Position numbers and translations under genes: made by a program
Notes under the pieces: generated by a model
What the model saw: the letters and a program-made list of their open reading frames with translations, nothing else
The model's database searches: none
What the model was told of the DNA's origin: nothing
Shown here: positions 1 to 64,000 of the stretch, in pieces
Layout of the letters: each line of letters starts with the position of its first letter
How positions within the stretch are numbered: the stretch's first letter is position 1
Assembly: GCA_947586185.1 (NCBI GenBank)
Contig: CANPXN010000005.1
Span: 1-64,000 of the forward strand
Origin: an uncultured Clostridia bacterium
GTDB lineage: Bacteria > Bacillota > Clostridia > Oscillospirales > Ruminococcaceae
Direction: 5' to 3'
DNA: 64,000 nt

Positions 1-1
1 G

Positions 2-49
2 AAAAAATGCACCCTAAAAAGCATTCAGCTTTTTAAGGTGCATTTTTTA
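2..49. terminator. Bidirectional intrinsic terminator
   Basis: A long near-perfect hairpin (arms AAAAAATGCACC and GGTGCATTTTTT, with an inner AAAAAGC/GCTTTTT stem) is flanked by A and T runs on both sides. It ends the minus-strand gene that stops at 57 and could also stop a plus-strand gene outside the window. Confidence 0.9.
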
Positions 50-56
50 TTAAGCC

Positions 57-596
57 TTATTCTGTGGCATTTTCAGAAGTGCTTTCGCCCGGAGCGTTTC
101 CCTCAATATCAATCTTGAAATCAACGCTGTTGTCCTCCGACTGACTGCCTGTAATGGTCTTCTCAAAATTAAATTCGTAGTAAGCGTTGCCGTCCTTTCC
201 ATCAGGATAGGTTTTTACGCTGGCGTTTCCATCACTGCTGTCGTCCACATAAAATTCATAATAGGTATTTCCATTCTCGTCCTGTTTCTCTACTCCGCCG
301 GTAACGTCCACATCTTTACCGTTGATCTTTATTGACACATTTTCAATGGTCTTTAGTATCTTATCTGAAAGAGCGCCGTCCGTTGCTGCATTTACCGTCA
401 ATGCTGATACAAAGGTCATGCCCACCGCTGCTACAGCGATCAATAGCGGTTTAAATCTTTTCTTATTCATAACAATGTCTCCTTCCTGTCCCCTGAGCTT
501 TTCTCTGACAGAATCTTCTATTAAATCCCTATTTGGCTTATACATATTAAGCATTTTCAGACCACATATCCATTTTCTATTTTTCATAGCAGTCAT
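57..596 (-). CDS. Single-pass membrane or secreted protein coupled to an ECF sigma factor (anti-sigma candidate)
   Basis: The protein has about 179 residues. Residues 1-42 are charged and helix-like, 46-70 form one hydrophobic segment, and the rest is an acidic, Gly/Asp/Tyr-rich extracellular part. It starts inside the last codons of the upstream sigma gene, so translation is probably coupled. An intracellular N-terminus, one membrane segment and an extracellular tail next to an ECF factor fit an anti-sigma factor, but I recognise no named anti-sigma domain. The start is uncertain: Met43 (start at 470) has a strong AGGAGA seven bases upstream and would give a secreted 137-residue protein with a classical signal peptide ending VNA-A. 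The longer form is preferred because the extra N-terminus reads as coding. Confidence 0.6.
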   Translation of the reverse strand: MTAMKNRKWICGLKMLNMYKPNRDLIEDSVREKLRGQEGDIVMNKKRFKPLLIAVAAVGMTFVSALTVNAATDGALSDKILKTIENVSIKINGKDVDVTGGVEKQDENGNTYYEFYVDDSSDGNASVKTYPDGKDGNAYYEFNFEKTITGSQSEDNSVDFKIDIEGNAPGESTSENATE

Positions 597-1137
597 AACC
601 CCTTTCTATCAGATATTTTCTTACTTTGACCTTAGCTCTGTAAAGCTTTGTCTTGCAATTTGAAAGCGTAAGTCCAGATTCTGCGGCTATAGGTTCAAGC
701 TTTTCACCGTAAAAATAATGCCGGATAAATATTTCCCTTTCCTCAGGCTTTAAAAGCTCCCTGGCCGCGCTGACTATTTCCCTTGTGGTTTCCATAATAT
801 CAAGCTGCTGCTGAAAGTCACTGCCGTCCGGAATCATATCAAGCAGCTCGTCATATGACAGATCTGCTCTGAGCTTTCTAAGCTTGTTTTTTGACTGATT
901 CCGAACAATCGCCGCTATATAGGGACTCAGCTCGCAGTCCTCCCGAAGCCCTGAGGCATTGCTCCAAAGAGAAACAAAGCTGTCGCTGACGATCTCCTCC
1001 ACATCTTCCTTCTGCATGTATGAACCAATGATATTCATAGCAATTGTATAGGCATATGCAGTGTATTTATCCATTATTTTTGAAAGTGCTTTTTCATCCC
1101 CTGATTTAAGCTTATTTATCAAACGTTTGTCATTCAA
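577..1137 (-). CDS. ECF-type RNA polymerase sigma factor
   Basis: This 186-residue protein has sigma region 2 (about 10-80, with the DVEEIVSDSFVSLW helix) and sigma region 4 (about 120-180, a helix-turn-helix around AAESGLTLSNCKTKLYRAK). It has no region 1 or 3, the usual ECF build. It should direct RNA polymerase to a small regulon, probably including its own operon. The start is a TTG at 1135-1137 with GGAGG seven bases upstream; the nearby ATG is out of frame. Its 3' end overlaps the membrane protein gene downstream. The subfamily cannot be assigned by eye. Confidence 0.88.
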   Translation of the reverse strand: MNDKRLINKLKSGDEKALSKIMDKYTAYAYTIAMNIIGSYMQKEDVEEIVSDSFVSLWSNASGLREDCELSPYIAAIVRNQSKNKLRKLRADLSYDELLDMIPDGSDFQQQLDIMETTREIVSAARELLKPEEREIFIRHYFYGEKLEPIAAESGLTLSNCKTKLYRAKVKVRKYLIERGYDCYEK

Positions 1138-1170
1138 GCCAGCACCTCCGTTCTGTCGGCTTTCACTAAT

Positions 1171-1199
1171 ATATACACAGGGAATTTAAAAAGGTTACA
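1171..1199 (-). promoter_or_regulatory. Candidate ECF-type promoter of the sigma operon
   Basis: On the minus strand a TGTAACC box (1193-1199), 16 bases and then GTATAT (1171-1176) precede the sigma gene. The AACC-type -35 is typical of ECF-dependent, often autoregulated, promoters. No good housekeeping promoter was seen here. Inference only. Confidence 0.4.
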
Positions 1200-1269
1200 C
1201 CGATACAAAAATTTTATCACAAAGTCTTTCACAAATCAACAGCTGCACGTTGACTTTCACTAAGTATTA

Positions 1270-1298
1270 TTGACATTAAAGAAAAAATATGGTATGAT
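1270..1298 (+). promoter_or_regulatory. Housekeeping promoter
   Basis: TTGACA (1270-1275) and TATGAT (1293-1298) with a 17-base spacer lie 32 bases upstream of the ATG at 1330. Confidence 0.85.
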
Positions 1299-1329
1299 AT
1301 ATACAAAAAGCATGAAAAGGGAGGACAAT

Positions 1330-4300
1330 ATGAAACTTAAACGAATAATAACAACGTTCATATCAGCAGTAACCCTGCTGGCATGTATGCCGCTGGACGC
1401 CTTAGCGGCTCAGACTCCGGAGGATGAATTATCCCAGACCGGATTTCTCGAAAACGACCTGTCCGTTAACGGAACGAACTCTTTCGGAAATCTCCTTGCG
1501 GACGAATTTAACGGAGAATATTCTAAACAGCAGAAAAACAACGGCTGCAACGTTTTCTCCGCTGAGGTAACTGACAAAACCGTTTCAGTGGAATTTGAAA
1601 CGACTAAGGGAGGTACTCTCCTTGCTGCAATTTATGACGAAGCCGGCGAACAGATGCTTGCGTCCGGCACCGCCGAGGTAGCAAAGGGAGAAACCACCAA
1701 GGAAATAGTTATCGAAACAGATACTATGCCGCAGTATTTTTATCTGCGAGTGTTCCTTGTGGACGCACTCACCCTGCGCCCGTTGTGTACGGCATACGAA
1801 TCGCCGAACTACACCTAGGAGATGCAGGAATTTTTCGCAAAAACAGTTGACGACTTCGCTCCGGAAAGGGTTCTGAACCTTGACGAAAACAAGGCCAATA
1901 ACTTTGCGGTATACGGCGAAAATACTATCACTGCTAAATCAACAGGCGAAGTCAATAAGGTTGTATCTGCTGACGAGAGCACAAGAACCTACGTAATAGA
2001 AAACCCTGACAGTACTGTCGCAGGATTGCAGAATGGTAACATTTTAGCCTGTGAGCAGGAAAACATGGAAGTCCTGATAGTCAAGGTAGAATCTATCGAA
2101 ATCAGCGGAAATACTGCAACTATCACAGGTCAGGACACCTCCATGGAGGACGTTTTTGAGTATGCGAAAATTGACGCAAGTCAGGGTATCGCTGATGCAG
2201 ATATCGACAGCTCAAACCTTGGGGAGGGCGTTACATACAACGGTGCGGTAAGCGACGAAGAACCGGCTCAGGCATATTCGTCGGAAAGCTCCGACATCTC
2301 GGAGTACCACTATCTGCCGACAGGCCCGACATTAAATGGAAACGAGGTTTCCGGCACGCTTTCCGTACCGATTTCTTACACGTTTCTTGAAAAGCAAATC
2401 GGAGACGATGAATGCAACGCTAAGCTAAGCGGAGATGTGAAGCTTTCAATGGAAGCCAGCGTAAAGCTGTATCTTTCCTGGACATATCAATATGTTGAGG
2501 TCAGATTTGACTACGGCTTATCAGCCAGCATTACGCTGTCAGGAAGCATATCCGACTCAGTTCCCCTTGCACCGGCTTGCTTCTCGCCTGTTCCGGGACT
2601 TTACATATCATTGACACCTTCATTTATTTTAGAGGTAAGTGCGAAAATAACCTTTGAGGGAACTCTTAAGGGAACAGCAGGTTTCCATGTTTCAACTGAA
2701 ATAGGATACAATTCCCTGACCTCAACGCCTTCATTGGATTTTGACACCACTATTGATGGAACGGTATTCATTGGAGTATCCCTCAAGCCTGCAATAACTG
2801 TCATAAGCGAGCATATAGTTCAATTAAGCTTTGATGCAAAGGTAGGTGCAGAGATAAATGAAAAGCTTACCGGCGGTGAAAATGAAAATCTGAAAACACA
2901 CATCTGCAAGCATTGTATTAACGGAGATGTTTCGGCAAAGATAATTATTGAGGCAAAGGCAACGCTTCTAAAAAATAAAGAATTTAAATATGGATTAGAG
3001 TTTACTCTGAAGCTTTTGGACTTTTACAATTCCTTAGATCACCAAGAAAAAGGTATAGGAACATGCCCTTATTGGGGATATCATGTCACTGTAGAGGTTT
3101 TTGACAAAAACGGAAACCATATCAACAACGCAGCAATAAGCGATCCAAGCGGTAAATTCAGCGGCTCCACCGGCATTGACGGAACAGCTGACTTTTATGT
3201 TCCGGGAGGAACCTACACAATAACTGCGGCAATACATGGTAAAAAGAGGGCAAGAGAATTTACCGTAAACGGCAGTAAAAAAGTTACCATCAAAATAATG
3301 GACTACACTAATCCGACTAATCCAACTGACCCAACTGAGCCTACCACCGATCCAACAGAGCCGACCGACCCAACCGGTTCAACAAAGCAAACAACCGACA
3401 GTACAAATAAGAATAATTCAGTTAAGGTTAAGCAGCTAAGCGCAGGCAGCTGGCATTGTGGATGTATTGATGTTAATGGAAATCTTTATATGTGGGGACT
3501 TAACCAACAAGGTCAGCTTGGCAATGGCGATTTGACAATGGACGATAGCACAGTTCCAATAAAAATAATGGATAATGTTAAGTCTGTAAGTGTTGGATAT
3601 GACCACAGTGCAGCTATAACCGAAGACGGTAGCCTTTATATGTGGGGAGATAATGACTACGGTCAGCTTGGCAACGGGACAACAGAAAATAGCTATGTTC
3701 CTATAAAAATTATGGACAATGTAAAGGCGGTTAGTCTTAACAAGCACGGTTATACAAGCGCAGCCATAACCGAAGACGGCAGCCTTTATATGTGGGGAGT
3801 AAATCTATTCGGTCAGCTTGGTAACGGTGAAGACGGAAGCGGAATGAAAAACGGAGGTTTTGTATATGATCAATACACAAAAAAGAGCTCTGTTCCTATA
3901 AAGATAATGGATAACGTTAAATCCGTAAGCCTTGGTTATTCTCACAGTGCAGCTATAACAGAGGATGGAAGTCTTTATATGTGGGGAGATAATTGTAACG
4001 GCGAGCTTGGAAATGGCGAAAGCGGATACTATGAAAACAACTACAGTAAATTAAGTAATGTTCCTATTAAAATTATGGATAATGTTAAGTCTGTAAGCCT
4101 TGGATATTACCACAGCGGAGCTATAACCGAAGACGGAAGTCTTTATATGTGGGGAACAAATAGCTATGGTAAGCTTGGAAACAGTAAAATCGGATACCAA
4201 AGCACTGTACCTATAAAAATAATGGATAATGTTAAATCTATAAGTCTTGGCTATTGTCACAGCGGAGCTATAACCGAAGACGGAAGTCTTTATATGTGGG

Positions 4301-5250
4301 GTTATAATAACAGCGGTCAGCTTGGCAACGGTGATAGTGCAAGCAAGGAAAATGGATATTATACATATAGCGCTGTTCCTATAAAAATAATGGATAATGT
4401 TAAATCTATAAGTCTTGGCTATTGGCACAGCGGAGCTGTAACCAAGGACGACAATCTTTATATGTGGGGATGTAATACCAATTGTCAGTTTGGAAACGGT
4501 ACATATAAAGGAAGCACAACCCCAATAAAAATAGAAATCCCGTCCACCTCAAACCTCTCCACAGTAGTTACTCCGGTTTATTCACTCCTTGCAAGCGAAA
4601 ATTCACAGTTTAAAACTCAAAGCTTCAAAGACCTTATGCCAAATGAAGTCTACAACTTCTACATGCTGAAATCAGAAGACAGCGAGGAGCTGCTTTCAAG
4701 CGACAACCTGCTCTATATTACTCAGGCTGTTTCTGACGAAAACGGAAATATGAGCATTTCTTATCTTCCTAAAGTCGATTGCAATACGGCGGTAATACTT
4801 ACAAAGCCTATGTCGCAAACGGATATTTCCGGCGCAGAGGTAACAGTTCCGAATATTCCATTAAAGGGCAATGATCAGCTTGTAAAGCCTGTTGTTACCC
4901 TTAACGGCGTTACCCTCACAGAGGGCGACGATTACGAGATCGAGGGCGATTACAAGGCGGCTGCTCCGGGCAAGTATGAGATCACAATAAGCGGTATAAA
5001 TGACTGCTGCGGTAATACAAATGCTGTCTATAGTGCGTATTACCTTGGCGATGCAAATAGCGATGACAAAATCTCAGCAGTTGACGCCTCGGTAATATTT
5101 AGTGAATACAAGAAAATTTACCGTGACGGCGTTGGTGCTTTTACCGATGAGGATATCCTCAGATGCGACTCAAACGGCGACGGAAAAATCACCGCTGTTG
5201 ACGCATCCTATGCGTTCTCGAGGTACAAGGAAATATACAACAGTAAATAA
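1330..5250 (+). pseudogene. RCC1-repeat dockerin protein interrupted by an in-frame TAG
   Basis: One reading frame of 1,307 codons runs from the ATG at 1330 (GGGAGGA upstream) to 5250 but carries a single TAG at 1816-1818. The downstream paralogue has CAG at the same codon (context PNYTQEMQEF). N-terminal order: signal peptide (cut near LDALAA), a conserved N-terminal domain, then the stop after about 162 residues. Beyond the stop: a beta-rich region, a short carboxypeptidase-regulatory-like fold (GKFSGSTGIDGTADFYVPGG), a Pro/Thr linker, seven RCC1-type repeats (consensus GSLYMWG..GQLGNG, one propeller) and a dockerin with two D-x-N-x-D-G loops. TAG is also used as a normal stop here (for example at 577 and 43520), so no genetic recode is implied. 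A restart at the ATG at 1822 would lack a signal peptide. Confidence 0.85.
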
Positions 5251-5260
5251 TATTAACTTT

Positions 5261-5293
5261 TCCGGGTATGGCTTTGCTGTACCCGGATTTTTT
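5261..5293 (+). terminator. Intrinsic terminator
   Basis: TCCGGGTA pairs with TACCCGGA, followed by six T's. It separates the two RCC1-dockerin paralogues. Confidence 0.85.
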
Positions 5294-5294
5294 G

Positions 5295-5323
5295 TTGAAT
5301 CCTGTTAAAAAATATGGTACAAT
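5295..5323 (+). promoter_or_regulatory. Promoter of the second RCC1-dockerin gene
   Basis: TTGAAT (5295-5300), a 17-base spacer and TACAAT (5318-5323). The spacer ends AAATATGG as in the first paralogue's promoter, so the control region was probably copied with the gene. Confidence 0.8.
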
Positions 5324-5354
5324 ATACACAAAGCCATGTTAAAGGGAGGACTTT

Positions 5355-8300
5355 ATGAAACTTAAACGAATAATAACTCTATTCATATCGGCAGTAACCC
5401 TGCTGACATGTATACCGCTGGACGCCTTAGCGGCTCAGACTCCGGAGACTGAACCAGCCCAGACAGGAATGCTCGAAAGCAATATGTCCGTTAACGGAAC
5501 GAACTCTTTCGGGAATCTCCTTGCGGACGAGCTTAACGGAGAATATTCCGAGCAGCAGGAAAACAACGGCTGCAACGTTTTTTCCGCTGAGGTCACTGAC
5601 AAAACCGTTTCAGTGGAATTTGAAACGACTATGGGAGGTACTCTCCTTGCCGCAATTTATGACGAAGCCGGCGAACAAATGCTTGCATCGGGCAGCATCG
5701 AGGTCACAGCGGAAGAAACGAAAAAAGATGTAACAATCGAAACCGATTCCATGCCTCAGTATTTCTATCTGAGGGTGTTCCTCGTGGACACATTAACTTT
5801 GCGCCCGTTGTGTACGGCATATGAATCGCCGAACTACACCCAGGAAATGCAGGAATTTCTTGCGAAAACAGTTGACGACTTCGCTCCGGAAAAGGTTCTG
5901 AACCTTGACGAAGACAAAACAAATAACTTTGCGGTATACGGCGAAAACACCGTTACTGCTGAGTCGTCCGGAGATGTCAACAAAGTCGTATCTGCTGACG
6001 AGAACACAGAAACATATGTCATAGAAAATCCTGACAGTACTGTTACAGGATTGCAGAATGGTGACATTTTAGCCTGTGAACAGGAAAACATGGAAGTCCT
6101 GATAGTCAAGGTAGAATCTATCGAAATCAGCGGAGATACTGCAACTATCACAGGTCAGGATACCTCAATGGAGGACGTTTTTGATTATGTAAAAATTGAC
6201 TCCTCACAGCAGGCAGGAGAGGCGGATTACGATCCGTCAACACTCAGCGAAGGCCTTACATATGAAGGGTTCGGCGAATTTGAGCAGAAGCCTATGCTGA
6301 AGTCGCGCTCTTTCGGAGTGATCGAAGACGAGGGCGTTGTGCCGGTTGGAATATCGCTTAGCGTAAATATGGCGAAAGCAGGCGGATTCTCACTTACAGG
6401 AGGCCTGAAATATTCAGCCGAGTTTTCAATGAAGCTCTATCTGTCGCTTAAAAGGCAGTTTATCGAGTTCAAGATCGACAGCACTTTAGCTATAAATCTG
6501 ACTCTTACCGGAAAAATTTCTGAAAAGATCAAGCTTGGAACATTTGATATGATGATCTTTCCGGGAGTGAATGTGGGAATCGTTCCTAAATTCATTACCG
6601 AAGCAAGCGTATCATTTTCGACCACCGGAACGCTGACCTCAACGGTAGGCTTTGGCTATGAGCATACGAAAAAGAAGAACAACTTCTACAGCCTGACAAC
6701 GAAGCCGAAATACAAGGACACCATGACGCTTGAGGGAAAACTTGAATTTGGCTTGGAGCTTGAACCAAATGTAAGCATTATCAGCAGCAAGCTCGTAAGA
6801 CTTGGATTTACCGGCAGCGCAACGGTTGAGATTTCCCTTGCAAGGGTTCTTTACGATTCCGAGGCAGCTATTGAAGAGGACAAATACCACGAATGCAAGG
6901 TATGCTTTACAGGAGGTATAACGGTTAACTTTGGAGTGTCAATAGACCTGACATTTCTTGACTCAGACAAACTAAAGCTTTCAAAAGATTTAGTCGGCAA
7001 GGATTTCAAAATAGCGGACCTTTACTATTCCGTAGATCATAATGACTACAACTACGGAACATGCCCATGGCAGCAATTCAGAGTTACCCTTGTAGCGCTG
7101 GGAGAGGACATGCAGCCTTTGAGCGGAGCTCCTGTTAAGATAGATGATGATGAAGAAACCTATATGACCGATACAGGCGGTGTTGTCAGATTTTATCTTC
7201 CGGGGGAATCAACTCATAAGGTGACTGTCGAAGACCCGGATTCCGGTATGATAAGGGAGAAGAAAATCAAGGTGGAGCGCTCGCCGGAATGCGTTTATAT
7301 GTGGATGCTTGATAACAGCTATCATCAGGGCGGCGGCGGAAGTATTGGGAATGTTGTTAAGGAAGAGCCGTTTGAACCCGTTGTATTAGATGAAGATCAC
7401 AGGCTGAGCTTAGGCGGTGGTTACAGTGCATATATTGATGATAATGGCAGTCTTTATATGTGGGGATATAATTATAGCGGGCAGCTTGGCAATGGAACAA
7501 CGACAAGGTCATTAACTCCAATAAAAATAATGGATAATGTTAAGTCTGTAAGTCTTGGAGAGTCCCACAGTGCAGCTATAACAAAAGACGGAAGCCTTTA
7601 TGTGTGGGGATCTAATTACTATGGTCAGCTTGGAAATGGGGAAATCGGAACTGATATATATAGCGCTGTTCCTATAAAAGTAATGGATAATGTAAAATCC
7701 GTAAGTCTAAAAAACGGCCAAAGTGCAGCAATAACCAGAGACGGAAGTCTTTATATGTGGGGAGATAATCAATATTATACGCTTGGCAATGGAACAACAA
7801 AAAATAGTTCAGTTCCAATAAAAATAATGGATAATGTTAAGTCTGTGAATCTTGGCAATCAGCACAGCGGAGCAATAACTAAGGACGGCAGCCTTTATAT
7901 GTGGGGGGTTAATAGCAGCGGTCAGATTGGAAATGGCAAAATTGGAGTGACTGAAGAAATCTACGTTCCTATAAAAATAATGGATAATGTAAAAACGGTA
8001 AGTCTTGGTGGGTGGCATAGTGCGGCAATAACAGAGGACAACAGTCTTTATATGTGGGGACGTAATAAAGAGGGGGAGCTTGGCAATGGAACACGAGAAG
8101 AAAGCGCTGTTCCTATAAAAATAATGGATAATGTTAAGTCTGTGAATCTTGGCGATCGGCACAGCGGAGCAATAACTGAGGACGGCAGCCTTTATATGTG
8201 GGGAGAAAATTACCGTGGACAGCTTGGTAACGGCGAAAGTGGATATGATGAAAATAGAGGAGAAGACAGAATAAGCAACGTTCCTATAAAAATAATGGAT

Positions 8301-9305
8301 AATGTTAAGGCGGTAAGTCTTGGCGGTAGAAATGGCTTTCAAGAAGATACCAGCGGAGCTATAACGGAAGACGGCAGTCTTTATATGTGGGGTGACAATT
8401 ATTGTGGTCAGCTTGGCAATGGCGAAAGTGGATACGGTAAAATAAGCTCAGTTCCTATAAAAATAGAAATTCCAGCCGCCTCAACCTACTCGTCAAGGCT
8501 CACATCTGAGTATTCACTTCTTGCCGGCGAAGAAACGCAGATCCGGACAAAAAGCTTTATAAACCTTCTTCCAAACGAAACCTACAACTTCTACGTTTTG
8601 AAAGATGACACTGCGGAGAATTTGCTGGGCAGCGACAATCTGTTATACATAGATCAGTATACATCCGACGCTGACGGAAACGTGACTGCCTCATATATCC
8701 CAAAAGAAGAATATGACGGCGCAATTGCATTTCTTGTAAGAATGTCGCCAATTCAGCTTACAGCCGAAAACACAAGCATCACAGCGGACGACCTTGTTTG
8801 CACAGGCGAAAGTCAGGTTGTAAGACCTGTTGTGCTCTACGACGGCAGGGAGCTTGTTCCGGGTACTGATTATGACGTGGAGGGCGATTTCAGCGCCGTT
8901 TCAGAGGGCGAATATACGGCTATGATAGTCGGAAAGGGCAATTACTCCGGAGAGGTGGAGTTTACCTATAAAATGACCTGTCAGCATGAGTGGCAGGACG
9001 GAATGTGCTCAATCTGCGGTAAGGAATGTATACATGAGATTGTTGACGGAGTATGCACTATCTGCGGTAAGGCAGAAGAAGCAGACTTCCTGCTCGGCGA
9101 TGCCAACAATGACGGAAAAATCTCAGCAGTTGACGCCTCGATAATATTCAGCGAATACAAGAAAATTTATCGTGACGGCGTTGGTACTTTTACCAATGAG
9201 GATATCCTCAGATGCGACTCAAACGGCGACGGAAAGATCACCGCTGTTGACGCATCCTATGCGTTCTCGGAATACAAGAGGATATACAGAGAAAACAGTC
9301 TTTAA
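5355..9305 (+). CDS. Secreted RCC1-repeat (seven-bladed propeller) dockerin protein
   Basis: The protein has 1,316 residues. Order: signal peptide (1-27), N-terminal domain nearly identical to the paralogue (to about 290), a beta-rich middle region, a carboxypeptidase-regulatory/Ig-like fold around 580-650, and seven RCC1-type repeats (SLYMWG..GQLGNG..VPIKIMDNVKSVSLG) expected to close one beta-propeller. An Ig-like segment follows, then two short Cys/His motifs (CxHxW..G.CxxCG) absent from the paralogue, and a C-terminal type I dockerin (DANNDGKISAVDAS and DSNGDGKITAVDAS). The dockerin predicts anchoring to a cohesin scaffold. The propeller probably binds protein or carbohydrate, with no enzymatic motif seen. 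Start: ATG with GGGAGGA six bases upstream. Confidence 0.88.
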   Translation: MKLKRIITLFISAVTLLTCIPLDALAAQTPETEPAQTGMLESNMSVNGTNSFGNLLADELNGEYSEQQENNGCNVFSAEVTDKTVSVEFETTMGGTLLAAIYDEAGEQMLASGSIEVTAEETKKDVTIETDSMPQYFYLRVFLVDTLTLRPLCTAYESPNYTQEMQEFLAKTVDDFAPEKVLNLDEDKTNNFAVYGENTVTAESSGDVNKVVSADENTETYVIENPDSTVTGLQNGDILACEQENMEVLIVKVESIEISGDTATITGQDTSMEDVFDYVKIDSSQQAGEADYDPSTLSEGLTYEGFGEFEQKPMLKSRSFGVIEDEGVVPVGISLSVNMAKAGGFSLTGGLKYSAEFSMKLYLSLKRQFIEFKIDSTLAINLTLTGKISEKIKLGTFDMMIFPGVNVGIVPKFITEASVSFSTTGTLTSTVGFGYEHTKKKNNFYSLTTKPKYKDTMTLEGKLEFGLELEPNVSIISSKLVRLGFTGSATVEISLARVLYDSEAAIEEDKYHECKVCFTGGITVNFGVSIDLTFLDSDKLKLSKDLVGKDFKIADLYYSVDHNDYNYGTCPWQQFRVTLVALGEDMQPLSGAPVKIDDDEETYMTDTGGVVRFYLPGESTHKVTVEDPDSGMIREKKIKVERSPECVYMWMLDNSYHQGGGGSIGNVVKEEPFEPVVLDEDHRLSLGGGYSAYIDDNGSLYMWGYNYSGQLGNGTTTRSLTPIKIMDNVKSVSLGESHSAAITKDGSLYVWGSNYYGQLGNGEIGTDIYSAVPIKVMDNVKSVSLKNGQSAAITRDGSLYMWGDNQYYTLGNGTTKNSSVPIKIMDNVKSVNLGNQHSGAITKDGSLYMWGVNSSGQIGNGKIGVTEEIYVPIKIMDNVKTVSLGGWHSAAITEDNSLYMWGRNKEGELGNGTREESAVPIKIMDNVKSVNLGDRHSGAITEDGSLYMWGENYRGQLGNGESGYDENRGEDRISNVPIKIMDNVKAVSLGGRNGFQEDTSGAITEDGSLYMWGDNYCGQLGNGESGYGKISSVPIKIEIPAASTYSSRLTSEYSLLAGEETQIRTKSFINLLPNETYNFYVLKDDTAENLLGSDNLLYIDQYTSDADGNVTASYIPKEEYDGAIAFLVRMSPIQLTAENTSITADDLVCTGESQVVRPVVLYDGRELVPGTDYDVEGDFSAVSEGEYTAMIVGKGNYSGEVEFTYKMTCQHEWQDGMCSICGKECIHEIVDGVCTICGKAEEADFLLGDANNDGKISAVDASIIFSEYKKIYRDGVGTFTNEDILRCDSNGDGKITAVDASYAFSEYKRIYRENSL

Positions 9306-9311
9306 TATATC

Positions 9312-9340
9312 AAAAAAGGACGGCAAAACGCCGTCCTTTT
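9312..9340. terminator. Bidirectional intrinsic terminator
   Basis: AAAAAGGACGGC and GCCGTCCTTTT form a perfect stem around AAAA, between the convergent dockerin and ROK kinase genes. Confidence 0.9.
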
Positions 9341-9352
9341 CATATTAAGATG

Positions 9353-9392
9353 CCCTTAGGCAACACCGAAAAATCTTTGTCCAGTGTTGACT
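9353..9392. repeat. Degenerate copy of the GGCAACACC palindromic element
   Basis: GGCAACACC followed about 20 bases later by GTGTTGAC resembles the ends of the fuller elements at 10779 and 51059. Most of the interior is gone. Confidence 0.4.
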
Positions 9393-9395
9393 TTA

Positions 9396-10352
9396 TTATT
9401 TAGCCATTCCAAGGAATGCCGCACCGATAATGCCTGCGTCATTTCCAAGCTTTGCAATAACTATCTCAGTATTCTTAGGTGAATTTTTAGTGTACACCTC
9501 GTCCTTTACAAGCTCCTTTACTGGAAGCAGAAGAGCGTCGCCCTCATTGCATACGCCTCCGCCGATACAAAGTATATCCGGCTGGAAAATGTTGATCGTG
9601 TTTGTAATTCCGGCAGCTAAGTACTTGATGAACTTGTCAACGACCTCCTTAGCGGACTTGTCGCCCTTTCTCATGCAGTCAAAGGAGGTTCTTGCAGTAA
9701 CTCGTCCTCCCTTATCAGCGGTATACTGGTGCATAACGCTTTCGCTGTCCTTTTCCATTGCCTCTTTTGTCATACGAATAAGACCTGTTGCAGAGGAGAA
9801 CACCTCAAAGCATCCCTTTCTTCCGCATGTACACTGAGGACCGTCAACCTCAATAACCATATGTCCGATCTCAGCTCCTGCAAAATTTGAGCCGGAATAG
9901 ATCTTGCCGTCTATTACGATGCCTCCGCCAACGCCTGTGCCCAAAGTGATGCAGACAGCATTTTTAGCGCCCTTTGCAGCGCCTGCAACATATTCGCCGT
10001 ATGCCGCAGCATTAGCGTCATTTTCAATAAATACCGGCTTGTCTATATGTTCTTTTATGTATTCAACCATAGGTGTATTGTCAAATCCTAAGTTGCACGA
10101 ATATTCGATAATTCCCGACTCGCTGTTTGCAATACCCGGAGTTCCGATTCCAACCCACTGAATATCGTCCATTGTAAGGTTTGCTTCCTTAACTGCCTGA
10201 ATAGCGACCTTTGCCATATCGTCTGCAATTTCCTTTGACGGGCGTGGACAGTTTGTCTTTACCGATGCTTTTGAAACAATATTGAATTTTTCGTCCACTA
10301 CTCCGGCAACAATGTTTGTACCTCCAAGGTCAATTCCTACATAATACTTCAT
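9396..10352 (-). CDS. ROK-family sugar kinase (glucokinase-like)
   Basis: This 318-residue protein has the ATP-binding motif DLGGTNIVAGVVD at the N-terminus, a second phosphate motif (LGTGVGGGIVIDGK), the sugar-binding ENDANAAAYGE and GAEIGHM segments, and the ROK zinc motif CTCGRKGCFE. This matches ATP-dependent glucose kinases that make glucose-6-phosphate in the cytosol, although ROK members vary in sugar choice and some are regulators. There is no N-terminal helix-turn-helix, so an enzyme is favoured. The start is the ATG at 10352, with AGGAG eight bases upstream; the longer in-frame extension has no such site and runs through a structured leader. Confidence 0.88.
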   Translation of the reverse strand: MKYYVGIDLGGTNIVAGVVDEKFNIVSKASVKTNCPRPSKEIADDMAKVAIQAVKEANLTMDDIQWVGIGTPGIANSESGIIEYSCNLGFDNTPMVEYIKEHIDKPVFIENDANAAAYGEYVAGAAKGAKNAVCITLGTGVGGGIVIDGKIYSGSNFAGAEIGHMVIEVDGPQCTCGRKGCFEVFSSATGLIRMTKEAMEKDSESVMHQYTADKGGRVTARTSFDCMRKGDKSAKEVVDKFIKYLAAGITNTINIFQPDILCIGGGVCNEGDALLLPVKELVKDEVYTKNSPKNTEIVIAKLGNDAGIIGAAFLGMAK

Positions 10353-10511
10353 AATCAATGCTCCTATCTGAATTAGATCTGCGGTTTTTCCGATCCCCTG
10401 AAAATCATATTCATATAGCTTCAGTCTGAGAACCGCTTCGTAATTTTTTAAGAACCTGCCTTCATAAGAAATTTGCCGAAAAGCTTGTGAAGGCAAGTTT
10501 TATATACTTAT
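10353..10511 (-). promoter_or_regulatory. Structured 5' leader of the ROK kinase
   Basis: About 150 nt lie between the promoter and the ATG. They hold a hairpin closed by GCCTTC/GAAGGC and a smaller one (GATCGG..CCGCAGATC). No known riboswitch was recognised. Confidence 0.35.
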
Positions 10512-10540
10512 ATAATAAACGATATTTCGTCAATAGTCAA
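10512..10540 (-). promoter_or_regulatory. Promoter of the ROK kinase
   Basis: On the minus strand, TTGACT (10535-10540), a 17-base spacer and TATTAT (10512-10517). Confidence 0.6.
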
Positions 10541-10551
10541 CACTTTTTTAC

Positions 10552-10757
10552 CACGGAAATCAATTTTTGAAACACTATGCGGTGGACTCTGTCCCCCGCA
10601 CCCCCTGCTAAAGGGACAAAGTCCCTTTAGAATCCCGATGCAATTCTATTTTTGTCCCTTAAAGGGACGAAAATAGAATTGGAGGGAACTAATAAACTTA
10701 TTCTTAACAAAGATATGGGGATAGAATACAACAAATTTTAAAAAATTGATTTCCGTG
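10552..10757. repeat. 206-bp inverted-repeat element (MITE-like, type 2)
   Basis: Perfect 17-bp terminal inverted repeats (CACGGAAATCAATTTTT at 10552-10568 and its complement at 10741-10757) enclose a nested hairpin at 10641-10681 (CAATTCTATTTT...AAAATAGAATTG) and a smaller AAAGGGAC/GTCCCTTT stem. No credible ORF lies inside. The form suits a non-autonomous transposable element or a palindromic intergenic unit. No second copy was found in the window. Confidence 0.65.
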
Positions 10758-10778
10758 CTTTTTACACCTTAAAACCAT

Positions 10779-10896
10779 AAGGCAATACCGCACAAAGCAC
10801 GCCTTGGGGTACGCCAGTATGCCTGCGAGCTTTTTATGCAATCTGACGAAAAATCTGACTGCACAATCTGCACACAATCTTTGTGAGGTATTGCCA
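10779..10896. repeat. GGCAATACC palindromic element (MITE-like, type 1), 118-bp form
   Basis: The ends AAGGCAATACCGCACAAAG and CTTTGTGAGGTATTGCC are inverted. The interior (TACGCCAGTATGCCTGCGAG and the repeated AATCTGAC block) matches the 180-bp copy at 51059-51238 but lacks about 60 bp of it. Apparent ORFs through it are by-products. Confidence 0.75.
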
Positions 10897-10942
10897 TAAA
10901 TTCTCCCGAAAGCATGAATTTTTAAAATTACATATACTGCTA

Positions 10943-10971
10943 TTGAAAAAAAACAAAAATTGTGATAAAAT
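10943..10971 (+). promoter_or_regulatory. Promoter of the HD hydrolase / GH13 operon
   Basis: TTGAAA (10943-10948), a 17-base spacer and TAAAAT (10966-10971), 28 bases before the ATG at 10999. Confidence 0.8.
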
Positions 10972-10998
10972 AGACAATGTAATGTTAGGAGAAGTACC

Positions 10999-11583
10999 AT
11001 GACAAAAAAAGAAGAATTTATAAGCTTATACAAAGAAAACATAAAGCGCCCCGGCTCTGATAAGCTGCTGAGCTACATCATGTCGGATGCCAGCGACTTT
11101 TTCGACGCTCCATGCAGCACAAGATTTCACCTTTCCTATCAGGGAGGTCTTGCAGAACACAGTGTAAACGTCTACCACTGCCTTAAAGCATACCTTGAAA
11201 GGGAAAGGGTAAAGGACGTTTACGGTTTGAGCTATTCCGATGAAACCATTGCGGTAGTTTCTCTGCTTCATGACCTATGCAAAATGAACTTCTATTCTGT
11301 GGACTACAGAAACGCTAAAAATGCAGACGGCGTATGGGAAAAGGTTCCTTACTATACCATAAAGGATCAGCTGCCCTACGGTCACGGAGAAAAATCCGTA
11401 TACATAGTATCGGGCTTTATGCGGCTTTCCCGTGAGGAGGCGTTTTCAATAAGATATCATATGGGATTTTCCGGAACGGAGGACTCCAATCTGGTAGGAC
11501 GTGCTTTTGAAATGTTCCCCCTTGCCCTTGCGCTCAGCTTTGCGGACATGGAGGCAACATTCCTTATAGAATCAAAAAAATAA
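10999..11583 (+). CDS. HD-domain hydrolase
   Basis: This 194-residue protein has metal-binding residues in HD order: His in GGLAEHSVNV (about 53), the HD pair in SLLHDLCKM (about 91-92), a His in YGHGEKSV, and a late Asp in SFADMEA. HD hydrolases remove phosphate from nucleotides or cut cyclic phosphodiesters; the substrate cannot be read from sequence. The stop is 20 bases before the GH13 gene, so the two form an operon. Start: ATG with TTAGGAG upstream. Confidence 0.8.
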   Translation: MTKKEEFISLYKENIKRPGSDKLLSYIMSDASDFFDAPCSTRFHLSYQGGLAEHSVNVYHCLKAYLERERVKDVYGLSYSDETIAVVSLLHDLCKMNFYSVDYRNAKNADGVWEKVPYYTIKDQLPYGHGEKSVYIVSGFMRLSREEAFSIRYHMGFSGTEDSNLVGRAFEMFPLALALSFADMEATFLIESKK

Positions 11584-11603
11584 ACAGAAAGGCTGATGCA
11601 AAA

Positions 11604-13190
11604 ATGAGCAGCAACTGGTATGATAATGCCATAATCTATCACATTTATCCTCTTGGATTCTGCGGTGCGCCTAAGTACAACGAAGGCGGTCCGGTGGAAT
11701 ACAGACTGGACAAGGTAATAAACTGGATTCCGCACCTTAAAGAAATGAACGTTGATGCAGTTTATTTCGGACCTATTTTTGAATCTGTTGAACACGGTTA
11801 TGATACGGTGGACTATAAAACCATCGACCGCAGACTGGGTGATAACGAATCCTTTAAAAAGATATGCAGGGAGCTTCATGAAAACGGAATAAGAGTTATT
11901 CTCGACGGCGTATTCAATCATGTTGGAAGAGGTTTCCACGGCTTTAAGGATATTCAGCAGAACGGTCCGCAGTCAAAGTATTGCAGCTGGTTCCACAACC
12001 TTAACTTCGGCGGTCCAAGCCCTATGGGCGATAACTTCTGGTACGAGGGCTGGAGCGGCCACTATAACCTTGTAAAGCTGAATCTGAAAAACCCTGAGGT
12101 ATGCGACTATCTCATAGACGCAGTTAACTTCTGGATGGACGAGTTTGACATTGACGGTATCCGTTTTGACGCTGCGGATTGTATTGAATTTGACTTCTTT
12201 AAGAGAATAAGAACAGTATGCAAGAGCAGAAAACCGGACTTCTGGCTTATGGGAGAGATCATCTTCGGCGACTATAAGAGATGGGCAAATCCGGAGATGC
12301 TGGACAGCGTTACAAACTATGAATGCTATAAGGGAATCTATTCCTCCCACAACAGCAAAAACTATTTTGAAATAGACTACTCCATAAACAGACAGTCAGG
12401 CAGCAATGCGATCTATCCGGGAATCAATCTTTACAACTTCGTTGATAACCACGATGTTAACCGTATTGCAAGCACTGTTGAAAATCAGGCATATCTGCCG
12501 CTGATCTATACTTTGCTCTACACAATGCCTGGTATTCCGTCAATTTATTACGGAAGTGAATACGGCATTCAGGGCGTCAAGGCAAATAACTCCGACGACA
12601 ATTTAAGACCATGCCTTGAGTTCAGCCAGATGGCAAACGAAAACACTGCCCTCTATCAGCATATTGTAAAGCTGGGACGTATCTACAAGGCATATCCTGC
12701 ACTGAGAACAGGAAGCTATAAAACTATCATTATTCGCAACCAGCAGATACTTTTCCAGAAAGAGCTTAACGGACAGATCGTTTATGTCGCTTTAAACCTT
12801 GAGGACAAGGACTTTGACATGAATTTCGGTACAGGTATGAATGCCCTTGTTGATATTGTGGGAGGCGCTCCGGTAAGCATCAATAACGGAAACGCATACG
12901 TTAAAATGCCGCCTTTCTCCGCAATGATAATCGTTGAAGACGACATTGTAAACGAAGAGCCGCAGCAGTCAGCAGCTCCTGTAAACACTGAAACAGAGAT
13001 AGTTCCTGGATGCACCTATCGTCACTACAAGGGCGGTATGTATGAGGTAGTTTCACTTGCTATGCACAGCGAAACTCTCGAAGAGCTTGTTATTTACAAA
13101 TCCAAGAAAGACGGAACTATGTGGGCAAGACCAAAGTCCCTCTTTGCAGGAATGGTCGGCAGTGAGCCAAGATTCAAGAAAGTTGACTAA
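11604..13190 (+). CDS. GH13 alpha-glucan hydrolase fused to a C-terminal DUF1653 domain
   Basis: This is a 528-residue protein. Residues 1 to about 420 form a GH13 barrel with all four motifs: DGVFNH (101-106), GIRFDAAD (185-192, nucleophile Asp189), GEIIF (acid Glu218) and FVDNHD (279-284, stabiliser Asp284). It has no signal peptide, so it acts in the cytosol, probably on imported malto-oligosaccharides (neopullulanase, cyclomaltodextrinase or alpha-glucosidase type). After a linker near 445-465, residues about 468-525 match DUF1653 (YRHYKGGMYEV, HSETLEELVIYKS, WARPKSLF), a small fold usually found alone. There is no frameshift at the junction. Weak ribosome site (AGAAAGG). Confidence 0.88.
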   Translation: MSSNWYDNAIIYHIYPLGFCGAPKYNEGGPVEYRLDKVINWIPHLKEMNVDAVYFGPIFESVEHGYDTVDYKTIDRRLGDNESFKKICRELHENGIRVILDGVFNHVGRGFHGFKDIQQNGPQSKYCSWFHNLNFGGPSPMGDNFWYEGWSGHYNLVKLNLKNPEVCDYLIDAVNFWMDEFDIDGIRFDAADCIEFDFFKRIRTVCKSRKPDFWLMGEIIFGDYKRWANPEMLDSVTNYECYKGIYSSHNSKNYFEIDYSINRQSGSNAIYPGINLYNFVDNHDVNRIASTVENQAYLPLIYTLLYTMPGIPSIYYGSEYGIQGVKANNSDDNLRPCLEFSQMANENTALYQHIVKLGRIYKAYPALRTGSYKTIIIRNQQILFQKELNGQIVYVALNLEDKDFDMNFGTGMNALVDIVGGAPVSINNGNAYVKMPPFSAMIIVEDDIVNEEPQQSAAPVNTETEIVPGCTYRHYKGGMYEVVSLAMHSETLEELVIYKSKKDGTMWARPKSLFAGMVGSEPRFKKVD

Positions 13191-13206
13191 TCACTAATAG
13201 ATAAAA

Positions 13207-13239
13207 GAAGGACGCAGCCTTTAAAGCTGCGTCCTTTTT
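13207..13239. terminator. Bidirectional intrinsic terminator
   Basis: AAGGACGCAGC pairs with GCTGCGTCCTTTTT, between the GH13 gene and the convergent Asn/Gln-rich gene. Confidence 0.9.
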
Positions 13240-13240
13240 G

Positions 13241-13363
13241 TTATCTGTTTGAGTTGTTATTGCTCTTGTTTGATGACTGGTTGTTCTGGTTCTGATTGTT
13301 GTTCTGGTTGTTCTGATTCTGGTTCTGGTTCTGGTTGTTGTTCTGGTTATTCTGATTGCTCAT
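13241..13363 (-). CDS. 40-residue Asn/Gln-rich low-complexity protein
   Basis: After the initial Met-Ser the protein is almost only Asn and Gln, with a few Ser, Lys and a final Arg. The ATG at 13363 has GGAG seven bases upstream, and the gene stops just before a terminator, which supports real expression. The coding DNA is a CTGGTT/GTTGTT-type short tandem repeat (minus strand reads Gln/Asn codons), so its length may vary. Function unknown; prion-like and spore-coat-like low-complexity proteins share such composition, but nothing specific supports either. Confidence 0.5.
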   Translation of the reverse strand: MSNQNNQNNNQNQNQNQNNQNNNQNQNNQSSNKSNNNSNR

Positions 13364-13540
13364 ATCAAAGCTCCATTCTCCGCACATTCCCGAAAAAACA
13401 AGCCTTTCGCTTAGTGCGGAGAAACGAAAAGCCGGCATTTTTTCAGGCCGGAAGTCTGAAAATTTTACTTCCGTTACACGCAGTTTCTTGCTGCACCTTT
13501 ATTATTGCCGACTTTCACAAAAAAATTCAATATTTAAAAA

Positions 13541-15397
13541 TTAATTTTCACTAACTACTTTAAGCAAAGCCACTACATCAGCATTTGTAACCTGACCGTC
13601 ACGAACCAGATCGGCAGCTTTATAAGCGCTTTCTGACAGACCATAAGCGCCTGCATCAGCCATATATTTAGCAACGCAAACAAGGTCCTGAATGTCTATA
13701 TTGCCGTCGGAGTTTACATCACCGAACACTATTTCGCTGCCCAGAGGCATAAACGTTCTTATGTATTTGTCTGCATAAGTCTCTGCTGTTGAGCCTTCTG
13801 CGCCGTAAATTACCGCAGTATACCTGAGGGTCAAAGCGCTGTCATATATCTCGCACTGAGGGTTTTCAATGGAAATTTCCTCAAGGGAGGTACACTTGTA
13901 AAACGCCTCTTTACCAATGCTCTGAACGCTTTCCGGCAGGACGATCTTTGTAAGGGTAGAGCAACTCTCAAACGCCGATGCACCAATGCTCTGAACGCTG
14001 TTTCCCATTTTGATGCTTTTAATATAGTTATTCTTAAAGGCGTTGTTGCCAATTGTTACAACGCTGTCCGGGATCTCCAGACACTCATCATAATAATTAT
14101 ATCTAAGTGCCTCCTCAAAAGCGCTGTCTCCAATGCTTTCAACATTTTTTCCAAGGGTTAATCTGTTAACATTAGAGCAGCTCAAAAACGCACTGTCGCC
14201 AATTGTAATAACACTGTCCGGGATATTTATTTCACGCAAATTATAACAGCTATTAAATGCGTCTTTCCCTATACTTGTCAGGTTATCAGGCAGATCTATG
14301 CTTTCAAGCCTGCCGCAGCCGCTGAACGCATAATCTCCGATTTTTGTTATACTGCTTGGAAGTACTATATTTCTAAGATTTGAACAACTGTAGAAAGCGT
14401 TATTGCTGATCTCAGTAAGATTTTCAGAAAGCACAGCCGATTCAAGACCACCGCACTCACTGAAAGCCTCTTCGCCTATTTCAGTCACTGAACCAGGAAT
14501 TATTATGCTTTCAAGCTTGCTGCACTTACTAAAAGCGCTATTTCCTATTTGTGTCACGCCATTTGGTATCTTTACAAATCCAAGACTCGAACAGCCTCTG
14601 AAAGCATTTTCTCCGATCTTAGTTACGCTCTCCGGTATCTCTATAGATTCAAGACCTGTACAGTTCTGAAACAGACCAAAGGTTTCTTCACCAATAACTT
14701 CTTCTGTGTAATCATCATACACTTCTATAGTATATGACGGAATTTCAGTTAATCCCTCAGGCAGAGTAATGCTTTTAAGACTTGAACAGCCATAAAAGCA
14801 CCTTGCCCCAAAGCTTTTTACACTACTTGGGATATTAACGCTTTCAAGACTTGAACAGCCCTCAAAGAAACCATAATATTTATCATAATAGGCAATATAT
14901 GTCGGCATTTCAGTAAGACCCTCCGGCAGTCTTACGCTTTTAAGCATTTCACAGCCATAAAACGCTCCCCCTCCGATTTTAGTCACACTGTCCGGTATCT
15001 CAATGCTTGTAATATCCGTTTCACGGAAAGCATCACCGGAAATACTTTTCACAGGAGTGCCATTTATCTCCGAAGGTATAACAATATCGCCCTCATATGG
15101 AGAGTTATAATAACTGTCATAACTAACTATCTCAACATAGCTTTCACCGTTTTCATATCTTATTCCATAATTAAGACCATTATAAATTGGTTTTGTATCT
15201 GGTTGTGTTTCTACCGATGATGTCGGCAATGGCTGAGTATAATCATAATCATAAGCATGAACCGAAGTCCTTTCAACATATGAACTGTCAATAAACTCAA
15301 AAAAATCCTTGACCGGCTCAGCCGCAGTTCCCGTAAACATAAGCATTGACAAAATTGCTGCTGATAAAAATCCGGCAAGCTTTTTAGTAAACTTCAA
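13541..15397 (-). CDS. Secreted BspA-type leucine-rich-repeat protein with dockerin-like C-terminus
   Basis: This 618-residue protein has a signal peptide (1 to about 26, ending TGTAA), a linker, then roughly fifteen LRR_5/BspA repeats (about 80-530; motif SVTKIGGGAFYGC..LKSVRLP). Its C-terminal 60 residues are dockerin-like: the first loop DVNSDGNIDIQDL is good, the second (DLVRDGQVTNADV) lacks a key Asn/Asp and may not bind calcium. BspA proteins mediate binding to host or plant surfaces. The start is TTG at 15395-15397 with GGGAGGA seven bases upstream; no suitable ATG is present. Confidence 0.85.
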   Translation of the reverse strand: MKFTKKLAGFLSAAILSMLMFTGTAAEPVKDFFEFIDSSYVERTSVHAYDYDYTQPLPTSSVETQPDTKPIYNGLNYGIRYENGESYVEIVSYDSYYNSPYEGDIVIPSEINGTPVKSISGDAFRETDITSIEIPDSVTKIGGGAFYGCEMLKSVRLPEGLTEMPTYIAYYDKYYGFFEGCSSLESVNIPSSVKSFGARCFYGCSSLKSITLPEGLTEIPSYTIEVYDDYTEEVIGEETFGLFQNCTGLESIEIPESVTKIGENAFRGCSSLGFVKIPNGVTQIGNSAFSKCSKLESIIIPGSVTEIGEEAFSECGGLESAVLSENLTEISNNAFYSCSNLRNIVLPSSITKIGDYAFSGCGRLESIDLPDNLTSIGKDAFNSCYNLREINIPDSVITIGDSAFLSCSNVNRLTLGKNVESIGDSAFEEALRYNYYDECLEIPDSVVTIGNNAFKNNYIKSIKMGNSVQSIGASAFESCSTLTKIVLPESVQSIGKEAFYKCTSLEEISIENPQCEIYDSALTLRYTAVIYGAEGSTAETYADKYIRTFMPLGSEIVFGDVNSDGNIDIQDLVCVAKYMADAGAYGLSESAYKAADLVRDGQVTNADVVALLKVVSEN

Positions 15398-15427
15398 TTT
15401 AAATTCCTCCCTATAAATAATATGATA

Positions 15428-15456
15428 ATTTTAACATATCACTCATAATTTGTCAA
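15428..15456 (-). promoter_or_regulatory. Promoter of the LRR protein
   Basis: On the minus strand, TTGACA (15451-15456), a 17-base spacer and TAAAAT (15428-15433). Confidence 0.85.
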
Positions 15457-15458
15457 TA

Positions 15459-15486
15459 AAAAAGCCGGCTTTTACACCGGCTTAAA
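15459..15486 (-). terminator. Terminator of the LtaS-like gene
   Basis: AAGCCGG/CCGGCTT hairpin followed on the minus strand by six T's. Confidence 0.85.
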
Positions 15487-15495
15487 AACTATTCT

Positions 15496-17328
15496 TTAAT
15501 AATCCTCAACATCTTCAGCTTTAACTATCTCGCTTTCAGGAATTGCACTTTCTGAAACAATATCGCCAAGAATCCTGTCGTATGTGAGAATATCAAGCTT
15601 TTCGTCCCTGCCTACTGAATCATCATAATTTGTAGAGTAGACCGGAGTAGTCTGCATTTCGTCCAGCATTGACTGAACAAAGCTGTCCTTAGGAGCGCCC
15701 AGCAGGTCCATGATCACATATGGCATATAGAATGTTGAAAATTCATAGTCAGGCATTGAGCTGAAATCCTGATCATAATTGCTCCACAGCAGGAACGGCT
15801 GTTCATAAAGAACGCTGCATGTTTCGCTGTTCATACCTATCTGGTCATAAATACTGTTTTCGCCCCTGAGTGACGGATAGTGGTCACCGATAAGGAATAC
15901 CAGTGTAGGCTCGTCGATCTTCTTGAGATTATCTAAAAATACTGTAAGATCATCACATGAGTGACCTACCCACTGGATATAGTTGCCGATCTCGTCCTCT
16001 GGGTCTTCGCCCTGGTCATACGGCTGGTGATTCTGCATTGTTGTCGCATGAGTGAACAGCGGCTCGTCACTTTCCTTGATGAGCTGTTCAATCTGACCAA
16101 ATACTGTTTTATCGTCAGTATATGTACCGTAGTATTCCATAGGAACAGTGAAGTCCTCGTCAAATATCATACGGTCAAAGTCAAAGTTTGCATATACTCT
16201 TGAACGGCTGTAGAATGAGCTCATAAACGGATGTACATACGCTGTCTGGTAGCCCCAGCTCTTATAATAGCTTGCGATCGTAGGCTGTGCTCTGTTCAAG
16301 AGCATTCTTTGCGGCATATTCGGGTCATTCAGTGAACGAACCGGAAGACCAAGGTTAAGCTCAAACTCTGTTCTTACAGTATAGCTTGCAAAGGTCGGAA
16401 CAATTGCCGTACCCTTATAACCCTCAGCACAAGCCTTATCAAAGTCCTCATATGCGGAGCTGTCTATGTCGATCTTATCGGAAAATCTTCTGAAATCCGC
16501 AAAGGACTCAGACATGATCATGATAACATTAGGCTTTTCAAATTCAGCATCGCTGCTGTCAGCGTCCACTGCTGTCAGCTCATCGACTTTATCCGCATTG
16601 TAGTTTGCAGGCTCTACCAGCTTATTTGCAAGGCTTTCGGAAGCTGTCTGGCAGAAAAATGCAAGAAAGCTGTTATTGTCAAACTTTTCATTGAGCTTAA
16701 AGGTATTGCTTGATTCTGTTGTATCTATATCAAACAACGCATAAACTCTTGTGGATACTGCCGGAACTGTTACCACACCGATACATGCGGCGAGGCATGC
16801 CAGCGCAGGAGCGATCCTCTTTGAAAGCTTAAACTTAAACTTTGGATTGAACCAGAATGCTGCTGCCAAAAAAGCTACTACAATAACTATATATGTAACA
16901 AGCATAGGTGTTATTTTTATGTATGCAAATGAGGTCAGGCTCTTTATGCTTTTACCAAGCTTCATATCAACCATTATAAGGTGGTTGCCGTTGGTGTTGT
17001 ATTTGAACAGCTCCGTTATACTCAGCGCCATATATATGAAGGACTGAACGGCCATCGCTATCCAGCCTTTTTTAAACAGAAGCATAAAGCCATAGAAAAT
17101 CAGTGAGGCGATCATAATGTTAAATAATATAACTGTCGGTCTTTCAGCGGCAAAAACAATAAATTTTGAAGGGTATTTTGCCTGATTTATTTCCGCCATA
17201 CAGACTATAAATACCGGAAATAGTACCGTCATAATGATATTTGTCATTTTGAATTTGACAGAATTTTGTTCACGTTTGTCGTTAAATCTGCCGATAGCAT
17301 TTTTTGCGGCAATTAGCCTTTCTTTCAT
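15496..17328 (-). CDS. LtaS-family membrane sulfatase (lipoteichoic acid synthase-like)
   Basis: The protein has 610 residues. About five membrane segments (25-190) are followed by an extracellular alkaline-phosphatase/sulfatase domain (about 270-560). Metal and catalytic signatures are in place: Glu in NVIMIMSESFADF, the nucleophile Thr region ASYTVRTEFE, His in MQNHQPYD, and the Asp-His pair in FLIGDHYPS. LtaS enzymes polymerise glycerol-phosphate from phosphatidylglycerol on the outer membrane face; other members add phosphoglycerol to glycans, so the exact product is open. Start: ATG with GAGGG seven bases upstream. It stands alone with its own terminator. Confidence 0.85.
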   Translation of the reverse strand: MKERLIAAKNAIGRFNDKREQNSVKFKMTNIIMTVLFPVFIVCMAEINQAKYPSKFIVFAAERPTVILFNIMIASLIFYGFMLLFKKGWIAMAVQSFIYMALSITELFKYNTNGNHLIMVDMKLGKSIKSLTSFAYIKITPMLVTYIVIVVAFLAAAFWFNPKFKFKLSKRIAPALACLAACIGVVTVPAVSTRVYALFDIDTTESSNTFKLNEKFDNNSFLAFFCQTASESLANKLVEPANYNADKVDELTAVDADSSDAEFEKPNVIMIMSESFADFRRFSDKIDIDSSAYEDFDKACAEGYKGTAIVPTFASYTVRTEFELNLGLPVRSLNDPNMPQRMLLNRAQPTIASYYKSWGYQTAYVHPFMSSFYSRSRVYANFDFDRMIFDEDFTVPMEYYGTYTDDKTVFGQIEQLIKESDEPLFTHATTMQNHQPYDQGEDPEDEIGNYIQWVGHSCDDLTVFLDNLKKIDEPTLVFLIGDHYPSLRGENSIYDQIGMNSETCSVLYEQPFLLWSNYDQDFSSMPDYEFSTFYMPYVIMDLLGAPKDSFVQSMLDEMQTTPVYSTNYDDSVGRDEKLDILTYDRILGDIVSESAIPESEIVKAEDVEDY

Positions 17329-17529
17329 TTATTATCCCTCAATTCTTTTTCTGAAAATGTTAAATTTTCATTATTAAATATATCACAACCTTATTCAAAC
17401 TTCAAGCGGATTTTTCAAAATAAACTGCTTTTTTTCATTAGTTCTCCGTTTCATACACATTTACTAAAACCGGCATTTAATTTTTTGTGCTTTTTAACAA
17501 AGCGTATTATTATGAATATTACAATTCCT

Positions 17530-18120
17530 TTACTTTTTTAACATACCTTTTTCACAAGCGTCCTCAATTATGTGCATTATATATCTATAAAGCTCTTCTG
17601 AGCTGTTCTTCACGCACTGATTCCTTTCCTCCACCTGACTGCGGCAGGTTCCGTGATTTTTCCATGATACTCCGCCCTTTCTGTAATTCAGCAAAAGGGG
17701 CTGTAGCCTGTCAAGAACTGCGGCAAATTTGGCTTCAGGGCTGCTCATATCCTCAAACTCCCTCCACAGTCCATAAAGCTCCTCATACTGATCCTTAGGA
17801 AGTATTGCAAATATCCTTCTTGCCGCTTTTTCCTCCCTGTCCGCCTTAGTTTTATATCCCTCTTTGTCATAGCAGTAAGTGTCCCCTGCGTCTATTTCAA
17901 CAATGTCGTGTACAAGAGCCATTTTCATCACTTTAAGCATATTAATTTCTTCGTCACAGTATTCCGAAAGCAGCATTGCAAGCACTGCAAAATGCCAGCT
18001 GTGTTCCGCATCATTTTCCTGCCTGTCCTCGTTTATAAGCAGCGTCTGTCTTTTTATGCCTTTAAGCTTATCTATTTCCGCAATAAACTCCATCTGCTTT
18101 TCAAGTCTTTCACTGAACAT
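17530..18120 (-). CDS. HD-domain 5'-nucleotidase-like protein (YfbR/HDDC2 type)
   Basis: This 196-residue protein carries the HD motif set: His in NDAEHSWHFA (about 44), HD in ALVHDIVEIDAGD (about 75-76) and a distal Asp in AAVLDRLQPLLL. The LVHDIVEIDAGDTY block is typical of YfbR/HDDC2 enzymes, which dephosphorylate deoxynucleoside monophosphates. It is second in an operon, 12 bases after the SDR gene. Start: ATG with AAAGGTGAT upstream. The gene is normal length. Confidence 0.82.
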   Translation of the reverse strand: MFSERLEKQMEFIAEIDKLKGIKRQTLLINEDRQENDAEHSWHFAVLAMLLSEYCDEEINMLKVMKMALVHDIVEIDAGDTYCYDKEGYKTKADREEKAARRIFAILPKDQYEELYGLWREFEDMSSPEAKFAAVLDRLQPLLLNYRKGGVSWKNHGTCRSQVEERNQCVKNSSEELYRYIMHIIEDACEKGMLKK

Positions 18121-18132
18121 ACTATCACCTTT

Positions 18133-18852
18133 CTATATCACAAATCCGCCGTTTACCCCAATCACCTGACCGGTAATAAAGCTTGCTCCCTCTGACGCAA
18201 AAAAGCTTACAGCCTCCGCTATGTCATCCGGACACCCAAGCCTTTCAAGGGGTGTTTCGTCCTTTAGCTCACAAAGCACGTCTTCCGTATATCCTGAGGT
18301 CATATCCGTCATGATCATACCCGGAGCAATACAGTTCACTCTGATCCCCGAAGGTCCGACCTCCTTTGCCAGCGCCTTGGTAAAGCCGATCACAGCCGAT
18401 TTAGCAGCGGAGTAGTGGACCTCACATGAAGCCCCTACCTGTCCCCACATTGAGGAAATACTGATTATACTTCCGGCCTTATTTCTTATCATATCCGGAA
18501 GCACTGCCCTTGTGCAGTTAAAAACTCCTCCTACGTTCACATCCCAAAGCCGCTTTTCCTGCTGCAATGTTATATCGTTAAACAGTCCCGTATAAGAGAT
18601 GCCGGCATTATTAACAAGGAGGGATATTCCGCCCAGCTTTTTATTAACAGTATTTATCATGTCCATAACCTGTTCCATATCCGAAACATCTGCGCTAAAA
18701 GCTATGCCTCCGGTATCAGCGGCAACTTTTTCCGCTCTTTCACGGCTTGAAAGATAGTTTATAACAGGGATAAAGCCGTCCCTTGCAAGCTTTAAGGCAA
18801 CGGCAGCTCCTATACCCCTTGAGCCGCCGGTTATTAATGCTGTTTTTTTCAT
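18133..18852 (-). CDS. SDR-family oxidoreductase (FabG-like)
   Basis: This 239-residue classical short-chain dehydrogenase has the Rossmann motif TGGSRGIG (residues 8-15), NNAG (about 87-90), the catalytic Ser in SISSMWG, and YSAAK. FabG enzymes reduce 3-oxoacyl-ACP with NADPH, but no fatty-acid genes are nearby, so another ketone substrate is possible. It is the first gene of a two-gene operon with the HD nucleotidase. Start: ATG with AGAGGTG upstream. Confidence 0.82.
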   Translation of the reverse strand: MKKTALITGGSRGIGAAVALKLARDGFIPVINYLSSRERAEKVAADTGGIAFSADVSDMEQVMDMINTVNKKLGGISLLVNNAGISYTGLFNDITLQQEKRLWDVNVGGVFNCTRAVLPDMIRNKAGSIISISSMWGQVGASCEVHYSAAKSAVIGFTKALAKEVGPSGIRVNCIAPGMIMTDMTSGYTEDVLCELKDETPLERLGCPDDIAEAVSFFASEGASFITGQVIGVNGGFVI

Positions 18853-18874
18853 ATTACACCTCTGAAATTGATTG

Positions 18875-18903
18875 TTGCAGTAATCCTCATTTTATGATAA
18901 AAT
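18875..18903 (+). promoter_or_regulatory. Promoter of the UPF0291 operon
   Basis: TTGCAG (18875-18880), a 17-base spacer and TAAAAT (18898-18903). Confidence 0.75.
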
Positions 18904-18960
18904 AATTATAAGTTTCACCGCTGTAAGGCGGCGGTAACAAAAAATAAAGGAGCTGAATTT

Positions 18961-19173
18961 ATGGAGCAGTCAAAGCTTGACCGCATAAATTTCCTTGCAA
19001 GGAAATCAAGAACCCAAGGCCTTACCGATTCCGAAAAGGCTGAGCAGACAGAGCTTAGAAATGAATATCGAAAAAGCGTTGTTCAGAACCTGACAAGCCA
19101 GCTTGAAAACACCTACATAGTAGATGAAAAAGGAAACAAGCGCAAGGTGAAAAAGTCCGGTGAAAAGCATTGA
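18961..19173 (+). CDS. UPF0291/DUF896 family small protein
   Basis: This 70-residue protein matches the YnzC/DUF896 family: a helical hairpin with RINFLARKSRTQGLTDSEKAEQ and then ELRNEYRKSVVQNL. B. subtilis YnzC has this fold and no settled function. AAGGAG is upstream of the ATG. The last bases overlap the next gene. Confidence 0.88.
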   Translation: MEQSKLDRINFLARKSRTQGLTDSEKAEQTELRNEYRKSVVQNLTSQLENTYIVDEKGNKRKVKKSGEKH

Positions 19174-19433
19174 ATAAGGAGCATATCTTTCAGGCTGTCA
19201 AGATCGCCGTACTTTTCCTTGCAGTAGTAGCTTTTGTTCTAAGCAAAGCAGGAATCTTTACAGATACCCCCGGAAAAGTCATTTTACTTGTATTCATTCT
19301 CGCTGCCGCAGCCATAAATATATTTGACGCTTCAAACAAGCTTAAAAACGGCAATCTGAACAGATTTATTACTCTTGTTGTAATGGCGGCGCTGCTGGTT
19401 CTTATTGGAATATTTTTCATCAAATCAATGTAA
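19170..19433 (+). CDS. Small membrane protein
   Basis: This 87-residue protein has three hydrophobic stretches (about 8-26, 33-50, 63-84). It starts with TTG at 19170, sharing four bases (TTGA) with the stop of the UPF0291 gene, so its translation is coupled. I do not recognise the family. Confidence 0.65.
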   Translation: MNKEHIFQAVKIAVLFLAVVAFVLSKAGIFTDTPGKVILLVFILAAAAINIFDASNKLKNGNLNRFITLVVMAALLVLIGIFFIKSM

Positions 19434-19477
19434 TGAGCTGCTGCACTTTATGATCGTGCAGCAGCTCATTAATTTTT
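19434..19477. terminator. Bidirectional intrinsic terminator
   Basis: TGAGCTGCTGCAC pairs with GTGCAGCAGCTCA, followed by an A/T-rich tail. It lies between convergent operons. Confidence 0.85.
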
Positions 19478-19486
19478 TACTATAAA

Positions 19487-20032
19487 TTATTCTGCGCTGT
19501 TGTTTTCTGCCGGCGCTTCAGCAGCCGGTGCAGCGGCGCTCTCCAGCTTTGTTCCGCATCCGTCACAGAACGGCTGACCAGCAGGAACTACCTTTCCGCA
19601 TGAAGGACAGCTAACCGTATTCACAGCCGCAGATGCAGCTGGTGCAGCAGACGCAGCAGGTACTTCTACCTTAGCTCCGCAGCACTGGCAGAACGGCTGA
19701 TCAGGCTTGATCTTAGCTCCGCATTTTTCACAGTTGATAAATCCGTCAACAGCGATAAGCTGCTCATTAAGTGAAGAAATTTTTTCCTGAGCTGCCTTGA
19801 TGCCTGCAAACTGTTCCTCAAATCCCGCAGGAGCCTGAGTATTTTCCTCAAAAATCTTCTTTCCCATTTCCATATAGAAATTATTGATCTTTGTTTCCTC
19901 AGCTTTTATTTCCTTGTTAAGCTTTGACTTTTCTGTAAAATCATTCACCTTGCTTGAAGCATTTTTTGCTCCCTCGCTAACAGCAGCGGCAGCGCTGCCG
20001 GCAGCTTCCTTTACTTTATCAAAAAATCCCAT
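19487..20032 (-). CDS. Zinc-ribbon protein with helical N-terminus
   Basis: This 181-residue protein has an Ala/Lys-rich amphipathic N-terminus, a helical region (about 35-95) and two zinc ribbons (CEKCGAKIKPDQPFCQCCG and CPSCGKVVPAGQPFCDGCG) linked by Ala/Pro-rich stretches. It has no signal peptide. Double zinc-ribbon proteins often work with membrane partners, and this gene follows the small membrane protein at 20048-20446 by 15 bases. Function unknown. Start: ATG with GGAGG upstream. Confidence 0.75.
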   Translation of the reverse strand: MGFFDKVKEAAGSAAAAVSEGAKNASSKVNDFTEKSKLNKEIKAEETKINNFYMEMGKKIFEENTQAPAGFEEQFAGIKAAQEKISSLNEQLIAVDGFINCEKCGAKIKPDQPFCQCCGAKVEVPAASAAPAASAAVNTVSCPSCGKVVPAGQPFCDGCGTKLESAAAPAAEAPAENNSAE

Positions 20033-20047
20033 TTTTATTACCTCCGT

Positions 20048-20446
20048 TTATTTATTTTCATCCATAGCGGCGTCAATTGTCGGTATTGAAAGATCGCCCT
20101 GTCCAAACGCCTTAAAGCCGAGAATTGCAAAAATAACAATTTTTGCAAGATTTATTATTGCCTTGAGCACATAATCAAGATTCAGCGGCATTCTGAGAGA
20201 AAGGTCGAAAAGATTATTGAATATTCCGAGAACTTCATCTATACAGTTTACAGCCGTTACAAGACCTGAAAATACCAGCGCAAGAGCTATCGCCTTAAAG
20301 GCAGCTTTTCTTAGCCAGATATTTTCCTCCTTTAAAAATACATAGCCTGCCATAATAACAAGGGGCACAAAGCCACCAAGAATTGCTGTAAAATAAATGA
20401 CAGCGCCGCAAACTCCAACTGACAACCCAAGTTTTGTCTTCTGCAT
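20048..20446 (-). CDS. Small integral membrane protein, partner of the zinc-ribbon protein
   Basis: This 132-residue protein has hydrophobic segments at about 8-38, 50-70 and 92-112. It resembles DUF4870-type membrane proteins in size and layout, but the match is not certain. It is first in an operon with the zinc-ribbon gene and follows a ~190-nt structured leader. The ATG at 20446 has GGAGG seven bases upstream. Confidence 0.65.
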   Translation of the reverse strand: MQKTKLGLSVGVCGAVIYFTAILGGFVPLVIMAGYVFLKEENIWLRKAAFKAIALALVFSGLVTAVNCIDEVLGIFNNLFDLSLRMPLNLDYVLKAIINLAKIVIFAILGFKAFGQGDLSIPTIDAAMDENK

Positions 20447-20633
20447 AGTAACTCCTCCATTAATATAACTTTGCGCTTTTTTCCTCCGCCTTCAAGGCGA
20501 AATGTTACATTACAATCTTTAAGTGATGGGTTAAAGACTGCGGAACAAAGCTCCTGCAAGCGCATACTGCAACCGTAGCAGTCTGATCAAACGAACTTAT
20601 CAGGCTCTTGCTTCGATTTTAAGTAATATATTT
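20447..20633 (-). ncRNA. Structured 5' leader upstream of the membrane/zinc-ribbon operon
   Basis: On the minus strand a run of hairpins follows the promoter: 20583-20603 (CTGAT/ATCAG), 20566-20582 (ACTGC/GCAGT), 20517-20536 (CTTTAA/TTAAAG) and 20487-20499 (CGCCTT/AAGGCG) just before the ribosome site. No credible ORF lies inside and it matches no riboswitch class I know. It could be a cis-regulatory RNA. Confidence 0.45.
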
Positions 20634-20662
20634 ATTTTACACCATAAAACCTCTTATGTCAA
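20634..20662 (-). promoter_or_regulatory. Promoter of the membrane/zinc-ribbon operon
   Basis: On the minus strand, TTGACA (20657-20662), a 17-base spacer and TAAAAT (20634-20639). Confidence 0.85.
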
Positions 20663-20668
20663 GCAACC

Positions 20669-21970
20669 TCAGATGTATTTTCTGACAATCACAGGTTGCA
20701 CTTCCGGTTTTTCGCTGCTGTAGCTTACGGCGCTGAGAGCTTTTTTGGCAGACTCCGTAAAATCTCTCACAGAAGAAGAATATAAAGTCATAATAACGTC
20801 TCCCCTGCTTACATGATCTCCGGTGTGACGGCTAAAGACAATACCGGCGCTGTGGTCGATATGGCTTTCCTTGTTTTCCCTGCCTGCACCTGTCATAAGA
20901 GCAGCGATCCCTATTCTCTCGCTGTTTATTCCAGATATATATCCGCTTTCCTTCGCCGTTACTTCATGCTTATATATGCCCTGAGGAAGAAGACTGTAGT
21001 CATATATAGCTTTACCGTTTCCTCCTTGATTATAAATCATTTTTTCTAAAATCTCCAATGCCTTTCCGCTTGATACGGCGTTTTCAGCAAGCTCCATGCA
21101 CCTGTCATAGCTGCCGATTCCTGCAAGCTCCAGCATATTTGCCGAAAGCCCCATACAGAGCTGATAGAGTCTGCCCTTCTTTCTTCCCTTTAAAATCTCC
21201 GCTGCTTCAATTACCTCCAAAGCATTTCCCACAGCATCTCCCAGCGGCTCGTTCATATCAGTTATAACTGCCCGACACTTTTTTCCAGCCGCTTTTCCAA
21301 CAGAGGTCATAAGCTGAGCAAGCTTCAAAGCATCCTCTTTATTTTTCATAAAAGCGCCGCTTCCACATTTTACATCAAGAAGAATACAGTCGCATCCTGT
21401 AGCAAGCTTTTTGCTCATGATGCTTGAACAAATAAGAGGAATACTCTCAACTGTTCCGGTAACGTCCCGGAGGGCGTACATTTTCTTATCAGCTGGAACA
21501 AGTTTTCCTGTCTGTGAAATAATCGCCGCACCTGTACTGTTAACTGCTTTAATATAATCCTCAAAGCGCATCTCAACGTTAAAGCCCGGTATGCTCTCAA
21601 GCTTGTCGATAGTTCCGCCGGTAAAGCCAAGACCTCTTCCGGACATTTTCGGCACATATATACCGCATGCAGCGCATACCGGCGCAATGATAAGACTTGT
21701 CTTGTCGCCAATACCTCCGGTGCTGTGCTTATCAACAGTAACGCCGTTTATGCCGGAAAGATCGAGAACATCACCCGAATCACGCATTGCAATAGTAAGC
21801 TTCGAGGTTTCAGCGTCGGTAAGCCCGTTTATACAGACAGCCATAAGCCATGCCGACATCTGATAATCGGGAATCTCACCCTTTACATAGCTGTCAACAA
21901 GCCAGCTTATCTCCTCAGAGCTTAAAGCTTCCTTTTTTCTTGTTTTAGAAATAACCTCTGAAATATTCAT
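20669..21970 (-). CDS. pdp: Pyrimidine-nucleoside phosphorylase
   Basis: This 433-residue enzyme has the family signature VDKHSTGGIGDKTSLI, the SGRGLGFTGGTIDKLESIPG block and a C-terminal domain ending in the usual barrel. It splits uridine, thymidine or deoxyuridine with phosphate for salvage. Full length. The start is the ATG at 21970 with GGAGGGAAAT just upstream; an in-frame upstream extension of nine residues lacks a ribosome site. Confidence 0.9.
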   Translation of the reverse strand: MNISEVISKTRKKEALSSEEISWLVDSYVKGEIPDYQMSAWLMAVCINGLTDAETSKLTIAMRDSGDVLDLSGINGVTVDKHSTGGIGDKTSLIIAPVCAACGIYVPKMSGRGLGFTGGTIDKLESIPGFNVEMRFEDYIKAVNSTGAAIISQTGKLVPADKKMYALRDVTGTVESIPLICSSIMSKKLATGCDCILLDVKCGSGAFMKNKEDALKLAQLMTSVGKAAGKKCRAVITDMNEPLGDAVGNALEVIEAAEILKGRKKGRLYQLCMGLSANMLELAGIGSYDRCMELAENAVSSGKALEILEKMIYNQGGNGKAIYDYSLLPQGIYKHEVTAKESGYISGINSERIGIAALMTGAGRENKESHIDHSAGIVFSRHTGDHVSRGDVIMTLYSSSVRDFTESAKKALSAVSYSSEKPEVQPVIVRKYI

Positions 21971-21990
21971 ATTTCCCTCCGTATACAAAT

Positions 21991-22027
21991 ACGGCATCGC
22001 CGGACTTAACCGACAATGCCGTGTTTT
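21991..22027 (+). terminator. Hairpin between pdp and the SpoIID gene
   Basis: ACGGCAT/ATGCCGT stem with an inner CCGG/CCGA pairing, followed on the plus strand by TTTTT. On the minus strand, where the genes lie, the T-run is weak, so read-through from SpoIID to pdp is possible. Confidence 0.55.
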
Positions 22028-22029
22028 TA

Positions 22030-23235
22030 TTAATATACCGCAACAGTAAACTTAGGCGACTTAAGACCAAAATAACTTCTGAAATCGCTGCCCTTTACAG
22101 TTACCTGATTGTCGATAACAACATAAGCAGCATAGCCGCCGTCGCCCTCAACAACTGAAATCCATGATGAAGGATTTTCGGATAATGTAATTCCGAGTCT
22201 GCTCTGAAGAGTTGATCTTACATAATCAATGCTGTATGCAGTAACTGTGCCGTAATTCGGATCGCATGAACTGTCATACTCACTTGGAACACTTCTCAGA
22301 TAAGGCATATCCGCTGTGAATACATCCTTGCATGAAGCAGTGCTTCCGCCGCTTGACGCACAGAACATAGTCAGTGCATAATTTCCATTGTAGTAAACTG
22401 CCTGACCGAGTACCGATGCAACGCAGTTAACAACATTCTGCGGTGGGTTTGATTTAAGTCTTAAATCTCCTGCGCTGCCGCCCTTATACTTGATGTATGT
22501 ATATGCGGCAACCGCCTGGGCTTTCATAGCCTCCGGGCTCATTGAAGAACCCATTTCATTGTAAACTACCTTTGAAATAATATCAATGGCAGCTCCGGAT
22601 GTACCGTTTACCGTAAGAGTTTCATTGCCGCCGGTTCCTGTACTTCCGACTGTTGTGCCTGGATAGTAGTGCTGGAGGATCTGCTGATAATTCCAGCCTC
22701 CATAATAAGCATAGTAATTAGCTCCGTTCTGGCTCATGCCAACGCCATGACCGTAGCCGTATGTAGTGAAGCCGAAGTTTCCGCTTTCAACAGAAACGTT
22801 TGAAACCTCTCCACGCTGCGGAACGCTGACCGTTCCTTCATAGGTATAATCCGGGTCATAGGCATATTCAGCTGAATTATCGCCTTCGCTTTCCTCTCCG
22901 GACTCCTCCGAAGATTCCTCAGAAGCCTCTGAAGACTCCTCAGTTTCTTCTTCTTTTTCTTCTTCAACCTCAACGTTTTCGTAATCAACCATTGAGAAGC
23001 TGTCCTTGTATTCCGAAAGATCAGCCTTCCAGATACTTGCGATCTCATACTCCGCAGAACTCTCTGTTTCCTCGTAATCCTCTGCTGCAATAACAGAAGC
23101 TGAATCCGGAACTTCCTGTTCCTCAAGGGCAACGGCATTCTGAGCTGAATTTCCGTAGAATATACAGAACGCAGCAGCAAGCGCTGTTGCAGCAGCAGCT
23201 ATTCCGTAGCCTTTGTGTCGTACTCGTAAATCCAT
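22030..23235 (-). CDS. SpoIID/LytB-domain protein with permuted motif order
   Basis: This 401-residue protein has one N-terminal membrane segment (10-28), an acidic Glu/Ser linker (about 85-120), and a SpoIID domain. In SpoIID the GHGVGMSQxGA segment normally closes the domain. Here it comes first (162-172, with WNYQQILQHYYPG after it), and the usual N-terminal parts (VVYNEM at 223-228, EAMKAQAVAAYTY at 235-247, CASSGGSTASCKDVF, final FRSYFGLKSPKFTV) follow. SpoIID is a lytic transglycosylase on denuded glycan strands, so a peptidoglycan role is likely. The start is the ATG at 23235 with GGAG six bases upstream; an earlier in-frame TTG overlaps that site. Confidence 0.82.
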   Translation of the reverse strand: MDLRVRHKGYGIAAAATALAAAFCIFYGNSAQNAVALEEQEVPDSASVIAAEDYEETESSAEYEIASIWKADLSEYKDSFSMVDYENVEVEEEKEEETEESSEASEESSEESGEESEGDNSAEYAYDPDYTYEGTVSVPQRGEVSNVSVESGNFGFTTYGYGHGVGMSQNGANYYAYYGGWNYQQILQHYYPGTTVGSTGTGGNETLTVNGTSGAAIDIISKVVYNEMGSSMSPEAMKAQAVAAYTYIKYKGGSAGDLRLKSNPPQNVVNCVASVLGQAVYYNGNYALTMFCASSGGSTASCKDVFTADMPYLRSVPSEYDSSCDPNYGTVTAYSIDYVRSTLQSRLGITLSENPSSWISVVEGDGGYAAYVVIDNQVTVKGSDFRSYFGLKSPKFTVAVY

Positions 23236-23282
23236 ATCAATCTCCAATTTTAAATTTCCGCATTTGCTGCGGATGGAAGCCG

Positions 23283-24170
23283 TTATTCACCGGCTGTTTC
23301 CGAATCCTGACTCTCGTCGGATCCGCTGCTTTTTTTGTCAATCTTTTCTGGGGTCTCATCATCACGTAACCGTCTTGCAACTACGAGAAAACGTGAGTTA
23401 TCCACATCCAGATGACAGGTGGAAAGAGTCAGAAATTTGTCGCCGTACTGAACGTCAACATCAGTATTGCGCTGTGTTTTAGACTCAACCGTATCAATAA
23501 AGTAATTGTAGTCATCCTCTGTTTCAAAGTTGACAATATCCCAATAACGGAAGTCTGCATCCCACTCGCCGCTTGTGACAAAATAAGCGATAATAATATA
23601 TTGATAATCCTTATAATTTGAGCTGAACTCAATTATAGGATTTTCAGCATAAAAGCTTTCATCCTGGTAGTACTTTTTAAGATTACCGAACATTGCGCCG
23701 CTTCTCATATTGTGCCCGTAAACGCACAGATGGTCGCTGTGTTCCAGCGGATCCCCGTCGTAATTTGCTCTGTAATCAAGGAAAAGCGTACCGGAATCAA
23801 GGTAGTTGCCATAAAGGTCCTTATCGAGATAATAAGCGTTTCCGTTATCATCATCGTTTGGGTCCGGCCACTGAACGACCGGATAATCGACCTTTGTATT
23901 GCTGAGCTTCATATATCCCACAACGTCTTTATTCTGGGTCAGAAGATATCTTGAAAGACCTGTAAGGCCTCTCGGGTCTTCCGAAAAATTCTCAAGAGTC
24001 GGATACTCAGGCTCTGTCGGCTCTGTTACCTCTGTAGGCTCCAGCATGTCCGCAGCCTTATTTGATGAAGATTCTTTTTTATCTCCGCTGCATGAAACAA
24101 GCATACACACGGACATAGCAGCCGCCGCTATGCAGCCTACTATCGCAATAATTCCTTTATTCTTCAGCAT
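23283..24170 (-). CDS. Class B sortase, putative lipoprotein
   Basis: This 295-residue protein has an N-terminal hydrophobic stretch ending in a lipobox-like LVSC (Cys27), a Thr/Glu/Pro linker, then a class B sortase domain with catalytic His (CVYGHNM), Cys (LTLSTC) and Arg (NSRFLVVARR). It follows the CinA-sortase gene by 22 bases. Sortases attach surface proteins to the wall; a lipid-anchored sortase is unusual. The start chosen is ATG 24170, which begins a clear export signal; a longer frame overlaps the upstream gene and encodes an implausible Arg-rich leader. Confidence 0.82.
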   Translation of the reverse strand: MLKNKGIIAIVGCIAAAAMSVCMLVSCSGDKKESSSNKAADMLEPTEVTEPTEPEYPTLENFSEDPRGLTGLSRYLLTQNKDVVGYMKLSNTKVDYPVVQWPDPNDDDNGNAYYLDKDLYGNYLDSGTLFLDYRANYDGDPLEHSDHLCVYGHNMRSGAMFGNLKKYYQDESFYAENPIIEFSSNYKDYQYIIIAYFVTSGEWDADFRYWDIVNFETEDDYNYFIDTVESKTQRNTDVDVQYGDKFLTLSTCHLDVDNSRFLVVARRLRDDETPEKIDKKSSGSDESQDSETAGE

Positions 24171-24192
24171 ATATATTTCAGTACCCTTCTTT

Positions 24193-25803
24193 TTATCCCA
24201 CGCCGTATGGCTCAAACTCAGCGTCAGGATCGTAATTGTTGTCGTTCCACTTATAATAAATCTCAGGCCATAAAATATTCGGATTCTTCTCTGTCTCCTG
24301 CGTTCCCTCATAAGGGTCCTCTCCGTCCCTTACAAGTCTTGCCATGACTATAAGGCGGGCGGTATCAAATTCACCGTTACAGGTTGAAAGGGTCAGCAGC
24401 TGATCCCCGTATTTTACGTCCACATCATTAAATGCAAGCGCTCTTCTCTTTGCATTATTGACATATTCATAGAACACTTCCTCATTATCAAAATTAAGGT
24501 AGTTCCAGCAATCGAATTTTGTATCCGATTCATCCTCCGAGTCAACGATAAAGTAAGCAAAAATCTTATATGTATACGTCTCATAATTAGAGCTTAAATT
24601 TATGACCGGATGCTTGCTGTAGAATGAGGAATCGTTCTTATAGTTTTTGAGCTGTCCGAACATTGAACCGTCGCCCATATTGTGACCATAGATGACCAGA
24701 TTCTGAGAGTTTTCCAGAACCTTTTTGCCGTCAACCACATAGTCGAAATAGTTGCGCCAGTCAAGGAAGATAGCTCCCGCTTTTGCATTCTCTTTATCAA
24801 TGTCCTTATTAAGATAATACTCATTGCCGTCCTCACGACGTCTTTGTAAAACAGGATAACTTACATTTGTGTCAGGTATATCTATATACCCCACAGTATC
24901 CTTATTTCTTTCAAGGAGCAGCTTTGCGCCCTCGTTCATAGTCCACTTCTTAACGCTTTCGGGAGTTCCTACATTTGCTTCTTCCCCCTCCGGCTCAGTG
25001 TTCATGGTAAGCGCTGTTCTGTACTGATCCTGAATCTCGCCGTATTTGTTCCTGCTCTTATAATTTGACCAGTAATAATCGGCTATAAGGTAAAGGCATA
25101 CGCTAAAGACAATTATCGCAACAAGAAAGATGACCTTTTTAACTGCCTGTAAAGGAGTATCGCCCCTCCACGGGATCAGCCCCTGAACAAAGCCCTGAAA
25201 GCCGCCCTTCTTTTTTCTTCCCGATGGCTTTTCTGATTCGGGAAGCTTGTCCGGCATTGCCGCAAGCATCTGATACAGAAAATCAAAAATACTGTATGCA
25301 GTATGCAGCCTTATGTTATCTCTGCTCTTGTCGCTCAGCTCCCACAGCTTCAGCAGCTTAACTATCTGCTTTGTGCCGCAACATACTCCGACATAAACGG
25401 TACCCACCGGTTTCTCAGCGGTGCCGCCCCCCGGTCCTGCGATACCGGTAACGGAGATACATATATCAGCCTGCGACTGTTTTTTCAGTCCTCTCACCAT
25501 AGCAAGAGCGACCTGGCGGCTTACCGCACCGTACTGCTTGAAAAGCGCTTTAGGAACTCCTAAGTATTCATGCTTGATCTTGTTTGAATATGTACAAACG
25601 CCGATCTCAAAAACTCTTGAAGCTCCCGGCACGGATGTAATAAGCTCTGAAAGAAGTCCTCCCGTACAGCTTTCAGCCGTAGCGACAGTTACTCCTTTTA
25701 CCAATAATAATTTTACTACATCTGTAACCAATTTGTCAAGATTTCCAGGGGTTACTTTGGTAGATTGTCCGATTTCACCCGAAGTATTATTCATATTTTC
25801 CAT
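24193..25803 (-). CDS. CinA/PncC amidase domain fused to a class B sortase
   Basis: This is a 536-residue protein. Residues about 20-180 are a CinA C-terminal (PncC, nicotinamide-nucleotide amidase) domain with ESCTGG (44-49) and GIAGPGGGTAEKPVGT intact. A basic linker (about 190-220) leads to one membrane helix (about 223-245), then an extracellular class B sortase domain with catalytic His (YGHNM, about 374), Cys (LSTC, about 475) and Arg (about 483). Topology fits: amidase inside, sortase outside. PncC recycles pyridine nucleotides by deamidating NMN. No frameshift or gap is seen at the junction. Start: ATG 25803, modest ribosome site (GGTGAAATT). Confidence 0.85.
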   Translation of the reverse strand: MENMNNTSGEIGQSTKVTPGNLDKLVTDVVKLLLVKGVTVATAESCTGGLLSELITSVPGASRVFEIGVCTYSNKIKHEYLGVPKALFKQYGAVSRQVALAMVRGLKKQSQADICISVTGIAGPGGGTAEKPVGTVYVGVCCGTKQIVKLLKLWELSDKSRDNIRLHTAYSIFDFLYQMLAAMPDKLPESEKPSGRKKKGGFQGFVQGLIPWRGDTPLQAVKKVIFLVAIIVFSVCLYLIADYYWSNYKSRNKYGEIQDQYRTALTMNTEPEGEEANVGTPESVKKWTMNEGAKLLLERNKDTVGYIDIPDTNVSYPVLQRRREDGNEYYLNKDIDKENAKAGAIFLDWRNYFDYVVDGKKVLENSQNLVIYGHNMGDGSMFGQLKNYKNDSSFYSKHPVINLSSNYETYTYKIFAYFIVDSEDESDTKFDCWNYLNFDNEEVFYEYVNNAKRRALAFNDVDVKYGDQLLTLSTCNGEFDTARLIVMARLVRDGEDPYEGTQETEKNPNILWPEIYYKWNDNNYDPDAEFEPYGVG

Positions 25804-25857
25804 AATTTCACCAAGTATTTTCTCTCATTTATAAACAAAATGTAAATTTGTTAAATA

Positions 25858-27036
25858 TCACACCTCAAGATTGAAGACTTTCACTTCTGTTTTACGAACT
25901 GCTTCATCTATAAGCGCCGAAAAATCAAAGCAGCTCTGAGCGGCTTCAACATCCTCAAGCTTCGGTCTTACCTTAGGATGTCTCGGTGTAAATACCGTAC
26001 AGCAATCCTCATATGGCTGAATAGATGTTTCAAAGGTATCAATTTTTCTTGCGATCTCTATGATCTCAGTTTTATCCATACCTATAAGAGGTCTGAACAC
26101 CGGTATCCTGCAAACTGCGTCGGTACACATAAGGGCGTTCATGGTCTGACTTGCGACCTGCCCCACGCTTTCCCCTGTGATCAGCGCCATACACTGTTCC
26201 TTTTCGCATATCCTCTGAGCAATTTCCATCATAAGCCTTCTCATTATAATGGTAAAATACTCCTCCGGGCAATTGTTCCTGATAGCCTCCTGAATTTCGG
26301 TAAAAGGAACGCAAAAGAACGCAATACTTCCGCAGTAATCGGTTATTTTCTGACACAGCTCCTCGACCTTGAGTCTTGCTCTGTCCGAGGTGTAAGGAGG
26401 GCTCACATAGTGGATCGCCGTTATGTGGACTCCTCTTTTAGCCATCATATAGCCTGCAACGGGGCTGTCGATACCTCCTGAAAGAAGGAGCATAGCCTTT
26501 CCGCTTGTTCCGACCGGAAGACCGCCTGCGCCTTTCAGATTTTCAGCGTGGATATATGCGTGAGTATCTCTGATCTCAACAGTAACCGTTACCTCCGGCT
26601 CTTTAACGTCAACAGAAAGATTCGGAAACATTTCCAGCAGAACTCCTCCCAGCTGAGCGCATATTTCCGGCGATTTCATCGGGAAGCTCTTGTCCGCTCT
26701 TTTAGCGGTGACCTTAAAGGTCTTTGCATAAGAAAGAACCTCCTCAAGGTAATCCACACTTCTTTCGCATATTGCCTCAAAGCTCTTTTCACATGCAGCA
26801 GCACGGCACAGCGCCGCAATACCGAACACCTTTCCCAGTCTTTCCATAGCGGTATCCATATCTGCATCATCACTCAGCGGCTTGATGTATATTGTAGACT
26901 GAGCCTTGGCGTAATCAAAGCTCCCCAGTGACTTCAGTCTTCTCTTTATATTTTTAAGGAGAACATCCTCAAATGTCTTTTTGTTAAGACCCTTTAAAGC
27001 CATTTCTCCATACTTAACAAGTATAATTTCCTGCAT
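25858..27036 (-). CDS. thiI: tRNA 4-thiouridine synthase ThiI
   Basis: This 392-residue protein has a ferredoxin-like plus THUMP N-terminus (1-165) and a PP-loop ATPase domain with SGGIDSP (186-192). It lacks the rhodanese tail of enterobacterial ThiI, the usual Firmicute form, which relies on a cysteine desulfurase for sulfur. It makes s4U8 in tRNA and may feed thiazole synthesis. Start: ATG with GGGAACC upstream; weak spacing but the N-terminus is conserved (EIILVKYGEMALKGLN). Confidence 0.93.
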   Translation of the reverse strand: MQEIILVKYGEMALKGLNKKTFEDVLLKNIKRRLKSLGSFDYAKAQSTIYIKPLSDDADMDTAMERLGKVFGIAALCRAAACEKSFEAICERSVDYLEEVLSYAKTFKVTAKRADKSFPMKSPEICAQLGGVLLEMFPNLSVDVKEPEVTVTVEIRDTHAYIHAENLKGAGGLPVGTSGKAMLLLSGGIDSPVAGYMMAKRGVHITAIHYVSPPYTSDRARLKVEELCQKITDYCGSIAFFCVPFTEIQEAIRNNCPEEYFTIIMRRLMMEIAQRICEKEQCMALITGESVGQVASQTMNALMCTDAVCRIPVFRPLIGMDKTEIIEIARKIDTFETSIQPYEDCCTVFTPRHPKVRPKLEDVEAAQSCFDFSALIDEAVRKTEVKVFNLEV

Positions 27037-27054
27037 TTTAGGTTCCCTTTCATA

Positions 27055-27303
27055 TTAAAAATAAAAAAGCTCTTCAAACTGCTTTTCAAGAGCCACGCAC
27101 AGCAGCAGCGCAAGTCTGGCGCTGGGACAAAACTGGTTATTCTCAATGGAGCTTATAGTCTGTCTTGAAACTCCCACCATATCCGCAAGCTCTCCCTGGG
27201 ACAGCCTTTTTTCGCCTCTTGCGGTTTTCACTGTGTTATGAAGCACAAGAGATTCCATACAATTATCTGCCGAAGCAGGATCCCTCCTTCTCATAAGCAT
27301 CAT
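27055..27303 (-). CDS. XRE-family transcriptional regulator
   Basis: A small DNA-binding protein with helix-turn-helix LSQGELADMVGVSRQTISSIEN and a C-terminal FEELFYF, like the YgzD/SinR-type single-domain regulators of about 65 residues. The start is uncertain: the ATG at 27303 overlaps the stop of the membrane protein gene (ATGA), the ATG at 27294 is better spaced from GGGAGA, and the ATG at 27258 gives the family's usual length. It is coupled to the DUF6442-like gene, a common pairing of membrane protein with XRE regulator. Confidence 0.75.
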   Translation of the reverse strand: MMLMRRRDPASADNCMESLVLHNTVKTARGEKRLSQGELADMVGVSRQTISSIENNQFCPSARLALLLCVALEKQFEELFYF

Positions 27304-27605
27304 TCTCCCATAAACATAAGCGCAAGCCATATAAGACCGGCGGAAAGAAAAGCGATGCCTGAAAAAAGATCACTTTTTCTGCGAAGCCTGAAAAACCTGT
27401 AAAGATTATCCGCAGCACAGTAGGACATTCCTATAAAGCAGTAGGGATATGGGTTTTCGCGTCTTATCATGCTGTAAATAATAAACGCCACACATATTAT
27501 ACACACAACAGTTCCGGCAAAGTTCCAGGATTCCTGATATATCCTTTCCTCACGTTCGTCCGGACCGTCTTTTTTGCTGAGCCGTAATATCTCATCCTTG
27601 TCCAT
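27300..27605 (-). CDS. DUF6442-like small membrane protein
   Basis: This 101-residue protein begins MDKDEILRLSKKDGPDEREERIY, matching the DUF6442 family, followed by three hydrophobic segments. Members usually precede an XRE regulator, as here; function unknown. The ATG at 27605 has GGGGAGG seven bases upstream. Confidence 0.75.
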   Translation of the reverse strand: MDKDEILRLSKKDGPDEREERIYQESWNFAGTVVCIICVAFIIYSMIRRENPYPYCFIGMSYCAADNLYRFFRLRRKSDLFSGIAFLSAGLIWLALMFMGE

Positions 27606-27639
27606 TTTCAAGCCTCCCCTGTAATAGTGCTCCACCAGT

Positions 27640-27800
27640 TAAACCATGTCAAATTTTGTGGAGCAATATTTTATTTAAAGCGCCATTTTGCGGCTAACGT
27701 AGCGACTGTAGTACTCGTCGCCAAAGATGACAACCGCAAAATATGGCGAATAGATGAGGCAAGCTTTACTTGCCCCATCTATAAAATGCCGAAAGCTGTC
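27640..27800. repeat. Double inverted-repeat element in a 361-bp intergenic gap
   Basis: CGCCATTTTGCGG (27681-27693) pairs with 27734-27748, enclosing GCGAC/GTCGC. Directly after, ATAGATGAGGCAAG (27750-27763) pairs with 27769-27782. A third pair GTGCTCCAC/GTGGAGCA sits at about 27627-27664. No ORF or promoter is evident. It may be a palindromic mobile unit or a structured RNA. The rest of the gap shows nothing else until 27913. Confidence 0.5.
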
Positions 27801-27912
27801 TATGTATTAATGATACCATATTGTAACCTTTATGTCAAGTAAACTTGTCATGAATTAGCGTACAAAAACAGCCGGCAAAATAGCCGGCTGTTTGGGCATA
27901 TGCTATAACTTA

Positions 27913-28014
27913 TGGCAAGATGTCCCCCACCTCTTAAGCTGGAGTCCATTTCCGTATTCAGTGCAGCTAAAGCCACACCCTGCCCACTTTTAATGACGGG
28001 ACAAGCCCCTTATT
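27913..28014. repeat. Dispersed repeat, copy A
   Basis: Blocks CCATTTCCGTATTCAGTG and TGACGGGACAAGCCCCTTA recur with changes at 61081-61176. This copy covers the last codons of the membrane protein gene at 27967-28917. Confidence 0.5.
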
Positions 28015-28917
28015 GAACAATTTATACTTATACTGCTGCCCCGGAAAGCAGTGTAACATATCCGCATAAAAGCTTTTCCTGACATACCCCGGAATGTAAA
28101 CAGAGGTTTTCCAAGAAACAGTCGTTGCAAATGAAGAACTTGTTGTAGACTCGGATGTAGAAAGCGATACCGAAACAGAAACAGACTGCGATACTGAAAC
28201 TGACACATCCACTGACACTGACACTGATACTGACACCGACACCGAACCAGTGTATGAAATATCGCTTTCAGATATATTAATAGAAATGTTTGTTGCATTG
28301 CTTTGCTCAGTCTCCGGAACATTTGTTACATCAACTGTTGAACCTTGTGTTGCTGGCATACTTTCCGTATTATGCTGAACACTACTGCTTTGTTCCGATT
28401 CCGGACCGGTAGTCTTCTGAGGTTGAGTATTAACAGAGCCGCCTACATCCACCGAAGTATTACTTACGCCGACCGTTGTATGTGAAGTATCCATGCCGGC
28501 ATTCTCCGGAGCGGTTGTTACAGAGGCTTCTGTTTCTCCATTTACGGTATGAGTTGAATCGGGAACTGTAATAACATCGGAGTTTTCGCCGGGTTCTATA
28601 GCGCTGTCATCGCTGCCGACAATCGGGTCAGTATTTCCCTCCGGACGGCTTTCAACCGAAACAGGAGGCTCATACATATCCGAAAGCCTGTGCATATCAG
28701 TAACATTCAGATAAATACTATATGTTCCGAAAAATGCCAGCACAGTGAGAGCTGCTGCCAAAAACCGCATGGTATTCGGAAAGTTGGAAATACGCTTTTT
28801 TCTCTCCTGTTTTTTATACTTCTCTTCCAGCTCCTGCAAAAACTCCTCCTTGCGTTTAGGATCTGGAATATTATATATATATGCGTCTTTCAAAGCTTTT
28901 TTAAACTTTTTATTCAT
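27967..28917 (-). CDS. Single-pass membrane protein coupled to an ECF sigma factor, Ser/Val repeat tail
   Basis: This 316-residue protein has a basic, helical cytoplasmic N-terminus (1-48), one membrane segment (about 51-70), then an extracellular Ser/Thr/Pro-rich region with an alternating Ser-Val stretch near 225-255. Start ATG overlaps the stop of the sigma gene, so expression is coupled. The layout matches RsgI-like or other transmembrane anti-sigma factors, but I recognise no domain. The last ~15 residues are encoded by a dispersed repeat, so the original C-terminus may be lost. The (ACTGAC)n coding stretch at 28195-28245 could change length in frame. Confidence 0.65.
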   Translation of the reverse strand: MNKKFKKALKDAYIYNIPDPKRKEEFLQELEEKYKKQERKKRISNFPNTMRFLAAALTVLAFFGTYSIYLNVTDMHRLSDMYEPPVSVESRPEGNTDPIVGSDDSAIEPGENSDVITVPDSTHTVNGETEASVTTAPENAGMDTSHTTVGVSNTSVDVGGSVNTQPQKTTGPESEQSSSVQHNTESMPATQGSTVDVTNVPETEQSNATNISINISESDISYTGSVSVSVSVSVSVDVSVSVSQSVSVSVSLSTSESTTSSSFATTVSWKTSVYIPGYVRKSFYADMLHCFPGQQYKYKLFNKGLVPSLKVGRVWL

Positions 28918-29375
28918 TCAGATCCCTCCTTTTCAAACTCACTTCGTAAAACAGCCAAAATCTTTTTAAGTCTCCGGTACAATGCAAATCTTGACATATG
29001 ATACAGATTGCTTATAACTGATACCGGAACTTCATTGACATACCTCAGCAAGACTATTTCCCTGTCCTCATCTGAGAGAGATTCCACTGCAAACCGCAGT
29101 GACAGCCTTGAGATCAGTTCGTCTTCAACATCGGTCTTGTTTTCATCAGCGCTATGAATAGGCTCAAATTTCTTTTTTCTGTACTCGTCAATACAAAGGT
29201 TTTTAGCGATTGTGTACAGATACTGAAGCTCCTTTCCGCTGCCGTTATACTGCGGATTCTCTAAAAACCGTAGGAAAGTTTCCTGAGTCAGATCTTCCGC
29301 AAGCTCTCTGTTATGTACCCGTGTATAGCAATAGCGGTAGATTTTATCATACTGATCTTCAAGACCGACCGGCAT
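28914..29375 (-). CDS. ECF-type RNA polymerase sigma factor
   Basis: This 153-residue protein has sigma region 2 (about 5-70, ELAEDLTQETFLRFLEN and LYTIAKNLCIDEYRKK) and region 4 (about 98-148, LSDEDREIVLLRYVNEVPVSVISNLYHMSRFALYRRLKKIL). It overlaps the downstream membrane protein gene by four bases. Start: ATG with GGGAGGG seven bases upstream. The first ~75 codons and all upstream control DNA are duplicated at 32016-32620. Confidence 0.9.
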   Translation of the reverse strand: MPVGLEDQYDKIYRYCYTRVHNRELAEDLTQETFLRFLENPQYNGSGKELQYLYTIAKNLCIDEYRKKKFEPIHSADENKTDVEDELISRLSLRFAVESLSDEDREIVLLRYVNEVPVSVISNLYHMSRFALYRRLKKILAVLRSEFEKEGSE

Positions 29376-29455
29376 TTAACATCCCTCCCCAAATAATAAG
29401 ACGTAAAACCATGTGCTTATGTGCGCTTATTTTAAAAATTTTTTTCGTATCACTC

Positions 29456-29491
29456 AAAAAAACAAAAGCTCCTGCGGAAATACGCAGGAGC
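29456..29491 (-). terminator. Terminator inside the sigma-gene leader (possible attenuator)
   Basis: GCTCCTGCG/CGCAGGAGC hairpin followed by a T-rich run on the minus strand. It lies only about 25-50 nt after the start point of the promoter at 29517-29545 and before the sigma ATG at 29375. Most transcripts would end here unless terminator read-through is regulated. Confidence 0.75.
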
Positions 29492-29516
29492 ACACTTCAT
29501 CCTTTTCCTCGCCATT

Positions 29517-29545
29517 ATTATACAGCAAAACAGGAATTATGTCAA
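29517..29545 (-). promoter_or_regulatory. Promoter of the ECF sigma gene
   Basis: On the minus strand, TTGACA (29540-29545), a 17-base spacer and TATAAT (29517-29522): a perfect housekeeping consensus. Confidence 0.9.
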
Positions 29546-29623
29546 TATTGTACAAATACTTTTCATATAATATATGCGAATATGTATACCATAATTTGTC
29601 AATAAACTACTCAACAGCATAGC

Positions 29624-29652
29624 AAAAGCCCGATCATAAAGACCGAGCTTTT
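29624..29652 (-). terminator. Terminator of the dockerin gene at 29663
   Basis: AAAAGCTCGGTC/GATCGGGCTTTT hairpin on the minus strand. An equivalent sits at 32489-32517. Confidence 0.8.
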
Positions 29653-29662
29653 AATTAACTGA

Positions 29663-30643
29663 TCACTTCATATAACTTGCTTTATAAAGAGTGAATATCT
29701 TAGATGCATCAGCGGCAGTAATCTTGCCGTCACCGTTCATATCTGCGCTCTTTAACTGGAGGTCAGTGAAGCTGCCCTTTCCATTTATGTATATCTGCTT
29801 GTATTCGGAAAACGCCATTGAAGCGTCATGGGCGGAAGCCTTTCCGTCACCGTCTATATCACCTACAACATAAGGCTCGTCGGCATAATAAACCATTGGG
29901 CAATATGTCGCTTCGACCCACATCTCCAGCTCAGCCTTGTTTTCTATTGAGGAGAAGGTATTGATCTTATCCCTTACCGCAAAAATATCTGATGGCTGCT
30001 CCAAATCTATGCCTGTAATTCCCCATATCGGATATGCTTCAGTGCCTAACTCCGTGTTTATTTCCGGATCAGCGCCAATGGTTTCCAGATAGTTCCACAG
30101 CTCAGTATCGCTTTTTATTTCCTCCAGATCAAGTGCTCCGCTCCCCGGCAAACGTATATAAGCGCTGCCTTTGTATTTACTGATGCTTCCGTTATTGAAT
30201 GAATATCTTTTGAATATTCTTGCGGATTTGACGCCGTCAGTCTTGCGAATCTGGCTCAACAGTTCATTCATCTCGTCGATCTTTTCATCTGTAACTGTTT
30301 CGTATGAGCAAACAACAAAGCAGTGTGTGTTGTCAGTGAGAGTTACAAGCTGAGGAGCACCGTCAAGGATCTCATAATCACAGTTAATAGTGCTTGTATC
30401 AAAGCCGTCCTCCGTTATAAATTCTATGCCCAGGTCATATGGGTATCGTCTGATTCTTATTGCGCTGCTATCTCTATTATCAACAAAATAAATGACCCCG
30501 TCATTGTCGATAACCTTTGCTTCATAATCATAAGTGCTGATATCCTCTGAAAAATGCAGCTCGCCTGCAAATGCCGTTATATTGCATGCAGCCATAACTG
30601 CCGCCGCTAAGACAGCGGCTAAAATTGATTTGAGTTTTCTCAT
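29663..30643 (-). CDS. Secreted dockerin protein of unknown function
   Basis: This 326-residue protein has a signal peptide (cut near AFA-GEL), a roughly 220-residue domain I do not recognise and a C-terminal dockerin (DIDGDGKASAHDASMAFSEY and DMNGDGKITAADASKIFTLY). It is 42 bases after the protease gene and shares its promoter. The dockerin 3' end is within the 605-bp duplication and nearly identical to that of the giant LRR protein. Start: ATG with AAGGAGG upstream. Confidence 0.82.
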   Translation of the reverse strand: MRKLKSILAAVLAAAVMAACNITAFAGELHFSEDISTYDYEAKVIDNDGVIYFVDNRDSSAIRIRRYPYDLGIEFITEDGFDTSTINCDYEILDGAPQLVTLTDNTHCFVVCSYETVTDEKIDEMNELLSQIRKTDGVKSARIFKRYSFNNGSISKYKGSAYIRLPGSGALDLEEIKSDTELWNYLETIGADPEINTELGTEAYPIWGITGIDLEQPSDIFAVRDKINTFSSIENKAELEMWVEATYCPMVYYADEPYVVGDIDGDGKASAHDASMAFSEYKQIYINGKGSFTDLQLKSADMNGDGKITAADASKIFTLYKASYMK

Positions 30644-30685
30644 AAAAATACCTCCTTGTCATTGTTATTCAGTCTGGAAAGGTCG

Positions 30686-31843
30686 TTAATGCAAAAATGG
30701 ATTGAATGCTAAAAATCTTGTTACAGACCAACGCATATCGACTCCATTAGATGTATACTGACCATCTGAATATGCACTGGAACCTATTATTCCTATTGCA
30801 AATTCATTTCCGCCAGCTGTCATAATCATTGGTCCGCCGCTCATTCCGCCTTGAGCCTGTGCGTAACAATAAAACAATTTATTATTGTTATTAAAAACGT
30901 TTCCAAATGAGTGGTACATTTTCACATCGCTGTATTCATATCCGCCGCTCAATCCTCTTAGTTCAACATCAGGTCGTGCGCTTTCTCCGATTGTTGCTAA
31001 ATAAATTCGACCATATGTATCAGCAAGGCTTATATCATCATCTACAGTTAATAACGCATAATCAACAGTGTTTTCTTCGTCTGGATTCGGATTTTTCTCC
31101 ATTCGTATTTCTGAAACGTGAACAGAGTCAGCATAGAATTCCTTTACTGCATGTGATGCTCTGTCGAAGATTTGAATTCTTACGCTTTGAGGGAAAATCT
31201 TATTTCCATTTTCATCTGTTCCAACTACGTTATGTGCAGCAGTTGCTAAGCAGCTTTTGCCGTCCCAATCCTGGATAATAAATGCTGAGCCACCAATAAA
31301 ATTAGTTCCGTCATATGTTATTAATAGTCTTACAACGCTTTGATCATATGATGTCATTTCGCTTAAGGTATTACCTGAACCGCTTTCTGATGATAAGATA
31401 TCAAAAGTGTTTTCGGTTCTTATATCACCAAAATTTCTTGTGTCTTCCATAATAACATTTTGTGTCATATCTATGTTGTTTTCATTACTTATTACATCTT
31501 CATTATTTGATATAATCGATGATGTATTATTGCTTTCAAAAGATATGCTACTTAAATCGATATATGCCTGATTAATTATTTTGGGAGATAAATTTTGACT
31601 TTGTGAATTTCTTGCTGAAGAATTTCTTTGTGAATTTCCATTAATATCAATTTCGATGTAACCTTCAAGTGAACTATCTGATGACAAACAATATTCCTTT
31701 GTTTTTCCGGTTGCAAAAAAATATGAGTAATAATAATTTTCATAAACTTCATCGAAAACACTGTCAGCGCTTACATAGCTTAAAATATTTATTGATGCAA
31801 TAAACGCTGCGATAATACCTGCTAATGTCTTTTTAATATTCAT
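30686..31843 (-). CDS. Secreted chymotrypsin-fold serine protease
   Basis: This 385-residue protein has a signal peptide (ending YVSADS), an Asn/Ser-rich propeptide-like region (about 60-165), then an S1/V8-like protease domain with the triad His (LATAAHNV), Asp (VDYALLTV) and Ser (QGGMSGGPM). It has no dockerin. Base composition is more A+T-rich than its neighbours and it sits between the two copies of the 605-bp duplication, suggesting insertion or transfer. It is co-transcribed with the dockerin gene downstream. Start: ATG with AAGGAG upstream. Confidence 0.85.
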   Translation of the reverse strand: MNIKKTLAGIIAAFIASINILSYVSADSVFDEVYENYYYSYFFATGKTKEYCLSSDSSLEGYIEIDINGNSQRNSSARNSQSQNLSPKIINQAYIDLSSISFESNNTSSIISNNEDVISNENNIDMTQNVIMEDTRNFGDIRTENTFDILSSESGSGNTLSEMTSYDQSVVRLLITYDGTNFIGGSAFIIQDWDGKSCLATAAHNVVGTDENGNKIFPQSVRIQIFDRASHAVKEFYADSVHVSEIRMEKNPNPDEENTVDYALLTVDDDISLADTYGRIYLATIGESARPDVELRGLSGGYEYSDVKMYHSFGNVFNNNNKLFYCYAQAQGGMSGGPMIMTAGGNEFAIGIIGSSAYSDGQYTSNGVDMRWSVTRFLAFNPFLH

Positions 31844-31915
31844 TTTAATACTCCTTATATAAATATATTTACATGTAATTTAAAGAAAATAAAACTTTTT
31901 ATTTAATTCACTTAA

Positions 31916-31944
31916 ATCATACCACTATTTTTTATATATGTCAA
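31916..31944 (-). promoter_or_regulatory. Promoter of the protease/dockerin operon
   Basis: On the minus strand, TTGACA (31939-31944), a 17-base spacer and TATGAT (31916-31921). Confidence 0.8.
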
Positions 31945-31967
31945 GTATTTTTTACAATTATATTTAA

Positions 31968-32240
31968 TTAAAAAAATAGCACCATAAAAATATATTTTAC
32001 AGTGCATATCAAAGTGCTATAAATAGGCTCAAATTTCTTTTTTCTGTACTCGTCAATGCAAAGGTTTTTAGCGATCGTGTACAGATACTGAAGCTCCTTT
32101 CCGCTGCCGTTATACTGCGGATTCTCTAAAAACCGTAGGAAAGTTTCCTGAGTCAGATCTTCCGCAAGCTCTCTGTTATGTACCCGTGTATAGCAATAGC
32201 GGTAGATTTTATCATACTGATCTTCAAGACCGACCGGCAT
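31968..32240 (-). pseudogene. Truncated duplicate of the ECF sigma factor
   Basis: The first 73 residues are identical to those of the sigma factor at 28914-29375 (region 2 only), then the frame runs into unrelated sequence and stops. The break is near 32016, at the edge of the 605-bp duplication. It lacks region 4, so it cannot recognise a -35 element, though a region 2 fragment could still bind core polymerase if made. Confidence 0.9.
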
Positions 32241-32320
32241 TTAACATCCCTCCCCAAATAATAAGACGTAAAACCATGTGCTTATGTGCGCTTATTTTAA
32301 AAATTTTTTTCGTATCACTC

Positions 32321-32356
32321 AAAAAAACAAAAGCTCCTGCGGAAATACGCAGGAGC
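32321..32356 (-). terminator. Leader terminator, duplicate copy
   Basis: Same GCTCCTGCG hairpin and T-rich tail as at 29456-29491, kept intact although the gene behind it is broken. Confidence 0.75.
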
Positions 32357-32381
32357 ACACTTCATCCTTTTCCTCGCCATT

Positions 32382-32410
32382 ATTATACAGCAAAACAGAG
32401 ATTATGTCAA
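32382..32410 (-). promoter_or_regulatory. Promoter, duplicate copy
   Basis: TTGACA (32405-32410), a 17-base spacer and TATAAT (32382-32387) on the minus strand. Confidence 0.85.
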
Positions 32411-32488
32411 TATTGTACAAATACTTTTCATATAATATATGCGAATATATATGCCATAATTTACCAATAAGCTACTAAACAGCATAGC

Positions 32489-32517
32489 AAAAGCCCGATC
32501 ATAAAGACCGGGCTTTT
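32489..32517 (-). terminator. Terminator of the giant LRR gene
   Basis: AAAAGCCCGGTC/GATCGGGCTTTT hairpin on the minus strand. Confidence 0.8.
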
Positions 32518-32527
32518 AGTTAACAAA

Positions 32528-35500
32528 TCACTTCTTATAGCTTGCTTTATAAAGAGCGAATATCTTAGATGCATCAACGGCAGTGATCTTACCGTCACCG
32601 TTCATATCTGCACGCTTTATTTCTTCCTCATTAAAGTTTCCTTTATTGCCTCCGTAAATAAGCTTGTATTCGCTGAATACCAATGATGCGTCAATACCGC
32701 TAATCTTTCCATCGTTATTTACATCTCCGGCATGCGGATCCACTCCCGGAATGACCTTATTTGTCTTAGCGGAAATGCCTGCTGCATTCTTGATACTCTC
32801 ACTTGCATGAACTGTAATTGAATCCAGATTCTTGAAGTTTCCTTTTACAAGGAATGAATCTGTATACTTATCGTTTTCGTCATAAAGCATTGGAGTTACA
32901 GTGTATTTTGCATCAGTGCCGTCCAGCTTTAACGTATCAGCATTTACAGTATCAATATTAACGCTGTTTGTAAAGGTAACGATCAATGAGCCGTTAGATT
33001 TTTCAACAGATTTTATCTCAGGAGCTTGATTGCTTACAAGGCTGAAATTAAGGTCTGTTTTTTCAGGCGGAACGTCAAATTCTTCACTGGTCTGAGTGTC
33101 ATATCCTTCCATTTCACATGTTACCTTGTATCTGCCCTCAGGAACGACCCATGCATAAGCGCCGTCTTCATCAGTATAAAGCGGATTTTGCTGGTCATAG
33201 TCCTCTGCATTCCATACATCCCATACAGGCTCTTCTGATTCTGTTTCAGTATTGAGCTTGTAAACTGTCATTTTAGCTCCCTGAATACGGTTGCCCTTTA
33301 CAGTATCGTATACAACACCTGAAGGGTCAACAAGCATGTTCATATTGCCGCTGTCGGAGTAGTAGTCATAATCTCCGTCCAGTATTCTGTCAAGCTCATC
33401 ATACATTTCAAATCTGTCATGAAGAATATCAAAGAAACCATCCAGCTCATCGTTAAGTATGCCTAACAATGTACCCTCAAACGGTGACATACCCATGCCG
33501 CCGACACCGGTAATTATTGATATTCCATACTTTCCATCAGCTAAACGCTGAAGTCTTTCACTGCTGCCGGCAGCAGCGCTGTCTTCGAGATACTCATTGT
33601 AATCTTCTACAAAACCATTAACTGTGTTGATCGTATTATAGCCCTTGACTGCATAGCTTCCTGCCGATGAACCGGTCGCATTATCAATCACGCTTCCAAA
33701 AAGGTTCAGTGCCGATCCCTTGGCAGTATCAGTAGCAGTTTGTTGTACATTATCGCATGCTATATCAAAAATATTAATGCCCTCTGTATTGCCACTACCA
33801 CTGCCCGTTGAACCTCCTGATGTGCTTCCGGATGTACCTGAGGTTGAACCGCTGCTGCTTGCGGCAGGATATCTTACATATGAAACGCTGCTATTAAAGT
33901 TACTTGCAAGACTTGTATTAAGCTTTCCAATATTTCTCCTTGTATCAGTGCTGCCTGATACGCTGTAAACCACTTCGTATGTTTTGCCTTCTTCAACGAT
34001 CTTCTTATTGGATTTTTTATATCCGTACCTTTCAGGATCCTTTACGATCTGTTCAGCAGAGATCACTTTGTCGTCTATGGTTCTTGTTACGCTTTCAGAA
34101 ATGTAGCAATCAAAGCTGCCTATCTTATTTTCGGAATCTGCAAGATTAACTCTTACAATTGAGGCGTTATCGTTTTTAGCAATAGTCTCGATTGTACTAT
34201 TTTCTTTTACGCTTTCTTTGATAGGTAATTTATAATCGTCAGAAAAGCTTACATACTCCGGAGTTTTCTTAACAATCTTTACATTCAAAGAACCCGGAAT
34301 ATAATTACGGTTATTTCTGTCGAAATACTCATTCTGATTTGTTACCCATGCCTTTTCTTTTTCATCATAGGTAGTTTTCAGATATTTTGTCACGCTGCCC
34401 TTAGTGCTTGTAACATACATACCGATTATGCTATCATTATTTGACGCATGCACAATAAACTGTATCGGATAAGCCGGATTATAGCTTATAACAGGTGTTG
34501 AGCCCATTGTGAACACATCTGTAATATCTTTTCGTGCGTCATTATGGTTGTTATATACCATTTCGATCTTGTTGATCGTCGGCTCGCTTTCGGAATAAGT
34601 AGTCGTAACCTTTTCGCTCTGTGCATTTTTGCATATTGCATATATTTCGTATGACGTGCCGTCTTTTCCCTTAGGAAGGTCTATTGTAGCCTTATATTTA
34701 CCTGTATACTCGTTTGAAATACAAGCTGATTTCAGCTTATTGTTTACATAAATTTCAACACATGCTCCCTTATATGTAATACCATATACATCTGCTTTAA
34801 GCTCATTAGTTATATCTGCTGCTGCAACTGTAACCTTTGGTACTTCAAGATTTAAAGAAGCGATCTTCTGTACCCAGTTGTTTCCACCATAAGTAAAGGA
34901 CATGCTTGGAGCAATGGTGTAGCTGTTTACTTCCGCAACTCTAACTGTAAACTTAATAGTTCCCTGCGGAGCTGAAACACTGATACTTCCGTTCTGTATG
35001 CTGCTTGCATCAATGTCCAAATCCTTGCTTGTTACAGAACTCTGTACAAGGCTGAGTCCGGCAGGAATGTTGAGATTGATTTTGTAATTTTCAGAACCCT
35101 CTGCAATATCCTCAAGAAGAGCATATTTAAGAGTGAAGTTTACAATACCGCCAACAGAGCTTTTTGCCATATCTGCATCAAACGTTGTTATGGTCTTGTC
35201 AAAAACAGCTGCTCTTGCATCGGTAAGTGACATACAGCCGTCAAATGTATGAGGACCGAACTTATAGTCTTCGTTATTTGAAACGATCTCCTTTAAAGCA
35301 GCACAGCCTGCGAAAGCATAATCTCCAAGAGTTGTTACACTGTCAGGAAGCTTTACTGTTTCAAGATATGCACAGTTTCTAAACATATTGTCAGGAAGAA
35401 TAACCATTCCCCTTGAAACCTCTGCACTTGTAAGTCCTTCACATCCCTCAAATATTCCTGCACCGGCAGTTTCTACGGTTGACGGAATAATGATGCTGCT

Positions 35501-38158
35501 GATTTTTGTTTTTGCAAATGCTTTGTCTCCGATTGACTTCAGTCCCTCATTCAGCTTAACCTGTGAAAGAACATAGCAATCTTCAAAGGCGCTGTTTCCT
35601 ATTGCTTCAACTGATGCAGGAATCTCAACCTTCTGAATAATATAACAGCCGGAGAATGCGGATTTACCGATCGAAGTTATTCCCTCAGGAATAGTAAGGG
35701 TTTCAAGCTTTGCCATGCCCTGGAATGCACTGTCTTCGATCACTGTAAGCTTATCAGGAAGAACAAGCGCCTTGACAGATGCACAGCCGGAAAATGCTCC
35801 TGATCCGATAGATACTACAGTAGCCGGAATTGAAATTTCAGTTACAAGCTCCAGTGAAGCAAATGCTGAGCTGCCGATGGTTTCAAGCTTTGCAGGGAGC
35901 GTCAGTGAAGCTGCATTAAGGCATCCGCTAAATGCGCTGTCCCCTATGCTTACAACAGTATCAGGAATTACTATCTCCTTAATTCCCGGGCAGTTATTGA
36001 AAAGATTTGCCGGGATTGCCGTAAGTCCCTCGGCATACTTGATTTCTGAAAGGTTTTCGCAGTTTTCAAATATACCCTTTTCTCCTACCTCGGAAAGAGT
36101 TGACGGAATATATATGCTTGAAACAGCCGTACCGCTAAATGCGTCAGTACCTACAGACACAAGACCCTCTTTGAGAGTGATCTCAGCAAGAGCTGCACAG
36201 CCGCTGAATGCGTTTGCGCCGATCGTCTGAACGGTTGCCGGAATATCTACGGATCCAAGCAAAACATCACTTTTAAATGCGCTTGCTCCAATTGTTTCAA
36301 GAGTATCCGGGAGAGCAGCCTCTTTAAGCAAAGGAAGATTTGCAAAAGCTCCTTCTCCGATCGTCTTTACACTTTCAGCAATTGAGATTTTCTCAACATT
36401 TGAGCATGTGCTGAAAGCATTATTTCCAATGGTTACAATACCGGACGGAACAGAAATTTCTTTCAGTCCGGAGCAGTTAATAAACAAATTATCCGGAATA
36501 GCTTCTATCCCCTCAGCAAACATAACGGTTTCAAGACTGCCGCAGTTTGTGAACGGACCTGTTGATGACAAAACACCGGCAGCAGTAAGCGTTGACGGTA
36601 TGTATATTGCTGAAATAGCAGTTCCGCTGAATACGCCATAACCCAATGTTTCAAGTCCTTCGTTAAGAGTTACAGACGCAAGTTTTGAACAGCCGCTGAA
36701 TGCATTATTAGAAATAACCTTAACAGTTGAAGGGATTTCGACCTCTGCAATTTTTGAACAGCCTGAAAAAGCGCTCGGCGAAATAGTTTCTACTGAATCA
36801 GGAATTGTTATACTCGTTACCTTTGTAAGGTTCTGGAAAGCGCCAGTACCCACAGTTTTAAGAGTATCAGAAAGAGTAACGCTCGTTACGTTAGTACAGT
36901 TTGCAAAAGCATTATCGCCTATGCTTACAACACCCTGTGGAATGACAATATTTTTAAGACCTGTACAGGATGCAAAAATAGCGTTAGGAATACTTGTGAT
37001 ATCAGCGCTGAACTCTATATCAGAAAGACTTCCGCAGGAACTGAACGGACCTTCACCTCTTGCAGAAATTCCGGTGAGCGTTGACGGTATGTAAACCGAT
37101 GACACAGCAGTACTCTTAAATGCCGCTGAACCAAGGTTTACAAGTCCCTCGTTAAAGGTTACTTCTGAAAGCCTTACGCAATATGCGAAAGCGTTTGAAC
37201 CGATTGACGTAACGCTTGCCGGAACAGCAATTGAGCTCAAATGAGTGCAGTTAACAAATGCACTGTCCCCGATTGTCTGAAGTGATGCTGAAAGAGCTAT
37301 GTCCGTAACTTTTAAAAGTCCGGAAAAGCTGCTTTTGCCAATAGTCTCAACCGAATCCGGAAGCAGGATATTTTCAACATTTGAACAGCCTGAATAAGCG
37401 CAGTCCCCAATTGATACAACGCCCTCCGGCACAACTATTTCAGAAAGTCCCGTACAGCCTGAGAAAAGATATGCCGGAATGCTTGTAATGCCTTCTCCGT
37501 ATACAACAGTTTTCAGGTTTTCACATTGTGCAAAAGGTCCGATGCCCGCTTCCTGCTTTATAGATGTAAGAGATGCAGGAATGTAAATTTCCGCCACGGC
37601 AGTTCCCTTGAATGCGTTTACTCCGATAGTCGTAAGTCCCTCATTAAGTGAAACTGTTACAAGATCCATACAGTTTTCAAAAGCGCTTGCTCCGATGACC
37701 TCAACGCTGAAAGGTATAACAGCCTTTTTAAGCATTACGCAATTCTTAAAGCAGCCTGTTCCCACAGACACGACTGTTGCCGGAATTGTAACGCTTTCAA
37801 TGGATGTGTTATCTGCAAAAGCGTTATTGCCAATTGATGTAACTGTCAATCCATCAATTTCCGACGGAACCTTAACCGCTTTGTCAGAGCCTGTGTATGA
37901 AACAACAGATGCCGTACCCTTTTCTTCATCAATTGAGAACGTAAAGTCGTCGAGAACCGTTACGCCCTCATCTTCCGGAACTGCCAAAGCAGCTGTGTCA
38001 GCTATTGTCCCCACAGCATCGACTGCTTCTTCGGCATATGCTATGAGTCCCCTGCGCAGAAAATCAAGGCTTACGCCGGTTTCAGCAAAAGGAACTCCCA
38101 TGCTGGATGCAAGCAAAGTAATGGATACTATGCCCGCAATTGTTTTTCTGAACTTCAA
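32528..38158 (-). CDS. Giant secreted BspA-type LRR protein with dockerin
   Basis: This protein has about 1,876 residues. Order: signal peptide (LKFRKTIAGIVSITLLASS), about 40 LRR_5/BspA repeats (roughly 75-1000; pattern SIGDNAFANCTNVTSVTLSDTL), beta-sandwich segments (about 1005-1420), a Gly/Ser-rich linker, a helical segment near 1530-1620, a carboxypeptidase-regulatory fold (about 1640-1730), an Ig-like segment, and a type I dockerin (DVNNDGKISGIDAS, DMNGDGKITAVDAS). Probably an adhesin held in a scaffold. The start chosen is TTG 38158, since the ATG at 38176 overlaps the AGGAGG site itself and the homologous gene at 15397 has the same GGAGG-spacer-TTGAAG arrangement. Confidence 0.87.
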   Translation of the reverse strand: MKFRKTIAGIVSITLLASSMGVPFAETGVSLDFLRRGLIAYAEEAVDAVGTIADTAALAVPEDEGVTVLDDFTFSIDEEKGTASVVSYTGSDKAVKVPSEIDGLTVTSIGNNAFADNTSIESVTIPATVVSVGTGCFKNCVMLKKAVIPFSVEVIGASAFENCMDLVTVSLNEGLTTIGVNAFKGTAVAEIYIPASLTSIKQEAGIGPFAQCENLKTVVYGEGITSIPAYLFSGCTGLSEIVVPEGVVSIGDCAYSGCSNVENILLPDSVETIGKSSFSGLLKVTDIALSASLQTIGDSAFVNCTHLSSIAVPASVTSIGSNAFAYCVRLSEVTFNEGLVNLGSAAFKSTAVSSVYIPSTLTGISARGEGPFSSCGSLSDIEFSADITSIPNAIFASCTGLKNIVIPQGVVSIGDNAFANCTNVTSVTLSDTLKTVGTGAFQNLTKVTSITIPDSVETISPSAFSGCSKIAEVEIPSTVKVISNNAFSGCSKLASVTLNEGLETLGYGVFSGTAISAIYIPSTLTAAGVLSSTGPFTNCGSLETVMFAEGIEAIPDNLFINCSGLKEISVPSGIVTIGNNAFSTCSNVEKISIAESVKTIGEGAFANLPLLKEAALPDTLETIGASAFKSDVLLGSVDIPATVQTIGANAFSGCAALAEITLKEGLVSVGTDAFSGTAVSSIYIPSTLSEVGEKGIFENCENLSEIKYAEGLTAIPANLFNNCPGIKEIVIPDTVVSIGDSAFSGCLNAASLTLPAKLETIGSSAFASLELVTEISIPATVVSIGSGAFSGCASVKALVLPDKLTVIEDSAFQGMAKLETLTIPEGITSIGKSAFSGCYIIQKVEIPASVEAIGNSAFEDCYVLSQVKLNEGLKSIGDKAFAKTKISSIIIPSTVETAGAGIFEGCEGLTSAEVSRGMVILPDNMFRNCAYLETVKLPDSVTTLGDYAFAGCAALKEIVSNNEDYKFGPHTFDGCMSLTDARAAVFDKTITTFDADMAKSSVGGIVNFTLKYALLEDIAEGSENYKINLNIPAGLSLVQSSVTSKDLDIDASSIQNGSISVSAPQGTIKFTVRVAEVNSYTIAPSMSFTYGGNNWVQKIASLNLEVPKVTVAAADITNELKADVYGITYKGACVEIYVNNKLKSACISNEYTGKYKATIDLPKGKDGTSYEIYAICKNAQSEKVTTTYSESEPTINKIEMVYNNHNDARKDITDVFTMGSTPVISYNPAYPIQFIVHASNNDSIIGMYVTSTKGSVTKYLKTTYDEKEKAWVTNQNEYFDRNNRNYIPGSLNVKIVKKTPEYVSFSDDYKLPIKESVKENSTIETIAKNDNASIVRVNLADSENKIGSFDCYISESVTRTIDDKVISAEQIVKDPERYGYKKSNKKIVEEGKTYEVVYSVSGSTDTRRNIGKLNTSLASNFNSSVSYVRYPAASSSGSTSGTSGSTSGGSTGSGSGNTEGINIFDIACDNVQQTATDTAKGSALNLFGSVIDNATGSSAGSYAVKGYNTINTVNGFVEDYNEYLEDSAAAGSSERLQRLADGKYGISIITGVGGMGMSPFEGTLLGILNDELDGFFDILHDRFEMYDELDRILDGDYDYYSDSGNMNMLVDPSGVVYDTVKGNRIQGAKMTVYKLNTETESEEPVWDVWNAEDYDQQNPLYTDEDGAYAWVVPEGRYKVTCEMEGYDTQTSEEFDVPPEKTDLNFSLVSNQAPEIKSVEKSNGSLIVTFTNSVNIDTVNADTLKLDGTDAKYTVTPMLYDENDKYTDSFLVKGNFKNLDSITVHASESIKNAAGISAKTNKVIPGVDPHAGDVNNDGKISGIDASLVFSEYKLIYGGNKGNFNEEEIKRADMNGDGKITAVDASKIFALYKASYKK

Positions 38159-38218
38159 TTTAATAATCCTCCTCATATCTAATGAATCTTATACAAATTC
38201 ATTATACTTTATTTAATT

Positions 38219-38247
38219 ATTTTATCACTCTTTCTTTAATTTGTCAA
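38219..38247 (-). promoter_or_regulatory. Promoter of the giant LRR gene
   Basis: TTGACA (38242-38247), a 17-base spacer and TAAAAT (38219-38224) on the minus strand. Confidence 0.85.
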
Positions 38248-38311
38248 TGAATTTTACAAAAATTTTAGTAAAAAATAATACAAAACCTTGCTGTGAGCTG
38301 GCCCTTAGCAT

Positions 38312-38342
38312 AAAACAAAGCCGACAGCAAAAACTGTCGGCT
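38312..38342 (-). terminator. Terminator after the GNAT fragment
   Basis: AGCCGACAG/CTGTCGGCT hairpin with a TTTGTTTT tail on the minus strand. Confidence 0.8.
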
Positions 38343-38362
38343 CAATATTATCAGTTATTACC

Positions 38363-38479
38363 TTAGTGCTCATGGCAGCCGGGAACGCTTAAGTTCCAGA
38401 ATGCTTCACGGTTAATATTTTCTACAGCTCTGTAGTCGGCTGGTGCCTCTAAACGGATAATATAGTCATTTTTATTCAT
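38363..38479 (-). pseudogene. 38-residue N-terminal fragment of a GNAT acetyltransferase
   Basis: The ATG at 38479 has AGGAGG seven bases upstream. The peptide (NINREAFWNLSVPGCHEH at its end) matches the first ~38 residues of clostridial GNAT N-acetyltransferases, where EAFWN..PGCxEHY is followed by the rest of the fold. Here a TAA comes right after EH and a terminator follows. It may be a deletion remnant, or a retained short peptide given the intact expression signals. Confidence 0.6.
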
Positions 38480-38580
38480 TGTTATTCCTCCTGAAAGTTG
38501 TCTTCGCAACCCGGGAGGCTTGTGTGAGAATGTATTCGCAAACCTCCCGTTTACGCTACTATCTCAGGTCTGTTATTTTT
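38480..38580 (-). ncRNA. Structured leader of the GNAT fragment
   Basis: CGGGAGG (38512-38518) pairs with CCTCCCG (38543-38549) around a ~24-nt loop, followed by a GTTG/CAAC hairpin and the AGGAGG site. The upper stem sequence itself resembles a Shine-Dalgarno/anti-Shine-Dalgarno pair, so it could control translation. No known riboswitch recognised. Confidence 0.4.
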
Positions 38581-38652
38581 ATTCAAACAACGATCTCCTT
38601 AAAATAAAGTATATAAAAATTAAGGCAAAGCTACGTTATATAGCTTTGCCAA

Positions 38653-38739
38653 TGGTGCGGATAACAGGAGTTGAACCTGCACCCCCTTGCGAGGACCAGC
38701 ACCTGAAGCTGGCGCGTCTGCCTATTCCGCCATATCCGC
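38653..38739 (-). tRNA. tRNA-Leu (anticodon CAG)
   Basis: On the minus strand, acceptor GCGGATA pairs with TATCCGC, discriminator A and CCA are encoded (38653-38655). The anticodon stem CCAGC/GCTGG frames loop TTCAGGT (anticodon CAG). The long variable arm marks a class II tRNA and the T-arm reads GGTTCAACTCC. Confidence 0.93.
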
Positions 38740-38841
38740 ATATATTGTTTCCTGATTTTTACTCGATAGAAACGCCTAAGGTAAACCCTTAGGAAAGACC
38801 CGAGGTGGGCTTTAAAACAAAGCTTATCCACTGCGAAAAAT

Positions 38842-38871
38842 ATTATACCATACTTTCACTCGTTAAGTCAA
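38842..38871 (-). promoter_or_regulatory. Promoter of tRNA-Leu
   Basis: TTGACT (38866-38871), an 18-base spacer and TATAAT (38842-38847) on the minus strand. The ~95-nt leader before the tRNA holds two hairpins (CCTAAGG/CCTTAGG and AAAGCCC/GGGTCTTT), likely processed away. Confidence 0.75.
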
Positions 38872-38949
38872 GACCTTTTTTATATTATTTTAAAAAACAT
38901 GCTTTACCGATTTGAACAAAACAACGAAAGTATTTCAGACAAATGAAAA

Positions 38950-38984
38950 TAAGCCGCTGCACTTTATATTTGTGCAGCGGCTTA
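38950..38984 (-). terminator. Terminator of the dockerin-CAP gene
   Basis: AAGCCGCTGCAC/GTGCAGCGGCTT hairpin with a T-rich tail on the minus strand. Confidence 0.85.
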
Positions 38985-38992
38985 CTAAATAA

Positions 38993-39967
38993 TTATTTAA
39001 GGAAGAACTGTGACCAATGATATACATACATACATTCGCTATTGTAATAATAGCCTACTCCTATTTTTGTAAATTCAGGATTCATAATATTAGCTCTGTG
39101 TCCTTCTGAGTTCATCCAGCCCTCAACTACGCTTTCAGGTGTGATATAGCCTGCCGCAATATTTTCTCCTGCTGCCTTGTAGTTGATACCAAGTTCATCA
39201 AGAAGAGAGAAACAATCTCTGCCGTCAGGTCTTGTATGTGAAAACATCTTTGATGCTTCCTTAGCTCTTATAAGAGCTGCGTCAGTTGCATTCATATCAA
39301 GTGTAAGAGGAGCGATTCCGTTCTTTGCACGTTCAATATTCACAAGTCTTACAACCTCTTTAGCTTCATATGAGAAATCATCTTCGCCATAAACCGCACC
39401 GGAAAATCTGTATCTTGCAGTATCGTATTTATAAAGCTCCTTTGCATAACTGAAAACATATGAAGCGTCCTTTGCATTAAGTTCTTTACTTCCTGCTGCA
39501 TTCTGATCGCTGTCAACATTTGCTGCAAAGAGTCCACGCTCGCTGAGACTTGAGCTGCCCGTCTTGTAAAGCTTTTTGTATTCGCTGAAAATCAGCGCTG
39601 AGTCAGCAGAGCTTACCTTACCGTCCTCGTTAACGTCGCCTCTCAGAACTACATCCACCGGAATCTCAGCAACGGTATTTCCGTTAACTATAATTCCAAC
39701 TTCCGAAACGCTGTTTGAAGCCTTGCTGTAAACCTGTGAAGGATCAGTTGAAAATTCATAACCTGTAACTTCTTTTCCAGAAGCATCAGTCAGCTTTATA
39801 GCATTTCTTGGAAATTCAGTGCAGTCGCTGTAGCACATAACTGCGCTGCCGCTGTATTCAACATTGTAATCAGAATCTATTGATTTTGCATATGCCGGAA
39901 ATGTTACCTGCAATGCTGCAATCGCTGTAATCAAACCTGAAAAAAATCTTTTAGAAATGTGTTTCAT
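38993..39967 (-). CDS. Secreted CAP/SCP-domain protein with internal dockerin
   Basis: This 324-residue protein has a signal peptide (cut after AYA), a short N-terminal domain (30-105), a dockerin in the middle (about 108-180) and a C-terminal CAP domain (about 200-322) with the conserved FSHTRPDGRDCFSLL, AGENIAAGY and WMNSEGHRANIMNPEF motifs. The second dockerin loop is expanded (NVDSDQNAAGSKELNAKDAS) compared with the standard 12 residues. CAP proteins bind lipids or act as secreted effectors. It shares its dockerin style with the gene at 40215. Start: ATG with GGGAGGA upstream. Confidence 0.87.
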   Translation of the reverse strand: MKHISKRFFSGLITAIAALQVTFPAYAKSIDSDYNVEYSGSAVMCYSDCTEFPRNAIKLTDASGKEVTGYEFSTDPSQVYSKASNSVSEVGIIVNGNTVAEIPVDVVLRGDVNEDGKVSSADSALIFSEYKKLYKTGSSSLSERGLFAANVDSDQNAAGSKELNAKDASYVFSYAKELYKYDTARYRFSGAVYGEDDFSYEAKEVVRLVNIERAKNGIAPLTLDMNATDAALIRAKEASKMFSHTRPDGRDCFSLLDELGINYKAAGENIAAGYITPESVVEGWMNSEGHRANIMNPEFTKIGVGYYYNSECMYVYHWSQFFLK

Positions 39968-40030
39968 AACTTGTTCCTCCCTGTATATCTAAGCCTTGTT
40001 AAGCTCGTATCTGCGTCTTTCATTGATATT

Positions 40031-40059
40031 ATGATAACATGTGAAAAGGCCAAAATCAA
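40031..40059 (-). promoter_or_regulatory. Promoter of the dockerin-CAP gene
   Basis: TTGATT (40054-40059), a 17-base spacer and TATCAT (40031-40036) on the minus strand. Confidence 0.65.
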
Positions 40060-40114
40060 CAGAGTTTCAAAGTATTTACAAAACCTTAATTAGTATTTAC
40101 AAATGCGTAATAAA

Positions 40115-40167
40115 TTAGGGCAATACCTCACAAAAAACCTTTAGGGAATTTGTGAAATATTGCCCAT
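40115..40167. repeat. GGCAATACC palindromic element, ~52-bp form
   Basis: GGGCAATACCTCACAAA and TTTGTGAAATATTGCCC are inverted around about 14 bases: a minimal copy made of the two ends of the type 1 element. Confidence 0.6.
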
Positions 40168-40214
40168 CATATTTGTAATCTCATTTTACTTTTTAACAGT
40201 TTTTCTAAGCTATC

Positions 40215-40796
40215 TTAAACGTTTAAGTTGAGGAAGGGATATTTTGCACTTCCCTTTCTATAAAGCTCCTTATAATAAGAGAAAATATACGACACATCCC
40301 GTGCGTTAAAGCTTACGCCTCCCGGTCCATCCGTGTCACCGTCAACATTCGCAAGAAAGAGCTGCCAGCTTGAAAGCTTTCCATTTTCACCTTTATAAAT
40401 CCGCTTATATTCCGAAAATGCAACGGAGCTGTCCTGAGCGCTTATCTTATGGTCAAGATTAACATCCCCTCTAAGACCGATATTGACCTCTATGGTTATT
40501 TCTTTTCCGTCTGCGTCCTTTATTCTTTCGCCATCCACAAGCACAGGAACATCATAAGTGAATTTTTTCTCAGATGAGCCGAAGTAATAGTCCCCCGGCG
40601 TTCCCTCCATAGTATAGTTTTCTAAAACGTTTTTGTCAGCATCAAATATAATCCTGTCAGGCTGGAACTCCTTTTCGTCCGCAAAATACCACTGCTTTTC
40701 AGAGTTTGCCGCAGATGCTCCCGACGGCGCTGCCGTTAAAGCTGTTACCGTAATCAGGCACAGGGCGCATACTTTAATAAGATCAGCCGGTTTCAA
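40215..40796 (-). CDS. Secreted dockerin protein with short N-terminal domain
   Basis: This 193-residue protein has a signal peptide (ending SGASA), a ~75-residue beta-rich domain, and a C-terminal dockerin whose second loop is expanded (NVDGDTDGPGGVSFNARDVS) as in the CAP protein next door. No catalytic domain. The start is probably TTG 40796 with GAGG eight bases upstream; the GTG at 40805 overlaps that site. Function unknown. Confidence 0.75.
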   Translation of the reverse strand: MKPADLIKVCALCLITVTALTAAPSGASAANSEKQWYFADEKEFQPDRIIFDADKNVLENYTMEGTPGDYYFGSSEKKFTYDVPVLVDGERIKDADGKEITIEVNIGLRGDVNLDHKISAQDSSVAFSEYKRIYKGENGKLSSWQLFLANVDGDTDGPGGVSFNARDVSYIFSYYKELYRKGSAKYPFLNLNV

Positions 40797-40828
40797 TCCG
40801 ATCACCTCTTAACACTTAATATGATTTA

Positions 40829-40857
40829 ATATTAACATGTTTCCATATCATTGTCAA
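40829..40857 (-). promoter_or_regulatory. Promoter of the short dockerin gene
   Basis: TTGACA (40852-40857), a 17-base spacer and TAATAT (40829-40834) on the minus strand. Confidence 0.75.
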
Positions 40858-40956
40858 TCAAAATCTGTAGAATCAAGCGATAGTAAATACATTTTACAAT
40901 ATTTTCCTTGTTTTTTGCCACAAAAGAAAATTTTCGGACATTTTTTCAAAAAATGC

Positions 40957-40985
40957 TTGACAGCAGGCAAATCTTTTGGTATAAT
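40957..40985 (+). promoter_or_regulatory. Promoter of the Fur/PerR-family gene
   Basis: TTGACA (40957-40962), a 17-base spacer and TATAAT (40980-40985). The -10 lies in TATAATAATTACATA, which partly resembles a Per box, so self-repression is possible. Confidence 0.8.
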
Positions 40986-41058
40986 AATTACATACATTTA
41001 GGAATTGTTATTGTTAGTCATAAGAATAGTGCAGTAAGCCGTTATTTAGGAGGAGGTT

Positions 41059-41451
41059 ATGCGTTATTCAAAACAGCGTGAACTGATTTTAAACACCGTC
41101 CTCCAAAGCCGTGTTCATCCTACTGCCGATTATGTTTATAATTGTCTGAAGACGGATTATCCGGAGCTGAGTCTTGGAACTGTTTACAGGAATCTGAACT
41201 TCCTTGCCAAGCATAATATGCTGAAAAAGATATGCGTACCAAACGGCTCGGACAGATTTGACGGCACTTTGACAGAGCATTATCATCTTATATGTATAAA
41301 ATGCGGATGCGTTTCGGATATTGATCTTCCGGAAGTAAGTCTTATTGAAGATAAGATCCGCTTGAAAACAGGATTTACTGTTACCAATACAAACTTTGCC
41401 TTTGAAGGGCTTTGTAAAGCTTGTTCCGAAAAAAATATGAATGACGATTAA
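41059..41451 (+). CDS. Fur-family regulator, PerR-like
   Basis: This 130-residue protein has an N-terminal winged helix (HPTADYVYNCLKTDYPELSLGTVYRNLNFLAKHNML) and a C-terminal dimer domain with His/Asp metal residues (DRFDG..EHYHLICIKCG) and two Cys pairs (CIKC, CKAC) for structural zinc. The motif set resembles PerR, which senses peroxide through metal-catalysed His oxidation. Start: ATG with GGAGGAGG upstream. Confidence 0.87.
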   Translation: MRYSKQRELILNTVLQSRVHPTADYVYNCLKTDYPELSLGTVYRNLNFLAKHNMLKKICVPNGSDRFDGTLTEHYHLICIKCGCVSDIDLPEVSLIEDKIRLKTGFTVTNTNFAFEGLCKACSEKNMNDD

Positions 41452-41460
41452 TTGCCAATT

Positions 41461-41488
41461 GCAATGTCTTCATTGTTTTTTCTTTCTC
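41461..41488 (+). terminator. Terminator of the PerR-like gene
   Basis: Small stem CAATG/CATTG followed by TTTTTTCTTTC. Confidence 0.6.
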
Positions 41489-41498
41489 TATACCACAT

Positions 41499-41535
41499 TG
41501 ACAAAGGAGCATCATTAAATGATGCTCCTTTGTCA
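41499..41535. repeat. 37-bp perfect palindrome
   Basis: Arms of 18 bases (TGACAAAGGAGCATCATT and its complement) around one A. No T-run follows, so it is not a standard terminator; it may be a transcription barrier or an operator. Confidence 0.55.
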
Positions 41536-41540
41536 TTCTA

Positions 41541-41587
41541 AAAAAATAAGCCGCTGCACATTCAAAAAGTGCAGCGGCTTAAAATTT
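41541..41587 (-). terminator. Terminator of the GtrA gene
   Basis: AAGCCGCTGCAC/GTGCAGCGGCTT hairpin flanked by A and T runs. Same stem as at 38950. Confidence 0.85.
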
Positions 41588-41611
41588 GTCCTCATGAAAA
41601 CAAATTCTTAT

Positions 41612-42085
41612 TTATTCCTGTTCTTTCTTCTTAAATACAAAAAGCTTGGCGAGCACATAATTCGCAATAAAGATCAACACCTGACTTACAAAGGTAATGA
41701 TCACCTTGTTCATTCCAAGCCAATCACAACAAATCAGGAATATTGCCTCCTCCATTGCAAAGGTAGCGGCTCTTGAGCCATAAAAGGAAAGAAATACCCT
41801 CATGAACTCCTTTGCTCCGTGGGTTTCCTCCTTAAACACATACTTTTTATTGGTGAAGAACGCAAAGGTCACAGCGCATATCCATGAAAACGCAACGACA
41901 ACAGCATTTTCCCACGCCGGCTCTCCCGGAACTGCCAAGAAAAAGAGCAGCTTGGTCACTATTGAAATAAAAGTAGTAAGTCCGCCAAATATTGCGTAAG
42001 TCATCTGCTCCTCATACTTATAATATATATCCTGAAGCTTTTTCGGCAGGATGGATACACATGCGCTTATTATTTTTCCGAACAT
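41612..42085 (-). CDS. GtrA-family membrane protein
   Basis: This 157-residue protein has four membrane segments (about 30-50, 62-82, 98-118, 125-148) and the GtrA hallmark FTNKKYVFKE. GtrA proteins are thought to move lipid-linked sugars across the membrane for wall glycosylation. Single gene with its own terminator. Start: ATG with AGGAG upstream. Confidence 0.85.
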   Translation of the reverse strand: MFGKIISACVSILPKKLQDIYYKYEEQMTYAIFGGLTTFISIVTKLLFFLAVPGEPAWENAVVVAFSWICAVTFAFFTNKKYVFKEETHGAKEFMRVFLSFYGSRAATFAMEEAIFLICCDWLGMNKVIITFVSQVLIFIANYVLAKLFVFKKKEQE

Positions 42086-42254
42086 AGCCTTTCTCCTTTC
42101 TCTCTACAATAATAACATAATTCACGAAAAAATCAAGTGTTTTATATAAATATTATTGATTTATACGTTTAAATTCGGCATTTCTCCTATTGATTATTTA
42201 TTTTATTTATGCTAACATATTATTAACAGGGTGTACCCTTTGAATGGAGGAAAT

Positions 42255-43520
42255 ATGCATAACATAATTATCATTGTAGTGCTGCTTGTGTTTTCAGCTA
42301 TGTTTTCAAGCAGCGAGACAGCATTTTCAAGCGTAAATAAAATAAGACTTAAAAATTACGCCGCACAAGGCAACAAAAGAGCGGAAAAGGCTCTTAAAAT
42401 AGCGAACGCTTTCGACGACGCGCTGACAGCAATTCTTGTAGGAAACAACATCGTAAACATTCTGTCAACTTCTATAAGCACTGTGCTTTTCACTCAGCTT
42501 CTCGGTCCGGGAGGCGTGGGCGTTGCAACGGCGGTCATGACTGTTCTCGTTCTGATATTCGGCGAGATCATGCCTAAATCCTATGCTAAAAACAACGCCG
42601 AAAAGTGTGCGCTTTTCTTTGCAGGCTTTCTGTCGGTTATAGTTAAGATCATGACTCCGGTCACATTTATTTTCAAGCAGCTCCAGAAGCTGTTCATCTC
42701 AAAGGATGTCAATCAGCCAAGCGTTACCGAAGATGAGCTTAAATACATCATTGACGAAATCGAGGAACAGGGCGTTCTTGAGGAACAGGAAAGTGACCTT
42801 GTACGTTCCGCTCTGGAATTTGACGAAATAACAGTTGACGAGATACTTATCCCCCGTGTAAACGTCACTGCTATTGAAAGAGGAGCGGACATTGAGGAAA
42901 TAAAGGAAAAGTTTATAACCGATATGTACTCAAGGCTTCCGGTGTTTGAAAAGACCATTGACAATATTGTGGGAGTCATTACCAACAAAAGCTTTTTTAA
43001 GCTTATAAACGATGGCGGAAGCGATATTGATTCTATTATACAGGACGTTATACATATATCCGACCTCAAGCTTATAAGCGAAGCCCTCCGTGAGATGCAG
43101 AAAAAGAAGATGCACATGGCTGTGGTTATGGACCAGTACGGCGGAACTAAGGGCATCATTACCATGGAGGACATCATTGAAGAGCTGGTAGGCGAGATCT
43201 ATGACGAAAACGACGAGATCATTCCTAACTTCACAAAGACGGACGAAAACACATATGAGGTTTCTGGAGAGCTGAGCATTGGCGATATGCTTGACAACCT
43301 TGATCTGCCGGAAAACACAATAGAAAGCAGCAGTAATTCCGTAGGCGGCTGGGTCATGGAGCTGCTGGGACACATCGCCTCTGAGGGCGAAACTGCTCAG
43401 TCAGGCGCATTTAAAATCACCGTTCTGAAAACCTGTGAGCAAAAAATACAAACTGTAAGGCTCGAGATCTCCACTGAAAGTACAGATGAAGAAACTGATA
43501 CTGAAAAGGAAGAAGAATAG
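42255..43520 (+). CDS. HlyC/CorC-family transporter (DUF21-CBS-CorC)
   Basis: This 421-residue protein has a DUF21 membrane domain (about 1-185, four helices), two CBS domains (about 205-325, DEILIPRVNVTAIE and MHMAVVMDQYGGTKGIITMEDIIEELVGEI) and a C-terminal CorC_HlyC domain (about 340-410). Such proteins (CorC, YhdP) act in Mg/Co export or ion balance. The start is ATG 42255 with GGAGG four bases upstream. Ends with TAG. Confidence 0.9.
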   Translation: MHNIIIIVVLLVFSAMFSSSETAFSSVNKIRLKNYAAQGNKRAEKALKIANAFDDALTAILVGNNIVNILSTSISTVLFTQLLGPGGVGVATAVMTVLVLIFGEIMPKSYAKNNAEKCALFFAGFLSVIVKIMTPVTFIFKQLQKLFISKDVNQPSVTEDELKYIIDEIEEQGVLEEQESDLVRSALEFDEITVDEILIPRVNVTAIERGADIEEIKEKFITDMYSRLPVFEKTIDNIVGVITNKSFFKLINDGGSDIDSIIQDVIHISDLKLISEALREMQKKKMHMAVVMDQYGGTKGIITMEDIIEELVGEIYDENDEIIPNFTKTDENTYEVSGELSIGDMLDNLDLPENTIESSSNSVGGWVMELLGHIASEGETAQSGAFKITVLKTCEQKIQTVRLEISTESTDEETDTEKEEE

Positions 43521-43522
43521 TA

Positions 43523-43559
43523 AAACCGCTCCGGCAACGCTGTCCGGAGCGGTTTTTTC
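43523..43559. terminator. Bidirectional intrinsic terminator
   Basis: AAACCGCTCCGG/CCGGAGCGGTTTTTT hairpin between convergent genes. Confidence 0.9.
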
Positions 43560-43569
43560 AGTTTATTTC

Positions 43570-44679
43570 TTATGTACCAATCGCCTCGTTCCTGAGTCTT
43601 TCATTCAGCTCATACCAAGAAATATTCTTCCCGTATTCCTCTTCGAGTTTATTTTCAAAATCATAAAATCCAGCCTCATAAAACGCCACAGCCTGCCTTA
43701 TAAGATTTTCCTCCTCCTTATCCTTCATATCCCTCTCATCAACAAAAAACTTTTCATATTTAGGATATCTTATATTATCATAATATGCCGTGAATATCCT
43801 GTCCCCTAAAATAACTGCAAACTTTGATTCGTCCGTAAAGTCGTCGCAGCGCTTTATTATATCCGAAACAAACCACATCAGGGTAACAAAAGCTCCACTC
43901 TCCTTTTCATGCACTCCATAGACAAGATTAAGATTCTGCCACGATAAGTGGTCTGTTTTCGTCGGCTTTACATACCCTAAAATTTTCCGGCGCAGCTCTT
44001 CATCTGTGAGGATAAATTCAAAATCATAGCTCTTTCGGTTATGCCATCTGTTCAGCTCATAATCCTCGGTGATCTTTTTGCGCATCGCAGGTATATAATC
44101 CGAAAACCTAAAGCAGGCGTTTCTTTTCCGTATATCGTCCTCGAACTCTCGAAACCTTTCTATGTCCTCATAAAAAATAACTGCACGTTTAGCCATTGAA
44201 AACATCTCAGGAGTGCATGTCCCATAAATATCCATGGACTTGCGAAAGTGTCCGATATATAATTGACGTCTGAAATCCATGGCGCATGCGAAGCTGTAAA
44301 CATTTTTGCCGAACACCGCCGCATAAAAGCAATCATGATCTCCCTCAGCACCGCTCCAATACTTTTCGACGTCAAGCTGTGTAAGGAAAAAGCCTCCCGG
44401 AGCGCTTACGCCATATCCCACATTCATTTCCTCGGGAGGCACTGCACCATAGCCGCTTGGCTCAGGACGGCAAAGAGCCATGATGATCGTGTCAATATCT
44501 GACCTGTTTGCAAATACAAAACTGAACTCCTGATCCCCCTCATGAGCTGCGACAGACTCCTCGGCAGCCTCAGCAGATGTACTTTGCTGAACTGCGGTAG
44601 GCTCCTCCTTTAAAACGTCATCAGAAATGATCTTACGGTATTCTTCCTCCGAGTCTCTTTTACGCCTTTTAAAAAACAT
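43570..44679 (-). CDS. Unknown cytoplasmic protein with apparent internal duplication
   Basis: This 369-residue protein has no signal peptide or membrane segment. A basic N-terminus and a Glu/Ala linker (about 25-50) precede two similar halves: each has a 'FAVxGxxxYxxYxxxxR' strand pattern and then 'A-[IV]-x-FYE-x(3)-[FE]' (around 165-180 and 335-350). I do not recognise the family. Start: ATG with AAAGGAGG upstream; own promoter at 44709-44737. Confidence 0.65.
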   Translation of the reverse strand: MFFKRRKRDSEEEYRKIISDDVLKEEPTAVQQSTSAEAAEESVAAHEGDQEFSFVFANRSDIDTIIMALCRPEPSGYGAVPPEEMNVGYGVSAPGGFFLTQLDVEKYWSGAEGDHDCFYAAVFGKNVYSFACAMDFRRQLYIGHFRKSMDIYGTCTPEMFSMAKRAVIFYEDIERFREFEDDIRKRNACFRFSDYIPAMRKKITEDYELNRWHNRKSYDFEFILTDEELRRKILGYVKPTKTDHLSWQNLNLVYGVHEKESGAFVTLMWFVSDIIKRCDDFTDESKFAVILGDRIFTAYYDNIRYPKYEKFFVDERDMKDKEEENLIRQAVAFYEAGFYDFENKLEEEYGKNISWYELNERLRNEAIGT

Positions 44680-44708
44680 AATAGCAATGCCTCCTTTGTA
44701 TTATATTA

Positions 44709-44737
44709 ATCATAGCACATAGCATCAATAAAATCAA
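44709..44737 (-). promoter_or_regulatory. Promoter of the unknown gene at 43570
   Basis: TTGATT (44732-44737), a 17-base spacer and TATGAT (44709-44714) on the minus strand. Confidence 0.65.
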
Positions 44738-44745
44738 TATGCGCA

Positions 44746-44834
44746 TACAAAAAGACCGGAAGTTGATTCCGGTCTTTCTGCTTTAAAGGATGAATTTTTT
44801 TCAGATCGTCCGGACAGCCGGACTTCTGGCTATG
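44746..44834 (-). ncRNA. Candidate independent small RNA (~88 nt)
   Basis: A strong promoter (44840-44868) is followed, about 55 nt after the start point, by a perfect terminator (AAAGACCGGAA/TTCCGGTCTTTTT, 44748-44777). Between them is a GTCCGG/CCGGAC hairpin (44808-44825) and a single-stranded A-rich stretch. There is no ATG/GTG ORF with a ribosome site, and the next gene has its own promoter. This is the layout of a stand-alone sRNA; an attenuated leader is the alternative. Confidence 0.55.
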
Positions 44835-44839
44835 ACCTT

Positions 44840-44868
44840 ATTATATTTCATTGAAATTATAAAGTCAA
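44840..44868 (-). promoter_or_regulatory. Promoter of the candidate sRNA
   Basis: TTGACT (44863-44868), a 17-base spacer and TATAAT (44840-44845) on the minus strand. Confidence 0.8.
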
Positions 44869-44961
44869 GGGGCATTCTTAAACATATTGATAAATAAAGT
44901 TTATGCCATGTTTTATGTTATTTTTTAAGCCTTGTCCGCAAGACTTCTGCAAAACGATTCT

Positions 44962-46350
44962 TTATGTCCATGCTCTTTCAAGAGCCTCTGCACCCTCGGC
45001 AAGCTCCTGACAGTCAAGACCGGAAAAGCCTGCCACCACCTTATTATCCGGCATATCTGAAACCGGAAACGAATAATACTCCGACAATCCATAGACCCTT
45101 ACCCCCTGCTGGGCGGCGCTTGAAAGAAGCTCTCTCTGATTCATTCCGTTATTTACAGCTATAAGCAGATGCATGCCTGCGTCGCAGCCCGATATATCAA
45201 TGAACTTTTTAAGTCTGCCCTCTGACAACTTTTCCATAAGAATGTCCCTGCGCTGACGGTATATCTTCTTCATACGGCTTATATGTCTGTCAAAATGGCC
45301 CTTATCCATGAATTTTGCAAGAGTAAGCTGTTCAAATACCGGAACTGTGCAGGAATAAAAGTCAAGCCTGTCCGTATACCTCCGGCAAAGCTCCTGAGGA
45401 AGAATCATATAGCTTATTCTCATTGACGGCGCAAGGCTTTTTGTAAATGTATTTATATAAATAACTTTGCCCATTTTATCCATACTGTAAAGCGCCGGAA
45501 CCGGTCTTCCCGAAAAGCGGAACTCACTGTCATAGTCGTCCTCGATTATATAGCGGTCGCTCCGTGAATATGCCCAGCTGAGCAGCTCCTGCCGTCTGCT
45601 AACCGGCATTACCATTCCAAGGGGAAAATGATGTGAGGGAGTTACATGCAGAATGTTAATACCAAAATTCGCTATTGCGTCTGCGCATGCCCCCTTTTCG
45701 TCCATAGGTATGGGAAAAACTCTTGAGGTATTTGCGCTGAAAATCCTGTATATTTTTCTGTATCCGGGATTTTCCACTCCATAGGCGTTATCCCTGCCAA
45801 GGAGCTGTATAATAAGTCCGGTAAGATATTCCGAGCCTGCACCTATGAATATCTGATCCGGACTCACGGTCATTCCACGAAAGCTTTTCAGATATTCTGC
45901 GATTTTAACACGGAGCTGCAAAATACCCTGTGGAGAGCATGCGTTTAAAAGCTCGTCGCTGCGCTCGCTTAAAACCTCACGGGAAAGCTTTGCCCATACG
46001 GAAAAGGGAAAGCTCCCTGTGTCTATACGGTTTGTGCGAAAGTCATATTTGTACTGTATATGCTCCGGTACGATCTCAGGAGAGGGGCTTTCCTTTATTT
46101 CCGGCAAAGCCATATTTTCAGCATAAAAACCGCTGCCCGGCTTTGAGTATATATACCCCTCGGCTGCAAGCTGGGCATAGGCAGTCTCAACAGTCACAAT
46201 GCTTATTTTCAGATGTGAGGAAATAGCTCTCTTTGATGGTAGCTTTTCCCCGCTTTTGATATTTCCCCTTTCAATTTCTTTTTTTATATGGCTGTAAAGC
46301 TGCTGATAAAGAGGTATGCCGCTTTCAGTATCAAAGCTTAAAGTAATCAT
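44962..46350 (-). CDS. pdxR: MocR-family regulator, PdxR-like
   Basis: This 462-residue protein has a GntR-type winged helix (1-75, LPSKRAISSHLKISIVTVETAYAQLAAEGYI) and an aminotransferase-fold PLP domain (about 110-455) with the PLP Lys region TFTKSLAPSMR and DDYDSEFRF. It is divergent from pdxS-pdxT, as for PdxR regulators that activate PLP synthesis genes and respond to bound PLP. Start: ATG 46350 with a weak ribosome site. Confidence 0.87.
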   Translation of the reverse strand: MITLSFDTESGIPLYQQLYSHIKKEIERGNIKSGEKLPSKRAISSHLKISIVTVETAYAQLAAEGYIYSKPGSGFYAENMALPEIKESPSPEIVPEHIQYKYDFRTNRIDTGSFPFSVWAKLSREVLSERSDELLNACSPQGILQLRVKIAEYLKSFRGMTVSPDQIFIGAGSEYLTGLIIQLLGRDNAYGVENPGYRKIYRIFSANTSRVFPIPMDEKGACADAIANFGINILHVTPSHHFPLGMVMPVSRRQELLSWAYSRSDRYIIEDDYDSEFRFSGRPVPALYSMDKMGKVIYINTFTKSLAPSMRISYMILPQELCRRYTDRLDFYSCTVPVFEQLTLAKFMDKGHFDRHISRMKKIYRQRRDILMEKLSEGRLKKFIDISGCDAGMHLLIAVNNGMNQRELLSSAAQQGVRVYGLSEYYSFPVSDMPDNKVVAGFSGLDCQELAEGAEALERAWT

Positions 46351-46389
46351 TTTTCAAACCGACCTTATTAAAAATTACAAAACCGGGTA

Positions 46390-46418
46390 TTGAAACAATG
46401 CCGGCATTGTATTATCAT
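46390..46418 (+). promoter_or_regulatory. Promoter of pdxS-pdxT
   Basis: TTGAAA (46390-46395), a 17-base spacer and TATCAT (46413-46418). Confidence 0.75.
46395..46410. promoter_or_regulatory. 16-bp palindrome, candidate PdxR operator
   Basis: ACAATGCCGGCATTGT is a perfect palindrome filling most of the pdxS promoter spacer in the divergent pdxR/pdxS gap. Its position fits a regulator that represses or reshapes the promoter. The assignment to PdxR is by location only. Confidence 0.5.
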
Positions 46419-46459
46419 TATAGCGTAATCTAAAAAAACAGTCAAGGAGATATGAGAAA

Positions 46460-47335
46460 ATGGCTAATGATCGTTATAAACTTAACAAGGAGCTTGCCCA
46501 GATGTTAAAGGGCGGCGTTATTATGGATGTTACTACACCTCAGCAGGCTAAAATAGCCGAGGCTGCCGGAGCATGTGCAGTTATGGCGCTGGAGAGGATC
46601 CCGGCTGATATAAGAGCTGCCGGAGGAGTTTCAAGAATGAGCGACCCTAAGATGATCAAGGGTATTCAGAATGCGGTTTCTATACCGGTAATGGCAAAAT
46701 GCAGGATCGGTCACTTTGCAGAGGCTCAGATACTTCAGGCAATTGAGATCGACTACATCGACGAAAGTGAAGTTCTTTCACCTGCTGACGACAAGTACCA
46801 TATAGACAAGAGAAAGTTCGATGTTCCTTTCGTATGCGGCGCAAAGGATTTAGGCGAAGCTCTCAGAAGGGTAAACGAAGGCGCTTCTATGATAAGAACA
46901 AAGGGCGAACCGGGAACAGGTGATATCGTTCAGGCAGTCCGCCATATGAGAATGATGAACAGTGAGATACGCAGACTCCAGTCAATGAGCGAGGATGAGC
47001 TTTACAATGCAGCAAAGGAGCTGGAGGTCCCTTACGATCTGGTATTATATGTTCACGAAAACGGCAGAATACCTGTTGTTAACTTTGCAGCCGGCGGTGT
47101 TGCAACTCCTGCTGACGCCGCTCTTATGATGCAGCTTGGCGCAGAGGGCGTATTTGTCGGCTCAGGTATCTTCAAGTCCGGAAATCCTGAAAAGAGAGCT
47201 GCGGCTATCGTAAAGGCTGTAACGAACTTTAACGACTACAAGATGCTTGCAGAGCTTTCAGAGGATTTAGGAGAGGCTATGGTCGGAATCAACGAAGACG
47301 AAATAAGCCTCCTTATGGCAGAAAGAGGCAAATAA
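46460..47335 (+). CDS. pdxS: Pyridoxal 5'-phosphate synthase subunit PdxS
   Basis: This 291-residue barrel enzyme condenses ribose 5-phosphate, glyceraldehyde 3-phosphate and ammonia into PLP. Catalytic lysines lie in [14 protein letters not shown] and the [11 protein letters not shown] loop; the phosphate site is [15 protein letters not shown] and [11 protein letters not shown]. Near-invariant family features are intact and full length. It overlaps pdxT by one base (TAATG). Start: ATG with AAGGAG upstream. Confidence 0.97.
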
Positions 47336-47895
47336 TGAAAATCGGTGTACTGGCTTTACAGGGAGCGTTCATCGAGCACGAAAAAATGCTCAGCGACTGT
47401 GGAGCAGAGTCCTTTGAAATAAGACAACGCAGGGATATTGAGCAATCCTTTGACGGACTTATCCTCCCCGGAGGCGAAAGCACAGTCATGGGAAAGCTGC
47501 TTTACGACCTTGATCTTATGGAACCAATAAGAGATAGGATTCAGGGCGGAATGCCTGTTATGGGGACATGTGCTGGACTGATACTTCTTGCGGAAAATAT
47601 TTCCGGAGGCGAAAAGCCATATCTCGGCACTATGGGATTTACTGCAAAGAGAAACGCCTATGGCAGACAGCTTGGCAGCTTTAATGCAAAAGCAGACTTT
47701 GCCGGCATTGGCAGCGTTCCAATGACATTTATAAGAGCGCCTTATATTGAAAGCGTAAGCAGTGCAGAGGTTCTCGCAGAGGTTGACGGAAGAATCGTTG
47801 CTGCAAAGGAAGGAAAACAGCTTGCAGTTGCTTTTCACCCGGAGCTTACGGAGAGCCAGGCGGTTCATGAATACTTTCTGAATTTTAATAAATAA
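47335..47895 (+). CDS. pdxT: Pyridoxal 5'-phosphate synthase glutaminase PdxT
   Basis: This 186-residue class I glutaminase supplies ammonia to PdxS. Visible: GVLALQGAFIEH, oxyanion motif LPGGEST, nucleophile Cys in MGTCAGLIL (about 80), and the His-x-Glu pair in AFHPELTES. Full length, translationally coupled to pdxS. Confidence 0.96.
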   Translation: MKIGVLALQGAFIEHEKMLSDCGAESFEIRQRRDIEQSFDGLILPGGESTVMGKLLYDLDLMEPIRDRIQGGMPVMGTCAGLILLAENISGGEKPYLGTMGFTAKRNAYGRQLGSFNAKADFAGIGSVPMTFIRAPYIESVSSAEVLAEVDGRIVAAKEGKQLAVAFHPELTESQAVHEYFLNFNK

Positions 47896-47902
47896 AAAGA
47901 TA

Positions 47903-47939
47903 AATGACCTTCGTTTGAAAACGGAGGTCATTTTATTTT
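47903..47939 (+). terminator. Terminator of pdxS-pdxT
   Basis: AAATGACCT..CGTTT/AAACG..AGGTCATTTT hairpin followed by ATTTT. Confidence 0.85.
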
Positions 47940-47983
47940 GAAAAAACTTGCACGTAAAAGCTTTCGGAAAAATTCAAAATCGG

Positions 47984-48012
47984 TTGACAATCATGTTTCT
48001 TAGGAATATAAT
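47984..48012 (+). promoter_or_regulatory. Promoter of the N-terminal dockerin gene
   Basis: TTGACA (47984-47989), a 17-base spacer and TATAAT (48007-48012). Confidence 0.88.
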
Positions 48013-48036
48013 TTAATTAAAATAGGAGGGATTATT

Positions 48037-48882
48037 ATGAAAAAATTTATAAGTAAGTTTCTTTGCTTTGTCATGTGCATTTCTTTTTGTACATTTCCGG
48101 AAGTTCATGCTGCTGAATCATATGAGGAAACAGAGCAGGATTTGGTTATGTACGGAGATATTAACGACAGTGGAAGGGTAAATATACACGATTATAATTA
48201 TCTTAAAAAACATCTTGTAAAAGAATCCTTTCTCGATAGCAGTAGTTTGAAGAGAGCAGATATGAATAAAGACGGTATTGTAAACGTTTTTGACCTTGTG
48301 ATGCTTAAAAGGAAGATTTCCAATACCAACATTTACCTTGATTGCGATACCAAGAAAATCAGTACTGACAAAGAAGAAACTACAGTTTATTTTTATGCCG
48401 ATGTATATCTTGAAAATGTTACAGTTTCCCTTTATGACGCTTTGACCGACGAGCTTGTTATGGAAATGCTGGACGACGGCAAGTATTCTGTATCCGGCGA
48501 CGATCTGCCGAGTGACGGAATTTATTCCTGTAGGTTTGAAATTGATAACTCGGAAGAAAAAACCTTTTATTACTACGCTAAAATAGAAGAAACCGGAGAA
48601 ACATCAGATTATTCCAAAATAAAGGTATATAAGCCCCTGACATCTCAGGATTTAGAAGATATGAATACTGTTAATAATGAGATTAATTCATTATTCCAAA
48701 ACGAGCAATTTACCACTTTATCAATCGATGAGCAGCGAGCTGAATTAGAGACGCTGCTTGACAAGCTCATTGAAGACGGATTAGTTCAGAAGGACTCTGT
48801 CAGCTATAATGCCTCAAGTAAAATGTTAAGCTATAAATATAAATGTGGTATTATGGGAAGCATAACGCTAACCAAAAAATAG
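48037..48882 (+). CDS. Secreted protein with N-terminal dockerin
   Basis: This 281-residue protein has a signal peptide (cut after VHA), a short acidic linker, then a dockerin at residues about 38-95 (DINDSGRVNIHDYNYLKKHL and DMNKDGIVNVFDLVMLKRKI). A beta-sandwich-like domain (about 105-195) and a helical C-terminal domain (200-281) follow. Dockerins usually sit at the C-terminus; this order is less common. Its dockerin is of the LKK(H/K)L type rather than the FSEYK type of its neighbours, so it may pair with a different cohesin. Function of the rest unknown. Confidence 0.82.
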   Translation: MKKFISKFLCFVMCISFCTFPEVHAAESYEETEQDLVMYGDINDSGRVNIHDYNYLKKHLVKESFLDSSSLKRADMNKDGIVNVFDLVMLKRKISNTNIYLDCDTKKISTDKEETTVYFYADVYLENVTVSLYDALTDELVMEMLDDGKYSVSGDDLPSDGIYSCRFEIDNSEEKTFYYYAKIEETGETSDYSKIKVYKPLTSQDLEDMNTVNNEINSLFQNEQFTTLSIDEQRAELETLLDKLIEDGLVQKDSVSYNASSKMLSYKYKCGIMGSITLTKK

Positions 48883-48960
48883 GCATAGTAAATATAACAG
48901 ATAAAATGAGCAGGAAAATTAACCCCTGCTCATATTTACCGCTATGTAGCCAGATAACAA

Positions 48961-48992
48961 AAAAGAACCGGAAATAATTCCGGTTCTTTTTT
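48961..48992. terminator. Intrinsic terminator
   Basis: AAAAGAACCGGAA/TTCCGGTTCTTTTTT hairpin. Confidence 0.88.
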
Positions 48993-48997
48993 AATGG

Positions 48998-49090
48998 TAC
49001 AGTTATCAGGCAAATTTATAAAAACGTAAGCAATACAAGCTTTCCGCCAAGGTGAGGTAAATGAATAATTATGAAACCCTGATAACTGTA
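48998..49090. repeat. 93-bp stem-loop with 13-bp arms
   Basis: TACAGTTATCAGG (48998-49010) pairs exactly with 49078-49090 around a ~67-nt loop without an ORF. It may be a small mobile unit or a structured RNA. Confidence 0.45.
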
Positions 49091-49139
49091 ATTACATTAT
49101 AAGCTCTTAATAAACTTTTGTCAACACTTAATTTAAAAA

Positions 49140-50282
49140 TTATTGCTGTAAAGCGGATGTGGCTGATGTCAGCATCATGATAAAAATATAGAAACCAATC
49201 ATTATCACAACAGCTGATATAAGTCCCCACGATGTAGCGGCAATTCTTCCTCCCCTTATTTTCTGATGAGGAGTTGTAAAAGGAAGATGCTCCTTAATAA
49301 CCGTAAACACAAACGCTGTTCCTCCTCCTGCAAGAGCTGTAAGCGTAAACAGGACTGCTATGAGCATAGCTGTCATCTCGTCAAAGCTGAGCGTAACCGC
49401 TTCCACAGTCGAAACAGTGTTGACCACAGCATGAACGATCATTGACGGAACAAGGGAATTATGCTTTGTATCAATATAGCCAAGGAAAATGCCAAGAATA
49501 AATGCAAGGACAAACTGCTGTACATTTCCATGAGCCAAGCCAAACAAAAAAGCGCTCATGAATATCCCGAAACGCTGGCTTACTCTTGAAAGATTCTTCA
49601 TTACAAAGCCTCTGTACAAAAGCTCCTCTGTGATCGGGGCAATTATACAGGTGTACAGCACTGTTACTATTATCATGTGTATATTATCGCCGTTGTAAAA
49701 ATCCGCTCCAACATCGGTAAGACCGCTGCCGTTTGTAAGGTAGTCTATTAAAACTACAAGATAAGCGCTGACGATCTGTAAAAACGCTCCCACGCCGATA
49801 TATCTTATGAGCTTTCCGCCGCTTAAATTCTGTGTCTGAAAGTATGTGCCAAGCTTAACCTTTGACACACGGCTTCCCAAAACAAACACAAGCACATTGC
49901 ACAAAAGATACACAAGAGCAGTGCAGCCCATTTGAATTGACGACTTGCTCAAATAATCGTTCGCTATATCAGAATATCCTGCCGGCAGCTCTCCGAGGGA
50001 GCTGTCCCTCCACTTTAAGATCATGCTTGCCAGTATGGTAAGAACATTTCCAAGGATTACTGCACTCAGATAGTGAATAGCTAATCCGCCTCCGGCAATA
50101 TTATAAAAGCGCCTTATACTGCGTTTCTCCTCCTTTGACGGAACAAAAGGAATACGGCATCCCGGAATATTGATCTGAGGAACGACTTCACTGTAATCGC
50201 TGTTATATTCCCGATACTCTGTTATATTGTCAAAGGGATTTTTGTTATCTATAGTCTTAGTCAAATTTTCGTTACTGTCCAT
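49140..50282 (-). CDS. CPBP-family intramembrane metalloprotease
   Basis: This 380-residue protein has eight or so hydrophobic segments and the three CPBP motifs: EELLYRG, FLFGLAHGN and SMIVHAVVNT (metal-binding Glu and His). These relatives of Rce1 cleave prenylated or other membrane peptides; many Firmicute members act in bacteriocin self-protection or stress, with no neighbour here to indicate which. The start is ATG 50282 (GGAGG six bases upstream); the ATG at 50288 is too close to the site. Confidence 0.85.
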   Translation of the reverse strand: MDSNENLTKTIDNKNPFDNITEYREYNSDYSEVVPQINIPGCRIPFVPSKEEKRSIRRFYNIAGGGLAIHYLSAVILGNVLTILASMILKWRDSSLGELPAGYSDIANDYLSKSSIQMGCTALVYLLCNVLVFVLGSRVSKVKLGTYFQTQNLSGGKLIRYIGVGAFLQIVSAYLVVLIDYLTNGSGLTDVGADFYNGDNIHMIIVTVLYTCIIAPITEELLYRGFVMKNLSRVSQRFGIFMSAFLFGLAHGNVQQFVLAFILGIFLGYIDTKHNSLVPSMIVHAVVNTVSTVEAVTLSFDEMTAMLIAVLFTLTALAGGGTAFVFTVIKEHLPFTTPHQKIRGGRIAATSWGLISAVVIMIGFYIFIMMLTSATSALQQ

Positions 50283-50393
50283 TAACATCCTCCTGAATAT
50301 TCAAAGCTCTGAGCTTTGTTTAATTTTCTGCGTTTACTCTACTATTATATATCAATTTCTACATATAGTCAAATATTTGTTGGTATAAAGTTG

Positions 50394-50422
50394 TGGACAA
50401 GGCTGAAAAAATATGATATAAT
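50394..50422 (+). promoter_or_regulatory. Promoter of the Nudix gene
   Basis: TGGACA (50394-50399), a 17-base spacer and TATAAT (50417-50422). Confidence 0.7.
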
Positions 50423-50459
50423 AAAATTAATCTATCACTTTAAAGAAAGGAATAAAAAT

Positions 50460-50873
50460 ATGTTTCATGAGAAATCATGCGGGGCTATTGTGTACCGTAA
50501 GTCCCACGGGAACACTGAAATTCTGCTGATAAAGCATGTAAACAGCGGTCACTGGTCATTTCCAAAAGGTCATGTGGAAGGAAATGAAACAGAGCTTGAA
50601 ACTGCACGGAGAGAAATAATGGAGGAAACCGGAATTGATGTTATTCTTGACCCCACATTCCGTGAAACAGTTTCATACTCCCCTAAAAAGGATACTCAAA
50701 AAATAGTCGTATATTTCCTTGCAAAGGCAAAAAATTTCGACTATGTCCCTCAAGAGGAGGAAATCGCAGAAATAAGATGGGTGGATATAAGCTATGCATT
50801 CAGTATCCTTACCTACGAAAACGACAAGATCATTGTATCAAGAGCAAAAACAGCTATCAAGGAAAAAAATTAG
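50460..50873 (+). CDS. Nudix hydrolase, Ap4A-hydrolase type
   Basis: This 137-residue protein has the Nudix box GHVEGNETELETARREIMEETG (about 36-57), spaced as GX5EX7REUXEEXGU, and the WSFPKGH lead-in typical of bis(5'-nucleosyl)-tetraphosphatases. It probably cleaves Ap4A or similar nucleotides. The start is ATG 50460 behind AAAGG; an upstream in-frame extension crosses the promoter and is rejected. Confidence 0.88.
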   Translation: MFHEKSCGAIVYRKSHGNTEILLIKHVNSGHWSFPKGHVEGNETELETARREIMEETGIDVILDPTFRETVSYSPKKDTQKIVVYFLAKAKNFDYVPQEEEIAEIRWVDISYAFSILTYENDKIIVSRAKTAIKEKN

Positions 50874-50910
50874 CGGAAGGAGCAAAAGCTCTTTCCGCTG
50901 TTTCTTTAAC
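50872..50910 (+). terminator. Terminator of the Nudix gene
   Basis: AGCGGAAGGAGC/GCTCTTTCCGCT hairpin followed by GTTTCTTT. Confidence 0.8.
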
Positions 50911-50950
50911 ATTACTTTCCATTCATTTATTTTCTGCCGAGCAGAAAAAG

Positions 50951-50988
50951 AAAAATCGTGAACCGTTATTTTACGGCTCACGATTTTT
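50951..50988. terminator. Second hairpin terminator
   Basis: AAAAATCGTGA.CCGT/ACGG.TCACGATTTTT stem, active in either direction. Confidence 0.75.
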
Positions 50989-51058
50989 CATCTTAGAGAG
51001 GATATTATGATTAACGTATTTAAACGATATTGTCTTTACACCTGCTTTGTGCAGATGC

Positions 51059-51238
51059 TTAAGGCAACACCGCACAAAGCACGCCTGACGGCTTTGCACA
51101 CATCTTGTTGGCAGATTTTCCGTCATATCACACAAAAATCTCTTGACATACGCCAGTATGCCTGCGAACTTTTTATGCAATCTGACGAAAAATCTGACTG
51201 CGCAATCTGCGCACAATCTTTGTGCGGTGTTGCCTTAA
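51059..51238. repeat. GGCAACACC palindromic element (MITE-like, type 1), 180-bp full form
   Basis: Perfect 21-bp terminal inverted repeats begin TTAAGGCAACACC and end GGTGTTGCCTTAA. The interior holds further short inverted repeats and no credible ORF. The terminal TTAA could be a duplicated target. It is the longest of five copies in the window (others near 9353, 10779, 40115 and 61322). Confidence 0.8.
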
Positions 51239-51369
51239 ATAAATGATGAAGGGAAAAAATATATCTGATCGCCTAAGGGCGTAGTTTTTTGTCTGCCTTT
51301 AAGGGAAGGCAGTAAACCTTTAGAATGATCATATCCTTGCAGATGCTTGATCTCATCTGCTATGGTCAT
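51235..51369 (-). pseudogene. 44-codon ORF fragment cut by the palindromic element
   Basis: The ATG at 51369 follows AGGGGAG by six bases. The encoded peptide starts MTIADEIKHLQGYDHSKGLLPS and its stop codon lies inside the end of the palindromic element at 51218-51238, so it looks like the 5' piece of a gene interrupted there. Family not recognised; the KGLxPSLK string recurs in the tail of the protein at 27967. Confidence 0.4.
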
Positions 51370-51430
51370 ATAATACTCCCCTAATATGAAAGGGGGTTAA
51401 TATAATTAAGATAATAATGTGAAAATTTAG
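51340..51430. other. Intergenic structured stretch before DUF421
   Basis: In the 51239-51517 gap, GCAGAT/ATCTGC with outer ATGATCATA/TGGTCATAT forms one hairpin (about 51325-51370) and TCCCCTAA/TTAGGGGA another (about 51376-51435). They overlap the orphan ORF's start, so may be by-products of that or a leader for the DUF421 gene. Confidence 0.3.
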
Positions 51431-51517
51431 GGGAAAAATTATGGAAGCCGGCATCATGTATAATCTGTAAAAAAATGTGCAGAATATTTTCACTGATACT
51501 TAGTTCGAGGTGAAGTT

Positions 51518-52204
51518 ATGACTATTGTTTTTATCCGTGCAATAATACTTTATATCATAGTTATATTTTCTGTAAGACTCATGGGAAAGCGACAGATAGG
51601 AGAGCTTCAGCCTTCAGAGCTTGTTATAACAATACTGGTATCCAATATAGCTACTCTGCCTCTCGAAGACCTCAACATCCCCTTGAGCATGGGAATAATC
51701 CCTATTCTATCCCTTGTATGCTTTGAAGTCATAATGTCATGGATAACTCTAAAATCCAAAAAAATACGCCACATTGTTTCAGGGTCCCCGAAAATAATCA
51801 TACATGACGGAAAAGTCGACCAAAATGTAATGAAGGAGCTGAGGTTTTCCGTCGACGACCTTATGACCGCTCTCAGAGGACAGAATGTATTTGACATAAG
51901 CGAGGTACAGTTTGCAGTTGTTGAAACAAACGGAAATGTTTCAGTATACCAGAAGCAGCCGTTTAGAAATATTACAAATATTGATATGAACATTCCCGGG
52001 AAATCCTTTGATCCTCCGGCAATAGTTGTGTCCGACGGAAAGCTTGTAAGTCAGGGTCTGGAATTTACAGGACTAAAAAAGGAGTGGCTGTATCAGCTGC
52101 TGGAAAGAAAAAACCTTACTGTTAAGGACGTATTCGTCCTTACAGCGGATAAAAACGGCGATTATACTCTTATAAGAAAGAAGGATACAAGTGGGAAGAG
52201 TTAA
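51518..52204 (+). CDS. DUF421 (YetF-type) membrane protein
   Basis: This 228-residue protein has three membrane segments (about 4-22, 35-52, 60-80) and two cytoplasmic YetF subdomains (FSVDDLMTALRGQNVFDISEVQFAVVETNGNVSVY). In Bacillus such proteins are linked to spore coat or germination; in others the role is unknown. The next gene overlaps its end. Start: ATG with GAGGTGAAG upstream. Confidence 0.85.
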   Translation: MTIVFIRAIILYIIVIFSVRLMGKRQIGELQPSELVITILVSNIATLPLEDLNIPLSMGIIPILSLVCFEVIMSWITLKSKKIRHIVSGSPKIIIHDGKVDQNVMKELRFSVDDLMTALRGQNVFDISEVQFAVVETNGNVSVYQKQPFRNITNIDMNIPGKSFDPPAIVVSDGKLVSQGLEFTGLKKEWLYQLLERKNLTVKDVFVLTADKNGDYTLIRKKDTSGKS

Positions 52205-52568
52205 GCTGAGTATCGCAATACTTCTGCTCATTTTGTCATATAGTATTGCCAGTACTTTTATAATAAAGCACAACACTGAGAAGCTTATCGGCGCAATAGA
52301 GGACACACAGCAGCTTGTTGACCAGGACAGGGAAAAAGAGGCGATAGAATCCATGGACAGGCTTTATGATATAAGCGAATCATACGATGATGTAGCAAGT
52401 ATATTTATACGGAGCGATAAGACCTCGGGAATCCCGACCTCTCTTGCAAGAATAAAGCCTCTTATAAAAAAGGATAATGACGAAGTCCATGCAGAGCTTG
52501 AATCACTAAAGGCGCTTGTTAAGTGGATATACAAAAGTGAAAGACCGGTATGCAGTAATATCCTTTAG
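52191..52568 (+). CDS. DUF4363 family protein
   Basis: This 125-residue protein has one N-terminal membrane segment (6-24) followed by a helical, charged domain. The overlap with the DUF421 gene (14 bases, GTG start) matches the frequent DUF421-DUF4363 pairing in Clostridia, suggesting one membrane complex. Function unknown. Confidence 0.78.
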   Translation: MGRVKLSIAILLLILSYSIASTFIIKHNTEKLIGAIEDTQQLVDQDREKEAIESMDRLYDISESYDDVASIFIRSDKTSGIPTSLARIKPLIKKDNDEVHAELESLKALVKWIYKSERPVCSNIL

Positions 52569-52608
52569 CCCTTTTCTAAGGAACAAAGAAATCAAAAACC
52601 CAAAACAA

Positions 52609-52650
52609 TTAAGGCAGCGTCCGAACGTGAATCGTTCAGTGCTGCCTTAA
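52609..52650. terminator. Bidirectional intrinsic terminator
   Basis: TTAAGGCAGC..GAACG/CGTTC..GCTGCCTTAA hairpin between convergent genes; it overlaps the stop of the minus-strand gene. Confidence 0.8.
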
Positions 52651-53327
52651 ATAATATCCTTTATTCTTAAAATTATCTCCTTTGACGCCCTTTCAACGTA
52701 CTCCTCCAGCTCATCAAACGTCATATATAAAGGCTCTCCGAAAAGATTTTCCTCACAAAAGTAATGCTCCAAAATCCAGTCACGACTGTCAGAGGACTCC
52801 TTTGCTGAAACATATCCCGGAATATCATAAGCTTCAAGCTCCCTGAGTATTCTCCTCACATCACGGACAAAAGGATATTGCTCGGCCATAATACGATCGG
52901 CTGCATTCATATCGTGCATGATCAGAGTGAAAAATTCCGGATCTCTTTGGGTAACCCCTTTTAAGGCTACCTTTTTTCTGAAATTCTCCCGGACTGTCCT
53001 TATATAAATTTCATCAGCGATAAGATGAGAAGCATACCCAAGATTGCCCCAGAAGTTCTCATTCTCTCTTTTACAAAAGCTGCTTACAAACCCACTGAGT
53101 CTGCTGTGAAACAGGGCAAGCATATCCGGCTTCAGAAAATCCCAGTCGGATATGCCGTCCCTTAGGTGACTGTGCTTTTTGTATTCACGCTTATAGCCGG
53201 CTCTTGAATGAACAGCATCCGGAGCAAGATTTCCGCAGAAAAACTTAGAAACATCCCCTACAGTACCCTCAGGAAGTATGCTCAGGATTCTGTCCGTCAG
53301 AGCTATATGAGTTATTATCCCTGCCAT
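52647..53327 (-). CDS. Zinc-dependent phospholipase C-family protein
   Basis: This 226-residue protein has His and Asp residues placed as in the PLC/S1-P1 nuclease zinc family ([47 protein letters not shown]). It has no signal peptide, so the substrate may be cytosolic. It overlaps the stop of cysK by one base (TGATG), so it is third in the metY-cysK operon. No direct link to sulfur is seen. Confidence 0.72.
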   Translation of the reverse strand: MAGIITHIALTDRILSILPEGTVGDVSKFFCGNLAPDAVHSRAGYKREYKKHSHLRDGISDWDFLKPDMLALFHSRLSGFVSSFCKRENENFWGNLGYASHLIADEIYIRTVRENFRKKVALKGVTQRDPEFFTLIMHDMNAADRIMAEQYPFVRDVRRILRELEAYDIPGYVSAKESSDSRDWILEHYFCEENLFGEPLYMTFDELEEYVERASKEIILRIKDII

Positions 53328-54259
53328 CAGTCGGCAAACATAGGAGTTGAAAGATATCTGTCCCCTGTGTCAGGAAGGAGAACAACAATGGTTTTTCCCT
53401 TGTTTTCCGGACGCTTCGCAAGCTGTACCGCTGCCCAGAGAGCTGCTCCGCTGGAAATGCCTACAAGCACTCCCTCTTTTCTTGCAAAATCCCTGCCTGT
53501 TTCAAGAGCCGCATTGTTCGGGACTTTGACTATTTCATCATACACCGATGTATCGAGAGCCTCTGGAACAAAGCCTGCTCCGATGCCCTGTATCGCATGA
53601 GCGCCCGGCCTTTCACCTGAAAGAACAGCAGAGGTTTCCGGCTCAACAGCAACGACCCTTACCGCCGGATTCTTTGATTTCAGATATTTTCCCACACCGG
53701 TAATAGTTCCTCCTGTTCCGACGCCTGCAACAAATATATCCACCTTTCCGTCGGTGTCCTCCCATATCTCAGGACCTGTCGAAGCAAGATGAGCCGCTGG
53801 ATTTGCAGGATTCACAAACTGTCCTAAAATCACCGAGCCTTCAATTTCCCTGTTCAGCTCGTCAGCCTTTTCGATTGCTCCCTTCATACCCTTTGCTCCG
53901 TCGGTAAGCACTATTTCCGCACCGTATGCCTTAAGCAAATTTCTTCTCTCAATGCTCATAGTTTCCGGCATAGTCATGATCGCTCTGTAGCCTCTTGCGG
54001 CAGCAACTGCTGCAAGGCCTATGCCTGTGTTTCCGCTTGTAGGCTCAATGATCGCTGCTCCTGGCTTTAAAAGTCCCTTTTTCTCTGCGTCCTCTATCAT
54101 GGAAAGCGCTACTCTGTCCTTAACGCTTCCTGCCGGATTAAGGTATTCAAGCTTTCCCAAAAGGCTCGTTTCAAGCCCCTGGGACTTTGAATAGCGTGAA
54201 AGCTCCAAAATAGGAGTTCCGCCTATAAGCTCTGTAACGTCCTTATAAACCTTAGCCAT
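53327..54259 (-). CDS. cysK: Cysteine synthase (O-acetylserine sulfhydrylase)
   Basis: This 310-residue PLP enzyme makes cysteine from O-acetylserine and sulfide. Visible: [14 protein letters not shown] with the PLP Lys, substrate loop [12 protein letters not shown], the [14 protein letters not shown] phosphate site, and the C-terminal [10 protein letters not shown]. Full length. It follows metY by 30 bases. Start: ATG with GGAGA upstream. Confidence 0.95.
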
Positions 54260-54289
54260 AATAAAATCTCCATTCTGCCGTAATACGGC

Positions 54290-55588
54290 TTATTTTACAG
54301 CCCTGAATGCTTCTTCAAGGTCATATATTATATCGTCAATATGCTCTGTACCGATTGAAAGCCTTATAGTATTCGGCTTTATGCCCTGCTCCAAAAGCTC
54401 CTCTGTGCTGAGCTGAGAATGAGTTGTGGAAGCCGGATGTATCACAAGGGACTTAACATCTGCAACATTTGCAAGAAGAGAAAATACCTGCAAATGATCT
54501 ATGAAGTCCTTTGCAGTTCTGTCGCTGCCCTTGATCTCAAAAGTAAATATCGAACCTCCGCCATTCGGGAAGTATTTACTGTATACCTTATGACTCGGCT
54601 CGCTTTCCAGTGACGGATGATGAACAGCCTCAACCTGAGGATGACTGCTTAAATACTCCACAACTTTAAGAGCATTTTCAACATGTCTTTCAACTCTGAG
54701 TGAAAGGGTTTCAAGCCCCTGCAAAAGCAGAAAAGCATTAAATGGCGAAATTGCTGCTCCGGTGTCCCTTAAAAGGATAGCTCTTATATATGTAACAAAT
54801 GCTGCATCACCGGCTGCCTCAGTAAAGCTTACCCCGTGATAGGACGGATTCGGTTCTGATATCCAAGGATATTTTCCCGATGCGCCAAAGTCAAAGCTTC
54901 CGCCGTCAACGATCACACCGCCAAGGGAGGTTCCGTGACCGCCTATAAACTTCGTTGCTGAATGAACCACGATGTCTGCCCCATATTCTATAGGGCGTAC
55001 AAGGTAAGGGGTTGCAAAGGTACTGTCTATCACAAGAGGAATGCCATGCCTGTGAGCAATCTCAGCCAAGACTTCAATATCCGCTGCGTTTGAATTAGGG
55101 TTTCCGAGAGTTTCCGCAAACAGAGCCTTTGTATTTTCGTCTATGGCGCTTTCTATCTCGCTTATACTGTCCGGATCGGCAAACTTTGCGGTAATTCCGT
55201 AAAGGGGAAGGGTATGGGCAAGAAGATTATATGTGCCGCCATAGATCGTTTTGGCTGCAACAATGTTTTCACCCTGGCGTGCTAAAGCCTGGAAAGTATA
55301 TGTTATCGCTGCCGCACCGGAGGCTGCTGCCAGAGCCGCCGTACCTCCCTCAAGAGACGCCACTCTCTTCTCAAAAACGTCCTGAGTAGAGTTTGTAAGT
55401 CTTCCGTAAATATTTCCGGCATCCTGAAGTCCGAACCTTGCAGCCGCATGGTCACTGTTTTTAAAGACATAGGACGTGGTCTGATAAATCGGAACTGCTC
55501 TTGAATCAGTTGCCGGATCAGGATTTTCCTGTCCCACATGAAGCTGTCTTGTTTCAAATCTTAATTTTCTTTCATCTATTGTACTCAT
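54290..55588 (-). CDS. metY: O-acetylhomoserine sulfhydrylase
   Basis: This 432-residue Cys/Met-metabolism PLP enzyme makes homocysteine from O-acetylhomoserine and sulfide. Markers: RFGLQDAGNIYGRLTN, the PLP Lys in HSATKFIGGHGTSLGG, and the long inserts that separate MetY from MetB. Upstream by 32 bases is a Cys-codon leader ORF (55621-55692). It forms an operon with cysK. Start: ATG with AGAGAGG upstream. Confidence 0.92.
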   Translation of the reverse strand: MSTIDERKLRFETRQLHVGQENPDPATDSRAVPIYQTTSYVFKNSDHAAARFGLQDAGNIYGRLTNSTQDVFEKRVASLEGGTAALAAASGAAAITYTFQALARQGENIVAAKTIYGGTYNLLAHTLPLYGITAKFADPDSISEIESAIDENTKALFAETLGNPNSNAADIEVLAEIAHRHGIPLVIDSTFATPYLVRPIEYGADIVVHSATKFIGGHGTSLGGVIVDGGSFDFGASGKYPWISEPNPSYHGVSFTEAAGDAAFVTYIRAILLRDTGAAISPFNAFLLLQGLETLSLRVERHVENALKVVEYLSSHPQVEAVHHPSLESEPSHKVYSKYFPNGGGSIFTFEIKGSDRTAKDFIDHLQVFSLLANVADVKSLVIHPASTTHSQLSTEELLEQGIKPNTIRLSIGTEHIDDIIYDLEEAFRAVK

Positions 55589-55620
55589 TTTTAGTTACCT
55601 CTCTGTCGTTGTGATTTTGG

Positions 55621-55692
55621 TTAATTCAATAAACATCTGTATGATCCGCACATTCGACAGCTGTAACATCGCTTCAAAAATAATGGTTTCAT
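55621..55692 (-). CDS. 23-residue Cys-rich leader peptide upstream of metY-cysK
   Basis: The ATG at 55692 has a strong TAGGAGGAAGAAA ribosome site and begins right after the promoter. The peptide has four Cys (positions 9, 12, 15 and 20) with basic residues (starts MKPLFLKRCYSC). An ORF this short, well initiated and full of Cys codons before a cysteine/homocysteine synthesis operon fits a leader peptide that senses charged tRNA-Cys. No terminator hairpin lies between its stop and metY, so any control may be by translation coupling or RNA folding rather than classical attenuation. Confidence 0.6.
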   Translation of the reverse strand: MKPLFLKRCYSCRMCGSYRCLLN

Positions 55693-55710
55693 TTTCTTCC
55701 TCCTATAAAG

Positions 55711-55727
55711 CCTATCGACTTTGTAGG
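55711..55727. promoter_or_regulatory. Inverted repeat over the metY start point
   Basis: CCTATCGACTTTGTAGG (CCTA..TAGG around nine bases) lies at the likely transcription start of the leader-metY-cysK operon. The shape resembles sites of Rrf2-family sulfur/Fe-S regulators such as CymR. Inference from position and symmetry. Confidence 0.45.
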
Positions 55728-55731
55728 TTTT

Positions 55732-55760
55732 ATTATATACCATCATTTCCAATTTGTCAA
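55732..55760 (-). promoter_or_regulatory. Promoter of leader-metY-cysK
   Basis: TTGACA (55755-55760), a 17-base spacer and TATAAT (55732-55737) on the minus strand. Confidence 0.88.
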
Positions 55761-55846
55761 TAGTTTTTTGGAAAAAATTTATTTTTAAGATTTTCAACGC
55801 CTAAAAGACGGATAAAATAAGCTGAAGTTGCAATATATCAATTGCC

Positions 55847-56389
55847 TTAGTACCCATATGGCATAGCTGAAAGCTTCTTCCTGCGATTCTGTGTAACAGC
55901 GTTCATTATAAAGCTTACGATCAAAGTGGTAAAGCATACCGAGCTGACAGACGTGGAAACAAAGTAATATATCTCAGCCCAAAACAGTGATACCTTAAAA
56001 ATGATTGCAAACATTAAATATGCCCATATAAGATAATGAGTAAAGTATATAAGACAGAATCCGGTAATACCTGTAGAAAGCGCCACAGTCGTACTGTGGG
56101 AGATAAAATAAGCGCACCATGCAACTATTATTAGCACAACTCCGATTATATTGACTGTAAGATAAAAACCGGCGCTCCACCTGAAAGCGATCGCAAACAT
56201 ATATGCCAAAATAGTCAGTATGCCCTCCCATACTGCGTCTGCGCCTCTGCCCTCTATTTCCTCAAGGTGTTTAAGTATGTCCATATTCTTAAAGAAAAGG
56301 AAACATATAATACCGGAAACCGCCATAACAACAGAAAAGATCATAAACACAAGGCTGCTCCATTTTAAAAACTTATACTGCCATGTCAT
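55847..56389 (-). CDS. Integral membrane protein of unknown family
   Basis: This 180-residue protein has about five hydrophobic segments (12-33, 58-75, 80-100, 105-125, 140-163). It ends the minus-strand run after the hydrogenase operon. A hairpin separates them, so it may be a separate unit. Family not recognised. Confidence 0.6.
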   Translation of the reverse strand: MTWQYKFLKWSSLVFMIFSVVMAVSGIICFLFFKNMDILKHLEEIEGRGADAVWEGILTILAYMFAIAFRWSAGFYLTVNIIGVVLIIVAWCAYFISHSTTVALSTGITGFCLIYFTHYLIWAYLMFAIIFKVSLFWAEIYYFVSTSVSSVCFTTLIVSFIMNAVTQNRRKKLSAMPYGY

Positions 56390-56410
56390 AAATTTACCCC
56401 CTCAGCAAAT

Positions 56411-56435
56411 CCGACCCGATAAAACATCGGGTCGG
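56411..56435 (-). terminator. Hairpin after the hydrogenase operon
   Basis: CCGACCCGAT/ATCGGGTCGG stem; on the minus strand the T-run is weak. Confidence 0.6.
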
Positions 56436-56455
56436 AAAAATCAGAACTTCTCTTC

Positions 56456-57886
56456 TTATTTTTTAGCAAATCCAATTGCGCTTGTTATAGTCTTTTCCAT
56501 AGCCTCTCTTCCATACTTATCGACCTCGCTCTTGTTCTTTACTCCGTGAGTAAGACATCCAGCTCCGCCGATACAGCCGTTTGTACAAGCCATACCCTCG
56601 ATAAAATTGTTAGGCAGAACATTCTTGGAAGCTCTTAAAAGCGCACTTCTGCATGCCTCTATACCGTCGCATGCAATAGGGTCAGCCTTGAAGTCCTCGA
56701 TACCATGCTCCTTGAGAGCCTGAGCCACAGCGTCTGAAAGACCTCCGCTTCTTGCAAAGATCCTGCCGTAGTAGGAGGCGTTGTCCAGAACGTCCTCCTC
56801 AAAGGTATTGATCTCCATATCACGGCTGTCAAACAGCGCCTGAAGCTCCTCAAATGTGATAACGCTGTCAACATAAGGTCTGACCTCTTCCTTCTGAAAT
56901 TCCATTTTCTTTGCTGTACAAGGGCCGATAAACACGATTTTTGCCGTAGGGTCTGTTTCCTTAATATATTTTGAAATTGTTGCCATAGGAGAAAGGTTAT
57001 GAGAAATATGCTCCACCATATCCGGGAACTGCTTATGGATATAGTCAACAAATGCCGGACAGCAGGAGCTTGTGAGAAATCCCTTTTCTTTAAGCTCGGC
57101 TGCCTCAGAATATGCTACCATATCCGCACCGAGAGCCGCCTCTACAACGCTGTGGAAGCCAAGCTTCTTTATTGCCGTTACTACCTGACCTAATTTTGCA
57201 TAAGAAAACTGACTGGATATCGCAGGAGCTGCGACTGCATAAACCTTATATTTTGTATTGTTTTCGCTTCCCTTGAGCATATCTATTACATCAAGAATAA
57301 ATGACTTGTCAACAACAGCTCCGAACGGACACTGATAAACGCATGCGCCGCAGGAGATGCACTTTCCGTTGTCAATTTCAGCGCATTTATCCTTACCCAT
57401 ATGTATTGCGTTGACCTTGCATGATCTTTCACAAGGTCTTTTTCTGCTTACAATAGCGCCGTAAGGGCATACTGCTGCACATCTTCCACATTCAACACAC
57501 TTGTCCTTGTTAATGTGACTTTTCAGATTTTCGTCAAATTCAATTGCACCCTTTGCACATGCGTCTTCGCAGCGATGAGCGATACAGCCTCTGCATATAT
57601 CGGCAACTACGTTATATCCGCTTACCGGACATTCGTCGCAGGCTATATCTATTACCTCGATCACATTAGGATTCTTTTTATCTCCGCCCATTGCCAGCTT
57701 GATTCTTTCGCCTACAATAGCTCTTTCCTTGTACACGCAGCAGCGCATGGTGGATTCCTTGCCTTTAACAACAATTTCCGGGATCTCAGTAAAACAGTCC
57801 AAAAGCCTGTCTTCAAAAGCATATCTTGCAACTTCTCTTAATACCTTATATTTCAGATACTGAACCTGTGTGTCAAATTTTCTCAT
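56456..57886 (-). CDS. [FeFe]-hydrogenase-like protein with multiple 4Fe-4S sites
   Basis: The protein has 476 residues. The N-terminal half holds several ferredoxin clusters (CDECPVSGYN, CRGCIAHRCEDAC, CVECGRCAAVCP, CISCGACVYQCP). The C-terminal half is an Fe-hydrogenase large domain with the three H-cluster motifs in variant form: TSSCCPAF, GPCTAKKME, EGMACTNGCIGGAG. Variants of this kind occur in sensory and other non-bifurcating hydrogenases. It is the last gene of a four-gene operon with a PAS-hydrogenase and a phosphatase. It may be catalytic or a signalling partner. Start: ATG with GGAGG upstream. Confidence 0.85.
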   Translation of the reverse strand: MRKFDTQVQYLKYKVLREVARYAFEDRLLDCFTEIPEIVVKGKESTMRCCVYKERAIVGERIKLAMGGDKKNPNVIEVIDIACDECPVSGYNVVADICRGCIAHRCEDACAKGAIEFDENLKSHINKDKCVECGRCAAVCPYGAIVSRKRPCERSCKVNAIHMGKDKCAEIDNGKCISCGACVYQCPFGAVVDKSFILDVIDMLKGSENNTKYKVYAVAAPAISSQFSYAKLGQVVTAIKKLGFHSVVEAALGADMVAYSEAAELKEKGFLTSSCCPAFVDYIHKQFPDMVEHISHNLSPMATISKYIKETDPTAKIVFIGPCTAKKMEFQKEEVRPYVDSVITFEELQALFDSRDMEINTFEEDVLDNASYYGRIFARSGGLSDAVAQALKEHGIEDFKADPIACDGIEACRSALLRASKNVLPNNFIEGMACTNGCIGGAGCLTHGVKNKSEVDKYGREAMEKTITSAIGFAKK

Positions 57887-57907
57887 TACATACCTCCGAA
57901 CAAAAAA

Positions 57908-59080
57908 TCAAAAATAGATAACCTTTATCTTCTTTCCCATTTGTTTCAATGCGTCGGACAGCTCGTCAACAAGACGCATTTTTATGCTGAAATTTATTGG
58001 CAGATTAGGATTCTGATGGGCAGGATTTATTGCTCGCCCAACGAAAAAGTTTATATCAGTAGCCTCCTCAAAAAGTATTCTTGAGATTCGTGACGCTCCA
58101 TCCGTTTTTGTGCTCCAGTCATAGTAAAGCTCGTTGTCACCGATATAGCTCTGGGCATACTGGAGAACACGGCTTATAGTGATAACTCCCTCCGTTGCAA
58201 GGTCAACGCCCTTTATAGTTGCGATCGGCGGTATCTCAGGGTCCATGTCATCAAGGTCGGAAACAACGCTTTCACCTAAAAATTCGGCAGCAAGGGTGGA
58301 GGTCGTACCGCCGCTTACAATATGCTTTCCCTCCTTGGAGAAAAACAGTGACATCATTTTGTTTACATCCGCCGGATTTGACGGAGGACCGAACAAAAGA
58401 TTTACCGGTTTACGTCTTCTTATCTTAACAGCGGCTATTGTGGTATCATCTCCCGGTTCCCTCCCATAGAGCCTGTCGCATTCGTCAAGAATTATTGTGG
58501 AGATCGCCTTTGCGCTGTAATCGTCCTCATACAGCTTTTCAATGTATCTTATTATGTTTTCTCTTTTCCAGCCAAAGTTCATACTCATACCGACTCCGGC
58601 ATAGATAGCTCCATCGCTCATTGCGATAAAGACATCGTTTTCACACAGCTGTATTTTTGAGCGGTATATTGTTTTTCCACCGGCTTCAAAGGAGGTTTTG
58701 TCGTAATCGTAGTTTTTGCCGTTTCTCAGCAATATAACATGAGGATTGTCATACTGGATTATCTCAGCTTCCCTGTTATCAATAACCCTTATGATCGTAA
58801 AAGTGGAATAGGCGACCTTTCTCACTTCACATACCGGAAGAGTTGCGGCAATTGTGGAAACGCATTCCTCAATGCTCATTTCATTTGCCATCATAGTGGA
58901 AATTATCTTTGAAGTAAGCGTTGAAAGGATATTAGCCTTAACGCCGCTGCCGAGACCGTCTGCAAGAACCATAACCGTATAGTTATCGCCTTTTTCAATT
59001 ATTTCAACCTTGTCGCCGCAGAGCTGCTCGCCGAACTTATTTATGCTGTAATAGCCGACATTCGTACAAAGATTATTCAT
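57908..59080 (-). CDS. SpoIIE-type PP2C serine phosphatase
   Basis: This 390-residue protein has a PP2C/SpoIIE phosphatase domain (about 5-225) with metal-binding Asp residues in VLADGLGSGVKAN, MSDGAIYAGVG and GDDTTIAAVKI, followed by a ~165-residue C-terminal domain. SpoIIE-like phosphatases usually switch anti-sigma-factor antagonist proteins. Its start overlaps the end of the sensory hydrogenase gene by 8 bases, so the two act together; the target protein is not encoded nearby. Confidence 0.85.
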   Translation of the reverse strand: MNNLCTNVGYYSINKFGEQLCGDKVEIIEKGDNYTVMVLADGLGSGVKANILSTLTSKIISTMMANEMSIEECVSTIAATLPVCEVRKVAYSTFTIIRVIDNREAEIIQYDNPHVILLRNGKNYDYDKTSFEAGGKTIYRSKIQLCENDVFIAMSDGAIYAGVGMSMNFGWKRENIIRYIEKLYEDDYSAKAISTIILDECDRLYGREPGDDTTIAAVKIRRRKPVNLLFGPPSNPADVNKMMSLFFSKEGKHIVSGGTTSTLAAEFLGESVVSDLDDMDPEIPPIATIKGVDLATEGVITISRVLQYAQSYIGDNELYYDWSTKTDGASRISRILFEEATDINFFVGRAINPAHQNPNLPINFSIKMRLVDELSDALKQMGKKIKVIYF

Positions 59081-60746
59081 CGCTAAGACTCTCCTTCAGA
59101 TTGTTCAGAGCGACCTTTGTTTCAGCTACGGTTTCACCCAGCAGGGACGCAATTTCCTGAACCGTTCTCATCTGCTTTTCAATTACCCTGTCAGTAACGT
59201 CAATTGTATTGTTGCAGAGATCGTTACGCTTTGTACGTTCTCTTTCCTCGTTTGTGATATCACGCATAATACTCATTACAATGTGATAATCAGGGTCATA
59301 TATTACAGTTTCCTCAATATATTTTCCATATTCGGCAAGGAATATCTTCTTGTCGTGTATGTTTCTTTTTGTATCTATAACATTAATATATTCAGTAGGA
59401 TTTAAAACTCTTACAACCGGAGAGCCGAGAATATCGCTCTGATCCTTGATATTCATAATGCTGCATGCAGCCTTGTTTATCTGCTGGACTTCAAGCTCCT
59501 CGTTAAGCACAATAATGCCGTTAGGAGTATTTGTTATGATCTTGTCAGAGAACGACTCCGCTTTATCCTTTAAAAACGGCAGACACATTGTGAAGTCAGC
59601 CTTGCCCTGATATACGGCAACAGCCTTTTCACGGCAAGTGTTGTATCCGCAGCTTCCGCAGTTAAGCTCCTGTTCCGGAGATGTCTTGCCCATTTTGTGC
59701 AGTATCTCCTCAATGATCCTGTTGCTCGGCATAGCTCTGTGGAGAAGATTTCCGGAAAATTCCTTTTCAAGCTTGCCCTCATCCGGAGCGGAAACGTCAT
59801 ATCTGCCCTCTCCGGAATATCTGTCCACTGCAACATAATCCGTAACAAGTAAACGACGTTTGTTCATTGAAGGACCGCCCACGCAGCTTCCGGCACAGGA
59901 GGACATTTCTACAAAGCAGTTTTTAAGCTTACCCTCAGAAATATCTTTAAGAGCGTTTATGCAGTTTTCAGTACCGTCAACGGCTATGTAGCTGTACTTT
60001 TCGTTTCTTTTTGTCATTGTGCGCAGTATGCCGCCGGATACAGGATAAAGCCTTGTAAGGCACTTAGGAAATTCCTCCTCGGCAGGCTCAAATTCAACTC
60101 CGCTTTCCTCCATCCACTGTGAAAGCTCCTCAAAGGTAAGAACCGTATCGGCATATCCCTTATAGCTCTCAGCCTCATCCTTTTTGGAGATGCAGGGACC
60201 TATAAACACTGTATAGCAGCCCGGATTTTCTTCCCTTAGCTTCTGACAATGAGCCTGCATAGGTGAAAGAACATGCGCAAGATACTTCAGAGCCTCCGGG
60301 TAATACTTCTGTATAAGGGTATTTACCGAATGGCAGCAGGAAGAAATTATAACGTCCTGTTCTCCCTTATCAATAAGCTTCTCATACTCCTCCGTAATGA
60401 TCTGAGCGCCGACAGCTGTTTCCTCAGCATAGTAGAAACCAAGCTTTTTAAGAGCATTTCTCATGGATTCTATATTTACGCCCTCATAATTTGCCGCAAA
60501 GGCAGGAGCAACGCTTGCAACAACTCTTTTACCCTCAGCCATTGCTGCCTTTACGCTGTCAACGTCGTTTCTGATCTCCTTTGCATTCTGCGGACATACG
60601 ACAAAACATGTTCCGCAGAGTATACACTCATCCTTAATAATATTCGCCCGGTTTTCCGAAAATTTTATAGACTTTACCGGACAGTGTCTGATACACTTAT
60701 AGCAGTTTTTGCAGTTAAGCTTATTAAGCTGTAAATAATCCTTCAT
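59073..60746 (-). CDS. Sensory [FeFe]-hydrogenase with C-terminal PAS domain (HydS-like)
   Basis: This is a 557-residue protein. Residues 1 to about 60 form two ferredoxin motifs (CKNCYKCIRHCP, CILCGTCFVVCP). The middle is an Fe-hydrogenase domain (about 75-350) with altered H-cluster motifs (ISSCCHSV, GPCISKKDE, SSCAGSCVGGPS). A further 4Fe-4S domain (about 365-400, NCGSCGYNTC) is followed by a PAS domain (about 405-500) and a helical tail. This is the layout of PAS-linked sensory hydrogenases known from Ruminococcus. There is no kinase domain; the overlapping SpoIIE phosphatase is the likely output. Confidence 0.87.
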   Translation of the reverse strand: MKDYLQLNKLNCKNCYKCIRHCPVKSIKFSENRANIIKDECILCGTCFVVCPQNAKEIRNDVDSVKAAMAEGKRVVASVAPAFAANYEGVNIESMRNALKKLGFYYAEETAVGAQIITEEYEKLIDKGEQDVIISSCCHSVNTLIQKYYPEALKYLAHVLSPMQAHCQKLREENPGCYTVFIGPCISKKDEAESYKGYADTVLTFEELSQWMEESGVEFEPAEEEFPKCLTRLYPVSGGILRTMTKRNEKYSYIAVDGTENCINALKDISEGKLKNCFVEMSSCAGSCVGGPSMNKRRLLVTDYVAVDRYSGEGRYDVSAPDEGKLEKEFSGNLLHRAMPSNRIIEEILHKMGKTSPEQELNCGSCGYNTCREKAVAVYQGKADFTMCLPFLKDKAESFSDKIITNTPNGIIVLNEELEVQQINKAACSIMNIKDQSDILGSPVVRVLNPTEYINVIDTKRNIHDKKIFLAEYGKYIEETVIYDPDYHIVMSIMRDITNEERERTKRNDLCNNTIDVTDRVIEKQMRTVQEIASLLGETVAETKVALNNLKESLSDE

Positions 60747-60793
60747 AATATTCGTTTTCCTGACGAAAAACGCCGCACTCCTTTCTTAGCAAA

Positions 60794-61036
60794 TTAAATT
60801 CTGTCAAGAACATACTTTTTGAACACTTCATCGAAATTATCAGGACAGACGCCGCAGATAACTTCGTCGTCAACCTTAATGGAAACCCCCTCAGTACACT
60901 TTCCGAGGCAGAATGCTCCTGCAAGATTGACCTTTTCTTCAAGACCGTTTTCCTTTAAAGCAGCCTTGATAAGCTCCACGATTTTTCCTGAACCTCTGAG
61001 GTGACATGAGCTTCCGACACAAACATAAATATTCAT
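60794..61036 (-). CDS. Thioredoxin-like [2Fe-2S] ferredoxin
   Basis: This 80-residue protein has the NuoE/TRX-ferredoxin pattern: CVGSSCHLRGS with two Cys and FCLGKCTEGVSI with two Cys for a 2Fe-2S cluster. It is first in the hydrogenase operon, 47 bases before the PAS-hydrogenase gene, and probably carries electrons to it. The start is ATG 61036 with GGAGG six bases upstream; the longer in-frame extension reads through repeat DNA. Confidence 0.85.
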   Translation of the reverse strand: MNIYVCVGSSCHLRGSGKIVELIKAALKENGLEEKVNLAGAFCLGKCTEGVSIKVDDEVICGVCPDNFDEVFKKYVLDRI

Positions 61037-61080
61037 ATTATACCTCCATAATTGATAATTTAGGCTAAGATTTCCCTGAC

Positions 61081-61176
61081 TCTTAGGCGGGGATACCATT
61101 TTCGTATTCAGTGAATGCTGTGATCCCTCGCTGAACACTCCTTTCCCTCTCCTATATGACGGGTAAGCCCCTTAAT
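61081..61176. repeat. Dispersed repeat, copy B
   Basis: Blocks CCATTTTCGTATTCAGTG and TGACGGGTAAGCCCCTTA match copy A at 27913-28014 with changes. It lies in the gap upstream of the hydrogenase operon. Confidence 0.5.
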
Positions 61177-61321
61177 AAATTTGAGTTCTCTATTTCTTTG
61201 TTAAAATTATAACATGGACTATTTTCTTTGTCAACGCATTTTTCGAGGAAATTCTCCAAAGCGTTTCCAAAACAAAAAACAGCGGACATACCGGATAATC
61301 CGCATGTCCGCTGCTTTAAAT

Positions 61322-61376
61322 TAAAGGCAACACCACACAAAATAAACCTTACGGCTTTGTGTGGTATTGCCTTAAA
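61322..61376. repeat. GGCAACACC palindromic element, ~52-bp form
   Basis: AAGGCAACACCACACAAA (61324-61341) and TTTGTGTGGTATTGCCTT (61356-61373) are inverted. It sits just after the stop of the large membrane protein gene and could also serve as its terminator. The rest of the 61037-61378 gap shows only copy B of the dispersed repeat. Confidence 0.7.
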
Positions 61377-61378
61377 AA

Positions 61379-63724
61379 TTAATATTTATATATGCTGTAT
61401 GAAACCTGACAAACTACTCCATCCACATAGCTGAATGAAAGATTATTCAAATCTGAATTTGAATCAGTTATCGTAATGCTTCCCAAGTCGATAGATTCAT
61501 CAAGCTTAGCACCGAAAGCTTGTGCAACTTCCTCAATGTTGCTGCCGATACCGAAACCGTTTACCTTAAAATCAGCCTTAGGAGCTGCGCCTGTTCCATT
61601 GCTGTACACTACGATACCGCATGTCGTGCAGTCCTTAATATCCGCTGCTGTATCACTCTGATTTCCGGCGATAACAGAAAATGAGTAATCGTCAGATGTA
61701 AGATATTCAGTAAAATTCGGCTCAATCTTGCCAACATCGCTTGTATTTACGAGATCAAATATTCCGTCGATTTTGCATGGAAGCTTAACAGTCTTTCCGT
61801 TATATACGGTTTCGAGCTTATTGAAATCGTACTCTACCTCTTCCCTGCCGTAACCGAAATCATCCTCATCCGGCACATTGGTTAAGTCATCATCTAAATC
61901 GCCATCTAAATCATCATTGAAATCGTCATCAAAATCGTCAAAATCATCAGTATCGTCATATCCCGGAGCCTGAACGCCGTTCATCTCACTGAGCAAACCG
62001 TTAATCAGATCATCACTCATGCCAAAAGCAGAACCAATATTCTTCACAAAATCATCAAGCTTTGCGCTTTCAAGATATTTCTGAAGCTCTGCGCCGTCAG
62101 CTGTAAAGTTATAAATCGTTGCGCTTTCAGGGTCTATGCTTGAAACAGAAGTCTTGTCAGATTCTTTCCATGAAATAGTAACTGCCGCATACTTTGTATC
62201 TTCAACAGTTATATCAGTTGATACAGACTGCTGCTTGCCGTCTGAATCGAGCTTCAAAGTAAAACCGCCCAGATCAAAGGCTGAAAGGTCAATAGTAAAT
62301 TCGCCCTTGCAATAGCCCTTATCCTCGTTTACGACCTCATAATCCTTAAAGTTAACTGTAAATGCTGTCTCATCAGTAGATGTAAGAGCCGGCTCTCCGT
62401 CCTCGTCAGCTGTAACGCCGCCGAGTTCATAATCGGATTCGGCTGTATCAACAGCATCCTTAATATCCTCGCCAATAACCTTTACAGTAATATCACCCGA
62501 ATACTTATCTCCGTTTTCAGCAGCATTGACAACAGCGCTTATGCCCTCGCCTTCAGCTACAAAATTGATCTCGCATGAAACGTCCTTGCCGTCCTTAACG
62601 TTTAAATAGCCTATCTCTTCGCCTTCAAGCTCGGCAATATCAAGCATTCTTCCCTGGATTACGCCCTTTGAGTCAACATATGTAATAAGTGTTGCAAAGG
62701 TCTTTCCGCCTTCGATGGAACCTACATCGCTGAGCTGACCAAGAAGCTCATCAACAGCCTTCTTGTATTCGTCCTCTGTGGAGAGTCCGAACTTTTCAAC
62801 AAGCTTTATAATTGTCTTATCGCTTTTAGCTTCCTTTAAAACGTCCTCGGCGATCGCCTGAGCAACGCCTGTATCAATATAGGCATAAAGCGCATTGTAT
62901 TCGGTTTCAAGTCCGCCTGCTTCGCACTTTTCGCCTTTCTTCAATTCAACGTCGGACATGTTCTCAAAAACGATTTTTGAGTATTTTGTAAGCAGCTCAT
63001 TAAGCTCCTTTTCTGAAAGGTATTCTTCCAGTGAATAAGGATTCTTCGTGATAGCCTTGAGTGACTCCATCATGCTGTACATTGGATTATCAGCAGTTAT
63101 CTGTGCGTCCTGTGTTGCTTTATCCATGATGTCGCTGAGATTTACTTTTATAACGCCGTCTGAAAGTTCAGGAACCTTATAATAATATGCTCCGTCCTCG
63201 AATCTTCCAAGCATATCGAGGGTAGCAAGAGCCTTATCGTCAGCGTTTACAGACATAACTGCAGAAGCTGAATCTTTATCCTGACCGGAAACAAATTTTA
63301 TTGAAACATTTTTCGGAACAGTAAACGGAACGCCTGCGCCTGATGGATCAGTCATTCCTGAAAGAAGACTGTCAATAGTGTCCTTTTCAAGGTCTGCTTT
63401 AAGCTCCATTTCAACGCCCTGAGGCTTTAACATCTTACCATATGCCTCTGAAACAGAGTCGATAGTATCGCTCATGTTTTCTTCTTCAACCCAGAGATAA
63501 TAATCCTCAGGGTCATTAAGCTGCATCTTAACTGCATTCTTTACAGTCGGTACAAAATTGTAAGCAGCTGCGCTTCCTGCCGCAAGAACAGCAAGGATAA
63601 TAACTATAATAAGTACTATCGGCTTCTTTTTCTTTACCGCAGTTTCAACGCCGGAAATAACCTCTGCACCTGAAACATCAGGCTGCTGAGATAATGATTC
63701 AAAATTCTCATTGTTCTCTGACAT
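61379..63724 (-). CDS. Large membrane-anchored extracellular protein, unknown function
   Basis: This 781-residue protein has a cytoplasmic N-terminus (1-32), one membrane segment (about 33-52), then a long extracellular region without a named fold, and an Asp-rich linker near residues 590-625 (DDTDDFDDFDDDF-type). A C-terminal domain with a Cys pair (KDCTTC) follows. The Asp-rich stretch could bind calcium. No enzyme motif seen. The start is ATG 63724 with GGGAGGA upstream; a five-codon longer frame has no better site. Confidence 0.75.
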   Translation of the reverse strand: MSENNENFESLSQQPDVSGAEVISGVETAVKKKKPIVLIIVIILAVLAAGSAAAYNFVPTVKNAVKMQLNDPEDYYLWVEEENMSDTIDSVSEAYGKMLKPQGVEMELKADLEKDTIDSLLSGMTDPSGAGVPFTVPKNVSIKFVSGQDKDSASAVMSVNADDKALATLDMLGRFEDGAYYYKVPELSDGVIKVNLSDIMDKATQDAQITADNPMYSMMESLKAITKNPYSLEEYLSEKELNELLTKYSKIVFENMSDVELKKGEKCEAGGLETEYNALYAYIDTGVAQAIAEDVLKEAKSDKTIIKLVEKFGLSTEDEYKKAVDELLGQLSDVGSIEGGKTFATLITYVDSKGVIQGRMLDIAELEGEEIGYLNVKDGKDVSCEINFVAEGEGISAVVNAAENGDKYSGDITVKVIGEDIKDAVDTAESDYELGGVTADEDGEPALTSTDETAFTVNFKDYEVVNEDKGYCKGEFTIDLSAFDLGGFTLKLDSDGKQQSVSTDITVEDTKYAAVTISWKESDKTSVSSIDPESATIYNFTADGAELQKYLESAKLDDFVKNIGSAFGMSDDLINGLLSEMNGVQAPGYDDTDDFDDFDDDFNDDLDGDLDDDLTNVPDEDDFGYGREEVEYDFNKLETVYNGKTVKLPCKIDGIFDLVNTSDVGKIEPNFTEYLTSDDYSFSVIAGNQSDTAADIKDCTTCGIVVYSNGTGAAPKADFKVNGFGIGSNIEEVAQAFGAKLDESIDLGSITITDSNSDLNNLSFSYVDGVVCQVSYSIYKY

Positions 63725-63987
63725 AAATTTTCCTCCCATATAATCTTCTTTTCATTAAAAATAAGCAAAGTTAATGTAAGCTATATTAAACATGTTAACA
63801 AATTTAAACGTTAAAGTCAATACGAATCCCGAATTTTTGTATGTTTGTATATAAAATGCGTTATTTTCATCCGCTTTTTAATTGATTTTAATTGTTCCAA
63901 AGCGGTATATTGCCTGAAGCAGCGGTTATAATATAACTGTTCTCAGATTAAGACAGAGAATAATTATTTCAGAAAGGCTGATATAAA
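63725..63987. other. Intergenic region, divergent promoters likely
   Basis: A/T-rich. A TTATAAT box near 63928-63934 precedes a plus-strand start, but no clear -35 partner at 17 bases was seen. Nothing else is recognised. Confidence 0.3.
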
Positions 63988-64000
63988 ATGGAAACAAAGA
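63988..64000 (+). CDS. Start of a gene cut by the window edge
   Basis: ATG at 63988 follows AGAAAGGCTGAT, the same ribosome-site context as the GH13 gene at 11604. Only four codons are present. Confidence 0.4.

Follow-up and report, generated by a model that had tools for sequence, protein, structure and literature searches.

A 64,000-nucleotide stretch of DNA from an uncultured, Ruminococcus-like gut bacterium of the Clostridia (referred to below as the window) carries one open reading frame in which an enzyme domain of NAD recycling is followed by a sortase. The locus raises the question of whether such a chain is genuine, how it came about, and whether its two halves work together or merely side by side.

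Architecture and integrity of the fused gene

The gene and its parts are located in the window as follows.

24193..25803, minus strand: fused gene, CinA_C/PncC domain, transmembrane helix and class B sortase, 536 aa (reading frame, profiles, fold matches, genus conservation)
25264..25734, minus strand: CinA_C/PncC (NMN deamidase) domain, residues 24-180 (profiles, active-site alignment)
25186..25260, minus strand: basic, poorly conserved linker, residues 182-206 (genus alignment; predicted disorder at 187-203)
25072..25146, minus strand: single transmembrane helix, residues about 220-244 (hydrophobicity, conservation, modelled helix 217-266)
24331..24885, minus strand: class B sortase catalytic domain, residues 307-491, with His374, Cys475 and Arg483 (profiles, fold)

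The frame is initiated by ATG and runs through 536 codons without an internal stop. The Pfam CinA profile PF02464 was matched at residues 24-180 (E 1.8e-48, score 164.6 against a cut-off of 23.5) and the Sortase profile PF04203 at residues 307-491 (E 5e-16), while the MoCF/COG1058 and KH domains were absent from the window protein in the Pfam search. The NCBIfam cut-offs were passed for both TIGR00199, PncC_domain (134.7 against 68.9), and TIGR03064, class B sortase (168.9 against 153.75). The AlphaFold2 model, built from 15 related sequences, has a mean pLDDT of 79 and contains two confident domains joined by a long helix (217-266), with low confidence at residues 1-14, 187-203 and 268-283. 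In Foldseek, the CinA half was superimposed on the solved CinA 2a9s with a TMt of 0.90 and an rmsd of 1.8, and the sortase half on the solved SrtB structures 2oqw and 4lfd with a TMt of 0.87-0.88. By all of the sequence and model comparisons run, the protein is an ordinary member of both known families.

The active sites are in agreement with these assignments. The set of NMN-site residues listed in PMC3855486 and PMC4246079 was aligned with the Agrobacterium and Thermus CinA proteins; E44, S45, T47, S62, Y72, K77, T119, R165 and the conserved glycines are kept in the CinA half, and the tested columns read ESTGSYKTGGR in the window and in every same-genus copy. Roles have been described for Lys-301, Thr-340, Tyr-296 and Arg-377 of Thermus CinA (PMC4246079), and the fused protein has both the residue proposed as general base and the threonine that partners it. 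A PF02464 search of the whole genome returned the fused domain as its only CinA_C, which rules out that the CinA half is a second, spare copy; this domain is therefore predicted to be the cell's only NMN deamidase, converting NMN to NaMN. In the sortase half, His374 lies in YGHN and Cys475 in TLSTC, with Arg483 completing the site, and this half is likewise predicted to cleave and transpeptidate a sorting signal.

Residues ~220-244 form the only strongly hydrophobic stretch of the protein, and they are preceded by a K/R-rich stretch (GRKKK; seven K/R against one D/E) and by a juxtamembrane motif, PW(K/R)GD, which reads PWRGD in the window protein. Since a single hydrophobic stretch with basic residues ahead of it predicts an inside N-terminus, the CinA half would be cytosolic and the sortase extracellular. 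The first-pass annotation, which had described an intact PncC-type amidase and an intact class B sortase in one continuous frame with a topology suited to both, is borne out by the agreement of curated cut-offs, active sites and folds and, as far as topology can be predicted, by these membrane signals.

The same annotation had named an assembly error at about 25,150-25,250 as one finding that would undo its reading. Eleven genomes of the genus, the window's included, were compared. The fusion occupies one open frame in all nine other genomes that hold the whole gene, with 63-73% protein identity to the window, and in the tenth relative (G003) the contig ends inside the fused gene. Mean identity within the genus is 86% for CinA_C, the best conserved part of the protein, 74% for the sortase, 47% for the linker and 29% for the stalk. 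An assembly or sequencing artefact joining two genes has nothing in its favour except the odd combination, and it is scarcely credible when ten genus genomes (the window and nine others) carry the fusion with a conserved membrane helix and both domains; independent assemblies and conservation together exclude an error at this junction.

Gene neighbourhood and recurrent joining in the order

The fused gene is a member of a conserved cluster, thiI-cinA-srtB-srtB2-spoIID, whose other parts in the window are listed below.

25858..27036, minus strand: thiI, upstream neighbour across a 54-bp gap (profiles; same neighbour in relatives)
23283..24170, minus strand: srtB2, another class B sortase, separated from the fusion by 22 bp on its downstream side (profiles; N-terminus)
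22030..23247, minus strand: SpoIID/LytB-domain protein, the last conserved cluster member (profiles; domain circularly permuted)

The order thiI-cinA-srtB-spoIID, with one to four srtB copies, recurs throughout the family, and some members of the order's other families have it too. The nearest named relative, Ruminococcus flavefaciens, shares the corresponding cluster thiI-cinA-srtB-srtB2-spoIID, but its cinA (184-189 aa) and srtB (frames of 505-663 aa) are separate adjacent genes, and its SrtB has a long, low-complexity, apparently disordered N-terminal tail where the window protein has CinA. Other near relatives likewise keep cinA and srtB side by side and separate in this cluster. The possibility, also raised earlier, that the genes are separate in all close relatives is accordingly wrong within the genus, where they are fused, and right for R. 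flavefaciens. In still other close relatives (L036-L038, G028 and G396) the sortases have no adjoining cinA, and whole-genome search found no CinA_C anywhere in G028 or G396. Many unfused cinA/srtB neighbours share one frame with a single stop between them, but no weight is placed on their frequency, as the choice of loci favoured such cases.

Several features of the neighbouring genes were observed in passing. The N-terminus of srtB2 reads as a lipoprotein signal in the window (MLVSC), and signals of this type (e.g., MLVSC, MTGC, ATGC) were found in most genus members (L004-L008, L010, L013 and L020), whereas srtB2 of L002, L003 and R. flavefaciens apparently has a membrane helix instead; a lipid-anchored sortase would be unusual. 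The SpoIID domain is permuted, its C-terminal GYGHGVGMSQ...HYYPG motif (profile 183-240) standing ahead of the N-terminal part (profile 1-189), in the window and in L021-L039, L063, L073, L144, L145 and L165. Permutation is seen in this genus and in R. flavefaciens, with seemingly separate cases in G011 and f24/g142; the domain order is normal in other lineages. One Ruminococcus sortase (L036, 5515-6972) has a cytosolic tail of QNPYQQ/NQQYQ repeats in the place of CinA. Elsewhere in the window, cellulosome-type parts lie near the fusion: a dockerin protein at 29663-30643, a trypsin-like protein at 30686-31843 and, at 38993-39967 (minus strand), a CAP/YkwD protein that matches dockerin weakly. 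A low-complexity SVSVSVS repeat protein at 27967-28917 (minus strand) adjoins a sigma-factor-like gene at 28914-29375.

An architecture search for the two domains in one chain, conducted in 394 genomes of the order, returned open-frame matches spanning both halves in families f1 (the window's), f4, f15, f23 and f24; among 398 genomes spread over the phylum, the window alone was matched across both halves. Two candidates were rejected: the long CinA frame of G749 (884 aa) is just CinA, a stop and then the following gene, which shares its frame, and G543 carries an ordinary CinA. Three forms can be distinguished. The CinA_C-sortase form is present in the window's genus, G058 and G050; the MoCF-KH-CinA_C-sortase form in G011, G032, G039, G063, G071, G081, G182 and G373; and MoCF-KH-CinA_C-sortase-SpoIID in one chain in G333, G419, G023 and G026. 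The proteins of the last form (L045, L048, L065 and L066) are single chains of 1046-1159 aa containing MoCF, KH, CinA_C, a membrane helix, sortase and SpoIID.

For the fused state, the tree of 69 ThiI proteins requires seven changes, at least three of them forced by strong branches; with the 148 sortase domains the number is 12, at least seven of them forced, although these counts do not separate gain from loss and the sortase tree is of a quick kind with some long branches and with one contig-cut copy (L011) counted as single. The fused genus is placed beside srtB1 of R. flavefaciens on the sortase tree and within a set of lineages with unfused adjacent genes on the thiI tree. The fused members of the window's genus stand together, and on either tree the lineages closest to them (R. 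flavefaciens and G036) are unfused, so that an independent fusion in this genus is the best reading. CinA-sortase joins have arisen several times in the order from neighbouring genes; the union of an NAD-recycling enzyme with a wall-anchoring enzyme in one chain is a recurrent habit in the evolution of one order and no one-off accident.

Fate of the two halves and readings of the fusion

A PF02464 search of 42 whole genomes was compared with the table of active sites. An intact fused CinA_C is the sole CinA_C of its genome in 19 of 19 genomes, and an intact CinA is encoded elsewhere in all 15 genomes in which the linked CinA_C is decayed or missing (G014, G031, G148, G194, G255, G261, G275, G280, G286, G333, G338, G350, G401, G402 and G413), with the reservation that the genomes behind both counts are related and are not independent trials, and that G350, with an ordinary short sortase beside thiI, may never have been fused. 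The fused sortases that lack the catalytic His and Cys (L048, L065, L066 and L101) are accompanied by another sortase gene in four of four genomes. This pattern is the expected one if each half, kept for its own reaction, decays in place once a spare exists. Each half looks to be retained for its own chemistry, judging from these sequence patterns, and this is an argument against control of the sortase by a sensor of NMN or energy.

The fusion is nevertheless retained in several cases of decay. It outlives loss of the CinA site in L045, L133 and L101, the last being an 899-aa MoCF-CinA-sortase protein (genome G255, ORF 736-3435) in which the CinA site and the sortase His and Cys are both lost while the architecture is kept. 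Sortases seemingly without a CinA part still carry a weak, degenerate MoCF-like N-terminus (hhalign probability 96.8, E 2.6e-10). The persistence of dead CinA or sortase halves, and of both in G255, suggests a non-catalytic role of the fold in those lineages.

The explanation that we consider fairly probable is fusion of neighbouring genes into a membrane-tethered two-enzyme protein whose halves most likely act as independent catalysts. In the ancestor of the genus, a single-domain pncC/cinA and the srtB behind it in the thiI-cinA-srtB-spoIID cluster would have come into one frame; because the N-terminus of SrtB was already cytosolic, the added CinA_C would have stayed inside, where as the sole PncC it would deamidate NMN to NaMN for NAD recycling. 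Outside, the sortase would attach proteins to peptidoglycan, probably through SPKTG-type signals such as that of a cohesin-bearing ScaE-like anchor. The two enzymes would be tethered in one place and made in a fixed ratio, presumably without coupling of their activities.

One set of observations counts against independence: fusion that recurs, and a neighbourhood preserved for so long in several families, exceed what unrelated enzymes would be expected to show. Independence explains neither the frequent keeping and fusing of this neighbourhood nor the dead halves, and to that extent the CinA fold might serve a structural purpose. As a cytosolic module, the fold could dimerise and thereby bring sortases (and SpoIID) together or position them at the membrane, deamidation being of secondary importance; the dimeric Thermus CinA structure (PMC4246079), the recurrence of the fusion, its survival of CinA-site decay and the MoCF remnant on sortases without CinA_C are consistent with such a role. 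We hold it possible but rather unlikely, because the genus of the window retains a complete NMN site in the best conserved part of the protein, decay is confined to genomes with another CinA, as relaxed selection predicts, and the same sortase occurs free of CinA in R. flavefaciens and others. The first-pass suggestion that the CinA part was repurposed finds no support in the window protein, whose tested NMN-site residues are all kept and whose genome has no other CinA_C; it may still apply to lineages in which the fused CinA is dead. A bolder proposal, which we regard as unlikely, is that CinA-like folds form in this order the cytosolic base of a membrane complex that modifies the wall and combines a sortase with a SpoIID-type peptidoglycan enzyme. 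On this view the NAD-recycling family would have been drawn upon several times for the inner part of an envelope machine, in some lineages when catalysis had already been lost.

The remaining readings concern the joint between the halves. The whole fusion might be translated and then cut in the linker (~182-206), or the sortase might also be made from an internal start, giving two proteins in either case; a short, variable linker of basic character, for which disorder is predicted, would suit this course. The genus alignment contains no conserved cleavage motif, however, and the two in-frame ATGs between the CinA_C and sortase domains lack a Shine-Dalgarno-like sequence ahead of them, which makes it improbable. 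Regulatory coupling, in which the CinA half senses the NMN or NAD state and controls the sortase across the membrane, could draw on the two intact sites in the window chain and on the recurrence of neighbourhood and fusion across families. It is very improbable given the single-pass helix with its variable linker and stalk, the relatives in which the would-be sensor or output is catalytically dead although the fusion is kept, and the many relatives in which the proteins are separate. The earlier idea that wall assembly is coupled to the energy state of the cell finds no footing in a protein whose linker and stalk vary far more than its two domains and in whose related fusions either half dies alone.

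The graded thiI-cinA-srtB-spoIID fusions provide a natural series, from separate genes through two-part and four-part chains to chains with one or both sites dead, in which it can be asked whether the joining of neighbouring genes is merely tolerated or benefits the envelope. They also call for caution in annotation, as a 'CinA' or 'sortase' label in this order may cover half a protein or a dead domain.

Candidate substrate and relation to known systems

A 234-aa protein encoded on the window's contig (G000:C5:90341-91042; L183, L194) contains a cohesin domain (PF00963, over the cut-off) and ends in SPKTG followed by a hydrophobic stretch and a basic tail. Full-length relatives were found in 8 of 11 genus genomes, the window's included, and the protein ends in SPKTG in the five genus genomes whose C-terminus was recognised by the pattern. 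Because SPKTG is cleaved by C. difficile SrtB (PMC4155245) and the ScaE cohesin protein of R. flavefaciens is sortase-anchored (PMC4081043), the ScaE-like anchor is the most plausible substrate of the fused sortase, though with four other sortase genes in the window's assembly the pairing is a guess. Sorting signals were sought by family search, so that the list is a lower bound. Sortase and LPXTG/SPKTG clusters also lie on contigs C30 and C34 of the same assembly (L191, L192), which may be foreign (1.26% contamination); their signals were left out for this reason, and the SPKTG-cohesin protein of the fusion's own contig was used. If a SrtB of the window type does anchor cellulosomes, this bears on how fibre-degrading gut bacteria hold their enzymes.

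CinA is known to be occasionally fused to other domains, and in PMC3855486 such proteins were set aside, with sortase unmentioned. In the literature searched, with subscription journals and annotation databases outside its scope, the CinA-sortase fusion, its recurrence and its four-part form were not found, although they may be listed somewhere, and nothing relevant was met on a link between sortase and SpoIID. Both families are known; their combination, its recurrence and the four-part form may be new.

The CinA half has the fold and active-site residues of the PncC/CinA C-terminal domain (A. tumefaciens 2a9s, T. thermophilus CinA), but the usual PncC is soluble, whereas the window half is a single domain without MoCF and KH, carried on a membrane helix and a sortase. 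With the class B sortases (TIGR03064; S. aureus and C. difficile SrtB), the window protein shares the fold, the His-Cys-Arg site and an N-terminal membrane anchor with a cytosolic N-terminus; it differs in that its cytosolic tail is a whole enzyme domain and that its putative SPKTG signal is deduced from the genome alone. ScaE of R. flavefaciens offers a parallel for anchoring by a sortase (PMC4081043), srtB being only a candidate for the anchoring enzyme. A precedent for the chain itself is MoCF-KH-CinA, likewise a natural fusion around the PncC domain, in which both enzymes serve pyridine nucleotide recycling (PMC3680494, PMC4246079), whereas the partner in the window fusion would act outside the cell, in an unrelated chemistry.

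Follow-up and report, generated by a model that had tools for sequence, protein, structure and literature searches.

Upstream of the metY and cysK genes in the window (the whole 64,000-nucleotide stretch of DNA analysed here) lie a sigma-70-type promoter that matches the consensus at 12 of 12 positions, an inverted repeat across the predicted transcription start and a short open reading frame (ORF) with its own Shine–Dalgarno (SD) sequence (Table 1). The leader start codon is located about 33 nt downstream of the predicted transcription start, and 32 nt separate the end of the leader ORF from metY. At the window Cys frequency of 1.7%, four or more Cys residues in 22 codons have a probability of about 5e-4. 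Every element that a first-pass annotation had pointed out (promoter, inverted repeat at the start point, strong SD and, ahead of metY–cysK, a 23-codon ORF containing four Cys codons) is present. That annotation had also reported the absence of a terminator, and we found no terminator-like site on the minus strand between positions 55300 and 56000; terminator-based transcription attenuation was rejected on this ground. An Rfam scan returned no RNA at the leader site and a tRNA as the sole match in the whole window, and the leader peptide had no Pfam or NCBIfam match. Promoter-similar sites in the same genome (L002–L004) are promoter-like matches only, without a leader.

Table 1. Features of the metY–cysK locus and its upstream region.
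Feature	Position	Strand	Basis or detail
Sigma-70-type promoter	55732..55760	minus	TTGACA 55760-55755, 17-nt spacer, TATAAT 55737-55732
Operator-like inverted repeat AAACCTACAAAGTCGATAGGCTTT (AAACCTA...TAGGcTTT; as CCTACAAAGTCGATAGG)	about 55707..55730	minus	Spans predicted transcription start
Leader Shine–Dalgarno AGGAGG	55699..55704	minus	Sequence
Leader ORF MKPLFLKRCYSCRMCGSYRCLLN, 23 codons, four Cys codons, stop TAA	55621..55692	minus	Sequence and R(CGA)-M homologues
Hairpin 5' arm GUUAC-AG-CUGUCG-AA-UGUG, codons Cys9 to Cys15	55649..55667	minus	MFE and centroid structures, duplex z
Conserved core CGA-ATG-TGC (Arg13-Met14-Cys15)	55648..55656	minus	Enrichment in related metY leaders
Hairpin 3' arm CACA-A-CGACAG-AGAG-GUAAC, holds metY SD	55594..55613	minus	MFE and centroid structures, SD unpaired probability
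metY Shine–Dalgarno GAGAGG	55598..55603	minus	Sequence
metY, O-acetylhomoserine/O-acetylserine sulfhydrylase	54290..55588	minus	TIGR01326, 619.6 bits (cut-off 495.1)
cysK, cysteine synthase A	53327..54259	minus	TIGR01139, 443.7 bits (cut-off 350.95)

Homologous R(CGA)-M leaders are present in the same genus and the same family. For the family, we compared 68 metY upstream regions that were picked by metY alone and not by the leader; here and below, the compared sequences are kin rather than independent, and counts and p-values call for corresponding caution. TTGACA and TATAAT were among the most enriched hexamers, and their enrichment was equalled by that of CGAATG, which was present in 32 of the 68 regions against 3.6 expected (33 occurrences against 3.7 expected). 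By contrast, ATG preceded by CGC, CGG, CGT, AGA or AGG was not enriched in these regions. Of the 20 cases in which the frame could be tested, the hexamer shared that of the best SD-led start in 19, and CGAATGTG occurred 22 times in family metY leaders against 0.2 expected. Because CGA-ATG is in frame and is enriched alone among the Arg codons, the conserved unit is the translated R(CGA)-M pair. The SD, the in-frame CGAATG and the synonymous variation at conserved residues together point to a leader ORF that is probably translated.

Same-genus orthologous metY genes are preceded by short ORFs with R-M-C (MYFYNFRCYSRMCN, MKYKYGKALYKRMCTIIFSEDKI and MLYYFEKLIRANFRFGRMCCNHKIR, the last read by eye from the sequence), and outside R-M-C these peptides differ. 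Conservation of the leader in relatives, which the first-pass annotation had proposed as a test, therefore extends to the R-M-C core and not to the remainder of the window peptide. At locus L015 (G002:C2), the leader MLYYFEKLIRANFRFGRMCCNHKIR lies around 300 nt upstream of metY with other sequence between them, perhaps owing to an insertion that separates leader from gene; the metY match at this locus covers just a 90-residue stretch. Among 33 unselected leaders, the residue after R-M was Cys in 16, a stop in 7 and another residue in the remainder, and six of the seven R-M-stop leaders use UGA. R-M is retained even when the next codon is UGA or encodes Arg, Tyr or Gln, and several unselected leaders have no Cys at all (MKNLFEKLLRANFRFGRM is an example of a no-Cys or R-M-stop leader). 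We rejected poly-Cys as the conserved feature, given that the number of Cys residues ranges from zero to five or more among relatives. In some loci (for example, L041, L042, L052, L069 and L092), CGA-AUG-UGA replaces the version with UGC or UGU, and CGAATGTGA occurs 6 times against 0.02 expected; UGA at the conserved Cys position may reflect arrest at the stop codon, decay or something else.

To describe the wider family, a genome collection was scanned with the pattern N-F-R-x-G-R-M-C, in which the second Arg codon was left free (CGN). Leaders of the form NFR[FN]G-RMC were found in at least 120 stretches. The 80 matches listed come from Clostridia records named Oscillospiraceae, Ruminococcaceae, Lachnospiraceae, Christensenella and others, and also from Treponema and Thomasclavelia. 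The family consensus is M-x3-FEKL[VL]RANFRFGRMC, followed by a short Cys-rich tail. Among the matches listed, the downstream gene is metY in most cases, encodes a MetQ lipoprotein in several and MetN in one, and otherwise encodes a methylcobamide:CoM-methyltransferase-like protein (two Treponema loci) or a cystine/amino-acid binding protein (one locus). A separate class-wide motif search that was not conditioned on metY gave 13 matches in 391 genomes, 12 of them directly upstream of metY, and the reversed control pattern gave no matches in the same 391 genomes.

Arg at position -7, which lies outside the search pattern, was present in all 72 non-redundant leaders among the matches listed and was encoded by all six codons, indicating selection on the peptide itself. 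Together with Leu -9 and Phe -12, it is a conserved residue outside the hairpin described below, with synonymous change free. The N-terminal LVRANFRFG segment is absent from the window peptide, and the FEKLVRANFRFG segment is missing in the window and in most of its genus, which still have R-M-C. On the basis of this core and its position, we place the window leader as a putative divergent member of the FRFG-RMC family. The family is apparently new to description: the peptide strings had no match in the literature searched, from which most subscription papers were outside coverage, nor did searches there on clostridial or methionine leader peptides turn up a description of it.

Several members of the family have unusual settings. 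In two family genomes (L101 and L102, at about position 1500), the leader lies within what looks like a methionine ABC transporter operon, between the end of a permease-like upstream coding sequence (a label taken from sequence context, not from a family search) and metQ, which it directly precedes; action at transcription initiation is therefore not required. In Treponema, a gene for a UroD/MtbA-like methyltransferase follows the leader at L125 and L133, which suggests that this methyltransferase may belong to sulfur amino acid metabolism. Leaders before metY or transport genes also occur in Treponema and Thomasclavelia (L143, L153, L187 and L175), and horizontal transfer of leader plus gene between Clostridia, Treponema and Thomasclavelia is possible. 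Carriers of the leader that have been cultured include Eubacterium coprostanoligenes ATCC 51222 (L176), Treponema zioleckii (L143) and Pseudoflavonifractor phocaeensis (L181).

Although the pattern allowed any CGN, 69 of 72 leaders among the matches listed use CGA for the core Arg. Tail Arg residues that immediately precede Cys are encoded by CGA in 20 of 24 cases, against 4 of 52 for other tail Arg residues (Fisher 8e-11). CGA accounts for 16 of the 449 Arg codons (3.6%) in the long ORFs of the window, and the window leader uses it both at Arg8 (before Cys9) and at Arg13 (before Met14-Cys15). Cys makes up 16.4% of residues after RMC, compared with 3.6% in other frames, and only 2 of the 811 residues before RMC. 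Base pairing alone is an unlikely cause of the CGA preference, because CGA still precedes Cys in ten loci that lack a complement downstream, and only some of the loci have the CGA nucleotides themselves in a paired state.

A second element, absent from the first-pass annotation, connects the leader codons with the downstream gene. In both the minimum free energy (MFE) and the centroid structures of the window RNA, codons Cys9 to Cys15 pair around the metY SD, with a duplex z of -2.7 to -3.1 against shuffled partners. Across 73 loci, the mean duplex z was -2.05 (Wilcoxon 4e-11) and the SD core was paired in 66; the window and the majority of FRFG-type relatives have the predicted hairpin. In the latter, codons AAUUUCCGUUUCGG-N-CGAAUGUGU lie opposite ACACAUUC...CGAAAGGAAAU. 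With the SD excluded, complements of CGAATGTGT (ACACAT, ACATTC and CACATT) were among the top hexamers between leader and SD (p 3e-5), and the wobble base of the Asn codon covaried with the SD (Fisher p 0.004, inflated by related sequences). A second hairpin layout occurs at L108, L121, L152, L149, L174 and L187, where codons directly after RMC, instead of those preceding it, complement the target SD; at L108, these codons pair straight with the SD (AAUGUGUACC/GGUACACAU).

The mismatched-partner control for the hairpin was moderate (median fraction 0.22), as expected given that both arms are alike across loci. For 32 loci aligned with MAFFT, RNAalifold gave no consensus hairpin; the 3' arm varies in its placement relative to the SD and is misregistered in the alignment. 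The whole-leader MFE z-scores of the window were weak (-1.5 and -0.2), and its 9-nt core alone had no pairing excess. Unselected non-FRFG family leaders, including the same-genus L008–L011, had no average duplex signal (mean z -0.38), and the case for the hairpin in the window is therefore built on its own sequence and on the analogy with FRFG-type leaders.

The effect of a ribosome on this structure was modelled by masking the nucleotides that it covers and recomputing the unpaired probability of the metY SD. With the footprint over the 5' arm, modelled SD openness in the window rose from 0.445 to 0.63–0.71; further downstream it returned to around 0.44, with 0.53 at the last position, near the stop codon. 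In the model, the SD was freed mainly by a ribosome whose P site lay between about codons -9 and +3 relative to CGA, and a ribosome waiting at Cys9, Cys12 or Cys15 freed the window SD, whereas one waiting at Cys20 did not.

Taken together, these results lead us to favour, as the probable explanation, a translational attenuator through which the expression of metY, and by implication that of cysK, would follow the availability of cysteine or sulfur amino acids. With ample cysteinyl-tRNA, ribosomes would complete the leader ORF, and codons 9–15 (C-Y-S-C-R-M-C) would then pair with the metY SD region, leaving metY poorly translated. When cysteine is short, we infer that ribosomes would dwell at a Cys codon in or beside CGA-(AUG)-UGY, a decoding step that the rare CGA before Cys probably makes slower still; the paused ribosome would occupy the 5' arm, leave the SD free and allow metY to be translated. 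The first-pass annotation had taken the missing terminator as a sign that the mechanism may be new, but its absence poses no puzzle here: with pairing between the leader codons and the region of the metY SD, the simplest form of control acts on translation and a terminator is unnecessary. Its other proposal, that cysteine supply is sensed through ribosome pausing, is strengthened in one respect and weakened in another. A conserved leader family with Cys enriched at and after the core makes cysteine sensing by pausing the most economical reading, whereas poly-Cys itself is not conserved and relatives keep R(CGA)-M with one or no Cys. A more specific version, which we put forward tentatively and regard as possible but doubtful, is that the leaders form a widespread, undescribed arrest-peptide switch, in which CGA would act as a brake in the P site (through its inosine–adenine wobble) before AUG-UGY or UGY, the ribosome would sense sulfur-amino-acid supply, possibly together with a bound metabolite, and the same codons would serve as the anti-SD arm.

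The main competitor to shortage sensing at Cys codons is a metabolite-sensing arrest peptide, in which the nascent chain (consensus LVRANFRFGR) and a sulfur-starvation metabolite of the O-acetylhomoserine/O-acetylserine type would together arrest the ribosome while CGA or AUG occupies the P site, whatever the A-site codon, opening the same hairpin. The arrest peptides TnaC and SpeFL, which sense substrates of downstream enzymes, offer a precedent (for TnaC, see also PMC8429421). A pure Cys-codon sensor does not explain the leaders in which a stop follows R-M or Cys is absent; these fit nascent-chain arrest at R-M, as do the retention of R-M before such varied codons and the freely varying synonymous codons at Arg -7, Leu -9 and Phe -12. 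Nevertheless, the window and most of its genus have R-M-C without the FEKLVRANFRFG segment, and the runs of Cys after RMC and the CGA codons before Cys suggest Cys decoding; we consider the metabolite-sensing arrest peptide unlikely. The enrichment of Cys, the CGA codons before it and the set of genes involved instead favour a shortage of cysteine or sulfur amino acids as the signal. If the hungry codon were AUG, with CGA in the P site, a shortage of methionine would stall ribosomes at R/M and induce homocysteine synthesis and methionine uptake. CGA-AUG is indeed the most constant element, and metY, metQ and metN are among the regulated genes. But the leaders have no surplus of Met codons (14 M versus 93 C among 522 tail residues, and 2 of 799 residues in the leader part), and methionine shortage would also impair initiation on the leader itself, which makes a methionine sensor improbable.

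Two further readings do without amino acid sensing. The upstream ORF could work solely through translational coupling or reinitiation, as the overlap or near-contact between the leader stop and the metY start at L119, L138 and L168 would allow; the gaps between leader and gene are mostly 30–90 nt among the matches listed, however, and coupling leaves the conserved CGA-AUG, the Cys enrichment and the complementary arm unexplained. We regard it as very improbable. Still harder to credit is an ORF present by chance, or a metal-binding micropeptide rich in Cys and unconnected with metY control: the CxxC-like spacing in the window (CYSCRMCGSYRC) and the lack of Pfam or NCBIfam matches would suit it, but the Cys pattern varies among relatives, whereas the position, the R-M-C core and the downstream gene are conserved.

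Above the leader switch, a promoter-proximal operator, probably for an Rrf2-family repressor, would add transcriptional control. The pattern CCTA-N5-12-TAGG was present in 17 of the 68 regions compared above, where 0.7 would be expected, and in one relative an Rrf2 gene adjoins the metY–cysK sequence. The repeat in the window is thus likely to be an operator for an Rrf2-family repressor, judging by its similarity to such sites. Rrf2-type repression, as proposed in the first-pass annotation, gains from this recurrence; on the other side, control is inferred from operator similarity, and the one strong Rrf2 gene in the window's own genome (C8:18017-18409) is sited on another contig than metY–cysK. 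The protein that it encodes fits the CymR model (122.5 bits, cut-off 195) and the IscR model (129 bits, cut-off 207.55) about equally, below both cut-offs. The locus resembles CymR/Rrf2 repression of cysteine genes in its CCTA-N-TAGG-like inverted repeat at the promoter and differs in that its repressor is only putative. Within 55730-55699, the repeat also folds as RNA (CCUA...UAGG) beside the SD of the leader, and leader translation could therefore be influenced too.

Among known systems, the polycysteine attenuators of mycobacteria and the erm-type attenuators come closest. Polycysteine leader attenuators of mycobacterial cys operons, with ORFs that are leaderless according to the title, were reportedly described by Canestrari et al. 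2020 (doi 10.1111/mmi.14498). They share with the window leader a short Cys-codon ORF before sulfur genes, the lack of a terminator and presumed pausing at Cys; but the mycobacterial ORFs are leaderless with Cys runs near the stop codon, whereas the window ORF has an SD and a conserved R(CGA)-M-C core. The FRFG-RMC family differs further in its conserved N-terminal segment, its Clostridia and Treponema hosts and its targets, mainly metY and metQ. Polycysteine leader attenuators had earlier been predicted in Actinobacteria (PMC1262725), and no established sequence similarity links the window leader to the mycobacterial ones. In erm-type translational attenuators (PMC11264731), a hairpin masks the SD of the downstream gene until a ribosome stalled on the leader ORF opens it. 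The window leader would share this unmasking by a stalled leader ribosome, although the erm inducer is a macrolide, whereas the inducer here would be amino-acid shortage and the leader codons themselves form the anti-SD arm. TnaC and SpeFL are likewise conserved short leaders in which arrest has a set position, at which some members have their stop codon; their sequences are different, and for the window leader both ligand and arrest are only hypothetical.

Cys T-boxes and SAM-I riboswitches are the known RNA controls of clostridial sulfur genes. Descriptions of sulfur amino acid control in clostridia centre on T-boxes, SAM riboswitches and CymR-type repressors, and PMC2940859 leaves room for further mechanisms in cases where these are missing. 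Like the proposed leader switch, T-boxes and SAM-I riboswitches respond to Cys or Met at the RNA level upstream of sulfur genes; by Rfam covariance models, however, neither is at the leader site, and both occur elsewhere in the genome of the window. The FRFG-RMC leaders are a candidate additional mechanism for clostridial sulfur amino acid control: an apparently unannotated leader family, without a match in Pfam, NCBIfam or Rfam, that accompanies metY and the methionine transporter in Treponema and in many Clostridia of the gut. Their near-invariant CGA before AUG or Cys also offers a testable case of synonymous codon choice as a regulatory part.

Beyond the promoter, the minus strand at 55847-56389 encodes a 180-residue hydrophobic protein without a Pfam or NCBIfam match. 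Farther upstream on the same strand (56456-60746), a SpoIIE-type phosphatase lies between two proteins with iron-only hydrogenase large-subunit domains, one of which has an FeS domain, a group that is possibly a redox-sensing cluster.
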